The notes under the pieces are model-generated. The model was not told where the DNA came from, did not search any database, and saw only the letters and a program-made list of their open reading frames with translations. A DNA stretch of 53,868 nt from Lysobacteraceae bacterium (lineage in GTDB: Bacteria; Pseudomonadota; Gammaproteobacteria; Xanthomonadales; Rhodanobacteraceae): the NCBI GenBank assembly GCA_028866435.1, contig JAGWIC010000009.1, positions 1 through 53,868 of the forward strand, written 5' to 3'. A program made the translations under genes and the position numbers. This document shows, in pieces, positions 1 through 53,868 of the stretch (position 1 is the first letter of the stretch; each line of letters starts with the position of its first letter).

Positions 1-2
1 CG

Positions 3-173
3 TTACCGATTCAATCGGCGCGGATCGAGCGGCTGGCGCTGGGCGAGCTGCCGCAGGCGGAGATCGGCATGGCCGACACCGTGGTGATCCCGCCGGCTCG
101 GCCGATGCGGGTCGATCCCGAGATGCGGGCACGGCTGGCCGAACTGGACATGGCCTTGGATGGCCCCGTTTGA
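3..173 (+). CDS. 3' end of an unrecognised gene
   Basis: An open frame enters from the left edge and ends at TGA 171-173, giving 56 residues with strongly GC third positions (reads ...GELPQAEIGMADTVVIPPAR...). The codon pattern supports a real coding frame, but nothing in the fragment identifies a family. The true start lies outside the window. Confidence 0.55.
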   Translation, partial: LPIQSARIERLALGELPQAEIGMADTVVIPPARPMRVDPEMRARLAELDMALDGPV

Positions 174-429
174 AGGAATGCGTACTCGCCGGTAGTTGCT
201 GCCCCTGGGTTGGACTCGCCATACCATCCTGGATGGCACGGGGCATGGTTACGGAAGTCGCGGTGAGGGTGTATTTTTAGCGGGCCGGGCGGGCCGGGTT
301 CAACCCGTTCGATGGGGCGGCGCAGGGGGCGCGTGTATGTCGTGTAGAGGGGCTTGAAGACCGCAGCGGGGAGCTGGGCTGGCTGATCATCGAGCAGATA
401 TCAGTTGGCTCAATACAACGGGGTAACCA

Positions 430-735
430 ATGTTTGATGTGATCGATTTCCTTGAAAGTGTTGGACGGGATGCGCAGTGGCGTCACGCGGAAGCGGAGGC
501 GCTGGCAGTCGCATTGACTGGAGCGCAGGTCGATCCAGAGTTGCGGATGGCCATCCTTGCCAGGGACGAGAGGCGTATCGCCTCCCTGCTCGGGAAGGCT
601 CCTTTCTGTTGCTACATCAATCCTGGTAAAGAGGACGAGGATGAAGGCGACAAGGACAAGGACAAGGACAAGGACAAGGACAAGGACAAGGACAAGGACA
701 AGGACAAGGACAAGGACAAGGACAAGCATGCTTAG
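430..735 (+). CDS. Small peptide with Cys-Cys motif and (Asp-Lys)13 tail; putative modified-peptide family
   Basis: The product is 101 residues. An N-terminal helical part of about 60 residues (starts MFDVIDFLESVGRDAQW) is followed by a short hydrophobic and Cys stretch, FCCYINPG, then an acidic patch EDEDEG, and then a tail of 13 consecutive Asp-Lys pairs ending in His-Ala. The tail is encoded by 13 perfect GACAAG copies at 649-726. The layout (conserved helical leader, CC motif, low-complexity charged tail) recalls small 'putative modified peptide' proteins annotated in Xanthomonadales; that link is from memory and is not proven here. The start has a weak GGGG element a few bases upstream. 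No maturase or exporter gene lies nearby; the next gene, 51 bp downstream, is a diguanylate cyclase. Local base composition is clearly less GC-rich than most of the window. The function is unknown. Confidence 0.7.
   Translation: MFDVIDFLESVGRDAQWRHAEAEALAVALTGAQVDPELRMAILARDERRIASLLGKAPFCCYINPGKEDEDEGDKDKDKDKDKDKDKDKDKDKDKDKDKHA
649..726 (+). repeat. Hexanucleotide tandem repeat, 13 perfect GACAAG copies
   Basis: Thirteen uninterrupted GACAAG units lie in frame inside the small peptide gene and encode (Asp-Lys)13. The unit is a multiple of three, so slippage would change tail length without shifting the frame. The units are identical at DNA level, not just at protein level, which points to recent expansion by slippage. 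Confidence 0.97.
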
Positions 736-786
736 AGTGCGACGTTGATGTCCCGGTTTTTCTCGCAGGCTTGGGAAGCAAATTAG

Positions 787-2634
787 ATGTCTCGACCGCC
801 GTCGAGGCGCTGGCTGCGTCTCATCGGGTTGCTGATCGCGTGGCTCCTGCTTGCGGGATCATCTGTTGCGGCCGAAAACCCCGGCACGCCCCTGCCGGAG
901 GACCCGGCGCAGCTTCTGAGGCGTGCCGATGACGCCCAGTCGTCAAATGTCGCCGAGTTCAGCGCGATCATGCACCGACTTGATGATGCGGCAACTGAAC
1001 TTTCGCCTAGGCAGCAGCTGTATCGACGCTATCTCATGGCGCGCCAAGTTGCCTTCCGTGGTGATTTCACGGCTGCCATCCCCTTGTTGGCGGCTATCGC
1101 GGACCAATCGGCGGACCGCATCTTGTCATTCCGTGCGTCTGCCACGATGGTGGACCTCCTGGTGACACAGTCGCGTTACGAGGAAGCGTATGAACGGCTG
1201 GGTCCGCTACTGTCGCAACTGCCGCAGGTGGCGGAAAAGAGGGCGCGTATACAAGCCCTCGGCGTAGCCGCCCAGTTGTACTTCGAGGCCGGTCAATATG
1301 ACTTGGCGGAAAACTATGCTGAGCAATTGCTCAAAGAGAGTGACAGTCCAAAAAGCACATGCATAGGCTGGTACTACAAGCTTGATGCACTGGTTGGAAG
1401 TGGAGGCATGAAGGCGTCCGGTGCGGAAATTCGCGACGGAACGGATGCATGTAACAAGGCGGGAGACGTGCTTATTTCCGATATGTTCAAGGCGATTGTG
1501 GCTCGAGTTGACATTCAGAAGGGACAGCCTGCCGAAGCTATAAAACTGTTGACCAAGAACTATTTGCATGTGCAGCAAAAGCGATTTCCGCCAGCGGTCG
1601 CGAATTTTGACGAATTGCTCGCCGTTGCTTATTGGCAAACAAACGACTTTGACCGGGCGAAGAATTTTGCGCTCCGCGTAGTCGCCAGCAACCAGCGGGG
1701 CGGAAGCATTTATTCCGAATCGATGGCCACCGCCTATCGCATTCTTTATCAGGTGGAAAAGCGCTCAGGCAACCTAGGTGCTGCCCTTGCATATCATGAA
1801 AAATACATGGCAGCCGACAAGGGCTATCTCAATGATGTGAGTGCAAAAGTGCTGGCCTATCAAATCGTCAAGCAGAGGGTTTTGGCGAAAAGGCTGCAAA
1901 TCGAATCGTTGGACAAGAGAAATAAAATTCTCACCCTGCAAGGGCAACTGGATCGCAAGGCGGCAGAAACCAGTCGGTTATGGGTCGTCCTGCTGCTGTC
2001 GCTGCTGGCCTTCATCGCCTTCGTCACCTATCGCATCTGGCGCTCGCAGCTGCGCTTCATGCGCCTGGCGCGGCGCGACGGCCTGACCGGCATCTTCAAC
2101 CGCCAGCATTTCCTGGCCGAGGCCGAGCGGCTATTGCAGTACTGCAGGAAGTCGTCGCGCGAGGCGTGCCTGGTGCTGATCGACCTTGACCACTTCAAGG
2201 TCGTCAACGACACCTTCGGGCATTCCATCGGCGACCGGGTGCTGAAGCGTGCGGTGGAGGCCTGCCAGAAGCATCTGCGTTCCACCGATGTCTTCGGCCG
2301 CCTCGGTGGCGAGGAGTTCGGCATCCTGTTGCCGGAATGTTCGCTGGAGCAGGTCTCGGTGCGTGCCGAGGTGCTGCGCCTGGCAGTGGCCTCCGTTGCG
2401 ATGGACGATGTGCTCGATGTGCAGGTTTCCGGCAGTTTCGGCATCGCCGCGACCGCAGGCTCAGGCTATGAGCTGCGTGACCTCCTGATCGATGCGGACG
2501 ACGCGCTGTACCAGGCCAAGCATGACGGCCGCAATCGCACCGTGGTTTTCGATGCATCGAAGGCCGACACCAGGTCGCGGCAGCGGAAGTCGCGCTCCGG
2601 CCAGGCCACCGGCGAGGCGCTCGACCACGCCTGA
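787..2634 (+). CDS. Membrane TPR-repeat diguanylate cyclase (GGDEF)
   Basis: The protein is 615 residues. It has an N-terminal signal or anchor segment (about 10-28), a long helical TPR-like periplasmic region (about 35-360), a coiled stretch, one membrane helix (about 399-415) and a C-terminal GGDEF domain. The GGDEF domain should make cyclic di-GMP from two GTP. Visible active-site features are DGLTGIFNR, DLDHFKVVNDTFGH and GGEEF (507-511). An RxxD motif (RSTD, 498-501) lies exactly five residues before GGEEF, the spacing of the allosteric product-inhibition site. The cyclase therefore looks active and feedback-controlled. The signal sensed by the TPR part is unknown. The gene follows the Asp-Lys peptide gene by 51 bp and may be co-transcribed with it. 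GC content changes sharply near the membrane helix: I counted 30 of 60 GC at 1921-1980 against 43 of 60 at 2041-2100. Confidence 0.93.
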   Translation: MSRPPSRRWLRLIGLLIAWLLLAGSSVAAENPGTPLPEDPAQLLRRADDAQSSNVAEFSAIMHRLDDAATELSPRQQLYRRYLMARQVAFRGDFTAAIPLLAAIADQSADRILSFRASATMVDLLVTQSRYEEAYERLGPLLSQLPQVAEKRARIQALGVAAQLYFEAGQYDLAENYAEQLLKESDSPKSTCIGWYYKLDALVGSGGMKASGAEIRDGTDACNKAGDVLISDMFKAIVARVDIQKGQPAEAIKLLTKNYLHVQQKRFPPAVANFDELLAVAYWQTNDFDRAKNFALRVVASNQRGGSIYSESMATAYRILYQVEKRSGNLGAALAYHEKYMAADKGYLNDVSAKVLAYQIVKQRVLAKRLQIESLDKRNKILTLQGQLDRKAAETSRLWVVLLLSLLAFIAFVTYRIWRSQLRFMRLARRDGLTGIFNRQHFLAEAERLLQYCRKSSREACLVLIDLDHFKVVNDTFGHSIGDRVLKRAVEACQKHLRSTDVFGRLGGEEFGILLPECSLEQVSVRAEVLRLAVASVAMDDVLDVQVSGSFGIAATAGSGYELRDLLIDADDALYQAKHDGRNRTVVFDASKADTRSRQRKSRSGQATGEALDHA

Positions 2635-2763
2635 CCTCGGCGGCCGGGTCTTTTCCGCGCATGTCCTGGCGCAAACCGTTTCCGCTGTTTGCGCCCGGGT
2701 GATGGACAGCGCCGTGTGCTCGCGTTAGAAAGGACCATTGCCCGCACCCGTTGGAGATTCCCG

Positions 2764-4479
2764 ATGCAGAAATCCTCTCTCGCCGCCGTGCTTGCCCTGG
2801 GCCTGCTCGGCGCGCCGCTGCTGGCCGCCACGCCAAGGGCGGCCGGCGACGGCCCGACGGCGGCGCCGGTCGCGCTGGCGCCGCAGATCAATGCCGCCGA
2901 TTTCGCGCGTTTCGACAAGACCCTCAGCTCCGATGCCTTCGGCGGGCGCAAGCCCGGCACGGTGGGAGCCGAGCGCACCACGGCATTCCTGGTGGACGAG
3001 TTCAAGCGGATGGGGCTGAAGCCCGGCAACCACGGTTCGTTCTTCCAGACCGTGCCGGCCGAAAGCACCTTGCTGCTGAACACCCATGTCGCGCTGGACA
3101 TCGACGCGCATGGCAAGCACACGCGCTTCGCCTATCGCACCGACATGATGGCGCAGACCCTGCAGGGCAAGCCGCAGGTCGACCTGAAGCAGTCGCCGAT
3201 CGTATTCCTCGGTTACGGCGTGGATGCGCCGAACTGGCACTGGAACGACTACCGGGGTGTCGACGTGAAGGGCAAGACGGTGATCGTGCTGGTCAACGAC
3301 CCCGGCTTCGCCAGCGGCGATCCGAAGCTGTTCCAGGGCCGCACGATGACCTACTACGGCCGCTGGACCTACAAGTACGCCGAGGCCGCGCTGCAGGGGG
3401 CGGCGGCCTGCTTCATCGTGCATACCAGCGATGCGGCGGCGGGCTACCCGTTTACCGTGCTGCAGAACAGCGGCAGCGGTCCGCAGCTGAGCCTGCCGTC
3501 CCGCGTCGATCCGGCGCCGCGCCTGCCGGTGGCCGGCTGGCTCACCCATGCGGCGGCGACCCGGCTGTTTGCCGCCGCCGGCCTGAACTTCGACCAGCTC
3601 GCCGCGGCGGCGGCCAAGCCGGGGTTCAAGCCGGTGCCGCTGCGGGCGACCGCGTCGATCAGCCTGCACAACAAGATCACCCACTTCGAGTCGAAGAACG
3701 TGCTGGCGATGGTGCCGGGCAGCGCCAAGCCCGACGAGGTGGTGGTCTACACCGCACACTGGGACCACCTGGGTACCGACCCCTCGCTGAAGGGACACAA
3801 GGTCTACAGCGGCGCGATCGACAACGGCACCGGCCTGAGCATGCTGCTGGAGATCGCCGACGCCTTCGCCCACCAGCCAACCCCGCCGCCGCGCAGCGTG
3901 CTGTTCTTCATGCCCACGCTGGAGGAGTCCGGCCTGCTCGGTTCGCAATACTATGCGGCGCACCCGGTGTTCCCGCTGGACAAGACGGTGGCGGACATCG
4001 CGGTGGATGCCTTGCCCATCATCGGCCGTGCGCGCGACATGACGGTGATCGGCAAGGGCCAGTCGCAACTGGAGGACATGCTGGCCGACGTGCTGAAGAC
4101 CCAGGGTCGGGTGACCTCGCCGGAGACCACGCCCGAGAACGGCTTCTACTTCCGCTCCGATCATTTCAATTTCGCCCGCGTCGGCGTGCCGGCGATGCTG
4201 GTCAGCTCGGGACTGGACTTGCTCCACGGCGGCAAGGCAGCTGGTGACAAGGCGGCGCGGGACTATACCGCCCACCGCTATCACACGCCGAACGACGTGT
4301 TCAATCCGCACTGGGATTACTCCGGCATCCTCGAGGACACCCAGGCGCTGTACCAGCTGGGCCAGCAGCTAAGCCAGCCAGGCGTGTGGCCGGCCTGGTA
4401 CGGCGACAGCCCGTTCCGCGCCAGGCGCGTCAAGATGATGGCGCCGGTGGTCAAGTCGGCAACGGACCCCCTCAAATAA
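2764..4479 (+). CDS. Exported M28-family metallopeptidase
   Basis: The protein is 571 residues with a cleavable signal peptide (MQKSSLAAVLALGLLGAPLL then Ala-rich). The ATG at 2764 is preferred over an upstream TTG because only it places the signal sequence at the N-terminus. The M28 zinc ligands and base are visible: His332 and Asp334 in AHWDHLG, Asp353 in GAIDNGTG, Glu387-Glu388 in LEESG, and His467 in RSDHF. The usual fourth ligand falls in a DIAVDALP segment. An inserted region of about 130 residues between the N-terminus and the catalytic core fits a PA-like domain. It is probably a periplasmic or secreted aminopeptidase that releases N-terminal amino acids. The gene is convergent with the M14 peptidase gene, with a palindromic repeat between them. 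Confidence 0.93.
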   Translation: MQKSSLAAVLALGLLGAPLLAATPRAAGDGPTAAPVALAPQINAADFARFDKTLSSDAFGGRKPGTVGAERTTAFLVDEFKRMGLKPGNHGSFFQTVPAESTLLLNTHVALDIDAHGKHTRFAYRTDMMAQTLQGKPQVDLKQSPIVFLGYGVDAPNWHWNDYRGVDVKGKTVIVLVNDPGFASGDPKLFQGRTMTYYGRWTYKYAEAALQGAAACFIVHTSDAAAGYPFTVLQNSGSGPQLSLPSRVDPAPRLPVAGWLTHAAATRLFAAAGLNFDQLAAAAAKPGFKPVPLRATASISLHNKITHFESKNVLAMVPGSAKPDEVVVYTAHWDHLGTDPSLKGHKVYSGAIDNGTGLSMLLEIADAFAHQPTPPPRSVLFFMPTLEESGLLGSQYYAAHPVFPLDKTVADIAVDALPIIGRARDMTVIGKGQSQLEDMLADVLKTQGRVTSPETTPENGFYFRSDHFNFARVGVPAMLVSSGLDLLHGGKAAGDKAARDYTAHRYHTPNDVFNPHWDYSGILEDTQALYQLGQQLSQPGVWPAWYGDSPFRARRVKMMAPVVKSATDPLK

Positions 4480-4509
4480 GCGGTTTCACCACCGGGCCGC
4501 GAATACCCC

Positions 4510-4586
4510 GTAGGAGCGCACCCTGGGCGCGATGGCCTTTCGCTTCGATCGGAGCATACGGCCTCGCGCACAGGGTGCGCTCCTAC
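4510..4586. repeat. REP-type palindrome, copy 1
   Basis: The outer arms GTAGGAGCGCACCCTG (4510-4525) and CAGGGTGCGCTCCTAC (4571-4586) are perfect inverted repeats, with a partly self-complementary interior. The element sits between convergent M28 and M14 peptidase genes. It is the reference copy of the family also seen at 7425, 36485 and, degenerate, elsewhere. Confidence 0.93.
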
Positions 4587-4606
4587 ACCGGCGGGCCGGC
4601 GTTGTT

Positions 4607-7366
4607 TCAGGGCCTGGCCGGTGCGTCGAGCCGATCGAAATGGGTGATCGCATTGAGCACCAGCGGATAGCTGCCGATGGTTTCGCCGCGCCACATCGGG
4701 TTGCTGGCAAACAGCAGCACGTGGCCCTTGCCGTAGCGGGCATCGACCACGGCGGCACGCTCGGCCATCTCGTCGCCGCCATCGAGCAGGCCGGCGACCA
4801 GCAGCTTGTCGGCCTGGGCGAAACGCAGGATGACCTGCGGCCGCTGGCCGACGGGGATCAGCCAGGGGTTGTTGCGCATCTGCTCCACGTTCAATGGCGT
4901 GGCCTGCCACGGCTCGGGGTTGGGCAGGGCAGGCGGCAGCTGCGGCGGGCGCGCTTCGGGCGTGTCGGTGTCGTATGGGCCGCCGCGGCCGGTGGGGCGC
5001 TGGAAGTCTTTCGCCACCGGTAGCCCCTGGTCGCCGATGGTGAGGTTGGATACGGTGAACGACTGGCCGGCCGCACTGTAGACGGCCAGCTCGTCGCGGG
5101 CATAGCCGGCGGCGATCGGGCTTTGACGGTCGACGAACCGGGTCTGCAGCACGCTGCCGACGACCTTGAGCTTGGCGACCGGCGTGACGAACACGCCCGG
5201 CGCCATGCCTTCGTCGATCGCGAACCTGGCGGTGTCCTCGGCGGTGACCAGCAGGCCCCCCTCGCGGACGAAGCGCTTGAGGTTGGCCAGACCGGCCTCG
5301 CCCAGGCCGGGGCGGATGTCATCGGTGCTGTCGATGCGGCCGATGTTGGGCGTGAGCCGGGTGGTTTTCCACGGCATCGGATTGCCCCACATCGGCATGC
5401 CGTCCACGATCTGCTGCGAGCTGACGCCGCCGACCGGGCCGAACAGGATCACGTCGTACTTCGCGCGCAGGTTGCCGATGCGCGCCGCGTCCTGGGTGCT
5501 GATGTAGTCGTACTTCACGTGCAACTGGTCCAGCGCCATGCGCCACCAGCCCTCGGTCTGGGTAGCCAGCCAGGTGTGCATCAGCGCGATGCGCGGCATT
5601 TTCCCGTCCGGCAGGTCGATCGCGGCCAGACCCCGCGGTACCGTGACGGGCTGGCTGAGCAGGTCCATCGGCGCTTTCAGGATGGCGTTGTCGGTGACGC
5701 GCACGACCTGCACGTCGAACAGGTCGCCCATCGACCAGGCGGTGTCGTCGTAGGGATGCTGCTGCGGGTCCTTCGGCGACCAGTACTGGCGGTCGAGCAG
5801 GGTATCGGCGATGCGCGAGTAGGGCTGATCCATGCGCACGATGTAGCTGCCGGCGGGGAAGCTGCGCGAGCTGGTGCCGGTGGCCTTGCCGTCGTCGCCT
5901 TTCCCGGCCGGTCTCGGCACGTTTACCGTGAGCGGTGCGCTGTTGCGGCTGATCTCCACGTGCTGGCGCTGCAGGATCCGCAGCAACTGCGCCTGCGAAC
6001 CGCTGCGCGGTTCGTTGGCCGGGAATACGTAGGCGGCCGGGCCGGCCAGCTGCGGTTTCTCGATCGAGCGCTTGCTCTTGAGGTAGAAGTTCTTCAGGAA
6101 CAACTGGCTGTTGTCGGAAAAGTAATGCAATGCGGTGAGCAGGCCGGTCTGCTCGTAGTTGTTGTTGTCGCGTTGCGACCAGGTCACCACCGGCAGCGGC
6201 GGATTCGGCTTGTACCAGGTGCGCGCGTATTCGGCGGGGGTGAGGATGCGCTTGACGGTGTCGGCGCCATCGTTGCCGAAGGTCTCGTAGAGCCGGCTGA
6301 TGCCGTTGTGCATGGCGGCGATGAACATCAGGTAGCCCGGGCTCCAGGTGTCGAAGTCGCCGTGGGTGAACACGCCGGGCATGCCGAGCTTAGTCATCTC
6401 CTGCACGTTGTCCCAGCCCAGCTGCTGCCATTCGCCGGTCAGGATCGGATCGATCCAGGCGTTGTACGGGCCGTCGCCGACGGTGTTGTCGTAGAAGAAC
6501 GGCACCGATTCGTGCAGGTCGTGCAGCACCTGCGCATGCCAGCCGATATAGGTGTCGGCCACGTTGCGGGTGAGGTCCAGGGTCATCGCCATCGCGTCGC
6601 GGTTGTTGTCGTGCGCGACGTAGTGGCCCCAATACATCAGCGGCGGGTAGTTCTCGCCGGGATGGGCCAGGTGCCAGTTGTACAGGTCGACCATGCGGTC
6701 GCGGCCGTCCACTTCGACGATCGGCGTGATCAGGGTGATCACGTGCGAACGGATGTGCTTGATGTAGGGCGCGTCGTCCACCGCCAGCCGGTAGGCCAGT
6801 TCCATCAGCGCGGTGGGCGCGCCGGTCTCGTTGGAGTGGATGGTGCCGGTGATGTAGTAGACCGGCGTGGACCGGGCGATCAGCCGGTCGGCGGTGGCGT
6901 CGTCCATGCCGATGCGGCGCGGGTCGGCGAGCTTGGCCAGGCGCGCCTTGTTCGCATCCAGGTCGGCCAGCAGGCTTTCATCGGCGATCGCCACCGCGAT
7001 CATCTCGCGCCCTTCCTCGGTCCTGCCGATGCTGAACAGCTTGACCCGCGGACTGGCCGCGGCCAGCGCGCGGAAGTAGCGGTAGACGTCGGCGGAATAG
7101 GGCAGGTAGTCCGGCGCGCCGGCGATGTGGCCCAGCACCTTCGCCGGCGTCGGCACGCTGGCCGAGGCGGGCAGGTAGTCGGTCAGCGGCGAGTTGAACG
7201 AGGGGGCGGTGGTGTCCTTCAGGATCTGCGCGGTATAGGCCTGGTCGATCGGCTGGGCCGGGTCGCGCGCGTACAGCATCGAACCGTTCGGCGCGGTCGC
7301 CGCAAGGGCGCTGACGCTGCCGAGCGCCAGCAGGGCGGTCAGTGAAAGCCGGATGGATGCGTGCAT
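4607..7366 (-). CDS. Exported M14-family zinc carboxypeptidase-like protein
   Basis: The protein is 919 residues. The ATG at 7366 was chosen because it directly precedes a signal peptide (MHASIRLSLTALLALGSVSA); the open frame continues upstream but with poor codon pattern. The catalytic domain lies in roughly residues 80-370. The zinc motif HSNE (His177, Glu180) and a later HDLHES (about 280-285) supply the expected M14 ligands. A long C-terminal part (about 550-900) resembles the accessory region found in large bacterial M14 proteins and includes a glutamine-amidotransferase-like fold candidate (FVREGGLLVTAEDTARF). It probably acts on peptides in the periplasm or outside the cell. Neighbours are two other secreted peptidases, suggesting a protein-degradation lifestyle. 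Confidence 0.93.
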   Translation of the reverse strand: MHASIRLSLTALLALGSVSALAATAPNGSMLYARDPAQPIDQAYTAQILKDTTAPSFNSPLTDYLPASASVPTPAKVLGHIAGAPDYLPYSADVYRYFRALAAASPRVKLFSIGRTEEGREMIAVAIADESLLADLDANKARLAKLADPRRIGMDDATADRLIARSTPVYYITGTIHSNETGAPTALMELAYRLAVDDAPYIKHIRSHVITLITPIVEVDGRDRMVDLYNWHLAHPGENYPPLMYWGHYVAHDNNRDAMAMTLDLTRNVADTYIGWHAQVLHDLHESVPFFYDNTVGDGPYNAWIDPILTGEWQQLGWDNVQEMTKLGMPGVFTHGDFDTWSPGYLMFIAAMHNGISRLYETFGNDGADTVKRILTPAEYARTWYKPNPPLPVVTWSQRDNNNYEQTGLLTALHYFSDNSQLFLKNFYLKSKRSIEKPQLAGPAAYVFPANEPRSGSQAQLLRILQRQHVEISRNSAPLTVNVPRPAGKGDDGKATGTSSRSFPAGSYIVRMDQPYSRIADTLLDRQYWSPKDPQQHPYDDTAWSMGDLFDVQVVRVTDNAILKAPMDLLSQPVTVPRGLAAIDLPDGKMPRIALMHTWLATQTEGWWRMALDQLHVKYDYISTQDAARIGNLRAKYDVILFGPVGGVSSQQIVDGMPMWGNPMPWKTTRLTPNIGRIDSTDDIRPGLGEAGLANLKRFVREGGLLVTAEDTARFAIDEGMAPGVFVTPVAKLKVVGSVLQTRFVDRQSPIAAGYARDELAVYSAAGQSFTVSNLTIGDQGLPVAKDFQRPTGRGGPYDTDTPEARPPQLPPALPNPEPWQATPLNVEQMRNNPWLIPVGQRPQVILRFAQADKLLVAGLLDGGDEMAERAAVVDARYGKGHVLLFASNPMWRGETIGSYPLVLNAITHFDRLDAPARP

Positions 7367-7424
7367 GGTCGATGGTTTCCGGGCAGATGGCAGTGCCACG
7401 CACTTTGCCAGAACCGGGCGTCTT

Positions 7425-7528
7425 GTAGGAGCGCACCCTGTGTGCGAATGCTCCTTGCCTGGGAACGCAAGAGCATTCGCGCACAGGGTGCGCTTCGGGT
7501 GGTGAGGGGATCCTCGCACAGGGTGCGC
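7425..7528. repeat. REP-type palindrome, copy 2, plus an extra half-site
   Basis: GTAGGAGCGCACCCTG begins at 7425. The longer arms GCGCACCCTGTGTGCGAATG(CTC) and (GAG)CATTCGCGCACAGGGTGCGC (to 7493) pair with one mismatch. A second right half, TCGCACAGGGTGCGC, follows at 7514-7528. The element fills the 173-bp gap between the S9 stop and the M14 start, both on the minus strand. Confidence 0.9.
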
Positions 7529-7539
7529 CCCGGCCTGCC

Positions 7540-9492
7540 TCAATGACCGATGTTGGCTGCGAGGAACTGATCGATCCGGGCGAACAGCTCGGCGATGTTG
7601 CCCTCGTTGTAGAACCCGTGCATTTCGTCGGGCTTGTCGATCCACACGTGGGGAATGTGCCGGCTGAGCAGGGCCATGTGCAGGTTGCTGCCCTGGACCG
7701 GCGGCACCCGCGTATCCCTGCCGCCGACCACCAGCATCACGTGCGCCTTCAGCCGGTCGAGCTGGTCGATCGGCGAGTGGCTGGCAAGAACTTGGACATC
7801 CTCGCCAAGCACCTGTCGCAGATAGTTCTCGCCGTAGGTGGACTGCGGAATGTCGCCACGCTTGTACATCAGCGCCAGGTCGTAGACGCCAACGTAGCCA
7901 ATCGCGCACTTGTACAGGTCCGGTTCCTTCACGGCACCCTCGAGCGCGGCGTAGCCGCCATAGCTGCCTCCGAAGATGCATATCCGTTGCGGGTCGGCGA
8001 TACCCTGCGCGATGGCCCAGCGAGTGGCGTCGGTAACGTCATCCTGCATCTTGCCGCCCCATTCGCCCCAGCCCATTTTCTCGAAGTCGTAACCATAGCC
8101 TCCCGAGCCGCGGTAGTTCACCTGCAGCACGGCATAGCCACGCGTGGCCATCGCCTGCACGTAGGGGTCGAAATCCCAGCGATCTCGGATGCCATAGGGA
8201 CCGCCGTGCACGAAAACCACCACTGGCAGTCGCTTGGTTCCCTCTTTGCCTGGTGGGTAGCTCACGTAACCATGCAATTTCAGACCATCGCGCGCCGCGA
8301 AATCGAACGGCTGCTTGCTGGCCATCTGCTCGGGGTTGATCCACGACTTCCGCGCCAGCAGGGGCGTGGCCTTTTTGGTGGTTGCGTCGTACAGGTAGAA
8401 GGTGCCCGGGTCCGCGTCGGCCTGCACCAGCACCACACTGAGTTGTCCGTCGCGGGTGCCGGATACAAAACGCACGCTTTCGCCGGGAAACAGCTTCATC
8501 AGGGCGATCAAGGTTTCATCGGATGCCTGGTGCCCATTGAAAAGCGCCATTCCTGGCCGGCCATCCATGAAACCGACGCCGATGATCTCCTCATCGGCCT
8601 GGCCGAAGAGAAGACCGTCCGGTTCGACATTTTGATTGTTCCAGATCGTGTTCAAGGTGTTGTTCACTGGATCCCACTTGCACACGCCGAAGCCTCCCTG
8701 TGTTGCTGGGCAACGGAAATACGCCTCGCTGTCATCGCGACTGAAGGCAATCGGGAAGGATCGGTCGTCGCTGGCCTTCTGCATCAACTGCCAGCCGTCG
8801 CCACGCAGTGGATGCTGATATACCTTTGCTTCGCCATTGACATCCACGCCATAGGCGAAGCGGATATTGCCGTGGTGATCAGCGACGAATTGCGCATAGC
8901 GCAAGGGAGAGACGATGACGCGGACCTTGTCGCCGTTACGCACATCCATCCTGTAGGCGGCGGGCATGGTGCCTTCCATATTCGTTCCGCCCCATGACTT
9001 GATCGACACCAGCACGTGGTCGGGATCGTTCGGCAAGATGGCGATGAGGCTTGCCTGACCGAACTCGGCGGTCGCCTGGCTGATATGCGAGCCCGTGACC
9101 ATGCCGTTGCGGCGATAGCCGTACAGGGTCTGCGCACCGCTGCCATCGGCGTTGACCGCAAAGATCTCGCCGGTGGCCAGCGGCGCGTCGTAGCCACCCA
9201 CGCGTTCACCCACCGAATAGAGCACGCGCGTGGATGAAACCCAGTCGAAGTCGGTGACATCGTCCTTGGTCCGTGGGCGCACGATGGTGCCTTTCTTGTC
9301 GGACAGATGGATCAAGGCCAGCACCGTTTGCCCGTCGACCACGGCGGTGGCTGCCAGATACTGGCCGTCCGGCGAAATCTTCACATCCTTGTATTGGTCA
9401 TGTCTGGCCAGATCGGCGAAAGGGACTGGTGCCCCCTGCGCAGCGAAGCCAACACAAAGCAATACCAACGCGATCACATGGCGCCATTTCAT
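7540..9492 (-). CDS. Exported S9-family (prolyl oligopeptidase-like) serine peptidase
   Basis: The protein is 650 residues with a signal peptide (MKWRHVIALVLLCVGFAAQG). Two ATGs occur six bases apart; the inner one (9492) is chosen because AGGGGAG lies 8 nt before it but only 2 nt before the outer one. The N-terminal half is a WD/beta-propeller-like region with motifs such as ISPDGQYLA; the C-terminal half is an alpha/beta hydrolase. The catalytic triad is visible: Ser510 in GGSYGG, Asp593 in GGRDTRVP and His625 in DEMHGFYNEG. It likely cleaves short peptides as a dipeptidyl or acylaminoacyl peptidase. Parts of the propeller are less GC-rich than neighbouring genes. Confidence 0.94.
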   Translation of the reverse strand: MKWRHVIALVLLCVGFAAQGAPVPFADLARHDQYKDVKISPDGQYLAATAVVDGQTVLALIHLSDKKGTIVRPRTKDDVTDFDWVSSTRVLYSVGERVGGYDAPLATGEIFAVNADGSGAQTLYGYRRNGMVTGSHISQATAEFGQASLIAILPNDPDHVLVSIKSWGGTNMEGTMPAAYRMDVRNGDKVRVIVSPLRYAQFVADHHGNIRFAYGVDVNGEAKVYQHPLRGDGWQLMQKASDDRSFPIAFSRDDSEAYFRCPATQGGFGVCKWDPVNNTLNTIWNNQNVEPDGLLFGQADEEIIGVGFMDGRPGMALFNGHQASDETLIALMKLFPGESVRFVSGTRDGQLSVVLVQADADPGTFYLYDATTKKATPLLARKSWINPEQMASKQPFDFAARDGLKLHGYVSYPPGKEGTKRLPVVVFVHGGPYGIRDRWDFDPYVQAMATRGYAVLQVNYRGSGGYGYDFEKMGWGEWGGKMQDDVTDATRWAIAQGIADPQRICIFGGSYGGYAALEGAVKEPDLYKCAIGYVGVYDLALMYKRGDIPQSTYGENYLRQVLGEDVQVLASHSPIDQLDRLKAHVMLVVGGRDTRVPPVQGSNLHMALLSRHIPHVWIDKPDEMHGFYNEGNIAELFARIDQFLAANIGH

Positions 9493-9703
9493 GAGCATGT
9501 CTCCCCTGTTTCCCCTGGCGGCACGCTGCGAACGTCCGCATCCCCCCCCGCGCTTTATAGCAGCGTCGTCGAGGCGGCGCGAGCCCATCGCGGTCGGCGC
9601 CGATGCCGCGTCGCCTCTCGTACGGTGGCGTGCCGCCCGGCGCCCACCGCGTGGCGGCCGGTATCCGGCGCGGGGCATGGTTGGAGCACGGCCGGAACCG
9701 GTT

Positions 9704-11167
9704 TCATGGCGCCGCGCATGTCGATGCTTGCGACTGCAACTGGCCGGGCGGGGCGTCGATGGGTGGGCACGACCGTGGTGTCGCTGGTGGCGGCGGCGTC
9801 TGCGCATCCATCGCCGGGTCCGCGGCATCGGTCGTGCCGATCACGATTTTCTGTTCAAAGAGTTTGTTTGTATCGATGTCGCTGTACGTCAGAATGTACT
9901 TTCCTGGCCGAAGATAGAGTTCGCTGCCAACCACCATCTGCCCGTTTACCACGTGTTCGTCGGGAACGGCATTCAGCGGAATCACGTCCAGCACCAGCCG
10001 GTCGGCCGCGATCGAGTTGGCACCCTCGTCGGCGTAGCGTGCCTGGATCAGGCACGGGAATGTCCGCTGGCACCGCTCGGCGTCGACGAAATAGGGTTTG
10101 CGCAGTCCTCCCAGATCGAGCCAGGTAGGGCGCCCCCTGTTCAATTGCTGCGGCGGGAAAAACACGCTGACGTCATAGCCTGGGCGCAATGACCAGGGTT
10201 TGCCGTTCTTGTCCAGGAACACGATGGGCTGCGCAGGGTGCAGCTTGCGCATGACCGCGCCATAGTAGGGGTGATCGTCGGCGGCAGAGGGGTGTGCATA
10301 CAGCATGGTCTGCTCCACGCTCAGCGGATCGATGCCGCTGATTTTCTGCAGATGCTCGGCCATGCTTGATCCGCCCAGGAAGGTGCCTGACTTCTGGATG
10401 TGGGCATAGCCGGCGTTGACCACCAGTCGCGCGTCGGGGTGGTTCCTGAACACCTGGCGGTAGATGTTGCGTGCTTGTTCCGCCTCACGCGCATCGCCCG
10501 TCGCATTCGACTCGGCCTCGTAGGCGATCACCTTGAATCCGAGCTTGAGTGCCGTACGTACCATCTCGGCATAGATCGGTTCCTCGGTGTAGAAGCCGCT
10601 GCCCGCCACCGGATAGCCGCGGGCCTGCAGGCCGGTGTCCGTCTGGTAAAGGGTTTCGGAAGCGAAGTAATTGAAGCCCTCGGCGCGGAGCCGGCTCAGC
10701 AGTTGCACCGTCAGCGTGCGCGTCAGCGGCACGTTGTGTGCCTCGTTGAAGAACACCGCCCGGTAGTGGCGCGCCAGTTCGGGGATGGCGTCGAGCGCAT
10801 TGCGCGCACGGAAGCCGCCGACCGACAGCGGCGATGGGCGGTCGTCGGGAAGCGCCTGCTGTTTGATCGAGAAACTGGCGGCGGCATCGGGATAGTCGCC
10901 GATGAACGTCTGATACCAGCTCAGGTACTGACCGAAGATGAGGCGAAAGGCGGTCTCCTTGTTGCCGGCATAGGCATAGCGCATGACCTGGTACTGGGCC
11001 AGCAAACCCTTGTGGGTATTGGCCTCCCGCATGATCCGCTCGGACTTGTCGACCGCTGCGATCTGCTGCTCCTGCCATTGTTCCGCCGTCTGGGCGTGAG
11101 GTGGCGCGCCAGGCGCGGCAAGCAGCAGGGCGGATCCCAGGACCATCAGTCGCAGACGCGGGAACAT
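9704..11167 (-). CDS. Secreted protein with EreA/ChaN-superfamily-like features, function unknown
   Basis: The protein is 487 residues with a signal peptide (MFPRLRLMVLGSALLLAAPG). A central block contains FFNEAHN, an ASETLY segment about 30 residues later, and further conserved-looking His/Tyr positions (VVNAGYAHIQKSG). Together these recall the erythromycin-esterase / ChaN / TIKI fold, in which an acidic residue followed by His (here NEAH) marks the active site. The C-terminal 40 residues are Pro/Ala/Thr-rich and look disordered. The gene is transcribed like the S9 peptidase, 211 bp upstream of it. The substrate cannot be told, and the superfamily assignment is a pattern judgement. Confidence 0.6.
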   Translation of the reverse strand: MFPRLRLMVLGSALLLAAPGAPPHAQTAEQWQEQQIAAVDKSERIMREANTHKGLLAQYQVMRYAYAGNKETAFRLIFGQYLSWYQTFIGDYPDAAASFSIKQQALPDDRPSPLSVGGFRARNALDAIPELARHYRAVFFNEAHNVPLTRTLTVQLLSRLRAEGFNYFASETLYQTDTGLQARGYPVAGSGFYTEEPIYAEMVRTALKLGFKVIAYEAESNATGDAREAEQARNIYRQVFRNHPDARLVVNAGYAHIQKSGTFLGGSSMAEHLQKISGIDPLSVEQTMLYAHPSAADDHPYYGAVMRKLHPAQPIVFLDKNGKPWSLRPGYDVSVFFPPQQLNRGRPTWLDLGGLRKPYFVDAERCQRTFPCLIQARYADEGANSIAADRLVLDVIPLNAVPDEHVVNGQMVVGSELYLRPGKYILTYSDIDTNKLFEQKIVIGTTDAADPAMDAQTPPPPATPRSCPPIDAPPGQLQSQASTCAAP

Positions 11168-11363
11168 CGCTTGCTCCAGTGAGGCTGGCGGGAGGTCGAC
11201 GGCTGTTTTACCAGCTCAGGCAGCTGCTGTCGCGGTGGCCAGCCGACGGCTTCTCCGTGCAGCATGCGACAGGACAACGCCGCGGCGCCCTGTGCCATGC
11301 GGCACAGGAAAACCCATGGCGCGCAGGAGCAGAATCGACGCTTCTGCCACCGGAGAGCCGATC

Positions 11364-12164
11364 ATGCATCCACGGTCCGTGTCCTTATCCCTCGCACTTG
11401 CTCTTGCGCTCGCGCTGCCAGCCGTGGCCGCGCCCCCCAAGCCCCATCCGGCCGGTGCCGCGCTCGCCGGCGCGGTGCAAAGGGGGGTGGACGATCCGGC
11501 GCGTGCTGCGGACAAGGCCGACGACGCCCGGCGCAAGGTGGTGCAGGTGATGACCTTCGCCGAGGTCAAGCCCGGCCAGAAGGTGCTCGAGCTGGTGCCA
11601 GGCAGCGGCTACTGGACGCGGGTATTCAGTGCCATCGTCGGGCCGCAGGGGCATGTCTACACCGTCTGGCCGGACGAGATGGCCAAGTATTCGGCGAAGA
11701 GTCTGGCCACCTGGCGGCAGCTGGTGGCCACGCCGCATTACGCCAACGTCAGCCTGTTGCAGCAGCCGGCGGCACAGTTGAGTGCGCCGGTGCCGGTGGA
11801 CCTGGTGTTCACCTCGCAGAACTACCACGACTACCACGACCCCTTCATGGGGCCGGTGGACATGGCCAGGTTCGACCGGCGGGTCTATGACGCGCTCAAG
11901 CCCGGCGGCCTGTTCGTGGTGATCGACCATGTGGCCCCGGCCGGCTCCGGCCTGGCCGACACCAACACCCTGCACCGCATCGACCCGGCGGTGGTGAAGC
12001 GGGAGGTCGAGGCGGCCGGTTTCGTTTTCGACGGTGCCAGCGGGGCGCTGCGCAACCCGGCCGATCCGCATGACATCAAGGTCTTCGACAAGGCGATACG
12101 TGGCCATACCGATCAGTTCATCTACCGGTTCCGCAAGCCGGCCCGGCAGGAAGACGGGCGCTAG
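11364..12164 (+). CDS. SAM-methyltransferase-fold protein with signal peptide
   Basis: The protein is 266 residues. The start at 11364 is supported by GGAGAG upstream and by an immediate signal peptide rich in Leu and Ala (MHPRSVSLSLALALALALP). After cleavage, a class I methyltransferase fold follows: motif I is VLELVPGSGYWTRVFS, and a later DLVFTSQNYHDYHD and ALKPGGLFVVIDH fit motifs III-V. Export is odd for an enzyme that needs cytoplasmic SAM. Similar exported proteins are common in Proteobacteria and usually annotated only as methyltransferases. The role is unknown. The gene is followed closely by the DDAH-like gene on the same strand (about 26 bp). Confidence 0.85.
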   Translation: MHPRSVSLSLALALALALPAVAAPPKPHPAGAALAGAVQRGVDDPARAADKADDARRKVVQVMTFAEVKPGQKVLELVPGSGYWTRVFSAIVGPQGHVYTVWPDEMAKYSAKSLATWRQLVATPHYANVSLLQQPAAQLSAPVPVDLVFTSQNYHDYHDPFMGPVDMARFDRRVYDALKPGGLFVVIDHVAPAGSGLADTNTLHRIDPAVVKREVEAAGFVFDGASGALRNPADPHDIKVFDKAIRGHTDQFIYRFRKPARQEDGR

Positions 12165-12190
12165 GCCCGCCCGGATACTTGAACGAGCCC

Positions 12191-12964
12191 ATGCCCATGT
12201 GGACCGCCATCACCCGTGAAGTCAGTCCCGCGCTGGCGGCCTGCGAGCTTTCCTACATCCCGCGCGAGCCCATCGACGTGCCGCTGGCGCGCGCGCAGCA
12301 CCACGCCTATCGGCAGGCGCTGCTCGACCACGGATGCACGGTGCTGTGCCTGCCGGCCGAGCCCGGGCTGGCCGATTCGGTGTTCGTCGAGGACGTGGCC
12401 ATCGTGCTGGACGAAATCGGCATCCTCACCCGTCCGGGCGCCGCGTCGCGGCGAGCCGAGGTGGCCAGCGTGGCCCGCGCATTGGGCCACTACCGGCCGC
12501 TGCGGGCGATCGAGGCGCCGGCCACGATCGATGGTGGCGACGTATTGCGCATCGGGCGCATGCTTTACGTCGGCGAGTCGGCGCGCAGCAATGCGGCGGG
12601 CATTGCGCAACTGGGCGAGTTGCTGGCCGTTCACGGCTACGTGGTCGAGGGCGTGACGACCCGCGGCTGCCTGCACCTGAAGTCGGCGGTGACGGCGCTG
12701 GCGGAGGACACCGTGCTGCTGCAGCCGGCCTGGGTCGATCGCCGCCGCTTCGAGCGGTACCGCATCGTGGAGATCGACCCGGCCGAACCGCATGCGGCGA
12801 ACGTGCTGCGGGTGGGCGACCAACTGATCATGCCGGCCAGTTTTCCGCGCACCCGGCAGCGGCTGCTGGACGCGGGCTTCGAGGTCACCGCGGTGGACGT
12901 TTCCGAATTGCAGAAGGCGGAAGGCGCGGTGACCTGCTGCAGCCTGGTATTCCGGGTCGACTAG
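12191..12964 (+). CDS. Dimethylargininase / arginine-deiminase-superfamily hydrolase
   Basis: The protein is about 257 residues. The start is uncertain among TTG 12179, ATG 12191 and ATG 12197, with no clear ribosome-binding site. The amidinotransferase fold is recognisable. Substrate-binding acidic residues lie in DSVFVEDVAIV, followed by DGGDVLRIG; the catalytic His is in GCLHLKS and the nucleophilic Cys near the C-terminus in VTCCSLVF. DDAH enzymes convert N-omega-methylated arginines to citrulline and methylamines. Some relatives act on other guanidino compounds, so the exact substrate is open. The gene may be co-transcribed with the exported methyltransferase gene. Confidence 0.85.
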   Translation: MPMWTAITREVSPALAACELSYIPREPIDVPLARAQHHAYRQALLDHGCTVLCLPAEPGLADSVFVEDVAIVLDEIGILTRPGAASRRAEVASVARALGHYRPLRAIEAPATIDGGDVLRIGRMLYVGESARSNAAGIAQLGELLAVHGYVVEGVTTRGCLHLKSAVTALAEDTVLLQPAWVDRRRFERYRIVEIDPAEPHAANVLRVGDQLIMPASFPRTRQRLLDAGFEVTAVDVSELQKAEGAVTCCSLVFRVD

Positions 12965-13023
12965 GAGCGTGGGCCGCCGGGTCGAACGGGTGGGTTATTG
13001 CCCGGGCATCGGTGCGGTGGAAC

Positions 13024-14070
13024 TCAGGATGCCTTGCTCATCGAGAAATTGTGGCGCAGTTCGAGCTGGCACCGCTCCAGCTGCGGCGGCGTGAAGAAGC
13101 CCGGGATCGCGTCGTCGAGGTCGATTTCATCGGGGATCCGGTCGTGGTCGCGCAGCAGCTGGGCCATCGCCAGCAGGTCGGATACGTACAGGACCCTGCC
13201 CAGGGAGGAAGCGATCTCGCCCGCGGGCCGCAGGCCGTCCTCCATGGCCTCCGTCACGTTGGCCGGCAGCTCCCAATGCCGTGCCGCCTGCAGCGACAGC
13301 TGGGCGGCCAGCTGCTCGCAGGCGACGAGGAAGCCCGCGGATACCGGCACATGCACCGTGGGCATCAGCTTGCCTAGCAGGCGCACCACGGCACCGGTGC
13401 CGGTACGGCTGGTGATGCCGGCAAGGTAGGCCTCGAACACATCGCAGCCGCTGACCTTGCCGAGCATGGCGCAGGCATGCGCGCAGCGCTCGGCATGCTC
13501 CCACAGGCGGATGCCCGCGGAGGGCGCGATGCCTCCCGCATTGGCCTGCAGCAGCGGTTTCATGACGTGCTGGGTCAGCACCTGGCGCAGTCCGTCGTGA
13601 CCGAGCAGCACCACCGCCTGGCGCAGGCTGTTGATGGGTTGTACCGACCGGTAATAGACGCTGCTGGTTACCCGCATGACTTCGCCGACCATCAGCGGGT
13701 CGCGCCCGACCAGCTTGGCCAACTGGTCGCCGGCGGCATCCTCGTTCTTGAGCGTGCGCAGCAGTTGCGGCAGCACGCTCGGCAGGCGCGGCAGGCTGCT
13801 CATGTCGAACCGCAGGCTCAGTTGCTTCAGCCTCTTCAGCATCGCCTGCTCGGCGGGGCTGAGCTCGTCGACCTTGCGTTCGGGCAGACCTAGCACGAAG
13901 CGGTTGAAGCGGTCGCCGATCTCCTGCCGGGACAGTGCCGGCAGCGCGATCTCGTCCGGCACCGCCACTTCGGCGGCACGTGCCGGCCGGGTCGTTGCCA
14001 CGGCACGGGGCGGTGCGCGATGTGCAGCCGCAGTCGAGCTGCCAAAGATGCGCCGCCACATGCTGGCCAT
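13024..14070 (-). CDS. HDOD-domain signalling protein
   Basis: The protein is 348 residues without signal or membrane segment. An N-terminal linker is followed by an HDOD domain (about 85-290), with features such as SLPRLPSVLPQLLRTL and the INSLRQAVVLLGHDGLRQV block typical of the family. HDOD proteins lack the HD metal site and act as regulatory scaffolds in stress and c-di-GMP-related signalling. The start is supported by an AGGAAAGGAA stretch upstream. The gene is convergent with the DDAH-like gene. Confidence 0.88.
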   Translation of the reverse strand: MASMWRRIFGSSTAAAHRAPPRAVATTRPARAAEVAVPDEIALPALSRQEIGDRFNRFVLGLPERKVDELSPAEQAMLKRLKQLSLRFDMSSLPRLPSVLPQLLRTLKNEDAAGDQLAKLVGRDPLMVGEVMRVTSSVYYRSVQPINSLRQAVVLLGHDGLRQVLTQHVMKPLLQANAGGIAPSAGIRLWEHAERCAHACAMLGKVSGCDVFEAYLAGITSRTGTGAVVRLLGKLMPTVHVPVSAGFLVACEQLAAQLSLQAARHWELPANVTEAMEDGLRPAGEIASSLGRVLYVSDLLAMAQLLRDHDRIPDEIDLDDAIPGFFTPPQLERCQLELRHNFSMSKAS

Positions 14071-14288
14071 AGGGTGGTTCCTTTCCTGCGCGCGTCAATT
14101 CCGCGTCGTCTGCCGCTTATCGGCGGCTGTCCGGGAAAATGTAGCGGCGATGCGGGACGCGGGCGGGCGACGCGCGGCAGGAGCCATGGCGAGTTCTTCG
14201 CGATGCCATGGCGGCGCCGCGCTCGACGGCCCGACCGGCGCGCCCGGTGCATGGCGGGCGCGACCGGGGGCCGGCAAGGTTCATGCGG

Positions 14289-14390
14289 TCACTTGCTGTT
14301 CTTCTTTTCCTGCTTGGCCGCTCTCTTTTCCTTCATCGTCTTGGCCGGCTTTTTCTTTTCGCTTTTCTTTGAATCCATACCCTTGCTCAT
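14289..14390 (-). CDS. Very small lysine-rich protein (33 residues)
   Basis: The minus strand encodes MSKGMDSKKSEKKKPAKTMK followed by EKRAAKQEKKNSK and TGA. SD-like AGGGAG lies 6 nt before the ATG at 14390 (a second ATG directly upstream is only 3 nt from it). About 40% of residues are Lys. The 'SKGMD...KKPAKT.KEKRA' pattern resembles small conserved hypothetical proteins of Proteobacteria, as far as I recall. It would be missed by length cut-offs. It may bind nucleic acid or ribosomes through charge, but no function is known. Confidence 0.7.
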   Translation of the reverse strand: MSKGMDSKKSEKKKPAKTMKEKRAAKQEKKNSK

Positions 14391-14468
14391 CATCTTCTCC
14401 CTGGATGTATTGGTGGCTTGAAGCTTATGACCTGCGCTCGCCTGCCGCCAGCGGTTCGGCGGCCGCCC

Positions 14469-15191
14469 TCAGATTCGTTCCCGCGGGCCAAGGTGGCGCC
14501 ACTGGCCCGCGGGCAGCTTCGACAGCGGAATCCGGCCGACCCGCAGGCACTTGAGCGCCAGCACCTGCAGCCCGACCGCTTCGCACATCGGCGTGATCTG
14601 GCTTGCCTGCAGGCGCTTGAAGGCAAAGCGGAGCCGCCGTTCGCTCTGCCAGCTGACCTTGATCGGCGGCATCGCGTAGTTGTTGAAACGCAGGCCGTGG
14701 TTGAGCAGGGCCAGGCCGGCGGGCGCCAGCTCGCCGCTGACGTCGACCAGATACTCCTGCTCGACCTGGTCGATGTCGTCGGTCAGCTTGCGGGTGACCC
14801 GCCAGTCCTGGGTGAAAACCAGCAGGCCGCTGGCTTCCCTGGCCAGCGCCAGCGGCGAGCCCAGCCGTTGCAGGTGGCGCCGCAGCGGCCGCACCCCGGA
14901 GTCGTCGCCGGCCCATTGCGTGTCCGCGCTGACCAGGGCGCTGGCCGGGTTGGCGCCAGCGCCGCTGTCGTAGCCGACCGGCTTGTGCAGGATCAGGGTC
15001 GCCGGCTCGGCGGCAACCGGCCTGGCAGCGGGGTCGAGTTCCACCGTCTGGGTGTCGACCATGAACTGGGGCTGTTCCACCACGACGCCGTCGACGCGCA
15101 CCCAGCCGCCTTCGATGTATTGCTCGGCCTCGCGCCGGGAACACCGGGTCAGTGCGACGACGCGCTTGGCGAGGCGGACCGGTGCGGTCAT
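14469..15191 (-). CDS. RluF/RsuA-family pseudouridine synthase homologue lacking the catalytic Asp
   Basis: The protein is 240 residues. It has an N-terminal S4 RNA-binding domain (about 5-60; CSRREAEQYIEGGWVRVDG) and a pseudouridine-synthase core. The family signature GRLD-R-(D/E)-x-SGLL is here LALAREASGLL, so the catalytic Asp is Ala117. The C-terminal RQIRRMCE block is QITPMCE. The fold and RNA-binding part are intact with no frameshift. It may bind rRNA without modifying it, or use another residue. The ATG at 15191 fits the S4 start but has no clear SD; an in-frame upstream ATG is possible. It is divergent from the RIO kinase gene. Confidence 0.85.
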   Translation of the reverse strand: MTAPVRLAKRVVALTRCSRREAEQYIEGGWVRVDGVVVEQPQFMVDTQTVELDPAARPVAAEPATLILHKPVGYDSGAGANPASALVSADTQWAGDDSGVRPLRRHLQRLGSPLALAREASGLLVFTQDWRVTRKLTDDIDQVEQEYLVDVSGELAPAGLALLNHGLRFNNYAMPPIKVSWQSERRLRFAFKRLQASQITPMCEAVGLQVLALKCLRVGRIPLSKLPAGQWRHLGPRERI

Positions 15192-15347
15192 CTGGGGCTG
15201 CCGTCGGAGAAGAAGGTGCATTGTAGGCCCTGCCGAGGTCGCGGCTGCGCGGCTGGCTGCAGCGTTGCGCTGGCGGCGGCAGGGGTGGTCCGGTGGGTCG
15301 ATGGCGCGGCGCGCGCGGGAAACGACCGGCGCCCCCCGTCGATCGGC

Positions 15348-15353
15348 CATAAT
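15348..15353 (+). promoter_or_regulatory. Candidate -10 element for the RIO kinase gene
   Basis: CATAAT lies 35 bp before the RIO kinase ATG in the divergent intergenic region. I see no convincing -35 hexamer, so this is a weak prediction based on position and similarity to TATAAT. Confidence 0.35.
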
Positions 15354-15388
15354 GGGCGCCATTCCATGATGTTGAAGCCATTCCGCGC

Positions 15389-16249
15389 ATGAAGACACCC
15401 AAGGGCCTGCAGGATCTGATCGACGAAGGGGTGATCGATCAGGTGCTGCGACCGCTGAAAAGCGGCAAGGAAGCGTCGGTCTACGTCGTCCGTTCGGGTG
15501 ACGATATTCGTTGCGCGAAGGTATACAAGGACATGGCGCAGCGCAGTTTCCAGGCGCGCGTGCAGTACCAGGAGGGGCGCAAGGTGCGCGGCAGCCGGCA
15601 GGCGCGTGCGATGGGCAAGGCGAGCAAGTTCGGTCGCAAGGAAGCCGAGGCGGCGTGGAAGAACGCCGAGGTCGATGCCCTGTACCAGCTCACCGCGGCC
15701 GGCGTGCGGGTACCCAGGCCCTATGGCTATTTCAGCGGCGTGCTGGTGATGGAGCTGGTCACCGACGCCGAGGGCTACTCCGCGCCGCGCCTCGGCGAGG
15801 TGGAGCTGTCGGCCGACACCGCCCGCGAGTACCACCGCTTCCTGATGCAGCAGGTGGCGCGCATGCTCTGCGTGGGGCTGATCCACGGCGATCTGTCCGA
15901 ATACAACGTGCTGGTGGGGCCGGACGGCCCGGTGATCATCGACCTGCCGCAGGCCGTCAGCGCGTCGGGCAACAACAACGCGCGCACCATGCTGCGACGC
16001 GACGTGGGCAATATCAGCATCAGCCTGTCGCGCTTCGCGCCGGAGTTGCTGGATACGCACTACGGCGAAGAGATGTGGGCGCTGTACGAGCTGGGCGAGC
16101 TGCACCCGGACACCCGGCTCACCGGCCATTTCGAGTTCGACCAGCGCATCGCCGATGTCGACAGCGTGATGCAGTCGATCATCGACGCGCGCGAGGAGGC
16201 GATGATCCGCCAGCAGGGCCGCGAAGAGGCGGCACGCGCCGATTTGTAG
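15389..16249 (+). CDS. RIO-family serine protein kinase
   Basis: The protein is 286 residues. It has the compact RIO kinase fold: a nucleotide loop SGKEASVY, the ATP-binding Lys in CAKVYK, the catalytic loop HGDLSEYNVL with Asp168, and the metal-binding IIDLPQAV. RIO kinases in archaea and eukaryotes act in ribosome maturation; bacterial members are less studied. Its placement opposite an rRNA-modification homologue is suggestive only. The stop codon TAG lies within a short GTAGG...CTAC palindrome shared with the convergent FKBP gene. Confidence 0.92.
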   Translation: MKTPKGLQDLIDEGVIDQVLRPLKSGKEASVYVVRSGDDIRCAKVYKDMAQRSFQARVQYQEGRKVRGSRQARAMGKASKFGRKEAEAAWKNAEVDALYQLTAAGVRVPRPYGYFSGVLVMELVTDAEGYSAPRLGEVELSADTAREYHRFLMQQVARMLCVGLIHGDLSEYNVLVGPDGPVIIDLPQAVSASGNNNARTMLRRDVGNISISLSRFAPELLDTHYGEEMWALYELGELHPDTRLTGHFEFDQRIADVDSVMQSIIDAREEAMIRQQGREEAARADL

Positions 16250-16261
16250 GAGCGGCGCTAC
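16246..16261. repeat. Short palindrome carrying both stop codons of convergent genes
   Basis: GTAGGAGCGGCGCTAC spans the 8-bp gap between the RIO kinase and FKBP genes. Its ends provide TAG on the plus strand (16247-16249) and TAG on the minus strand (16258-16260). It begins like the REP family (GTAGGAGCG) and may be a collapsed copy. Confidence 0.6.
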
Positions 16262-16686
16262 CTGGCGTCCAGCAGCTCCACCTCGAAGACCAGCGACGCA
16301 TTGGGCGGGATGTCGTCGCCGGCGCCGTCGGCACCGTAGCCCAGTGCCGCGGGAATCAGCAGCGTGCGCGTGCCGCCCACGCGCATGCCGGCGATGCCCT
16401 GGTCCCAGCCGTCGATGACGTGGCCGGCGCCGAGGGTGAAGGAGAACGCCTCGCCGTGGTCGCGCGAGCTGTCGAATTTCCTGCCGCGCTTGTCCTTGGC
16501 TTGTTCGTCGTAAAGCCAGCCGGTGTATTGCACGGTGACCTTCATGCCGGCCTTGGCCTCGATGCCGGTGCCGACTTTCTGGTCGATCACGGTGAGCTTG
16601 TCCACGCTGCCGGTGGCCTGGGCGGGCGGTGCCGCGGTGCAGGCGGCGAGGGCGAACAGGGTGAGCAGGGACAGCAGCCAGCGCAT
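16258..16686 (-). CDS. FKBP-type peptidyl-prolyl isomerase, lipoprotein
   Basis: The protein is 142 residues. A lipoprotein signal ends in the lipobox LAAC. A single FKBP domain follows (about 30-140), with recognisable VTVQYTGWLYD, FDSSRDHGEAFSFTLG, VIDGWDQGIAGM and IPAALGYG segments. It should catalyse cis-trans isomerisation of proline bonds in envelope proteins. It is the last of a run of minus-strand genes (YaeQ, CDF, FKBP). Confidence 0.93.
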   Translation of the reverse strand: MRWLLSLLTLFALAACTAAPPAQATGSVDKLTVIDQKVGTGIEAKAGMKVTVQYTGWLYDEQAKDKRGRKFDSSRDHGEAFSFTLGAGHVIDGWDQGIAGMRVGGTRTLLIPAALGYGADGAGDDIPPNASLVFEVELLDAR

Positions 16687-16759
16687 GGCGGGACTCCGTG
16701 GGGGTTGACGCGGGTCGGGGATTATCCGGCAAAGCGCCGGCTGGGTGGTGGAGCGTGGA

Positions 16760-17371
16760 TCAGGGCGACGCGCTCGCGGCGCTGCGGTGCTCGTGCCGCG
16801 CCGCCTGCCACACTTCGCGCGCGGCGTCCGCGTTCATCAGCATGATGCCCGCGCCGATCACCACGTCAGGCCACACCGACGGCACGACGGCGGTGAGGAT
16901 GCCGGCCAGCACGATGGCGATATTGGCCAGCACGTCGTTGCGTGCCGACAGGAACGCCGCCCGCGTCAGGCTGCCGCGGTGGTGCCGGTAGCGCATCAGC
17001 AGGAGCGCGCAGCCGAAGTTGACGGCCAGTGCGCCCAGGCCGGTCAGGCTCAACGGCACGGCGGCCGGCGGCACCGGCAGCTGCAGCTTGCCCCACAGCA
17101 CCCACAGCGTGGCGAGCGCCGGCACCAGCAGGACCGCGGAAAGCCCCATGCCCACCCGTGCCCGCGCCCGCAGGGTCCAGCCAAGCGCCAGCAGGATCAA
17201 CAGGTTGACGGCGGCATCCTCGAGGAAATCCACGCTGTCGGCGAACAGCGAGACCGAGCCTATCGCCAGGGCGACGGCAAACTCGATGCCGAAGTAGCCT
17301 AGGTTGAGCAGCGCCACGATCGCCACGATCCGGCGCAGCGGGCGGTCGTCGGCGGGCGCGTCGGTCGGCAC
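16760..17371 (-). CDS. Short cation diffusion facilitator (CDF) family transporter
   Basis: The protein is 203 residues with about six membrane helices. Metal-site-like acidic residues lie in the second helix (FADSVDFLEDA) and Asn/Asp in the fifth (SARNDVLANIAIVL). The usual cytoplasmic C-terminal domain of about 90 residues is missing, and His is absent from the expected metal positions. The substrate is uncertain (Zn, Co or Fe-like divalent cation). The gene begins 4 bp after the YaeQ stop, so the two are likely one operon. Confidence 0.85.
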   Translation of the reverse strand: MPTDAPADDRPLRRIVAIVALLNLGYFGIEFAVALAIGSVSLFADSVDFLEDAAVNLLILLALGWTLRARARVGMGLSAVLLVPALATLWVLWGKLQLPVPPAAVPLSLTGLGALAVNFGCALLLMRYRHHRGSLTRAAFLSARNDVLANIAIVLAGILTAVVPSVWPDVVIGAGIMLMNADAAREVWQAARHEHRSAASASP

Positions 17372-17375
17372 GCGG

Positions 17376-17933
17376 TCAGCTCACCAGTTCCGCGGCCGCC
17401 ATCCGCCGCCGCGGATCGACGGCTACCGCGTCGGTGTCGTTCATCAGTTGCAGCTGGCCATCCTGGATCAGGCACTGCAGCCGCATGCCACGCTGCAGCA
17501 GGGCGACCAGTGCGTCGACACTATGGCCGGGAAGGTCGAGCACGGTGAGGTTCCGGTGGCGCGCCAGCGTGGCGCCCACCTTGTTCCACCACAGTTCGGC
17601 GACATGGCCGCCGTAGTTGATCACCACCACCTGGCGCGAACGGCCGCAGGCCTTGCGGATGCGGCTCTCGTCCGGCTGGCCCAGCTCGATCCACAGCTCG
17701 ATCTCGTCGGTATAGTCCTTCCGCCACAGCGCCGGCTCATCCTCGTCGCTGATGCCCTTGCCGAACTCCAGCCGCTCCTGCGCATGCAGCGCGAACGCCA
17801 GCAGGCGCACCATCAGCCGCTCCTCGGTTTCCGAGGGGTGGCGGGCCAGGGTCAGCGCATGGGTGGCGTAGTAGTGCCGATCCATGTCGCTGATCTGCAG
17901 TTCGACTTTGTAGATGGTGGAGTTCAGTGCCAT
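17376..17933 (-). CDS. yaeQ: YaeQ family protein
   Basis: The protein is 185 residues, the normal family length. It starts MALNSTIYKVELQISDMDRH, and contains the conserved HPSETEERLMVRLLAFA and a central ELWIELGQPDESRIRKA, diagnostic of YaeQ. The structure is related to PD-(D/E)xK nucleases; the cellular role is not settled. A TACAAT -10-like sequence lies about 28 bp upstream on the minus strand (17961-17966). Confidence 0.95.
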   Translation of the reverse strand: MALNSTIYKVELQISDMDRHYYATHALTLARHPSETEERLMVRLLAFALHAQERLEFGKGISDEDEPALWRKDYTDEIELWIELGQPDESRIRKACGRSRQVVVINYGGHVAELWWNKVGATLARHRNLTVLDLPGHSVDALVALLQRGMRLQCLIQDGQLQLMNDTDAVAVDPRRRMAAAELVS

Positions 17934-17999
17934 GGGCCTGCCGGGAGACAACAGCCGGCTATTGTACGCGCTGGGCCGGCCCGGCGGCGGCCGACGCCT

Positions 18000-18005
18000 T
18001 AGACT
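18000..18005 (+). promoter_or_regulatory. Candidate -10 element abutting the RluA-family gene start
   Basis: TAGACT in the context CCTTAGACTGGGCC ends 9 nt before the ATG. Transcription from it would begin almost at the start codon. An equivalent CCTTAGACTAGGC precedes mprF. I see no good -35 hexamer. Confidence 0.35.
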
Positions 18006-18014
18006 GGGCCGGCC

Positions 18015-18893
18015 ATGACGCCGCCTCTCCGCCGGGACAGCCACGCCAGCACCGTGCATTTGCCGCCCGGCGAGTGGTCCTGCGTGCTCGACGCGCTGTG
18101 CGCCCGCTTCCCCGCGATCGGGCGGGCGCAGTGGCTGGACCGGATCGCCCGCCAGCGCGTGCTCGACGCGCAGGGCGTGCCGATCACCGCCACCACGCCG
18201 TATCGGGCAGGCCTGCGCATCCACTATTACCGCGAGGTGGCGAATGAGGCGCCGATCCCGGTCGGCGAGACCTTGCTGCATGTGGACGAGCACCTGGTGG
18301 TGGCGGACAAGCCGCACTTCCTGCCGGTGACCCCGGCGGGCGGCTTCGTCGAGCAGAGCCTGCTGCGGCGCCTGGCCCGTCGGCTGGGCAACCCCGAGCT
18401 GGTGCCGCTGCACCGGATCGATCGCGCCACCGCCGGCCTGGTGCTGTTCTCGGCGCATCCGGCGAGCCGCTCCGCGTACCAGGCGCTGTTTCGCGAGCGC
18501 CGGATCGACAAGCGCTACGAGGCGCTGGCCGCGCCCTTGCCGCAGCTGGCCTTTCCGCTGCTGCGCCGTTCCCGCATCGTCACCGGCGAGCCGTTCTTCC
18601 GCATGGCCGAGGTCGAGGGTGAGCCGAACAGCGAGACGCGCATCGAGCTGATCGGGCAGCGCGCCGGCTGCTGGCACTATGCGCTGTATCCGCTGACCGG
18701 GCGCAAGCACCAGTTGCGGGTGCACATGGCCGCGCTGGGCGCGGCGATCCTGCACGACACCACCTACCCGCAGCTGGCCGGGCAGGCGCCCGACGACCAT
18801 CAGCGCCCGCTGAAACTGCTGGCCCAGTCGCTGGCCTTCACCGACCCCTTGTCGGGCCTGCCTCGGCGCTTCGCGAGCCGCCTGTGGCTGTAG
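18015..18893 (+). CDS. RluA-family pseudouridine synthase
   Basis: The protein is 292 residues. The catalytic motif HRIDRATAGLVLFS is intact (Asp in HRID), as are the YEAL and GRKHQLRVHMAALG segments of the RluA family. It should isomerise specific uridines in rRNA or tRNA; the exact target cannot be told. No ribosome-binding site precedes the ATG, and the -10-like TAGACT lies 9 nt upstream, so the mRNA may be leaderless. Transcription diverges from yaeQ. Confidence 0.92.
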   Translation: MTPPLRRDSHASTVHLPPGEWSCVLDALCARFPAIGRAQWLDRIARQRVLDAQGVPITATTPYRAGLRIHYYREVANEAPIPVGETLLHVDEHLVVADKPHFLPVTPAGGFVEQSLLRRLARRLGNPELVPLHRIDRATAGLVLFSAHPASRSAYQALFRERRIDKRYEALAAPLPQLAFPLLRRSRIVTGEPFFRMAEVEGEPNSETRIELIGQRAGCWHYALYPLTGRKHQLRVHMAALGAAILHDTTYPQLAGQAPDDHQRPLKLLAQSLAFTDPLSGLPRRFASRLWL

Positions 18894-18982
18894 CCGGCAC
18901 GCCCGCGCCGGTCGCGGGCATACCCGCCGGCCGCCCATCCAAGCTATCTTCCGCAGCAGCATTCATCGGGGGAGAGTGATTC

Positions 18983-20983
18983 GTGAGCCAGACAAGCCTG
19001 TCCAGCGCCATGCCGCGCTCGGAGTTGACGGTACGCGGGGTGGTCATCGGCATCGTGATCACCCTGGTGTTCACCGCCGCCAACGTGTTTTTCGGCCTCA
19101 AGGCCGGCCTTACCTTCGCCACCTCGATCCCGGCGGCGGTGATCTCGATGGCGATCCTGCGGGGCTTCAAGGACTCCAGCATCCAGGAAAACAACATCGT
19201 GCAGACCATCGCCTCCTCGGCGGGCACGTTGTCGGCGATCATCTTCGTGTTGCCGGGCCTGGTGATGATTGGCTGGTGGAGCGGTTTTCCGTACTGGGTC
19301 ACCTTCGGCATCTGCGCCACCGGCGGCATCCTCGGGGTGATGTACACGATCCCGCTGCGGCGCGCCCTGGTCAGCGACTCCGACCTGCCTTATCCGGAGG
19401 GCGTGGCCTGCGCCGAGGTGCTGAAGGTCGGCGGCGGCGACGATTCCGAGTCCAGCGCGGAGGAGAGCAGCCGCGACGGCCTGCTGGCGGTACTGGCCGG
19501 CACCGTGGTGTCGGCGGTATTCGCGGTGATGGTGGCGACGCGGGTGTTTGCCAGCGACGTGGTGCAGTATTTCCGCATCGGCGATCGCGGCGCGGCCAGC
19601 GGCTACGATTTTGCCTTGTCCTTCGCCCTGCTGGCGGTCGGCCACCTGGTGGGCCTGTGGGTGGGCATCGCGATGCTGCTAGGCGCGGCAATCGCCTGGG
19701 GTTGGGCGGTGCCGCATTACACCTTGCTGGCTGCCGCCGGCGGTGCCGCCGCCGACGTGGCGCAGGCGGCGTGGAGCACCAAGGTACGATTTCTCGGCGC
19801 CGGCACCATCGGCGTGGCGGCGATCTGGACCCTGGCCAAGCTGGTCAAGCCGGTGATCAGCGGGCTGAGCTCGGCGATGGCCGCCTCGCGCGTGCGCAAG
19901 TCCGGCCAGGCCGCGAGCCTGCCGCGCACCGAACAGGACATGCCGATCGGCATCGTCGGCCTGATCAGCCTGGTCTGCCTGGCGCCGATCGCCTGGTTGC
20001 TCGGTGACTTCGGCATCGCCACCGGCCTCGGTGCGCACCTGTGGCTGCTGCTCGTCGGCGGCCTGCTGTTCGTGGTGGTCATGGGCTTTCTGGTATCCGC
20101 CGTGTGCGGCTACATGGCCGGCCTGATCGGTTCCTCCAACAGTCCGCTGTCGGGCGTGGGCATCCTGGTGGTGATCATCGCCGCGCTGCTGCTGGTGCTG
20201 AGCGTGCAGGCGCAGTTGCCGGTCAGCGCCGGCAAGGGGCTGGTGGCGTTCGCCTTGTTCGCGACCTCGGTGGTGTTCGCGGTGGCGACCATTGCCAACA
20301 ACAACCTGCAGGACCTGAAGACGGGCCAGCTGGTCGACGCCACGCCATGGAAGCAGCAGGTGGCGCTGGTGATCGGCGTGCTGGTGGGCGCGGCGGTGAT
20401 TCCGCCGGTGCTGGATCTGCTCAATCAGGCCTACGGTTTCGCCGGCATGCCCGGGGTCGATCCGGCGCGCGCGCTGGCCGCCCCGCAGGCGGGCCTGATC
20501 TCGGCGCTGGCGCAGGGCGTGATCCAGGGCAATATCGACTGGAGCCTGATCTTCCTGGGCGCCGGCATCGGCGTGGCGCTGATCGTGCTGGACGCGCTGC
20601 TGGGCCGGTTCAGCAAGTCGGCCTCGCTGCCGCCGCTGGCAGTGGGGCTGGGCATCTACCTGCCGACCTCCACCACCTTGATGATCGTCGTCGGCGCGGT
20701 GGTCGGCTGGTATTTCGACAGGCGCGCCGACCGCTCGGCCAGGCCCGAGGCGACCAAGCAGCTCGGCGTCCTGCTGGCGTCGGGCATGATCGTCGGCGAG
20801 AGCATCATCGGCGTGCTGATCGCGGCCGTCGTGGTGTTCTCCGGCAAGGAGGCGCCACTGGCCCTGGTCGGCGCGGATTTCGGCGGCAAGGCCATCTGGA
20901 TCGGCAGCGTCGCCTTCGTGGCGGTCAACACCGCGCTGTACCTGTGGGCGGCCCGGCGCGGGCGCGGTCCCACGGCGGCCTGA
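18983..20983 (+). CDS. OPT-family oligopeptide transporter
   Basis: The protein is 666 residues with about 16 hydrophobic helices. Start GTG 18983 is supported by GGGGAGAG 5-6 nt upstream. The OPT signature is clear: NVFFGLKAGLTFATSIPAAV near the N-terminus, SDLPYPEGVACAEVLKVG, and GLIGSSNSPLSGVG centrally. OPT proteins import small peptides, or metal chelates in some cases, with protons. The secreted peptidases of this window could supply such peptides, but this is inference. Confidence 0.95.
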   Translation: MSQTSLSSAMPRSELTVRGVVIGIVITLVFTAANVFFGLKAGLTFATSIPAAVISMAILRGFKDSSIQENNIVQTIASSAGTLSAIIFVLPGLVMIGWWSGFPYWVTFGICATGGILGVMYTIPLRRALVSDSDLPYPEGVACAEVLKVGGGDDSESSAEESSRDGLLAVLAGTVVSAVFAVMVATRVFASDVVQYFRIGDRGAASGYDFALSFALLAVGHLVGLWVGIAMLLGAAIAWGWAVPHYTLLAAAGGAAADVAQAAWSTKVRFLGAGTIGVAAIWTLAKLVKPVISGLSSAMAASRVRKSGQAASLPRTEQDMPIGIVGLISLVCLAPIAWLLGDFGIATGLGAHLWLLLVGGLLFVVVMGFLVSAVCGYMAGLIGSSNSPLSGVGILVVIIAALLLVLSVQAQLPVSAGKGLVAFALFATSVVFAVATIANNNLQDLKTGQLVDATPWKQQVALVIGVLVGAAVIPPVLDLLNQAYGFAGMPGVDPARALAAPQAGLISALAQGVIQGNIDWSLIFLGAGIGVALIVLDALLGRFSKSASLPPLAVGLGIYLPTSTTLMIVVGAVVGWYFDRRADRSARPEATKQLGVLLASGMIVGESIIGVLIAAVVVFSGKEAPLALVGADFGGKAIWIGSVAFVAVNTALYLWAARRGRGPTAA

Positions 20984-21073
20984 GCCGGTGGTCCGGCGTC
21001 GGTGACGGGCGCCGCCGACCGCGTCGCGCCGGCGCGGCGGCGGGCTTTTGGTGGTTGTGGCCGGGGCAGGCCT

Positions 21074-21079
21074 TAGACT
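21074..21079 (+). promoter_or_regulatory. Candidate -10 element abutting mprF
   Basis: TAGACT in CCTTAGACTAGGCGGCC ends 11 nt before the mprF ATG, matching the arrangement before the RluA-family gene. No clear -35 is seen. Confidence 0.35.
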
Positions 21080-21090
21080 AGGCGGCCCCA

Positions 21091-23715
21091 ATGGGAGTTT
21101 TGCGTCGCGTGGAGCAGGAAAAAGTCGAACTGTTGCCCGTTGCCGAGGGCGTGCTGGCGCCGGCAAGCCAGCGCATGGCGGTAGTGCGTCGTCTGGCTGG
21201 CCCGTTGCTGTCGGTCGGCATGCTGTGCCTGGCGTTGTGGGCGCTGCACCTGCTGGCGCGGGAGGTGAACTACCACCAGGTACGCGTGTACGTGCACAGC
21301 ATCTCGCATGCGCGCGTGCTGCTGGCGGCGCTGTTCACCCTGCTTGGCTACGCGGTGATGACCTTGTACGACCGCTTCGCGCTGGCCTCGATCGGGCATC
21401 CGCTGTCATGGCGACGGGTCACCATGATCTCGTTCATCAGCTATGCCTTCAGCAATGCGGTGGGCATGTCGCTGCTGGTGTCCGGCTCGATCCGCTATCG
21501 CTTCTATATCCAGAATGGGCTGAGCACCGGCGAAGTGGCGCGGGTGGTGCTGTTCTGCACGGTCAGCTTCTGGCTGGGCCTGCTGGCGCTCACCGGAGCG
21601 ACCCTGATCCTGGTTCCGCTGCCGCCGGGCCTGCCGCTGGCGGGCTTGAGCGTGCCGCTGGGGGTGCTGCTGCTGGCGATACCGCTGGCCTGGTTCGCGC
21701 TCAGCGCGGTGCGCCGTTCGCTGCACCTGTGGCGCTGGCGCGTCGGGCTGCCCACCCCGGCCACGGCGCTGCGCCAGATCCTGGTCGGGGCGCTGGACTG
21801 GGGCCTGGCCGCGGCGGTGCTGTACGTGCTGATGCCCGACCAGCTCAACAACGGTTTCGGGCACTTCCTGGCGATCTTCGTGATCGCGCAGATCATCGGC
21901 CTGATCAGCCACGTGCCGGGCGGCCTGGGCGTGTTCGAGGCGGTGATGCTGGCGGGCTTCGGCGCCACCGACAACGCGGCGCTGACCGCACCCATCCTCG
22001 GTGCGCTGGTCACCTTCCGGGTGATCTATTACCTGCTGCCGCTGTGCACGGCCACGGTGCTGGTACTGCAGCGGGAGGCGCGCGGGCTGCGCCAGAAATC
22101 GCTGCTGGCGCCATGGTTCACCGGCCTGCTGCCGTCGTTCTTCGCCGGGCTGACCCTGGTCTCCGGCGCCGTGCTGCTGTTCTCCGGCGCCACCCGCGCG
22201 CTGCCGGTGCGCATGGCGATCCTCAGGGAGGTGCTGCCGTTGTCGGTGCTGGAGGTCTCGCACCTGCTGGCCAGCGTGATCGGCATGCTGCTGCTGATCC
22301 TGGCGCGCGGCCTGCAACGGCGACTGGACGCGGCGTACTGGCTGACCCTGATCCTGCTGCTGGCCGGCGCCGTGTTCTCGCTGCTCAAGGGCATCGACTA
22401 CGAAGAGGCGACCCTGCTGACTCTGCTGGCGATGGCGCTGGCGCCGGCGCACCGGCTGTTCTACCGGCGTGCCTCGCTGTTCAGTACCTCGTTCACGCTG
22501 GGCTGGATCGTGGCGATCCTCGCCGTGCTCGGCTGTGCCGCCTGGCTGGTGTTCTTCAGCTACAAGCATGTCGAGTACAGCAACGACCTGTGGTGGCAGT
22601 TCAGCTTCCATCACGGGGGCGCGCCACGGGCGTTGCGCGCACTGGTGGCGGCCGCGGCGGCGGGCATGCTGTTTGCCCTGGGCAGCCTGATCCGCCCGCA
22701 GAAGCTGCATCGCGAACCGCCGAGCGAGGCCGAGCTGATGCTGGCGTTGCCTTTGATCAAGCAGTTTCCCTCGGCGCAGGCGCACCTGGCGCTGGTCGGC
22801 GACAAGACCCTGCTGTTCGGCGCCGAGCGCAAGGCCTTCCTGATGTTCGACACGGTCGGACGCAGCTGGGTGGCGATGGGCGGGCCGGTGGGTACCGAAG
22901 CCGAGGCGCGGCGCGAACTGGTGTGGACCTTCCTCGAGCAATGCGAACGCGCGGGCGGCTGGCCGGTGTTCTACCAGGTCAGTCCGGCCGACGTGGACAT
23001 CTACCTGGAAGTCGGCCTGAACCTGCTCAAGGTGGGTGAGGAGGCGCGCGTGCGGCTGGCCGGCTTCAACCTCGACGGCAAGTCGAAAAAAGTGCTGCGT
23101 AACACGGTCAACAAGCTCAGCCGCGATGGCCTGCGGCTGGAGATCGTGCCGGCCGAAGGGGTGGCGGCGCTGCTGCCCCGGCTGAAGGTGATTTCCGACG
23201 CATGGCTGCGCGACAAGAACGTGCGCGAGAAACGCTTCTCGCTGGGGTCGTTCGACCCCGCCTACCTGGTACGCACGCCGATGGCGGTGGTATGGCAGGG
23301 CGACCAGGCGGTGGCCTTCGCCAACATGTTCCTCAACGACACCCACGCCGAAGCCTCGGTGGACCTGATGCGGCACCTGCCGGGCAGCCCCAACGGCATC
23401 ATGGATTACCTGTTCGTGGAACTGATGCTGTGGTCGCGCGAGCAGGGCTACGCCTGGTTCAACCTCGGCATGGCGCCGCTGGCCGGGCTGCAGAGCCGGG
23501 GGCAGTCGCCGCTCTGGAACCGCTTCGGCGCGATGGTGTTCGGCCGCGGCGAGCGTTTCTACAATTTCCGTGGCCTGCAGCGCTACAAGGACAAGTTCGA
23601 TCCGGAGTGGGAGCCGCGCTACATGGCCGTACCCCGCGGCATCGCCTTGCCGATGATCCTGACCAATGTGGCCAGCCTTATTTCGGGCGGCCTGAGTGGA
23701 GTCGCGCGTCGATGA
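21091..23715 (+). CDS. mprF: Phosphatidylglycerol lysyltransferase/flippase MprF
   Basis: The protein is 874 residues. The N-terminal two thirds (to about 545) are membrane helices of the flippase part, with LISHVPGGLGVFEAVML. The C-terminal third (about 550-870) is the soluble aminoacyl transferase (DUF2156/GNAT-like), including FNLDGKSKKVLRNTVNKL and FVELMLWSREQGYAWFNLGM. MprF transfers an amino acid, usually Lys or Ala, from tRNA to phosphatidylglycerol and flips the product, lowering surface negative charge and giving resistance to cationic peptides. The downstream VirJ-like gene overlaps by 4 bp (ATGA). No SD precedes the ATG; a downstream GTG (21109) is an alternative. Confidence 0.94.
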   Translation: MGVLRRVEQEKVELLPVAEGVLAPASQRMAVVRRLAGPLLSVGMLCLALWALHLLAREVNYHQVRVYVHSISHARVLLAALFTLLGYAVMTLYDRFALASIGHPLSWRRVTMISFISYAFSNAVGMSLLVSGSIRYRFYIQNGLSTGEVARVVLFCTVSFWLGLLALTGATLILVPLPPGLPLAGLSVPLGVLLLAIPLAWFALSAVRRSLHLWRWRVGLPTPATALRQILVGALDWGLAAAVLYVLMPDQLNNGFGHFLAIFVIAQIIGLISHVPGGLGVFEAVMLAGFGATDNAALTAPILGALVTFRVIYYLLPLCTATVLVLQREARGLRQKSLLAPWFTGLLPSFFAGLTLVSGAVLLFSGATRALPVRMAILREVLPLSVLEVSHLLASVIGMLLLILARGLQRRLDAAYWLTLILLLAGAVFSLLKGIDYEEATLLTLLAMALAPAHRLFYRRASLFSTSFTLGWIVAILAVLGCAAWLVFFSYKHVEYSNDLWWQFSFHHGGAPRALRALVAAAAAGMLFALGSLIRPQKLHREPPSEAELMLALPLIKQFPSAQAHLALVGDKTLLFGAERKAFLMFDTVGRSWVAMGGPVGTEAEARRELVWTFLEQCERAGGWPVFYQVSPADVDIYLEVGLNLLKVGEEARVRLAGFNLDGKSKKVLRNTVNKLSRDGLRLEIVPAEGVAALLPRLKVISDAWLRDKNVREKRFSLGSFDPAYLVRTPMAVVWQGDQAVAFANMFLNDTHAEASVDLMRHLPGSPNGIMDYLFVELMLWSREQGYAWFNLGMAPLAGLQSRGQSPLWNRFGAMVFGRGERFYNFRGLQRYKDKFDPEWEPRYMAVPRGIALPMILTNVASLISGGLSGVARR

Positions 23716-24518
23716 ACCGATCAAGCAAAATCACCCTCGTCATCGCCGGCTTGTGCCTGCTTGGCCTGCTGCTGATCTGGAACCCGTTCACCAGGGTCAG
23801 CCTGAAAAATGCCACGGTGCTGTTGCCGGTCAGCCCGGCGGCGCCCCCGCCGCCGGCGGGCAAGGACGACGTGATGGCCATCATCTACTCCGGCGACGGT
23901 GGCTGGGCCGATCTCGACCGCCGTCTCGGCGTCGCCTTCAGCGACCGCGGCATTCCGGTGCTCGGCATCAACACCTTCAAGTACTACTGGCGCGAGCGCT
24001 CGCCGGACGAGTCCGCGCGCGAGCTCGACGCGTTGATGACCCACTACAGCGCGGCCTGGGGCAAGCCGCGGATCTGGCTGATCGGCTTCTCCTTCGGCGC
24101 CGACGTGCTGCCGACCATCGTCGACAAGCTGAGCCCGCAGAACCGCGCGCGGATCACCCAGATGGTGCTGCTCTCGCCCAGCCGGGATGTCACCTTCGAG
24201 ATCGAACTGCAGGGCTACATGATCAAGCAGGGGTGGTTCAAGCAGCACCTCAAGACCCTGCTCGAACACATCAACCCGATCCGCCGCTACGACGCGCAGC
24301 CGCCGATCGAGGCGCTCAACCAGCAACCGCCGGTGATCTGCTACTACGGCATCGACGATGCCGACGACAGCGCCTGCACCGATCCGCGCCTGCCGAAATG
24401 GGTCACCGTGCACGCCAAGAAGGGCGACCACCATTTCGACGGCGGCTACCAGCCGCTGGCGCTGCAGATGCTGGCGGAACTGCCGGCGGCGCCGAAGGCA
24501 ACCGTCGCCGCGCACTGA
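23712..24518 (+). CDS. VirJ/AcvB-family serine hydrolase, probable aminoacyl-PG hydrolase
   Basis: The protein is 268 residues. One N-terminal membrane anchor (about 8-24) precedes a periplasmic alpha/beta hydrolase: YSGDGGWADLDRRLG, nucleophile Ser in GFSFGAD, and His in KGDHHFDGGY near the C-terminus. This matches the VirJ/AcvB family. In Agrobacterium and Rhizobium, AcvB/AtvA proteins are encoded with the MprF homologue LpiA, and AcvB has been reported to hydrolyse lysyl-phosphatidylglycerol. Here the ATGA overlap with mprF gives the same synthesis-hydrolysis pairing and suggests translational coupling. Confidence 0.9.
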   Translation: MNRSSKITLVIAGLCLLGLLLIWNPFTRVSLKNATVLLPVSPAAPPPPAGKDDVMAIIYSGDGGWADLDRRLGVAFSDRGIPVLGINTFKYYWRERSPDESARELDALMTHYSAAWGKPRIWLIGFSFGADVLPTIVDKLSPQNRARITQMVLLSPSRDVTFEIELQGYMIKQGWFKQHLKTLLEHINPIRRYDAQPPIEALNQQPPVICYYGIDDADDSACTDPRLPKWVTVHAKKGDHHFDGGYQPLALQMLAELPAAPKATVAAH

Positions 24519-24556
24519 ATCGCCGGCGAGCGCGCCTGCAGTCGGCGACAGCCCAC

Positions 24557-24562
24557 TACAAT
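24557..24562 (+). promoter_or_regulatory. Candidate -10 element for rsmC-rsuA
   Basis: TACAAT lies 31 bp before the GTG start of rsmC, in context ACTACAATGGCGCC, which resembles CCATAATGGGCGCC before the RIO kinase gene. No firm -35 is visible. Confidence 0.35.
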
Positions 24563-24593
24563 GGCGCCCTCGCCTTGCCATTGAAGACACGAT

Positions 24594-25664
24594 GTGACGG
24601 CTGCCGGTATTTTTGCGGCGGCGCCTGATTCGGCGCTGGCCGCGTTGTTTGTGCCTTTCGAGACTTCCGGGCTGGCCTTGCCGGCGGATCGGCGCGTGCT
24701 GTTCCTGCGCGCGCGCGCAGGGGTGCGGCTGCGCGAGATGGCGCAGCCGGGCTGGCTGTGCGAGCAGGGCTTCATGCCGTTCGCGGACGAGCTGGCGCGC
24801 AACGGCCTGCGCGTCGGCGAGCCGGCGCCGGGGGAACGGTTTTCACTGGTGCTGGTGTTGCCGCCGCGACAGCGCGACGAGGCGCGGGCGCTGTTTGCGC
24901 GGGCCTTGAGCCTGCTGGCGCCGGGCGGCACGGTGCTGGCCAGCATGCCCAATGCCGAGGGCGCGAAATCGGGCGAAGGCGACCTGGCGAGGCTGGCGGG
25001 GCCGCTGCAGCACCTGTCCAAGCACAAGTGCCGGGTGTTCTGGAGCACGCCGACGCCGTCGCGGGTCGATCAGGCGCTGCTGGAAGAATGGCTGGGGCTG
25101 GACGCCCCGCGCGCGATTGCCGGGGGCTATGTCAGCCGCCCCGGATTGTTTGCCTGGGATCGCGTCGATCGCGCCTCGGCGCTGCTGGCGGCGCACCTGC
25201 CGCACGACCTGCACGGGCGGGTGGCGGACCTCGGCGCGGGTTACGGCTATCTGGCCAGCCAGGTCGTGGCGCGGTGCCCGCAGGTGCAGGCGATCGACCT
25301 GTACGAGGCCGAGGCGCGGGCGCTGGAACCGGCGCGGCTCAACATGGAGCGGGCGCGGCGGGACTGCGGTCGCGAACCGGCGGTGGCCGTGCATTGGCAC
25401 GACGTGACGCGCGGCCTGCCGCAGAAGTACGACGCCATCGTCAGCAATCCGCCCTTTCACCAGGGCCGCGCCGACCTGCCCGAGCTGGGCCGGGCATTCA
25501 TCCGCAGCGCGGCCGATGCACTGTTGCCGCAGGGGCGGCTGTGGCTGGTGGCGAACCGGCACCTGCCGTACGAGGCGATCCTGGCCGACCGTTTCGGCGC
25601 GGTGCGCAGCGTGGCGGTGCGCGAGGGTTTCAAGGTGATCGAAGCGGGCGGGGTGCGCGGATGA
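24594..25664 (+). CDS. rsmC: 16S rRNA (guanine-N2) methyltransferase RsmC-like
   Basis: The protein is 356 residues. A degenerate N-terminal methyltransferase-like half is followed by a catalytic half, with motif I VADLGAGYGYLA and the catalytic SNPPFHQG of base N2-methyltransferases. This two-domain layout and length fit RsmC, which methylates G1207 of 16S rRNA; RlmG is a close alternative. The GTG start is accepted because no other start fits. The stop overlaps the rsuA start (ATGA). Confidence 0.88.
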   Translation: MTAAGIFAAAPDSALAALFVPFETSGLALPADRRVLFLRARAGVRLREMAQPGWLCEQGFMPFADELARNGLRVGEPAPGERFSLVLVLPPRQRDEARALFARALSLLAPGGTVLASMPNAEGAKSGEGDLARLAGPLQHLSKHKCRVFWSTPTPSRVDQALLEEWLGLDAPRAIAGGYVSRPGLFAWDRVDRASALLAAHLPHDLHGRVADLGAGYGYLASQVVARCPQVQAIDLYEAEARALEPARLNMERARRDCGREPAVAVHWHDVTRGLPQKYDAIVSNPPFHQGRADLPELGRAFIRSAADALLPQGRLWLVANRHLPYEAILADRFGAVRSVAVREGFKVIEAGGVRG

Positions 25665-26362
25665 AACTGGTCAAGCTGATTGCCAACCTGGGCTACGGCA
25701 GCCGCAAGGACGTGACCCAGCTGTTCCGCAGCGGCCGCATCACCGACGCCGCTGGCGAGGTGCTGTATGCCGACGACGTGGTGCCCTACGAAACCATCCG
25801 GATCGACGACGAGCCGCTGGATCCGCCGCCTGGCCTGGTGATCATGATGAACAAGCCGCTGGGCGTGACCTGCTCGCGCAAGGACCCGGGCCGGGTGGTG
25901 TACGACCTGTTGCCGCCGCGCTTCAGCGTGCGCTCGCCGGCGCTGTCCAGCGTGGGCCGGCTGGACCGGGATACGTCCGGGCTGCTGCTGTTCACCGACG
26001 ACGGCGCGCTGTTGCACCGGATCATCTCGCCCCGGGCGCAGGTGACCAAGGTGTACGAGGCCACCCTGGCGCAGGATCTGCGCAGCGACGAGGGCGCGCT
26101 GTTTGCCAGCGGCAGCCTGATGCTGGAGTCGGAGAAGGAGCCGCTGGCGCCGGCATTTCTCGAGGTGCTGGGCCCGCGCCATGCCCGCCTCGGCGTGACC
26201 GAGGGGCGTTACCACCAGGTGCGCCGCATGTTCGCGGCAACCGGCAACCATGTGGAGACCCTGCGGCGCCTTTCGGTCGGCGCGCTGACCCTGGGCGAGC
26301 TGCCGCCGGGGGCATGGCGCACGCTGGATGCCGACGAGGTCGAGTCGATTTTCGCGAAATAG
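25661..26362 (+). CDS. rsuA: RsuA-family 16S rRNA pseudouridine synthase
   Basis: The protein is 233 residues, close to E. coli RsuA. An N-terminal S4-like domain precedes the core, with an intact catalytic GRLDRDTSGLLLFTDDG and C-terminal EGRYHQVRRMFAATGNHV. It should form pseudouridine 516 in 16S rRNA. The 4-bp overlap with rsmC makes a two-gene 16S rRNA modification operon. It gives a useful contrast to the RluF-like gene at 14469, whose matching Asp is lost. Confidence 0.92.
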   Translation: MKLVKLIANLGYGSRKDVTQLFRSGRITDAAGEVLYADDVVPYETIRIDDEPLDPPPGLVIMMNKPLGVTCSRKDPGRVVYDLLPPRFSVRSPALSSVGRLDRDTSGLLLFTDDGALLHRIISPRAQVTKVYEATLAQDLRSDEGALFASGSLMLESEKEPLAPAFLEVLGPRHARLGVTEGRYHQVRRMFAATGNHVETLRRLSVGALTLGELPPGAWRTLDADEVESIFAK

Positions 26363-26374
26363 CCCAGGTGCTTG

Positions 26375-26428
26375 TTGCAGCGCACCCTGTACGCGGTGCT
26401 TTGCACCTTCAGGTCGATCAAGGCCGCG
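26375..26428. repeat. Degenerate REP-type sequence
   Basis: CAGCGCACCCTGTACGCGG (26379 onward) matches the REP left arm GAGCGCACCCTGTGCGCG. The right arm is not recognisable. It lies between the convergent rsuA and YkgJ-type genes, the same kind of location as other copies. Confidence 0.5.
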
Positions 26429-26779
26429 CTACAGCATGTGCACGGCGGTCGGGATGGTGGCGCCGAACCATTTGTGCCGCTCGTCGCGGCAGCTGGGGCT
26501 GCCCATGGCGTACTTGCGGCAGATGCCGGGGCGGTCTTCGTAGATCGTGCAGCCGGAGGTGTTCGGGTCCACCGCGGCGCACCAGCCGTCCTCACCCTTG
26601 GCCAGGGTTTCCATGCCGTGGATATCGCGATCGACCAGCCATTCAGGCACATGGTCGTCGGGCATCAGCATGACGGTGAGGCGGCAGCACACCGCTTCGC
26701 AGGTGTTGCAGTGCACGCCGGGGTCAATGCTCTCGGCGTAGGGGTCGGGGAGGGTAATCACTCCCCAGCATGGCAGCAT
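26429..26779 (-). CDS. YkgJ-family cysteine-cluster protein
   Basis: The protein is about 116 residues. A Cys-rich pattern starts at VHCNTCEAVCCRL and continues with WCAAV, GCTIYEDRPGICRKY and SCRDE, the pattern of the YkgJ / Fe-S-cluster-type zinc- or iron-binding family. The start could be ATG 26779 or GTG 26761; neither has a strong SD. The function of the family is not established. Confidence 0.85.
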   Translation of the reverse strand: MLPCWGVITLPDPYAESIDPGVHCNTCEAVCCRLTVMLMPDDHVPEWLVDRDIHGMETLAKGEDGWCAAVDPNTSGCTIYEDRPGICRKYAMGSPSCRDERHKWFGATIPTAVHML

Positions 26780-26820
26780 TGCGCGGCGCGCACCTGAACC
26801 GGCCGCTACCCCGCAGGCCT

Positions 26821-27408
26821 TCAACCCTGGTTTTTCGCCCACAGGGCCTGCCAGCCTGCCGTACCCAGCCGTTGCAGCGTCTCGATATTGCGGCGATAGA
26901 TGGCATCGGTGTCGCTCATCACCTCCAGTGCGCGCTCGATGCTCGATTCGCGCAACAAATGCAGGGTCGGCCAGGGCGAACGGTTGCTGTAGTTCTCGAT
27001 GGCATCGGGCGCGCTGTCGGCGAACTGGTAGCGGGGGTGGAAACTGGCCACCTGCCACTCGCCCTCCAGCCCCAGTGTCTGCACGGCGGCATCGGCCACG
27101 TCGAGGAAGTCGTTGTAGTCGAGAAAGTCATCGAGCACGAACGGATGGATCAGCAGGCCGGTTTCGCACTCATCCGGGCGCAGCGCATTCAGCGACTGCA
27201 ATTCGCCGCACAGGTCGTCGAGCAGGGCGTCGGTGTCGCGCGCCTGGCTCACGCGCAGGCGCAGCTTGCCCTGCACCAGCGGGGCGCGTGCGAACGGACA
27301 CAGGTTGAGGCCGATCACCGCCCGCTCCAGCCAGCGCGTGGTGGCTTCCAGATAGGGCGCGTCCGCGGGCAGGGTGTCGGCATTGAGGTCGTTGCTGGGC
27401 GTGGCCAT
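26821..27408 (-). CDS. DUF1415 family protein
   Basis: The protein is 195 residues without signal or membrane segment. The conserved blocks NLCPFARAPL, a central LIHPFVLDDFLDYNDF and FHPRYQFADSAPDAIENYSN mark DUF1415. These small proteins occur widely in Gammaproteobacteria and have no assigned function. A GGA(ATCCCC) element precedes the ATG. Confidence 0.9.
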   Translation of the reverse strand: MATPSNDLNADTLPADAPYLEATTRWLERAVIGLNLCPFARAPLVQGKLRLRVSQARDTDALLDDLCGELQSLNALRPDECETGLLIHPFVLDDFLDYNDFLDVADAAVQTLGLEGEWQVASFHPRYQFADSAPDAIENYSNRSPWPTLHLLRESSIERALEVMSDTDAIYRRNIETLQRLGTAGWQALWAKNQG

Positions 27409-27676
27409 GGGGATTCCGGTGGGGTCGCGCCGGCGACTATAGCCGGCGGCAAGGGCGCGCTGCCGGATGCCGTCGCGCAGCGGTGTGCGGCATGGGACTT
27501 GCATTCGGTGCCGCGGGCCTGCGTGGCGACCGCGGCGGCCCGATCCGCTGCCGCCGTCACAAAACTGCTCTAATGGCGGCCTTCGACACGGTGGGCTTGC
27601 CCCGCGGACGCCGGCGGCGAGCCGGTCCGCAGGTTTTGGCCTCGCCGTGTTTGTGCCGTTTCAGAAGGATTCGCTT

Positions 27677-28948
27677 GTGGATGGTTTGATCGCTGGCCGA
27701 CCGGAAGACCTGCGTGGCAATGAGCCAGGCAGCCACTTCGGCGCCTTCATGGCGGCCACGCCGCCTGCCGCGATCCCGCTGCCCGAGCCGCCGCGGCGCG
27801 CCAGCCGGCCGCGCTCCCCTTCACCGGTTGCCGCGGCCGCGCTGGCCCGGGTGCGGGCGTGCCGCCTGGCTGGCCGTCAAAAAACCGACCGCGTATGCCT
27901 GATGGCGCCGGCACGATGGAAATCCGACACGGCGGCGCGGCGCGGCGGCGCGCTCGACTGGTCCGTGCCGACCGCGGCGCCGGCCCAATGGCGTGCTTCG
28001 CGCGTGCGCGGCAGGCCATTGTCGGCGGCGCCAGGGTCGTGGGTGGCGGCCATCGATGCATGGCGCCGCCTTGCGCGCTGGCAGCGGCCGGCGGCCGCAG
28101 CGAGGGCCTTGCGCGAGGCAGCGTTCCCCGGGCCGGCCCGCTTGCTTGCCGTGGCACGGGGTTTCCCGCGGCCGTCGTGGCAGCGCGTCGTTTATTGCTG
28201 CACGCTGGTCGGCTTCGTCGCGATCGCCGCCGCTGCCTGGCTGCCGCGACACGGGCTGGGCCATGCCACGGCGCGGCCGGTCGCGGCCATGGCGCCGACG
28301 GCAGCCGTCACGGCACCAGCGGCGGCGGCCGCGCCGCGGCACGCATCGCCACCGCCCGCGCCACCGGCCACGGCGGAAACCGGCGCGGCGCTGCTGGCCG
28401 ATGTCGGCACCATGGACCTGATGATGCCGATCGCCGAGCCCGATCTGGATATCACCTCGCGCCACAGCCTGTGGGCCCAGGTGGGCAAGAGCGCCGGCAT
28501 CGATCCGCTGCTGCTGTACAGCGTGGCGCTGGTGGAGTCCAAGGCCTTGTATCCCGGCGGCAAGGTGGCGCCCACGCCCTGGTTGTTCCGGGTCAACGAT
28601 CATCTGGTGCGTGGCGACCGCCATCACGTGCAGCTGGAGATGGCGGCGGCAAGCCAGTTCGGGGCACCGGTGCAGGACGTCGGCATCATGCAGGTGTATT
28701 ACCCGATGCACCGGGACGCGGTGCGCGACCCGCTGGCCCTGCTCAACCCGCGCACCAACATCACCGTCGCCGCGAAGATCCTGCGCCAAGGCATGCGCCA
28801 GACTCGCGATCGCGTGCTCGGCGTCGGTTACTACCACAGCCATACGCCCGCCCTGGCCAGGGATTACGGCACCGCCGTGCTGGCCGTGTACCAGCGGCTG
28901 AAGGGCGTCTACCGCCGGCAACCCGGTCGCCCGTGGATGGCGCGCTGA
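27677..28948 (+). CDS. Membrane-anchored lytic transglycosylase (SLT domain)
   Basis: The protein is about 423 residues. GTG 27677 is chosen because AGAAGGA lies 7 nt upstream. An unusual N-terminal region of about 170 residues, rich in Arg, Ala and Pro, is followed by one membrane helix (VVYCCTLVGFVAIAAAAWLP). A Pro/Ala linker then leads to a C-terminal SLT domain, with the catalytic Glu in ALVESKALYPGG and QDVGIMQVYY and a YHSHTPALARDYGTAV segment. This places the lysozyme-like domain in the periplasm, where it would cleave peptidoglycan. The cytoplasmic part matches nothing I recognise; its low sequence complexity leaves the exact start open. Confidence 0.82.
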   Translation: MDGLIAGRPEDLRGNEPGSHFGAFMAATPPAAIPLPEPPRRASRPRSPSPVAAAALARVRACRLAGRQKTDRVCLMAPARWKSDTAARRGGALDWSVPTAAPAQWRASRVRGRPLSAAPGSWVAAIDAWRRLARWQRPAAAARALREAAFPGPARLLAVARGFPRPSWQRVVYCCTLVGFVAIAAAAWLPRHGLGHATARPVAAMAPTAAVTAPAAAAAPRHASPPPAPPATAETGAALLADVGTMDLMMPIAEPDLDITSRHSLWAQVGKSAGIDPLLLYSVALVESKALYPGGKVAPTPWLFRVNDHLVRGDRHHVQLEMAAASQFGAPVQDVGIMQVYYPMHRDAVRDPLALLNPRTNITVAAKILRQGMRQTRDRVLGVGYYHSHTPALARDYGTAVLAVYQRLKGVYRRQPGRPWMAR

Positions 28949-29029
28949 AACGCCGCCGTCGGCGCGGGGGATTGCATCCGCCGCCCGGCGCCCGGATATA
29001 GGCTGCACGCCTCCTGCGGTTGCATCCTC

Positions 29030-30589
29030 ATGTTCACGCTGAACTTCGACAACGCGTTCGTGCGCGATTTGCCCGGCGATGCGGAACAAGGCCCACGGCG
29101 ACGCCAGGTGGAAGCGGCGCTGTATTCGCACGTCGCGCCCAGTGCCGTTGCCGCGCCGCGCCTGCTGGCCCATTCGGCGGAGGTGGCGGCGATGCTGGAG
29201 CTTGCCGAAACGGACGTGGCCTCGCCGGAATTCGCCGCGGTGTTTGCCGGCAACGCCTTGCTCGATGGCATGCAGCCGTATGCCGCCAATTATGGCGGTC
29301 ACCAGTTCGGCCACTGGGCCGGGCAACTCGGCGATGGCCGCGCGATTTCGCTGGGCGAGGCCATCAACCGGGCCGGCCAGCGCTGCGAGCTGCAGCTCAA
29401 GGGTGCCGGTCCCACGCCGTATTCGCGCGGTGCGGACGGCCGCGCGGTGTTGCGTTCCTCGCTGCGCGAGTTCCTGTGCAGCGAGGCGATGCATCATCTG
29501 GGCGTGCCGACCACGCGGGCGCTGAGCCTGGTCGCCACCGGCGAGCCGGTGCTGCGCGACATGTTCTACGACGGCCACGCGGCAGCGGAACCGGGGGCGA
29601 TCGTTTGCCGCGTGGCCCCGTCGTTCATCCGCTTCGGCAACTTCGAACTGCCGGCCTCGCGCGGCGACACCGCGCTGCTGCGGCAGTTGGTCGACTTCAC
29701 CATCCGGCGCGACTTTCCGGAACTCGGCGGGCAGGGCGAGGCAAGGTATGCGGCGTGGTTTGCCCAGGTCTGCGAACGCACCGCCGCGATGGTGGCGCAA
29801 TGGATGCGGGTCGGTTTCGTGCACGGCGTGATGAACACCGACAACATGTCGATCCTCGGCCTCACCCTCGACTATGGCCCCTATGGCTGGCTCGACAATT
29901 TCGATCCGGACTGGACCCCGAACACCACCGACGCGCAGCGCCGCCGCTACCGCTTTGGCCAGCAGCCGAACGTGGCCTGGTGGAACCTGGGCCGGCTGGC
30001 CGCCGCGCTGGCGCCGCTGTTCGCCGATGTCGCGCCATTGCAGGCCGGGCTGGATCGCTACGCCGCCAGCTATGCCGCCGCCGACCGGGCGAACATCGCG
30101 GCGAAACTGGGCCTGGCGGCGTGCTGCGACGACGACGTGGCGCTGATGTCGACCCTGCACGGACTGATGGCGGCGGCCGAGATCGACATGAGCCTGTGGT
30201 TTCGCGCGCTGGCCGATGTCGACCGGGCGGCACCCTCGCTCGAACCGCTGCGCGAGGCGTTCTACGACGAAGTCAGGCTGCGAGAGTCGGAACAGGCCCT
30301 GCGCGACTGGCTGGCCCGTTACGTCGCGCGACTGGCCGAGGACCCGCAATCGGCGGACCAGCGCCGCCGGCAGATGCACGCGGCCAACCCGCGCTACGTG
30401 CTGCGCAATTACCTGGCGCAACAGGCGATCGACCGCGCCAGCGAGGGCGATCCGGCGGGCATCCACGAGTTGCTCGAGGTACTGCGCCATCCGTACCAGG
30501 AGCAGCCCGGCCGCGAGGCCTTCGCGCGCAGGCGCCCCGACTGGGCGCGGCACAAGGCCGGTTGTTCGACGCTGTCGTGCAGCTCCTGA
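29030..30589 (+). CDS. selO: Protein adenylyltransferase SelO (YdiU family)
   Basis: The protein is 519 residues. The pseudokinase-like fold is clear: [52 protein letters not shown] and [11 protein letters not shown]. SelO transfers AMP from ATP to Ser, Thr or Tyr of target proteins, often in redox homeostasis. The C-terminus ends CSTLSCSS, where the penultimate Cys position matches the selenocysteine of animal homologues. A strong terminator follows at 30601. Confidence 0.96.
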
Positions 30590-30600
30590 CCCGGCGCGGC

Positions 30601-30627
30601 GAAAAGGCCGGCGTGGCCGGCCTTTTC
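30601..30627 (+). terminator. Rho-independent terminator after selO
   Basis: GAAAAGGCCGGC (30601-30612) and GCCGGCCTTTTC (30616-30627) form a perfect 12-bp stem with a GTG loop, ending in TTTT. It is symmetric enough to work in both directions and also lies just after the 3' end of the minus-strand tRNA-Arg. Confidence 0.88.
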
Positions 30628-30638
30628 GGCTGAAAGGA

Positions 30639-30715
<77 letters not shown>

Positions 30716-30815
30716 AGCGCGGGGATTTTCGCATGGATCACCGCGCGGCGCGATCCGTCGCCGCCATCCGTGTCAGCCGACGGGTGTGCGCCGCCACGGC
30801 GCGGGACGGCCGGGC

Positions 30816-30824
30816 TGCTAGAAT
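30816..30824 (+). promoter_or_regulatory. Candidate extended -10 promoter for the ALDH7-type gene
   Basis: TGCTAGAAT has the TGn extension directly before TAGAAT. It lies 63 bp upstream of the aldehyde dehydrogenase ATG, leaving a leader that contains the AGGAG ribosome-binding site. Confidence 0.5.
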
Positions 30825-30887
30825 AAGCGGTTTCAACGCTCCCAATTCACGGCGCCGGCGGGTGCCACCCAGTTCCAGGAGTTACCC

Positions 30888-32423
30888 ATGCATCATGCAA
30901 TCCTCAAGTCGCTCGGTATCGGCAGTGAACATTCCGGCGGCTACCTCGGTCACGGCGAGTGGTCGACGACCACCGATGCCGGCGTACTGCAGCCGCTGAA
31001 TCCGGCGACCGGCGAGGTGATCGCCAAGGTGCATGCGTCCAGCGCGGCGGATTACGAAGTGATCCTCCAGCGCGCGCAGGAAGCGTTCAAGGTGTGGCGC
31101 GTCACGCCGGCGCCGTTGCGTGGCGAGGCGGTGCGGCTGTGCGGCGAGGCGCTGCGCAGGCACAAGGACGCGCTCGGGTCGCTGGTGTCGCTGGAGATGG
31201 GCAAGATCAAGGCCGAGGGCGACGGCGAAGTGCAGGAGATGATCGACATCGCCGACTTCGCGGTGGGCCAGAGCCGCATGCTGTACGGCAGCACCATGCA
31301 TTCGGAGCGTCCCGGCCACCGCATGTACGAGCAGTACCACCCGCTCGGCATCGTCGGCATCATCAGCGCCTTCAACTTCCCGGTCGCGGTATGGGCCTGG
31401 AACGCGATGCTGGCGGCGATCTGCGGCGACATCTGCATCTGGAAGCCGTCGCCGAAGACGCCGCTGGCCGCGATTGCGACGATGAAGATCTGCAACGAGG
31501 CGCTGAAGGACGCCGGCTACCCCGACCTGTTCTTCATGTTCAACGATGCCGGCAGCGAGCTGGCGCAGAACTTCGTCGACGACAGGCGCGTAGCGCTGAT
31601 CAGCTTCACCGGCTCGACCCGGGTCGGCCGCATGGTCGGCGAGCGCGTGGCGCAGCGCATGGGCCGTTCGCTGCTGGAGCTGGGCGGCAACAACGCGATC
31701 ATCCTGGATGCGTCGGCCGACCTGAAGCTGGCCGTGCCGGGCATCGTGTTCGGCTCGGTCGGTACCGCCGGCCAGCGCTGCACCTCGACCCGTCGCCTGT
31801 TCGTGCACGAGTCGATCTACGACAACGTGCTCGACACCCTGGTCAAGGCGTACAAGCAGGTCGAAGGCAAGATCGGCGACCCCAACGAAGCGACCACGCT
31901 GATGGGCCCGCTCAACAGCCACGATGCCGTGCAGGGTTACCTGGCCGCGATCGAGAAGGCCAAGGCGGCCGGCGGCAAGGTCGCCACCGGCGGTGCGGCG
32001 CTGACCGGGCGGCAGGGCTACTTCGTGCTGCCGACGATCATCACCGGCCTGCGCAACGAAGACGAGGTGGTGCAGTCGGAGACCTTCGCGCCGATCCTCT
32101 ACGTGATGAAGTTCAGCACCCTCGACGAGGCGATCGCGCTGCAGAACGCGGTGCCGCAGGGGCTGTCCTCGTCGCTGTTCACCGAGAGCATGAAGTCGGC
32201 CGAGAAGTACCTGTCGGCGGCCGGTTCGGATTGCGGCATCGCCAACGTCAACATCGGCACCTCGGGCGCGGAGATCGGCGGCGCGTTCGGCGGCGAGAAG
32301 GAGACCGGCGGCGGTCGCGAGTCCGGCTCCGATGCGTGGAAGGTCTACATGCGCCGCCAGACCAACACCATCAACTACTCCGATTCGCTGCCGCTGGCCC
32401 AGGGCATCAAGTTCGAGTTCTGA
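30888..32423 (+). CDS. Aldehyde dehydrogenase, ALDH7 / aminoadipate-semialdehyde dehydrogenase type
   Basis: The protein is 511 residues. AGGAG lies 6-7 nt before the ATG. NAD(P)-dependent ALDH features are complete: [20 protein letters not shown], the general-base Glu in [10 protein letters not shown], and the catalytic Cys in [12 protein letters not shown]. The C-terminal [18 protein letters not shown] is typical of ALDH7 (antiquitin-like), which oxidises alpha-aminoadipate semialdehyde in lysine breakdown. A related semialdehyde is possible. No lysine-catabolic genes are adjacent. A GC-rich hairpin follows the stop. Confidence 0.92.
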
Positions 32424-32436
32424 GCGATACTGCGGC

Positions 32437-32460
32437 CACGGGCGGTTCGCGCCGCCCGTG
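32437..32460 (+). terminator. GC-rich stem-loop after the ALDH7-type gene
   Basis: CACGGGCGG (32437-32445) and CCGCCCGTG (32452-32460) pair perfectly over 9 bp with a 6-nt loop. No T-tract follows, so termination may be weak or factor-assisted. Confidence 0.5.
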
Positions 32461-32511
32461 ACCGGCTCGCCCTGGTGCGGACCGTGTTCCCTTCGACGAG
32501 TGAGTGATCCG

Positions 32512-32814
32512 ATGAGTGAGCAAGCCCCCTATGGCGCAGGCCCGTCGACCAGTTCGCTGGCCGTGGTGAGCCTGGTTTTCGGCGTTCTCGGCTGGTGCGT
32601 GCTGCCGTTCATCGGCCCGATCGTGGCGATCGTCTGCGGCCATCTGGCGCGCGCGGAAATCCGCCGCGCCGGCGCCGACCGTCCGCTGGAGGGCGACGGC
32701 ATGGCCGTCGCCGGCCTGGTGCTCGGCTATCTGCAACTGGCCGTGTGGCTGTTGCTGCTGATGGCGTTCGTGGTCGCCCTGGTGCTGGGGGTGACGTTGT
32801 GGCACTGGCACTGA
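32512..32814 (+). CDS. DUF4190-type small membrane protein
   Basis: The protein is 100 residues. A short hydrophilic start (MSEQAPYGAGPSTSS) precedes two hydrophobic helices (about 16-42 and 66-95) separated by GHLARAEIRRAG, the hallmark of DUF4190 proteins. The role is unknown. It lies just before the SDR gene. Confidence 0.82.
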   Translation: MSEQAPYGAGPSTSSLAVVSLVFGVLGWCVLPFIGPIVAIVCGHLARAEIRRAGADRPLEGDGMAVAGLVLGYLQLAVWLLLLMAFVVALVLGVTLWHWH

Positions 32815-32824
32815 GCGATACCTC

Positions 32825-33601
32825 ATGACCGATACGCAGCCCGCGGCCCCGTTCGATTTTCGCGGCTATCGTGTGGTGGTCGCCGGCGGCAGCAAGGGCA
32901 TCGGCCGCAGCATGGCGTTGGCGTTTGCCGGGGCCGGCGCCGCGGTGTCGATCTGCGCCCGCGGCGTGGCGGCGCTGGAGCAGACCCGGCAGGCGATCGC
33001 CGCCCTCGGCGTCAGCGCGCATGCGCAGCGTTGCGATCTGGCCGATGCCGCGGCGATCCACCGTTTCGTCGACGATGCGGCCGCCACGCTGGGCGGCATC
33101 GACGTGCTGGTGAACAACGCCAGCGGCTATGGTTTCGGCGACGACGACGAGGCGTGGCTGGCCGATTTCAACGTGGACCTGATGGCGGCGGTGCGCGCCT
33201 CGCGCGCCGCGCTGGCCTACCTGACGGCCTCCAGCCACGCCTGCATCCTGCACACCAGCTCGATCGCGGCGGCGCGGCCGCGCCCGGGCGGGCCCTCCTA
33301 TGCGGCGATGAAGGCGGCGCTGAGCCATTACACCATGTCGCAGGCGTTGGCCCTGGCCGGACAGCGGATCCGCGTCAACGCGATCGCACCCGGTTCGATC
33401 GCCTTTGCCGACGGCCTGTGGGAACGGCGCCGGGTGGAACAGCCCGAGCTGTACCAGGCGACGCTCGCGAGCATCCCGTTCGGCCGCTTCGGCCAGCCGC
33501 AGGAGATCGCACACGCCGCCCTGTTCCTGGCCTCGCCGTGGGCGGGCTGGATCACCGGGCAGACCCTGGTGGTGGACGGTGGACAAATGCTCAATGGCTG
33601 A
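32825..33601 (+). CDS. Short-chain dehydrogenase/reductase
   Basis: The protein is 258 residues. The Rossmann motif is GGSKGIGRS, the structural motif is NNASG, and the catalytic Ser-Tyr-Lys is TSS...SYAAMK. The C-terminal GQTLVVDGGQML is typical of classical SDRs. The substrate is unknown. The stop overlaps the following methyltransferase start by 8 bp. Confidence 0.92.
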   Translation: MTDTQPAAPFDFRGYRVVVAGGSKGIGRSMALAFAGAGAAVSICARGVAALEQTRQAIAALGVSAHAQRCDLADAAAIHRFVDDAAATLGGIDVLVNNASGYGFGDDDEAWLADFNVDLMAAVRASRAALAYLTASSHACILHTSSIAAARPRPGGPSYAAMKAALSHYTMSQALALAGQRIRVNAIAPGSIAFADGLWERRRVEQPELYQATLASIPFGRFGQPQEIAHAALFLASPWAGWITGQTLVVDGGQMLNG

Positions 33602-34373
33602 CCAGGACGCCTCGCTGCACCCGACGATGCGCTTCAGCGACCGTGTCGACGACTACGTGCGCTATCGCCCCGACTATCCACCGGCCCTGCTGGCGTGGTT
33701 GCAGCGCGAGCACGGCGTGGCCGCGGGCTGGCGGGTCGCCGACGTCGGCGCGGGCACGGGCATCTCCGCGAAGATGTTCCTGGACGTGGGGTGCCGGGTC
33801 ACCGCGGTGGAACCGAATGCGCCGATGCGCGACGCCGCCACGCGCTGGCTGGCGGGCTATCCGCTTTTCGATGCCATCGACGGTCGCGCCGACGCCACCG
33901 GCCTGGCCGGTGCCAGCGTGGACCTTGTCACAGTGGCGCAGGCGTTCCACTGGTTCGACGAGGCGGCGGCGCGGCGTGAATTTGCACGTATCCTGCGTCC
34001 CGGCGGGCTGGCGGCGATCTGGTGGAACTCCCGCCGGCTCGGCGGCAGCGCGTTCCTGGAGGGCTACGAGGCGCTGCTCAAGACCTTCGGCACCGACTAC
34101 GCCAGCGTGGCCGAGCGCTATCCCGACGACGCCCGCATGCGCGACTGGTTCGGCGCCGGCTTTCGCGGTGCTGCCTCGTTCGCCCACGGCCAGGCACTGG
34201 ATTTCGACGCGCTGCGCGGCCGGCTGATGTCCTCCTCCTACGTGCCGCAGGCGGGCCATCCGCAGCACCTGCCTATGCTGCAGGCGTTGCGCGAGCTGTT
34301 CGACCGCTGCGTCGAACGGGGCACGATAGACTTCGCCTACGACACCCGCATTTTCGTGGGCCAACTGGTTTGA
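33594..34373 (+). CDS. Class I SAM-dependent methyltransferase
   Basis: The protein is 259 residues. Motif I is [15 protein letters not shown], followed by [10 protein letters not shown] and [15 protein letters not shown], as in the small-molecule methyltransferase type 11 group. Its substrate is unknown. It overlaps the SDR gene by 8 bp and ends 2 bp before pyrD, so an SDR-methyltransferase-pyrD-murB transcription unit is likely. Confidence 0.9.
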
Positions 34374-34375
34374 CC

Positions 34376-35428
34376 ATGTACGACATGCTGCGCCCGCTGC
34401 TGTTCAAGCTCGATGCCGAGACCGCGCATCGCCTCACCCTGTATGGCATGGGTGTGGCGCAACGCAGCGGCTTTGCCCGCCTGGTAGCGCAGGCGCCGGC
34501 GGACCTGCCGGTCACGGCGTTCGGCATCGCCTTTCCCAACCCGGTCGGGCTGGCGGCCGGGCTGGACAAGAATGCCGAGCACCTCGACGCGCTCGGCGCG
34601 CTGGGCTTCGGCTTCATCGAGGTAGGTACGGTGACGCCGCTGCCGCAGCCGGGCAACGACAAGCCGCGCATGTTCCGCCTGCCGCGGCACGAGGCCATCA
34701 TCAACCGGCTCGGCTTCAACAACGCCGGCGTGGATGCGCTGGTGCGCAACGTGCAGCGTGCCAGTTACCGCGGTGTGCTCGGCATCAACATCGGCAAGAA
34801 CAAGGACACCCCGAACGATCGCGCCGTCAACGACTACCTGACCTGCCTGCACAAGGTGTACGAGCACGCCGGCTACATCACGGTGAACATCTCCTCGCCG
34901 AACACCAAAGGCCTGCGCGACCTGCAGGAGGAAGCCACCCTGTACAAGTTCATCTCGCTGCTGCGTGCGGCGCAGGAGCGGCTGGGATCGCAACACGGCC
35001 GGCGCAAGCCGATGCTGCTCAAGATCGCCCCCGACCTGGGCGAAGCCGAGCTGGATGCGATCGCCGCGGTGCTGCTGCGTACCGGCATCGACGGCGTGAT
35101 CTGCACCAATACCACGATCGACCATGCCGCCGTTGCCGGCGAGCCGCACGCCGACGAGGCCGGTGGCCTGTCCGGCAAGCCGCTGTTCGAGCGCGCCACG
35201 GCCGTGCTGGCCGGCATGCACCGGCGGCTGCAGGGTCGCATTCCGCTGGTCGGCGTGGGCGGCATCCTCGATGGCAGCGACGCCGCCGAGAAGCTCGACG
35301 CCGGCGCCTCACTGGTACAGCTTTACTCCGGCCTGATTTACCGCGGACCGCGGCTGGTCGCCGAATGCGTCGACGAGATCCGCCGCCAGCGCGCCGGCAG
35401 CGGGGAAGAGGTTGGCCATGCCGGTTGA
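34376..35428 (+). CDS. pyrD: Dihydroorotate dehydrogenase (quinone, class 2)
   Basis: The protein is 350 residues. It contains the class 2 N-terminal membrane-association helix ([20 protein letters not shown]), FMN-binding AAGLDKNAE, the catalytic Ser in [11 protein letters not shown], and C-terminal GVGGI and [10 protein letters not shown]. It oxidises dihydroorotate to orotate in pyrimidine synthesis, passing electrons to quinone. The gene overlaps murB by 11 bp. Confidence 0.97.
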
Positions 35429-36488
35429 AACTGGGACGCAGATGCCGGCGCAGCGGGTGGACATGGGTGGCTACACGCTGACCGAAAATGCCTCGCTGGC
35501 CGCGCTCAACACCATGCGGGTCGCCGCGCGCGCCAGCCTGCTGGCGGATATCCGCGATGCGGCCAGGCTGCCCGAGCTGCTCGATTTTCCGGCGTTGCGC
35601 CATCGCCCCCTGCTGGTTCTGGGCGAGGGCAGCAACATGCTCTTTACCGGCGACTTCGACGGCACCGTGGTGCTGATGTCGACCCGCGGCGTGCAGCTGG
35701 AAAGCGAGGGCGACCGCGCGCGCATCGCCGTGGCAGCGGGCGAGCGCTGGGACGACTTCGTGCGCTGGACCCTGGGGCAGGGCTACGCCGGGCTGGAAAA
35801 CCTGATCCTGATCCCGGGTACGGTGGGTGCGGCGCCGATCCAGAACATCGGCGCCTACGGCTGCGAGGTGGCCGAGTTCGTCGAGAGCGTTGAAGCCTGG
35901 GATATCCGCGAGCGCCGGGTGGTGATGCTCGACCACGCCACCTGCGCGTTCGGTTATCGCGATTCGTTGTTCAAGCGCGAAGCGGGGCGCTACATCGTCA
36001 CCGCCGTGCGGTTCGTGCTGCCGCGCAACCGGCCCCTGCGTACCGACTACGCCGGCATCGAGGACGAGCTGCGGCGGATGGGCGTGGACAGGCCCGCGCC
36101 CTATCACGTGGCCGAGGCGGTGGCGCGCCTGCGCACGCGCAAGCTGCCCGACCCGGCGGTGATCGGCAATGCCGGCAGCTTCTTCAAGAACCCGCTGGTC
36201 GATGCCGCGCTGGCCGACGCGTTGCGGCGCGAGCATCCCGGCCTGCCTGTCTGGCCGCAGCCCGATGGCCGCTGCAAGGTCTCCGCCGCCTGGATGATCG
36301 AGAGCGCCGGCTTCAAGGGTTTTCGCGAAGGCGACGCAGGCGTCTCCAACCGGCATGCGCTGGTGCTGGTCAACCACGGCGCGGCGACGGGGCCGCAACT
36401 GTGGGCGCTGGCGCAGCAGGTGATGCGCGGCGTGCACGCGAAGTTCGGCGTGCAGCTGGAGCCGGAGCCGGTCGTCATCGGCGTGTAG
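35418..36488 (+). CDS. murB: UDP-N-acetylenolpyruvoylglucosamine reductase
   Basis: The protein is 356 residues. ATG 35418 is used because GGAAGAGG lies upstream; a TTG two codons earlier is in frame. FAD-binding LGEGSNML and [16 protein letters not shown], Arg in GYRDSLFK, the catalytic Ser254 in [10 protein letters not shown], and C-terminal Glu in LEPEPVVIG identify a type I MurB. It reduces the enolpyruvyl group in peptidoglycan precursor synthesis. Its TAG stop is part of a REP arm. Confidence 0.97.
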
Positions 36489-36561
36489 GAGCACCCCCTG
36501 TGCGCGATGCTCTTCGCTTCGATCGATACATCAGAGCGTCGCGCACAGGGTGCGTTCCTAC
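36485..36561. repeat. REP-type palindrome, copy 3, containing both flanking stop codons
   Basis: The left arm GTAGGAGCACCCCCTGTGCG starts at 36485; the right arm CGCACAGGGTGCGTTCCTAC ends at 36561. The first TAG (36486-36488) is the murB stop and the complementary CTA (36558-36560) is the fsr stop. The interior includes CTTCGCTTCGATCG, shared with copy 1. Confidence 0.92.
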
Positions 36562-37808
36562 GCGTGTTGTGGCCGTTCCAGGTCGGGCAGCAACACCGTG
36601 ATCAAGCCCATCAGCGGCAGGTACGCGCACAGCCGATAGACATACTCGATGCCGTGCGCATCGGCCAGGCCGCCCAGCACGGCGGCGCCGATGCCGCCCA
36701 TGCCGAAGGCGAAGCCGAAGAACAGGCCGGAAATCATGCCGACGCGGCCGGGAATCAGTTCCTGCGCGTAGACCAGGATCGCCGAGAAGGCGGAGGCCAG
36801 GATCAGGCCGATGATCACCGTCAGCACGCCGGTCCACATCAAATCGACGTGGGGCAGCAGCAGGCTGAACGGCGCCACGCCCAGGATCGACACCCAGATC
36901 ACCCGCTTGCGCCCGACCCGGTCGCCGACGGGGCCGCCGATCAGCGAGCCGGCGGCCACCGCGAACAGGAACGCGAACAGATGCATCTGCGCGCCCTGCA
37001 CCGACACGCCGAAGCGGTGGATCAGGTAAAACGTGTAGTAGCTGCTCAGGCTGGCCAGGTAGAAGTACTTGGAAAAAATCAGCAGGCCCAGCACGGCCAG
37101 CGCGTCGATGATCCGCCCGCGCGGCAGCGCCGGCACGGCCGTGTGGCGAGAGGCCGCGCGGCTGCGCGCGACGTGGTGCGCGCCGTACCAGCGCCCGACC
37201 TGCAGCAGCACCACGATCGCCAGCAGGGCCGCCAGCGAGAACCAGGCGACGCTGCCGCGGCCGTGGGGCACGATGACCCAGGCCGCCAGCAACGGGCCCA
37301 GTGACGAGCCGGTGTTGCCGCCGACCTGGAACAGCGACTGCGCCAGGCCATGGCGGCCGCCCGAGGCCAGCCGCGCCACCCGCGAGGATTCCGGGTGGAA
37401 GATCGCCGAGCCGGTGCCGACCAGGGCCGCGGCCAGCAGCAGCACCGCGAAGCTGGGTGCCACCGCGAGCAGCAGCAGGCCGCACAGGGTGAAGCCCATG
37501 CCGGTCGGTAGCGAGTACGGCATCGGCCGGCGATCGGTGACCATGCCGACCATCGGCTGCAGCAGCGAGGCGGTGACCTGGTAGGCCAGGGTGATCAGGC
37601 CGACCTGGGCGAAACTGAGGTGGAAGCTGTCCTTCAGCAACGGGTAGATCGCCAGGATCAGCGACTGGATCATGTCGTTGAGCATGTGCGCGAAGCTGAT
37701 GCCGCCCAGCACGCCGTAAGCGGTGCCTTCGGTGGGCAGCGCCGCCTGCGGCTGTCCGGCGGCCGGTGGCCGGAGCGCCGGCCTTGCCGCGTCGACGCGG
37801 GTATCCAT
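36558..37808 (-). CDS. fsr: MFS efflux transporter, fosmidomycin-resistance type
   Basis: The protein is 416 residues with 12 predicted helices. Long stretches match the Fsr pattern: [58 protein letters not shown] and [20 protein letters not shown]. Fsr exports fosmidomycin and related compounds by proton antiport. It is convergent with murB. Confidence 0.95.
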
Positions 37809-38100
37809 GCGGGAAGTCTCGGGGTTCGGGGACGGCGCCTATCGGGGCCGGAGGCACCATTTTAGAGCAGGCGCCAGCGGCGCGCATGCGCCACGGCTCG
37901 TTGCGCGCCGGACGGACCGGGCAAGGTCGCCGCCGGCGCTGGCGATGCCTGAATCCGCGGCAAGCGCCGGTGCGGGGGTTGCGGCGATTGTCATCCACCG
38001 GCAGGGAAAATGTCGCAAACTGGACCTTCGGCACGTCGGCGGTGCCCGCCGCGGCCGCCTTGCCCCAACCGTTGCCTTGCCTGCGGAACCCCGTGTACCG

Positions 38101-40257
38101 ATGAACAGCCATCCGAAACGCGAGACGCCCGTCGTCGATACCGTGCCCACCGCCGCCAACGACAAGCTGGCCGCGCCGCTGGTGGATCTCGGCGACAGCG
38201 GCTTGTACATCCATCGCGAACTGTCGCAGCTGCAGTTCAACATCCGCGTGCTGGACCAGGCGCTGGACGAGCGCACGCCGCTGCTGGAACGGCTCAAGTT
38301 CCTGCTGATCTTTTCGCGCAACATGGACGAGTTCTTCGAAATCCGGGTGGCCGGACTGAAGGGGCAGATCGCGCTGGACCACGAATTGATCGGCCCGGAC
38401 GCGATCCCGCCGCGCCGCGCGCTGGCCGAGATCAGCGAGATCGCCCACCGGCAGATCGAGCGGCAGTACGCGATCCTCAACGAGCGCATCCTGCCGGAGC
38501 TGGCCGAAAAGGGCATTCGCATCGTCCGCCGCACGCAGTGGACGCACAAGCAGAAGCTGTGGGTGCGCCGCTATTTCCGCGAGGAGGTGGCGCCGCTGGT
38601 CACCCCGATCGGACTGGACCCGACCCATCCATTTCCGCTGCTGGTCAACAAGAGCCTCAACTTCATCGTGCAACTGGACGGCATCGACGCGTTCGGCCGC
38701 GACTCGGGCCTGGCGATCGTGCCGGCGCCGCGGATCCTGCCGCGCCTGATCCGCATGCCGCAGGAGATCTGCGAGGGCGGCGACAACTACGTGCTGCTGT
38801 CGTCGATGATCCATGCCCACGCCGAGGAACTCTTCCCCGGCATGCAGGTGCTCGGTTGCTACCAGTTCCGTTTGACCCGCAACGCCGATCTCACGCTGGA
38901 CCCGGAGGACGTCGAGGACCTGGCACTGGCCTTGCGCGGCGAGCTGTATTCGCGCCGCTTCGGCGACGCCGTGCGGCTGGAGGTGGCCGACAACTGCCCG
39001 AAGGATCTGGCGCTGTACCTGCTGAAGCAGTTCGGCCTCAACGAATCGGAACTCTACGAGGTGAACGGGCCGGTCAACCTGGCGCGTCTTTTCAGCATCG
39101 CCAACAACGTCAGCTACCCCGGCCTGCAATATCCGCCCTTCACGCCGGTGCTGCCGAAGGTGCTGCAGCACGTCGAGGACATGTTCCAGGTCATCGGCAA
39201 GCAGGATCTGCTGCTGCTGCATCCGTACGAGTCGTTCTCGCCGGTGGTCGACTTCCTGCGCCACGCGGCCAAGGACCCGCAGGTGCTGACGATCAAGCAG
39301 ACCCTGTACCGCACCGGTGCCAATTCCGAGATCGTCGACGCACTGGTCGAGGCCGCCCGCTCGGGCAAGGAAGTGACCGCCGTGGTCGAGCTGCGGGCGC
39401 GGTTCGACGAGGAATCCAACCTGTCGCTGGCCTCGCGCCTGCAGCAGGCCGGCGCGATGGTGATCTACGGCGTGGTCGGCATCAAGACGCACGCCAAGCT
39501 GATGCTGATCCAGCGCCGCGAAGGCGGCGAACTGGTGCGTTATGCACACATGGGTACCGGCAACTACCACAGCGGCAACGCGCGCCTGTACACCGACTAC
39601 AGCCTGCTCACCTCCGACGAGGTGCTGTGCGAGGACGTGCACAAGCTGTTCAGCCAGCTCACCGGCATGGGCAAGCTGCTGCAGATGAAAAAGCTGCTGC
39701 ATGCGCCGTTCACGCTGAAGAAGAGCCTGCTGGCGATGATCGCGCGCGAGACCGCGCACGCCGCCGCCGGCAAGCCGGCACGGATCATTTTCAAGATCAA
39801 TGCGCTGACCGAGGCGAAGGTGATCCGGGCCTTGTACAAGGCCAGCATGGCGGGCGTGTCGATCGACCTGGTAGTCCGCGGCGTGTGCTGCCTTCGCCCC
39901 GGCGTGGAAGGGGTTTCGGAGAACATCCGGGTGCGTTCGGTGATCGGCCGCTTCCTCGAACACAGCCGCATCTACTGGTTCGCCAACGACGGCGAGCCGC
40001 AGATGTACCTGTCCAGCGCGGACCTGATGGAACGCAACCTGGACCGTCGCGTGGAGACGGCCTTCCCGATCGAGGGGAAGAAGTTGCAGCAGCGGGTGCG
40101 CAACGCGCTGGAGCTCTATCTCACCGACAACACCAGTGCCCTGATGCTGCAGCCGGACGGCCAATACGTGGCGCTCAGCCCGGCCGCGGGCCAGCCTGCG
40201 CGCAACGTGCAGAACGAGCTGCTGGAGAAGTTCTGCGGCGTCGGCAGCAGCGGCTGA
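38101..40257 (+). CDS. ppk: Polyphosphate kinase 1
   Basis: The protein is 718 residues. The start at 38101 gives the expected N-terminus; the frame continues upstream without coding character. Domains are an N-terminal helical part ([16 protein letters not shown]), a head domain and two phospholipase-D-like catalytic domains. The autophosphorylated His is His464 in GIKTHAKLM and the second is His621 in [12 protein letters not shown]. It makes polyphosphate from ATP reversibly. The 292 bp upstream up to fsr is divergent regulatory space in which I could not find a Pho box with confidence. Confidence 0.97.
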
Positions 40258-40261
40258 CGCT

Positions 40262-40276
40262 GCCCCGCGCCGGGGC
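40262..40276. terminator. GC hairpin between convergent ppk and the sigma-54 activator gene
   Basis: GCCCCGCGCCGGGGC forms a short GC stem in the 27-bp gap between the two convergent stops. No T-tract is present, so this is only a possible bidirectional pause or terminator site. Confidence 0.35.
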
Positions 40277-40284
40277 GGCGCTGC

Positions 40285-42159
40285 TCAGTCGCCGGACGAC
40301 TGTTCGCTGAAACGCCGGTAGAGGGTGCTGCGGCTGACGCCGAGCTTGCGTGCGGCGGCGGCGACGTTGCCCTGGCAGCTGGCGATCGCCACGTCGATCG
40401 CCCGTTGTTCGATGTCGTGCAGGTTTCCGGCAAGCCGGGTCGGTGCGGGCGCCTGCGTGAGTTGCGGGCTTCTCAGTTCGGCGGGCAGATCGTCGCGGGT
40501 CAGGGTGGAGCCCTTTTCGCCGAGCGCGAGGAAGCCGCGCAGCAGCCCGACCAGCTGGCGCAGGTTGCCGTGCCAGGGCATGGCCGAGAGCTCCTCGAGC
40601 AGGTCGGGGTGCAGCTTGATCGGAATCTGTTCGCCGCCCAGCGCATGCCATAGCTGCTGGATCAGCGAAGGCAGGTTGTCGTGTTCCCGCAGGGGCGGCA
40701 GCCGCAGCGTTGCCTGCGCGATGCGGTAATACAGGTCGGCGCGGAATTCGCCACGGGCCACCGCGCCGGCGAGGTCGCGATGGGTGGCGGCGATGACGGT
40801 GATGTCGATGGCGTGGGAGCGGCCGCCGCCGAGCGGGGTGACCTCGCGCTCCTGCAGCACGCGCAACAGCCGGCTCTGCATGCCCAGCGGCATGTCGCCG
40901 AGTTCGTCCAGGAACAGGGTGCCGCCGTCGGCCTCGCGCAACAGTCCGGGGGCGCCTTCGCGCCGTGCGCCGGTGAATGCGCCCGGCAGGTAGCCGAACA
41001 GTTCCGATTCGATCAGGTGTTCCGGCAGCGCGGCGCAGTTCACCGCGACGAAGGCCGCTGCGGCACGCTGGCTGCGCTTGTGCAGCTCGCGCGCGACCAC
41101 CTCCTTGCCGGTGCCGGTCTCCCCCTGCAGCAGCAGCGGGATGTCCGCATCGAGCAGGCGCACGCTGCGATTGATCTCCGCATCCAGTGCCGGCGAGAAG
41201 ACCGGCTCGGGCGAACGTTTCGCGCGCGTCTGCGCATGGCGCGGTACACGGCTCGAAATGCTGTTGTGGCTGAGCGCGTCGCGCTTGGCGTGCAGCATCT
41301 CCCCGCTCTGGCAGCGCATGCTGGTGAGGCTGCCCGGCCGTGGCAGTGCCGAGGCGAACAATTCGTCGTAGCGGCTCTTGCCCAGTTCGCCCCAGTCGAC
41401 GCCGAGCAGGCGCAGCGCATGCCGGTTGGCGGCGACCAGCCGGTGCGCCTCGAAGACCAGCATGCCCTCCCGCGCGGTGCCGAGCAGGTCGGGGTCGGGC
41501 TGGATGCGCACGATGTCGGCACCCTCGAAGTGGTGCTCGAACAGGCGATGCTCGATCTGCTCGACCGCCAGTTGCACCATGCCCAGCGCATGCAGGTGAT
41601 GCATCGAGGCCTCGCCTGACAGGTCGAGCACGCCGACCACTTCGCCGCGCGGGTCGAAGATCGGCGAGGCCGAGCAGCTCAGCACGCGGTGCGGCGCATG
41701 ATAGTGCTCGCCGCCGCGCACCTCGATCGCGCGACGCTCGACCAGTGCCGTGCCGATCGCGTTGGTGCCGCTGACGGATTCTCCCCAGGGCGAGCCGGCG
41801 CGCAGCGAGACGCGCGCGGCCTTGTCGAGGAAGCTGGCATTGCCGAGCGCGTCGAGAATGAAGCCGTCCGGCGCGGTCAGGATGACGATGCTGCCGGCCT
41901 GGTTGGCGCTGGCGTAAAGCGTCTGCAGTTCCGGCCGGCACAGTCGGCGCAAGGCTTCGTACTGCTCCTGCATCTGGTTGAGCGCATGCCGCTCCACCGG
42001 CATCACGTCGGGGCAGGCGTCCGCCAGCAAACCCTGCTGGCGGCAGCGTCGCCACGAGGCAAGGATGTTGTCCGGCACCAGTCCGCGCGGCTCCGCGCCG
42101 CTGTCGAAGAAGCTCCGCCGTGCGGTGTTTATCGATTCGGTCAGGCCAGGTTGGCGCAT
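40285..42159 (-). CDS. AcoR-type sigma-54-dependent activator
   Basis: The protein is 624 residues from ATG 42159. An upstream in-frame ATG lies inside a dyad operator and the further extension has no coding character, so it was rejected. The N-terminal GAF-like sensor (about 60-300) contains GSPWGESVSGTNAIGTAL, typical of the AcoR group. The central AAA+ domain has Walker A GETGTGKE, the sigma-54 contact GAFTGA, and Walker B GGTLFLDE. The C-terminal Fis helix-turn-helix ends AAARKLGVSRSTLYRR. Such proteins sense small metabolites and open sigma-54 promoters. A -24/-12 promoter lies divergently before the aldehyde dehydrogenase gene. Confidence 0.94.
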   Translation of the reverse strand: MRQPGLTESINTARRSFFDSGAEPRGLVPDNILASWRRCRQQGLLADACPDVMPVERHALNQMQEQYEALRRLCRPELQTLYASANQAGSIVILTAPDGFILDALGNASFLDKAARVSLRAGSPWGESVSGTNAIGTALVERRAIEVRGGEHYHAPHRVLSCSASPIFDPRGEVVGVLDLSGEASMHHLHALGMVQLAVEQIEHRLFEHHFEGADIVRIQPDPDLLGTAREGMLVFEAHRLVAANRHALRLLGVDWGELGKSRYDELFASALPRPGSLTSMRCQSGEMLHAKRDALSHNSISSRVPRHAQTRAKRSPEPVFSPALDAEINRSVRLLDADIPLLLQGETGTGKEVVARELHKRSQRAAAAFVAVNCAALPEHLIESELFGYLPGAFTGARREGAPGLLREADGGTLFLDELGDMPLGMQSRLLRVLQEREVTPLGGGRSHAIDITVIAATHRDLAGAVARGEFRADLYYRIAQATLRLPPLREHDNLPSLIQQLWHALGGEQIPIKLHPDLLEELSAMPWHGNLRQLVGLLRGFLALGEKGSTLTRDDLPAELRSPQLTQAPAPTRLAGNLHDIEQRAIDVAIASCQGNVAAAARKLGVSRSTLYRRFSEQSSGD

Positions 42160-42171
42160 CGGCGGTCTCGA

Positions 42172-42190
42172 GTGTCGCATTCTGCGACAC
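42172..42190. promoter_or_regulatory. Dyad operator 1 upstream of the activator gene
   Basis: GTGTCGCATTCTGCGACAC is a perfect 8-bp inverted repeat with a 3-bp centre. It lies 13 bp upstream of the activator ATG and about 160 bp from the -24/-12 promoter, a normal distance for an enhancer site. Confidence 0.75.
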
Positions 42191-42202
42191 CTTTCCAGGG
42201 GG

Positions 42203-42221
42203 GTGTCTCGATACAGAACAC
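42203..42221. promoter_or_regulatory. Dyad operator 2 upstream of the activator gene
   Basis: GTGTCTCGATACAGAACAC shares length, ends (GTGTC...ACAC) and partial symmetry with the first dyad. Centre-to-centre distance is 31 bp, about three helical turns, which would put both on one DNA face. Confidence 0.6.
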
Positions 42222-42259
42222 ATCTTTCGACGAAGTGCAACCCTGCCGCCCGAAGACTG

Positions 42260-42279
42260 TTGCTGCGTCGCCGCAGCAA
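42260..42279. promoter_or_regulatory. Inverted repeat TTGCTGCG-N4-CGCAGCAA
   Basis: A perfect 8-bp inverted repeat with a 4-nt loop lies between the dyads and the sigma-54 promoter. On the plus strand it is followed by an A-rich stretch. It could be another protein site or a hairpin; it does not match the 19-bp dyads. Confidence 0.4.
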
Positions 42280-42351
42280 AAAATAAATTCCCATGGCGAG
42301 CCGAATTTGACGTCGTGGCACGGTGCAGCAATTTCGTCATCCCTGCCGGTC

Positions 42352-42367
42352 TGGCACGGCCCCTGCT
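42352..42367 (+). promoter_or_regulatory. Sigma-54 (-24/-12) promoter for the aldehyde dehydrogenase gene
   Basis: TGGCACGGCCCCTGCT matches TGGCACG-N4-TTGC(A/T) with one mismatch and has exactly 10 bases between GG and GC. It lies 43 bp before the ATG, beside a gene for a sigma-54 activator. Confidence 0.82.
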
Positions 42368-42410
42368 CTGGTATCCCTACTTACACCACCACCACGCGGA
42401 GTAGAGGCTC

Positions 42411-43931
<1,521 letters not shown>

Positions 43932-43942
43932 TCGCGGCCGGT

Positions 43943-43967
43943 CCGGGTGGCGATGCCGGCCACCCGG
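43943..43967 (+). terminator. Stem-loop after the AcoD-type gene
   Basis: CCGGGTGGC (43943-43951) and GCCACCCGG (43959-43967) pair over 9 bp with a 7-nt loop, 12 bp after the stop. No T-run follows. The remaining 220 bp to the porin gene shows no recognisable gene, and no promoter I can defend. Confidence 0.45.
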
Positions 43968-44186
43968 CTCCGGTCGATGCATCGCGCGTGGCCATGCCTG
44001 GCCGTGGCAGCGGGCTCCAGCGGCAGCAAGTTCTTCTTCGACAACTGCATGCGCGGATCGGCTCCGGTCCGCGTCTCGGCGGGCCGTGGGCAAGGCGGTT
44101 CGTGACAGGGCAGGGCGGTCACATCCAGCGGGGCATGTCAGCCACCGGGCAGACGGCGCTTCGTTTCATCCATCATGGGGAAAAAA

Positions 44187-45386
44187 ATGAAGATATCGAC
44201 AACACGCATCGTGGCGCGCCGACGCCTGACCGGTTTTGCAAAGCTTACGGGAGGCGTGGCCCTGTTCGGCGCCGTGGCCTGTCCGCTGGCCGCCAGCGCC
44301 GCCTCGTTCAGTGGCGACAACTGGACGGTGGACCTCAGCGGTTTCGCCAACGCGTACTACACCACGGTCAGCTGCAACGGCGCGGCGGTGGGCGGTCCCG
44401 CACTGGCGGGCGAGGCTCTGGGCTGCGGTGGCCAGCAAAACCGCTCCAGCATCGGCAACGGATTGCTGCCGGACGCGCTGACGACCAAGTTCACCACCCG
44501 GCAGGAGGGCATCGACATCGCGGCACAGGTCAGCCTGATGAGCAGCATCGCCACCTCGAATGCGCTTTCCGCGAACAGCGGTGTCGACGTGCGGCAGGCC
44601 TTTTTCACCCTCGGTACGCCGGACTTCGGCACGGTCAAGCTCGGTCGCGACTACGGCGTGTTCGGTTCCAACGCGATCCTCGGCGACATGACCCTGTTCG
44701 GCGCCGGCGCGCCGATCCAGGCGACCCAGCGCGGGCGCGTCACGCTCGGCCATATCGGCGCCGGTTACACCTACCTGGGCAGTTATGGCCAGATCGTCTA
44801 CAGCACCCCGGGAACCACCGGCCTGAGCTTCACCGGCGGCGTGTTCAGCCCGGTCGACAATACCGGTGCCTACGATTCGCGTTCGGCGCCGCAGGTGCAG
44901 GTGCAGCTGGCCTATGCGGCAGGTGGCTTCAAGGGCTGGCTCGGCGCGAAGTCGCAGCGCTTCTACGCGGTCGCTGGCTCGGCGGCGCTGCCAGCCAGCT
45001 TCACCATGTTCGCCGCCGAGGCAGGCGCTTCCTACACCCTCGGAAAATTCGGCGTGCTGGCGAACGTGCAGGAAGGCCGCGGCATCGGCATCCTGACCGA
45101 TGGCGACCAGGGCAACGCGAAAGGCGTCAACTACCTGCTGCAGGGTACCTACCAGGTGACCGACAAGCTGAAGCTCGGCCTGAGCGGCGGCGAGAGCCGC
45201 AACCGCAGCGACCTGGTCAGCGACGCTAACTTCAAGTCCAACAGCAACGTGACCGGCGGCGCGTATTACGCGCTGACCAAGAGCGTGACCTTGAGCCTGG
45301 AACTGAGCCAGACCCGTTCCAGGGACTATGCCGGCAACACCGCGCGCATGAACGGCGTTGCGCTGGGTGGCATCCTGTTTTTCTAG
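44187..45386 (+). CDS. Outer-membrane porin
   Basis: The protein is 399 residues. ATG 44187 is preferred over ATG 44175 because GGGG lies 6 nt before it. A long signal peptide ends near CPLAASAA. The mature part has alternating amphipathic beta-strands (NWTVDLSGFANAYY, FGTVKLGRDYGVFGSNAIL, FKGWLGAKSQRFYAVAG) and ends in Phe, as expected for a trimeric general porin. It lies directly before the PQQ dehydrogenase gene on the same strand (70-bp gap), so it may admit alcohols or cofactors; this is inference. Confidence 0.85.
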   Translation: MKISTTRIVARRRLTGFAKLTGGVALFGAVACPLAASAASFSGDNWTVDLSGFANAYYTTVSCNGAAVGGPALAGEALGCGGQQNRSSIGNGLLPDALTTKFTTRQEGIDIAAQVSLMSSIATSNALSANSGVDVRQAFFTLGTPDFGTVKLGRDYGVFGSNAILGDMTLFGAGAPIQATQRGRVTLGHIGAGYTYLGSYGQIVYSTPGTTGLSFTGGVFSPVDNTGAYDSRSAPQVQVQLAYAAGGFKGWLGAKSQRFYAVAGSAALPASFTMFAAEAGASYTLGKFGVLANVQEGRGIGILTDGDQGNAKGVNYLLQGTYQVTDKLKLGLSGGESRNRSDLVSDANFKSNSNVTGGAYYALTKSVTLSLELSQTRSRDYAGNTARMNGVALGGILFF

Positions 45387-45456
45387 GCTGTCTGGCGTGG
45401 CTCCAGCTGCGCGTTTCTCGATTCGACTCAAACCTTCGACCCACCGGGAGAAAGAA

Positions 45457-47154
45457 GTGAAACCACTGAACATCTTGCGCAAGACCAGCCTTTTCGTCGC
45501 CTTGACCGTGCTTGCCGGCGGTGCGCTGGCGACCGATTTTTCACCCGTCACCACGGCGCGCCTGTCCGACGCCGCCCACGACAACGGCTGGCTGATGTAC
45601 CGGCGCGACTATGCCAGCAACGGCTATGCGCCCTTCAAGCAGATCAACACCGGCAACGTCAGCGGCCTGAAGCAGGTCTGGGACTACAAGACCGGCTTCC
45701 AGCAGGGACATGAGGCTCCGGCGATCGTCAACGGCGATTACCTCTACATCACCACGCCGAAGGACGAGCTGATCGCGTTCCAGGCCAGCACCGGCAAGCA
45801 GCTGTGGAAGTACCAGCACGACCTGTCCCAGGTGGGCCTGAAGACGGTGTGCTGCGACGTGGTCAACCGTGGCGTGGCGTTGTACGGCGACAACGTCTAC
45901 ATGGCGACGCTGGACAACTACGTGGTGGCGCTGGACGGCCGTACCGGCAAGGTGGTCTGGAAGAAGCAACTGATCCCGGCCGACGTCGGCTATGCGATGA
46001 CGCTCGCGCCGCTGGTGGTCAAGGGCAAGGTGATCGTCGGCGAGTCCGGTGGCGAATACGGCGCGCGCGGCTTCATCGAGGCGCTGGACGCCAGGACCGG
46101 CAAGGAGGTGTGGAAGCGGTACACGATCCCGGCGCCGAACGAACCCGGTGGCAAGACCTGGCCCAAGGGCGCCTACAAGACCGGCGGTGGCGGCGCCTGG
46201 CTGACCGGCAGTTACGACGCGGCCACCGACACGCTGTTCTGGGGTGTCGGCAACCCCGGCCCCTGGCTGGCCACGCTGCGCCCGGGCGACAACCTGTACA
46301 CCGATTCGGTGATCGCCATGAATCCGGCCAACGGCAAGATCAAGTGGCATTTCCAGTACACCCCGAACGACACCTGGGACTACGACGGCACCAACGAGAC
46401 GGTGCTCACCGACATCAACTACCAGGGCAAGGCGTACAAGGCCATCGTCAGCGCCAGTCGCAATGGCTGGTTCTATGCGATCAATCGCCTGAACGGCAAG
46501 CTGATCTACATGAAGAAGTTCGCCACCGCCACCTCGGTCACCGGCGAGAAGGACGGCAAGGTCACTACCGACCCGGCCCTGCGCCCAACCGTGGACAAGC
46601 AGGTGCTGACCTGCCCCAGCTTCCTCGGCGGCAAGAACTGGTGGCCGATCTCGGTGGATCCGCAGACCCACCTGGCCTACGTGCCGACCATGCACACCTG
46701 CATGACGATCAAGGGCACCACGGTGAGCTACAAGGCCGGCCTGCCGTTCCTCGGCGAATCGTTCAAGGTGGTCGCCGACCCCGCGTTCAAGGGGCAGTGG
46801 GGCGAAGTGCAGGCGATCGACGTCAACACCGGCGAGCAGGTGTGGAACCATCCGTCGGCGCTGCCGTGGAACAGCGGCATGCTCAGCACGGCTGGCGGCC
46901 TGGTCTTCTCGGGCGGCGCGGATGGCCATCTGTATGCGTTCGATGCGAAGTCCGGCAAGGTGCTGTGGAAGAGCCCCGAGCTGAGCTCCGGTATCGAGAG
47001 CGTGCCCAGCACCTGGAAGGTCGACGGCAAGCAATACGTCAGCGTCTACGCGGGCTGGGGCGGTGCCACGCCGATCTGGGGTGGCGACATGGCCTCCGAC
47101 CCGGCCGTCACCAATATTCCTCTGGGTGGCCACCTGTACGTGTTCGCGCTTTGA
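45457..47154 (+). CDS. PQQ-dependent alcohol dehydrogenase with lanthanide-type metal motif
   Basis: The protein is 565 residues. Start GTG 45457 is supported by GGGAGAAAGAA directly upstream and by an immediate signal peptide (to about residue 25, GGALA). The eight-bladed propeller of quinoprotein dehydrogenases is evident, with W-motifs such as TGKQLWKYQ and TGKVVWKKQ. The vicinal disulfide Cys132-Cys133, a Glu in GGEYGARG, and the catalytic Asp308 in DTWDYDGTNE are present. Asp310, two residues after the catalytic Asp, is the extra metal ligand seen in lanthanide enzymes (XoxF, PedH/ExaF). Calcium enzymes usually have Ala, Ser or Thr there. It should oxidise primary alcohols in the periplasm and give electrons to a c-type cytochrome; one is fused to the next gene's product. 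Confidence 0.93.
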   Translation: MKPLNILRKTSLFVALTVLAGGALATDFSPVTTARLSDAAHDNGWLMYRRDYASNGYAPFKQINTGNVSGLKQVWDYKTGFQQGHEAPAIVNGDYLYITTPKDELIAFQASTGKQLWKYQHDLSQVGLKTVCCDVVNRGVALYGDNVYMATLDNYVVALDGRTGKVVWKKQLIPADVGYAMTLAPLVVKGKVIVGESGGEYGARGFIEALDARTGKEVWKRYTIPAPNEPGGKTWPKGAYKTGGGGAWLTGSYDAATDTLFWGVGNPGPWLATLRPGDNLYTDSVIAMNPANGKIKWHFQYTPNDTWDYDGTNETVLTDINYQGKAYKAIVSASRNGWFYAINRLNGKLIYMKKFATATSVTGEKDGKVTTDPALRPTVDKQVLTCPSFLGGKNWWPISVDPQTHLAYVPTMHTCMTIKGTTVSYKAGLPFLGESFKVVADPAFKGQWGEVQAIDVNTGEQVWNHPSALPWNSGMLSTAGGLVFSGGADGHLYAFDAKSGKVLWKSPELSSGIESVPSTWKVDGKQYVSVYAGWGGATPIWGGDMASDPAVTNIPLGGHLYVFAL

Positions 47155-47170
47155 CCGGAGGAGTTTGAAC

Positions 47171-48424
47171 ATGAGCAGGTCTACAAGAAAAGCCGGGTTG
47201 AAACTGTGCCTCATCGGACTGGCCGCCGTACTTATGTACGGCGGCACCGCCGCGGCGGGCGTGCTTTCGGTATGCATCGACAAGAGCAGCCCGGGTGCAA
47301 GCATGGACTACGGCGTGGCCCGTGCCGTTGCCGCGCAGCAGGGAAATACGCTGAAGGTCCACGAGTTCGATGGCAGTGGCAGCGGCGACGACGGCTTCCC
47401 CGCCAGGCAGTTCAACAAACTTGCCCACGACAGTTGTGCACTGGTGCTTGGCTATCCGATCGACGCCGACGAGAAATCGGTGTTGCCCGGTCTGCACGCC
47501 ACGGCGCCGTATGGCCACACCGGTTTCGTGCTGGTCACGGCGAAGGGCAGCAAGGCCACCGACCTCGATCAGCTCCCCAGCCACACCAGCGTCGCGGTGA
47601 CCTACCAGACCACGCCCAACCTGTACTTCATCGATCACCCGCAGCTGCAGGCCGATGTCCATTTGAGCAACGAGGACGCGCTCAAGGCACTGGAGCAGAA
47701 CAAGGTGCACGCGGCGATGCTGTGGCAGCCGACCGTGGTGAAGTACCTGTCGCAACGACGCGAGGCGGGTCGCTTCGCCTACCACGAACTGCACGAGCCG
47801 CATGCGCAGTTCAACCTGGTGGCGTTGTACGACAGCGGGAATGCGTCGGTGGCGGCGGCCTTCGACAAGTCGATCGCCAGCATGACGGCATCGGGTGAAC
47901 TGGCGCGGATCCTCGCGTTGTATGCGGAGACCGGGCCGGCGCAGCCGATGGTCCATGTGGCGGTTCACGGCCGACCCGGGTCGGCGTGGTGGCGGCCGCG
48001 GACGCGGCGGACCGCGGACCGCAGCTGCGGTTCGGCGGAACTCAAGCGCAGGCATGCCACGGCATCCAGGGCTCACGCCGCTGCATTGCCGAAGCTGTTC
48101 ACCGATGCGCAGGCGACCGAGGGCAAGGAGAAATTTCTCGCCATCTGCGCACGATGCCATGGTCCCGCGCTGGAGGGGCGGGTCGGTCCCGCGCTGAAGG
48201 GGCCGAATTTCGCCTCGGCGAAAGCGGACTTCCACGTCGGCGATGTCTTCACCATCGTTTCGCAGAACATGCCGGCGACCGCGCCCGGCACCCTGGAACA
48301 CCAGGACTACGTGAAGATCATGGCCTTCCTGCTGCGGGAAAATGGCTATCCTGCAGGAAAGAAGGCGCTGACTTACGATGAGGCGAAGGCCTCGAAGGTG
48401 GAACTGCGCTATCACGGCACCTGA
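47171..48424 (+). CDS. XoxJ/MxaJ-like periplasmic binding domain fused to a XoxG-like cytochrome c
   Basis: The protein is 417 residues. GGAGGAG lies 7 nt before the ATG and a signal peptide spans residues 1-29. Residues about 30-260 resemble family 3 solute-binding proteins of the MxaJ/XoxJ kind (VLSVCIDKSSPGASMDYGVA, CALVLGYPIDADEK, VAVTYQTTPNLYF, AAMLWQPTVVKYL). Residues about 310-417 are a class I cytochrome c with one heme site, Cys326-Ala-Arg-Cys329-His330, and a probable axial Met367 in QNMPATAPG. XoxJ binds or activates the apo-dehydrogenase; XoxG accepts its electrons. In methylotrophs they are separate genes; here one chain would do both. The Arg-rich linker (about 265-310) looks odd and may reflect compensating frameshifts. 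It lies 16 bp after the dehydrogenase gene, so the two are one operon. Confidence 0.88.
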   Translation: MSRSTRKAGLKLCLIGLAAVLMYGGTAAAGVLSVCIDKSSPGASMDYGVARAVAAQQGNTLKVHEFDGSGSGDDGFPARQFNKLAHDSCALVLGYPIDADEKSVLPGLHATAPYGHTGFVLVTAKGSKATDLDQLPSHTSVAVTYQTTPNLYFIDHPQLQADVHLSNEDALKALEQNKVHAAMLWQPTVVKYLSQRREAGRFAYHELHEPHAQFNLVALYDSGNASVAAAFDKSIASMTASGELARILALYAETGPAQPMVHVAVHGRPGSAWWRPRTRRTADRSCGSAELKRRHATASRAHAAALPKLFTDAQATEGKEKFLAICARCHGPALEGRVGPALKGPNFASAKADFHVGDVFTIVSQNMPATAPGTLEHQDYVKIMAFLLRENGYPAGKKALTYDEAKASKVELRYHGT

Positions 48425-48448
48425 GCCGGGACGGCAACCAGCGGCATG

Positions 48449-48483
48449 CCGCGGGGTGCAGCGTCATGACCTGCACTCCGCGG
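48449..48483 (+). terminator. Hairpin between the fusion gene and pqqU: terminator or attenuator
   Basis: CCGCGGGGTGCAG (48449-48461) pairs with CTGCACTCCGCGG (48471-48483) with one G-T pair and a 9-nt loop. TTCTTTTTG follows 7 nt after the stem. The distance to the T-run is longer than ideal, so reduced read-through rather than full termination is plausible. Confidence 0.6.
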
Positions 48484-48516
48484 TATGACTTCTTTTTGTA
48501 CCAGCGGGAGTTTCAT

Positions 48517-50730
48517 ATGAAGGACACGGGAGGAAACGCACAAAAGGCAGGCGAGGGCGCTTTCCGCAAGCCACGAGCCGAGGCTTGCGGCACGCTGCTT
48601 CTGCTTTGCCTCGGGCTGGCCGCGCAGGCAGCCCGGGCCAGCGAGCCGTCACCGGCTGCGCCCCAGGACCCGGCGGCCGGCCAGGCGCCGGTGACGTTGT
48701 CGACGGTGCAGGTCAATGCCAGCCGCCTCGACCTGTCGCCGTTCGACGTTCCCGCCTCGCTGAGCGTCGTCCAGGTGGCGCCCTACCAGGCCGGCCAGCC
48801 CGGCGTGAATCTCTCGGAGGGCCTGGTCGGCGTACCGGGCATCCTCGCCCGCGATCGCCAGAACTATGCCCAGGACGAGCAGATCTCGATCCGCGGCTTC
48901 GGCTCCCGCGCCACCTTCGGCGTGCGCAGCATCCGCCTGTACGTGGACGGCATTCCGGCCACCCTGCCGGACGGCCAGGGCCAGGTGTCGCATTTCAATC
49001 TCGACAGCGCCGAACGGATCGAGGTGCTGCGCGGGCCGTTCTCCGTGCTGTACGGCAACGCGGCCGGCGGCGTGGTGCAGATCTGGAGCGCGGACGGCAC
49101 GCCCACGCCGTTGACCACGCTGGGCGTGAGTGCCGGCAGCAACGACAGTTTCCGCTACAGCGCCGACACCCGCGGAACCATCGGGCCGGTCGACTACAAC
49201 ATTGCCGGGTCGTTGTTCCTGTCGGGTGGTTACCGCCGGCACAGCCGGGTCCATCGCGAGTCGGACAACGCCAAGTTCGGCATCGACCTGGGCCACCAGA
49301 AGAAACTCACCATCGTCTTGAACCGGCTCAACCAGCCGCTGTCGCAGGATCCGCTGGGCCTGACCCAGGCGCAGGTCGATGCCGATCCGCGCCAGGCGAC
49401 CGCCGTGGCCGGGGAGTACAACACGCGCAAAAGCATCCTGCAGAACCAGCTCGGCGCGATCTTCGAGCAGCCGTTGAGCGACGACGACCAGCTGCGGGCG
49501 ATGGCCTACTACGGCCATCGAAGCATCGTCCAGTACCTGTCCATTCCGACCTTCGCCCAGGCCAGTCCGCTGTCGTCGGGCGGGGTGATCGACCTCGGCA
49601 CCAAATACGGCGGTGCCGATGCGCGCTGGACCCATCGCGGCCAGCTGGGCGGGCGCGATTACGAGTTCGTGCTGGGGGCCAGCGGCGATGCGCAGGCCCA
49701 GCACCGGCTCGGCTACAACGACTTCGTCGGCAGCACCCTCGGTGTGATGGGCCAGTTGCGGCGCAACGAGGACGACAACGTCAACAGCGTCGACGAATAC
49801 GCGCAGTGGTATTGGCACTTTGCCGACCGCTGGTCGTTGTTGCTGGGTGCGCGGCACGACGAGGTGCGCTTCAGCTCGCACGATTTCTACGTCACGCCGC
49901 GCAACCCGGACAACAGCGGCGGGGTCAGCTACGGCGGCACCACACCGGTGGCCGGGCTGGACTTCCGCCCCAGCGGGCATCTGCGCCTGTACGCCAGCTA
50001 CGGCAAGGGCTTCGAGACGCCGAGCTTCAACGAGCTGGGCTATCGCAGCGACGGCCTGCCGGGGCTGGCCCTGAACCTGCGGCCGGCACGCAGCAGCAAC
50101 ATGGAGCTGGGCGCGAAGTGGAAGATCACCCCGATGCTTGAGTTCGATGCGGCGGCCTTCCGTTCGAATACACACGACGAGCTGGCCATCGAAAGCAACT
50201 CGAGCGGCCGTTCCACCTACCAGAACGTGGGCGATACGCGGCGGCAGGGTTTCGAGTCGTCATTGACCGGCAAGCTTGCCGAAGACTGGCAGATCAGTGC
50301 CGGCGTCACCCACCTGCGGGCGCAATTCCTGAGCGCCTTCAATACCTGCTTCAGCGCCCCATGCCTGGTGCCCAAGCTGCCGGTGGCGGCGGGTTCGCGG
50401 ATGCCGGGCGTGCCTGAAAACTACGGCTCGCTGCGAGTGCAGCATGGCGCCGACCTGGGCTGGCACGAAGGCATCGACCTGACCGGGGTGGGCTCGGTCA
50501 CGGTCAACGATACCGACACCCAGCGTGCGGCTGGCTATGGCCTGATCGGCCTGGATACCAGCTACACGTTCGCCCTTGGCGGCAGTTCACGCCTTCAGCT
50601 GAGTGCGCGCGTGGACAACCTGGCCGACCGCCGCTATATCGGCTCGGTCATCGTCAACGACGGCAACGGGCGCTATTTCGAGCCCGGCCCGGACCGTACC
50701 TGGATGCTCGGCGCGCATCTGACCTTCTGA
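48517..50730 (+). CDS. pqqU: TonB-dependent receptor, PqqU (YncD) type: probable PQQ importer
   Basis: The protein is 737 residues. ATG 48517 has GGGAG 6 nt upstream, and a signal segment follows (LLLLCLGLAAQAARA). The plug domain contains ARDRQNYAQDEQISIRGFGS and LYVDGIPATLPDGQGQ; the barrel ends in Phe. These blocks, together with RYIGSVIVNDGNGRYFEPGP near the end, closely match E. coli YncD as I remember it. YncD has been shown to import pyrroloquinoline quinone and renamed PqqU. Placement 92 bp after a PQQ dehydrogenase unit, with no pqq synthesis genes in the window, supports PQQ uptake here. Energy would come from TonB-ExbBD encoded elsewhere. Confidence 0.88.
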   Translation: MKDTGGNAQKAGEGAFRKPRAEACGTLLLLCLGLAAQAARASEPSPAAPQDPAAGQAPVTLSTVQVNASRLDLSPFDVPASLSVVQVAPYQAGQPGVNLSEGLVGVPGILARDRQNYAQDEQISIRGFGSRATFGVRSIRLYVDGIPATLPDGQGQVSHFNLDSAERIEVLRGPFSVLYGNAAGGVVQIWSADGTPTPLTTLGVSAGSNDSFRYSADTRGTIGPVDYNIAGSLFLSGGYRRHSRVHRESDNAKFGIDLGHQKKLTIVLNRLNQPLSQDPLGLTQAQVDADPRQATAVAGEYNTRKSILQNQLGAIFEQPLSDDDQLRAMAYYGHRSIVQYLSIPTFAQASPLSSGGVIDLGTKYGGADARWTHRGQLGGRDYEFVLGASGDAQAQHRLGYNDFVGSTLGVMGQLRRNEDDNVNSVDEYAQWYWHFADRWSLLLGARHDEVRFSSHDFYVTPRNPDNSGGVSYGGTTPVAGLDFRPSGHLRLYASYGKGFETPSFNELGYRSDGLPGLALNLRPARSSNMELGAKWKITPMLEFDAAAFRSNTHDELAIESNSSGRSTYQNVGDTRRQGFESSLTGKLAEDWQISAGVTHLRAQFLSAFNTCFSAPCLVPKLPVAAGSRMPGVPENYGSLRVQHGADLGWHEGIDLTGVGSVTVNDTDTQRAAGYGLIGLDTSYTFALGGSSRLQLSARVDNLADRRYIGSVIVNDGNGRYFEPGPDRTWMLGAHLTF

Positions 50731-50752
50731 GCGGACCTATCGGAGACCCTTC

Positions 50753-51136
50753 ATGCCTGATCTGGAACCTGTTGCGAAAGTGCTCGCCACCGCCTCGGCC
50801 GAGGCGTTGATCGAGCGCCTGCGTGACCAGCATGGCGCCTTGCTTTTCCACCAGTCGGGCGGTTGCTGCGACGGCTCCTCGCCGATGTGCTACCCGCAGG
50901 ACGACTTCATCGTCGGCGACCGCGACGTGAAGCTGGGCGAAATCGCCGGCGCGCCGTTCTACATGACGCCCTCGCAGTACGAATACTGGAAGCACACGCA
51001 ACTGATCATCGACGTGGTCGAGGGCCGCGGCGGCATGTTTTCGCTGGAGAACGGCCAGGGCGTGCGCTTCCTCACCCGTTCGCGCCTTTTCAGCGACGAC
51101 GAAATCGCGCAACTGATGCAGCAGGGGCGCTTCTGA
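50753..51136 (+). CDS. DUF779 family protein
   Basis: The protein is 127 residues. The conserved Cys block GGCCDGSSPMCYP and the segment FYMTPSQYEYWKHTQLIIDV define DUF779. Genes of this family commonly sit beside acetaldehyde or alcohol dehydrogenase genes, which fits this locus. It is probably a small metal- or ligand-binding protein of the cytoplasm; its function is not established. It lies 22 bp after pqqU and is likely in the same transcript. Confidence 0.9.
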   Translation: MPDLEPVAKVLATASAEALIERLRDQHGALLFHQSGGCCDGSSPMCYPQDDFIVGDRDVKLGEIAGAPFYMTPSQYEYWKHTQLIIDVVEGRGGMFSLENGQGVRFLTRSRLFSDDEIAQLMQQGRF

Positions 51137-51141
51137 GCGAA

Positions 51142-51167
51142 GCGGCCGGGTGTTCCCGCCCGGCCGC
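51142..51167 (+). terminator. GC stem-loop after the DUF779 gene
   Basis: GCGGCCGGG (51142-51150) and CCCGGCCGC (51159-51167) pair perfectly with an 8-nt loop, 6 bp after the stop. No strong T-run follows. It could end the alcohol-oxidation transcript. Confidence 0.5.
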
Positions 51168-51172
51168 CGGCG

Positions 51173-51316
51173 CTATTTCAGGCGCTTGTCCATCCAGTCG
51201 ATCCGGCGGCGGCAGACGTCGTCGGTGCGCACGGTGCCCCTGGGAAAGTGCATCGATGCCAGCTGCGCCCGGCACGCGTTCGGGAGTCGATCGAGCGGCT
51301 CCGGTGGGAGTAGCAT
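51173..51316 (-). CDS. Possible small protein (47 residues) or gene remnant
   Basis: The minus strand has an ATG at 51316 with GGAG six bases upstream and reads through to TAG at 51173-51175. The peptide ends VCRRRIDWMDKRLK, which resembles the C-terminal tail of some hydrolases, so it may be a remnant rather than a gene. Nothing more can be said. Confidence 0.3.
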   Translation of the reverse strand: MLLPPEPLDRLPNACRAQLASMHFPRGTVRTDDVCRRRIDWMDKRLK

Positions 51317-51346
51317 TCGCGGCTCCACATCCATCGCGGCGGGCCC

Positions 51347-51553
51347 ATGTTCAACGCATCGACACTCTGGTGGGGCATGCTGTTCGGCTCGATCGGGCTG
51401 GGCTTCTTCATTTACGGCAAGAAGCAGCAGGCGATCGTGCCGCTGGCCAGCGGCGTGGCGCTGATGGTGTTTCCCTATTTCGTCAGCGGCACCGCATGGC
51501 TGGTCCTGATCGGCGCGGCGCTGATCGCCGTGCCGTATTTCGTGCGGCTCTGA
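51347..51553 (+). CDS. Small membrane protein
   Basis: The protein is 68 residues with two or three hydrophobic helices (about 5-22, 28-46, 48-65) and a GKKQQA turn between the first two. Similar proteins of this length occur in Xanthomonadales and are sometimes loosely named amino-acid transport proteins; no function is shown. It starts 30 bp from the divergent small open frame. Confidence 0.7.
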   Translation: MFNASTLWWGMLFGSIGLGFFIYGKKQQAIVPLASGVALMVFPYFVSGTAWLVLIGAALIAVPYFVRL

Positions 51554-51644
51554 CGCGCGCAGGCTGCTGTGCCCTCCAGCGGGTGTCGTGCCCGCCGGGG
51601 GATGTGTCCAGTCTTCGCCCCGTCGGGCCAGGCGCGGCGACAGC

Positions 51645-51770
51645 TCAACGCATCCAGTTCCCGCAGCGCAAGCCGGGCACGCTTCGAAACTCGCGCAGGT
51701 TGTCCGTCACCAGCACCAGCTCGCCGTCGCGCGGGAGCACTTCCACTTCCTCCAGATTGAAGCGGTGCGG
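51645..51770 (-). pseudogene. Decayed VapC-type PIN toxin fragment
   Basis: The minus strand ends ...VLVTDNLREFRSVPGLRCGNW then MR and TGA. This closely matches the conserved C-terminus of VapC toxins (LVTnNlrEFeRVPGLrvenW). Just before it, FNLEEVEVLPRD resembles a mid-protein VapC segment, so the central part with catalytic residues seems deleted. No start codon or antitoxin gene is present. It lies beside tRNA-Ala. Confidence 0.6.
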
Positions 51771-51786
51771 TACGTCGCCCAAAGAA

Positions 51787-51808
51787 AAACCGCGCCGTGG
51801 CGCGGTTT
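51787..51808 (-). terminator. Rho-independent terminator of tRNA-Ala
   Basis: AAACCGCGCC and GGCGCGGTTT pair perfectly with a 2-nt loop; on the minus strand TTTTTCTTT follows the stem. It lies 35 bp past the tRNA 3' end. Confidence 0.85.
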
Positions 51809-51842
51809 CCGGGGTGTTGCGTGACGCTGCTGGATATACACG

Positions 51843-51918
51843 TGGTGGAGCGGATGGGGATCGAACCCACGACCTTCGCGATGCGAACGCGACGCTCTCC
51901 CAGCTGAGCTACCGCCCC
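51843..51918 (-). tRNA. tRNA-Ala (anticodon CGC)
   Basis: The 76-nt minus-strand sequence has acceptor stem GGGGCGG / CCGCTCC (one G-T pair), D arm GCTCAGCTGGGAGAGC, anticodon stem TCGCG / CGCGA with loop TTCGCAT, T loop with GTTCGATCC, and encoded ACCA. Anticodon CGC reads GCG. Confidence 0.97.
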
Positions 51919-51980
51919 ACGTGAGCGGCGAATGTTAGCAGTGTGCGGGGCGGTTCGCCAAGAGCCGGAGCGAGGCCCGT

Positions 51981-53096
51981 TCAACCCGGCAGCAGGTTGA
52001 GCAGGTCGTCGTGCAGCAGCTCACGGCGCCAGCCATCGAGGAACTCGGGCCATTCGTTGGTGACTGCGTACTCCTCCAGCACCTTGCGCGGGCACAGCAG
52101 GCCCGCGGGCAGGTCGAGCTCGGCGGCTCGCGCGTCGACCAGCTGCTTCATCGCGGCCAGCGCCTGCTTGGCCGCACCCTGCGGATGGGCGGGGATGCTG
52201 GCGGTCGCGGCGATGTCCTCGGCGGTGATGGCCTTGATCAGCAGCTCGAACAGGTCGTTGCGCTGGGCCGAGCGCAGCGCGCGCTGACCGCGGCAGCGCT
52301 GTTCGAGCTCGGCCAGGGTGGCCGGTGGCTGTTGCGCCAGGTTCATGGCCAGGTTGTCATCGAGCAGCCATGGGCGCGGCACGTCGAAGCGGCGTGCACT
52401 GCGGTCGCGCCACTGCAGCAGCAGGCGCAGCCTGGCCTGCCGGGCCTCGCTCCATTCGGCCGCGCCGCGCATCGCGCGCTGCGGCTGCGGGTCGCCGTCG
52501 CGGTGGCTGGCACGCGCCTTGAGACGGGCGCAATCCTCGGCGTGCCACGCGCTGCGGCCACGTTGCCGCAGGCGCTCGGCCAGTTGCTCGTGGATGCGCT
52601 TCAGGTACACCACGTCCAGCACGGCGTAGCTGCGTTGCGAATCGGTGAGGGGACGCTGCAGCCAGTCCGAACGCGTTTCGCCCTTGTCCAGCTCCACGCC
52701 GATCAGCTCGGCCACCAGCGCGCGATAGCTGATGCCCAGGCCCATGCCGACGAAGGCCGCGGCGATCTGCGTGTCGAACAAGGTGGCGGGGCCGTCGGGC
52801 AGCAGCGGCGCGAGCGTTTCCAGATCCTCGCCGGCGCTGTGCATCACGGTCACCGCCGGTCCGCTGCCGAGCAGCGGCTGCAGACAGTTGCCGATCTCGA
52901 ACGCGAGCGGGTCGAGCAGCGCGTAGCGGCCGTTCCAGCCCAGCTGCAGCAGGGCCAGCTGGGGGTAGAACGTATTGCGGCGCATGAATTCCGTATCCAG
53001 GCCGATGGCGGCGTCCGCGGGCAGGCCGGCGAGCCAGTCCTGCAGCGTGTCGCGATGATCGATCCAGTCGGCGGCAGGTGTTTCGGGCAACGGCAT
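51981..53096 (-). CDS. rnd: Ribonuclease D
   Basis: The protein is about 371 residues, close to E. coli RNase D. ATG 53096 is chosen because AAGGA lies 6 nt before it; upstream ATGs at 53099 and 53123 are also in frame. The DEDD exonuclease motifs are AIGLDTEF, HSAGEDLETL and the Tyr-Asp of SYAVLDVVYL. An HRDC domain follows (about 205-290). It trims the 3' ends of tRNA precursors and other small RNAs. Confidence 0.95.
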   Translation of the reverse strand: MPLPETPAADWIDHRDTLQDWLAGLPADAAIGLDTEFMRRNTFYPQLALLQLGWNGRYALLDPLAFEIGNCLQPLLGSGPAVTVMHSAGEDLETLAPLLPDGPATLFDTQIAAAFVGMGLGISYRALVAELIGVELDKGETRSDWLQRPLTDSQRSYAVLDVVYLKRIHEQLAERLRQRGRSAWHAEDCARLKARASHRDGDPQPQRAMRGAAEWSEARQARLRLLLQWRDRSARRFDVPRPWLLDDNLAMNLAQQPPATLAELEQRCRGQRALRSAQRNDLFELLIKAITAEDIAATASIPAHPQGAAKQALAAMKQLVDARAAELDLPAGLLCPRKVLEEYAVTNEWPEFLDGWRRELLHDDLLNLLPG

Positions 53097-53163
53097 CATC
53101 GATCCTTGCAAGGTGGCGGGCATGAATGGCCCGGTCGGCAGGCGCTGCCGATGTTCAGCGGCG

Positions 53164-53190
53164 CACGATAACAGGCCGCGCGTTATCGTG
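53164..53190. promoter_or_regulatory. Perfect inverted repeat upstream of rnd
   Basis: CACGATAAC (53164-53172) and GTTATCGTG (53182-53190) are perfect 9-bp arms around a 9-nt centre. The AT-rich arms stand out in a GC-rich context. The position, 68 bp before rnd and 162 bp before the last open frame, fits an operator or a small hairpin. Confidence 0.45.
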
Positions 53191-53351
53191 AGCTAAGGGC
53201 GGGCCACCGCAAAGGCGGTGTGCACCGGCTCAATTCGTCGCGCCGGGTGCACTAAACTCCCACACGGGTCGATCTCCCGCCTCGTCGCATGGGCGAGGGC
53301 CGCCCCGCTGGCGGCGGTCGACATTTCACTGGCTTTCGAGGACATCCATTC

Positions 53352-53868
53352 ATGCCAAGCAACGCAATGCTGCGGGGTCAACGCTTTTTCGGCGGCGTGC
53401 TGGGCCTGATCGTGCTTGCCTTTGCGTTGACATACCATTTTTTCCCGCGTCTGTTCCATGTCGACCCGACCCGTGCGCCGCATCGCGCGATGTCGCTGGG
53501 TAGCGCGATCCCCCCCGGTGGGAGGCCACTGCAAAGTGCGGCGACCATCGACGAGCTCGACGCCGGCCCGCCGCTGACGCTGGCACCCACCGCGGTGATC
53601 GTTGCCCGTAGCAGGAAGCACGCGCGCCTGCCCGAGCAGAAGAATGCCGATACTCCCGCGGTGAAGGCGTTGCTCGTGCGCGCGACGAAGGCCTTGCATG
53701 CCGGTCAGCTGGCGGGGGCGCCGGACAGCGCGGCGGCCTTGTTCACGCAGGCACTCGAGCAGCAGCCCGACAGCCGCCTGGCGGCACAAGGCTTGTACGA
53801 CGTACGCGCACGGCTGGTGGCGGAAGTCGACCGGGACATCGCCGTGGGCGACGCCGATGCCGCTTCCG
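53352..53868 (+). CDS. Membrane-anchored protein, 5' part, unrecognised
   Basis: The frame starts at ATG 53352 and runs off the right edge (172 residues visible). A short basic start is followed by a membrane helix (FFGGVLGLIVLAFALTYHFF), then a Pro-rich linker and helical, TPR-like sequence (VKALLVRATKALHAGQLAG, AAALFTQALEQQPDSRLAAQ). The C-terminal domain is outside the window, so no function is assigned. Confidence 0.75.
   Translation, partial: MPSNAMLRGQRFFGGVLGLIVLAFALTYHFFPRLFHVDPTRAPHRAMSLGSAIPPGGRPLQSAATIDELDAGPPLTLAPTAVIVARSRKHARLPEQKNADTPAVKALLVRATKALHAGQLAGAPDSAAALFTQALEQQPDSRLAAQGLYDVRARLVAEVDRDIAVGDADAAS

What the first reader, a model, noticed from the sequence alone, without database searches (positions are those of the whole stretch)
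47171..48424. Fusion of a XoxJ-like binding protein with a XoxG-like cytochrome
In methylotrophs xoxF, xoxG and xoxJ are separate. Here one exported chain carries both a periplasmic-binding fold and a CARCH cytochrome, directly after the dehydrogenase gene. It could dock to the dehydrogenase through the binding domain and take electrons through the heme, a compact design I do not know to be described.
Basis: partly seen in the sequence, partly recalled or inferred. Interest (0 to 1): 0.76.

Follow-up and report, generated by a model that had tools for sequence, protein, structure and literature searches.

The report
Fused binding domain and cytochrome partner
A bacterium makes one exported protein that joins a helper domain to an electron-accepting cytochrome, encoded right behind the alcohol-oxidising enzyme it probably serves; the general trick was already known from a volcanic methane-eater, but this version sits in a gene cluster that seems to import the enzyme's cofactor from outside.

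Summary
Window 47171-48424 is one 417-residue exported chain: a XoxJ/MxaJ-like periplasmic-binding domain (about 30-256), an unconserved linker and a one-heme cytochrome c (about 307-417, CARCH), 16 bases behind a PQQ alcohol dehydrogenase gene. It is no reading error: 17 of 197 genomes of the family carry it in one frame, as do Beijerinckia mobilis and, diverged, a genome of another order. The dehydrogenase is directly upstream in 25 of 25 loci with upstream DNA. The claim of novelty fails: XoxG:J fusions (cytochrome cGJ) are in print for Methylacidiphilum. This one differs: the dehydrogenase is nearest a PedH-type ethanol dehydrogenase, the cytochrome is far below the MoxG cut-off, and the next gene is a PqqU-like receptor with PqqU's signature residues, while 17 of 19 fusion genomes lack pqqC, as do 188 of 197 in the family. 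Best reading: docking or maturation domain plus electron acceptor for a predicted lanthanide-dependent dehydrogenase that runs on scavenged PQQ. New variant of a known kind; function untested.

The parts
47171..48424 (+). J-cytochrome fusion protein, 417 aa
47157..47163 (+). Likely ribosome-binding site GGAGGAG, between the dehydrogenase stop and the fusion start
   Evidence: sequence; inference
47258..47938 (+). XoxJ/MxaJ-like periplasmic-binding domain (residues about 30-256); C35, C89 and W185 in 22 of 22 members, P187 in 21 of 22
47939..48088 (+). Unconserved linker (residues about 257-306)
   Evidence: pLDDT under 50 at 265-288
48089..48421 (+). Class I cytochrome c domain (residues about 307-417)
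48146..48160 (+). Heme motif CARCH (C326, C329, H330 invariant in 22 of 22)
48269..48271 (+). Met367, invariant in 22 of 22, candidate distal heme ligand (M384 is also invariant)
   Evidence: ligand role is inference
45457..47154 (+). PQQ alcohol dehydrogenase, best solved match 6zcw (quinoprotein ethanol dehydrogenase, PedH by recall); WDYD motif, adjacent Cys pair (GTG start inferred)
48466..50730 (+). PqqU-like TonB-dependent receptor (predicted PQQ importer)
50753..51136 (+). DUF779 protein; a relative lies within the fetched stretch of 24 of 27 fusion loci (one of them a partial match)
42411..43931 (+). Acetaldehyde dehydrogenase ExaC (954.5 bits, cut-off 900)
44175..45386 (+). Exported protein I read as porin-like (no Pfam or NCBIfam match), recurrent in the clusters
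   Evidence: the name is inference
40285..42321 (-). Sigma-54-dependent regulator, divergent (below all curated cut-offs listed)

Best explanation
The gene encodes a dedicated periplasmic partner of the PQQ alcohol dehydrogenase next to it. The N-terminal J-like domain docks on the dehydrogenase (as an assembly or activation factor, as proposed for XoxJ and MxaJ), and the C-terminal cytochrome, on a flexible tether of about 50 residues, takes electrons from reduced PQQ and passes them to the respiratory chain. The dehydrogenase is probably lanthanide-dependent and ethanol-type, feeding acetaldehyde to ExaC. Since most carriers lack pqqC, its PQQ must come from outside, most likely through the PqqU-like receptor encoded next. 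Shown: domains, fusion, conservation, neighbourhood, residues, no pqqC match. Inferred: docking, electron transfer, lanthanide use, substrate, PQQ uptake.
For: Both domains in one conserved frame. N domain closer to six XoxJ-type sequences (hhalign E 6e-12 over 206 columns) than to six E. coli amino-acid binding proteins (E 6e-7 over 145 columns, C-terminal part only); 20 of 22 members hit TIGR03871, 3 of 22 TIGR01096, at E up to 0.01. C35 and C89 (22 of 22) and the W-x-P site (W 22, P 21 of 22) match cysteines and W-x-P invariant in the XoxJ-type alignments; XoxJ 6onp and MxaJ 5sv6 keep all of them, MxaJ 9ism the cysteines but not the W. Dehydrogenase directly upstream in 25 of 25, all with WDYD and CC. 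Among the cytochrome's nearest matches are N-terminal domains of PQQ-propeller proteins (38-40% identical; Pfam on two). Receptor: best solved match is PqqU, E 5e-158; aromatic/Arg/Arg signature in 19 of 19 aligned; 23 of 24 fusion genomes encode such a receptor. No pqqC match in 17 of 19.
Against: No biochemistry. The J-like domain is far below the curated XoxJ cut-off; solved amino-acid binding proteins score better than XoxJ or MxaJ with the N-domain profile in HMMER and as well or slightly better in the fold comparison. The cytochrome is below the MoxG cut-off, and across members other cytochrome families match as often. Lack of pqqC is the family norm (188 of 197), so it is not tied to the fusion. 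In 7 of 27 loci no such receptor lies in the fetched stretch (L089 ends at a contig edge). Beijerinckia and the diverged G732 have dehydrogenase plus fusion without it; G732 has none at the cut-off used.
Confidence: 0.7

Rival explanations
1. The binding domain is a true ligand sensor or solute binder (for an amino acid or a small alcohol-derived compound) that only happens to be fused to a cytochrome.
For: The N-domain profile matches amino-acid binding proteins in HMMER better than XoxJ or MxaJ, and the fold is shared.
Against: The Asp invariant in 6 of 6 E. coli amino-acid binders is replaced by the W of the W-x-P site in the profile alignment. The recurrent neighbours compared (eight window proteins) include no inner-membrane permease or ATPase; other neighbours were not compared. 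XoxJ-type sequences are nearer by profile-profile comparison.
Confidence: 0.12
2. The binding domain binds PQQ itself, as PqqT does in Methylobacterium extorquens, and hands imported PQQ to the dehydrogenase; the cytochrome then serves as acceptor.
For: PqqU-like receptor gene next door; no pqqC match in 17 of 19 carriers; a periplasmic PQQ-binding protein PqqT exists (passage of PMC12124388).
Against: No comparison with PqqT was made here. In the passages that I read, J proteins are proposed to help PQQ insertion by binding the apo-enzyme, not to bind PQQ. Beijerinckia and G732 carry the pair without a receptor nearby.
Confidence: 0.2
3. The fusion is a degenerate or misread pair of genes: assembly error or frameshift joining xoxJ and a cytochrome gene.
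For: The linker is arginine-rich and unconserved in this copy, and one relative (G825) has the halves in different frames.
Against: Same single frame in 17 of 197 family genomes (own included), 15 of 398 in the order (own included) and Beijerinckia; both domains align throughout.
Confidence: 0.02

Closest known systems
Cytochrome cGJ (XoxG:J fusion) of Methylacidiphilum fumariolicum SolV and relatives
   Same: J protein and cytochrome c on one chain, in the gene cluster of a lanthanide-type PQQ dehydrogenase; reported as that enzyme's electron acceptor (title of Versantvoort 2019, seen as a reference)
   Different: There XoxF methanol dehydrogenase in a methanotroph with pqq genes and a separate xoxJ in the cluster; here an ethanol-type enzyme, no separate xoxJ seen beside it, and a PqqU-like receptor. 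Domain order of cGJ and kinship of its cytochrome were not checked (sequence not obtained).
Separate XoxJ / MxaJ / PedG (e.g. 6onp, 5sv6, 9ism)
   Same: Fold, cysteine pair, and for 6onp and 5sv6 the W-x-P site; neighbour of a PQQ dehydrogenase
   Different: Fused; the NLPYS-G-GFEN stretch of XoxJ is shortened (gap); below curated cut-offs
XoxG / MxaG / PedF (ExaB) cytochromes
   Same: One-heme class I cytochrome beside a PQQ dehydrogenase
   Different: Below the MoxG cut-off; PedF model hit by only 4 of 22 members; nearest matches found include N-terminal domains of PQQ-propeller proteins and single cytochromes of unknown role
ped / exa ethanol oxidation clusters of Pseudomonas
   Same: PQQ alcohol dehydrogenase, acceptor cytochrome, J-like protein, NAD-dependent aldehyde dehydrogenase (passages of PMC12997753)
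   Different: pedF and pedG are separate genes there; here one chain, with a PqqU-like receptor in the cluster and no pqqC match in the genome
PqqU (E. coli PQQ importer)
   Same: Full-length similarity and 8 of 10 mapped binding residues identical, plus R536; Y99 is F, which the authors accept; Q310 is L
   Different: 650 bits against the NCBIfam PqqU cut-off of 1200; encoded in a PQQ alcohol dehydrogenase cluster

Membership tests
XoxJ/MxaJ (J proteins) | Type-2 periplasmic-binding fold | tested here: met
XoxJ/MxaJ (J proteins) | Curated TIGR03871 cut-off, 212 bits | tested here: not met
   22.6 bits; so it is called J-like, not a TIGR03871 member
XoxJ/MxaJ (J proteins) | Nearer to XoxJ than to amino-acid binding proteins | tested here: inconclusive
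   Yes by hhalign and NCBIfam counts; no by HMMER against the PDB
XoxJ/MxaJ (J proteins) | Cysteine pair and W-x-P site seen in the XoxJ-type alignments | tested here: met
   C 22 and 22 of 22, W 22 of 22, P 21 of 22; XoxJ-type alignments; MxaJ 9ism lacks the W
XoxJ/MxaJ (J proteins) | Encoded beside a PQQ alcohol dehydrogenase | tested here: met
   25 of 25 loci with upstream DNA; 2 more of 27 end at the contig edge
XoxG/MxaG cytochrome cL | Curated TIGR03872 cut-off, 148 bits | tested here: not met
   27.2 bits
Cytochrome cGJ-type fusion | J-type domain and cytochrome c on one chain | tested here: met
Cytochrome cGJ-type fusion | XoxF dehydrogenase and separate xoxJ in the same cluster | tested here: not met
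   Best solved match 6zcw 401 bits against 316 for 6dam, named XoxF; the separate XoxJ-type gene lies on another contig
Cytochrome cGJ-type fusion | Accepts electrons from its dehydrogenase | not testable with these tools
   needs protein work
PedH/ExaF-type lanthanide alcohol dehydrogenase | Extra Asp (WDxD) and adjacent Cys pair | tested here: met
   25 of 25; 6zcw shows WDFD and CC. That this Asp is the lanthanide ligand, and that 6zcw is PedH, are recalled; speaks only of a conserved Asp
PedH/ExaF-type lanthanide alcohol dehydrogenase | Activity depends on a lanthanide | not testable with these tools
   needs an assay
PqqU | Aromatic at 99, R304, R365 (signature of PMC12124388) | tested here: met
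   F151, R352, R414 in the window; 19 of 19 aligned receptors
PqqU | NCBIfam NF041535 cut-off, 1200 bits | tested here: not met
   650 bits

The most novel reading that the evidence does not exclude
One chain handles both ends of an enzyme's life: its J-like domain helps load scavenged PQQ (and metal), arriving through the neighbouring receptor, into the apo-dehydrogenase, then stays on as the tether that presents the cytochrome. The cluster would be a self-contained 'import the cofactor, mature the enzyme, drain its electrons' unit for bacteria that cannot make PQQ.
Probability: 0.2. Interest if true: 0.7.

Novelty: new variant of a known kind. Interest (0 to 1): 0.42.

Why it matters
Several roles have been proposed for J proteins (maturation, interaction of dehydrogenase and cytochrome, regulation; passage). 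A family in which a J-like domain is fused to the acceptor cytochrome, in hosts most of which lack pqqC, and in 7 of 19 of which no separate XoxJ-type hit was found, gives a simple system: add PQQ from outside, delete or split the fusion, and ask whether the domain is needed for loading, for electron transfer, or for both. It also extends the known J-cytochrome fusion from Methylacidiphilum to Rhodanobacter, Dyella, Luteibacter and Beijerinckia.

Tried and rejected
Frameshift or chance fusion: rejected by conservation. A first AlphaFold2 run with 6 close sequences failed (mean pLDDT 39.8) and was not used; the second with 31 rows, including three separate XoxJ-type and two separate cytochrome sequences, gave 84.5. 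The Foldseek list and VIA list are filled by the binding domain, so the fold of the cytochrome part was not compared. A single-sequence scan of genome contigs found no relative; the alignment scan found 13 loci. The Versantvoort 2019, Keltjens 2014 and Featherston 2019 papers are not held: I know them only as cited in other papers, so the domain order of cGJ is not stated. Whether the fusion of this clade is in print: searches listed no paper that I could see to describe it in Rhodanobacter or Dyella, but I saw only the listings and selected passages. The correlation of dehydrogenase and fusion identities (Spearman 0.84, 210 pairs from 21 loci) was set aside, since shared ancestry alone can give it. 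XoxJ-type sequences and E. coli amino-acid binders are themselves closer to each other (hhalign E 1.8e-17) than the fusion's domain is to either, so kinship within this superfamily is a matter of degree.

Papers: PMC6688271, PMC8170126, PMC8546591, PMC8779874, PMC8498564, PMC7391723, PMC12997753, PMC11845868, PMC5623727: passages only. PMC12124388: outline with abstract, sections 10 and 11, passages.

Full report
What is there. The frame 47171-48424 encodes 417 residues without an inner stop. Its ATG lies 16 bases behind the stop of a PQQ dehydrogenase gene, with GGAGGAG between them. The start reads as a Sec signal peptide by eye. Pfam finds a cytochrome (PF13442, 34 bits, cut-off 27) at 313-387, and only a sub-threshold SBP_bac_3 match at 111-251. 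NCBIfam gives TIGR03871 (quinoprotein-associated binding protein) and TIGR03872 (MoxG), both far below their cut-offs.

The fusion is real. Of 60 relatives (own genome included) 14 have some match, and 6 (own included) carry the whole protein in one frame, the five others at 59-66% identity (alignment). In the order, 22 of 398 genomes match at E 1e-10: 15 (own included) with both domains and 7 with the cytochrome only. In the family, 20 of 197 match at E 1e-30: 17 (own included) with both domains in one frame, two partial (G864, G880) and one with the halves in different frames (G825). In the phylum sample, 6 of 398 match at E 1e-15: the own genome, one diverged full fusion (G732) and four with the cytochrome only. 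The 13 loci with record titles include Rhodanobacter, Dyella, Luteibacter and Beijerinckia mobilis.

Is it a J domain? Profile-profile comparison gives E 6.2e-12 over 206 columns to six separate XoxJ-type sequences, against 5.6e-7 over 145 columns, C-terminal part only, for six E. coli amino-acid binders. Three of the six XoxJ-type sequences (L060, L062, L063) pass the TIGR03871 cut-off; the other three (L064, L065, L096) score 196-203 of 212 bits. Of 22 members, 20 hit TIGR03871 and 3 TIGR01096. C35 and C89 are invariant and align with cysteines of XoxJ and both MxaJ structures; W185-x-P187 aligns with W-x-P in XoxJ 6onp and MxaJ 5sv6, while MxaJ 9ism has F. Against this, HMMER with the N-domain profile ranks amino-acid binders (best E 2.3e-7) above MxaJ (3.9e-4) and XoxJ (0.0085). 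I call it J-like and do not claim membership in the curated family.

The cytochrome. It is not XoxG by the curated MoxG model (27.2 of 147.8 bits); over the 22 members a bc1-type and a c550 model match as often or more often (22 each, MoxG 21, PedF 4). In the first relatives search its nearest partial matches (38-40% identity) were the N-terminal domains of proteins that continue into a PQQ propeller (Pfam on L007 and L049, two of the five listed). Single cytochromes of alike sequence occur too (L069, L070). So this type of cytochrome is, in some proteins, joined directly to a quinoprotein propeller.

The neighbourhood. 27 distinct fusion loci were compared, the frame-split G825 among them. 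The PQQ dehydrogenase is directly upstream in all 25 that have upstream DNA. A receptor at least 49% identical (rounded) to the window's lies in the fetched stretch in 20 of 27 (two pieces in L018), and a DUF779 match in 24 of 27 (partial in L031). ExaC-type aldehyde dehydrogenase, a divergent sigma-54 regulator and an exported porin-like protein recur. The dehydrogenase passes TIGR03075 (590.7 bits, cut-off 480). Its best solved match is 6zcw, 'Quinoprotein ethanol dehydrogenase' (401 bits; PedH of P. putida by recall), then 1kv9 (374), 1flg (372), and 6dam, named XoxF (316). WDYD and CC occur in 25 of 25. The aldehyde dehydrogenase passes the ExaC cut-off. This points to ethanol-type alcohol oxidation with a lanthanide; substrate and metal are inference.

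PQQ supply. The receptor's best solved match is PqqU (E 4.8e-158). Of ten PqqU residues mapped, eight are identical; Y99 is F and Q310 is L; R536 is R. The signature that the PqqU authors used (aromatic 99, R304, R365; PMC12124388 section 10) holds in 19 of 19 aligned receptors. 23 of 24 fusion genomes searched encode such a receptor at 50% identity or more. PqqC is found in 2 of 19 fusion genomes, 1 of the 16 that are at least 90% complete, and PqqE over its cut-off in the same 2. The control: PqqC is in only 9 of 197 family genomes, so lacking PQQ synthesis is the family norm and not a mark of the fusion. Still, the enzyme must get PQQ from somewhere else. The own genome is 89.4% complete, so absence there alone would be weak.

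A second system. The same genome has a separate set on another contig: the end of a PQQ dehydrogenase, a XoxJ-type protein (196 bits) and a separate cytochrome with two heme motifs. A separate TIGR03871-type hit of 189 bits or more exists in 12 of 19 fusion genomes (4 over the curated cut-off); in the other 7 there is no hit or only the fusion's own domain.

Mechanism. Best supported: the J-like domain docks on, and perhaps helps to activate, the dehydrogenase; the tethered cytochrome takes the electrons. Passages on J proteins propose activation and help with PQQ or metal insertion. Beijerinckia and G732 show only dehydrogenase plus fusion of the eight proteins compared, apart from a weak (24%) receptor match in G732, which suggests that this pair is the working unit and the importer an addition.

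Novelty. A J-cytochrome fusion is in print: 'Cytochrome c1 protein fused with XoxJ', xoxGJ, in SolV (PMC5623727), and cytochrome cGJ. What seems new is the clade: an ethanol-type enzyme, another cytochrome type by the curated models, other bacteria, and a PqqU-like receptor in the same cluster. I found no description of it in the searches named under Tried and rejected.

Noticed in passing
window 48466-50730: TonB-dependent receptor with the PqqU signature residues, encoded directly behind the fusion: a predicted PQQ importer inside an alcohol-oxidation cluster.
   Followed up: yes
L096 1-2236 (same genome, contig C89): Separate set: PQQ dehydrogenase end, XoxJ-type protein (545-1420) and a cytochrome with two heme motifs (1424-2236).
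   Followed up: partly
L060, L062, L063 (ORFs of 585, 653 and 646 aa): XoxJ-type domains (over the TIGR03871 cut-off) followed by ankyrin repeats on one chain (Pfam Ank_2; Pfam lists no binding-domain match there). Whether this is in print was not searched.
   Followed up: partly
L007, L008, L015, L049, L050: Proteins with a cytochrome domain of the same type near the start; in L007 and L049 Pfam finds a PQQ propeller behind it.
   Followed up: partly
L092 (G825): The two halves of the fusion lie in different frames; sequencing error or real break not decided.
   Followed up: no
L018 4675-6756 (G029): The PqqU-like receptor is interrupted by one stop codon, in one of the two fusion genomes that do have pqqC and pqqE.
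   Followed up: no
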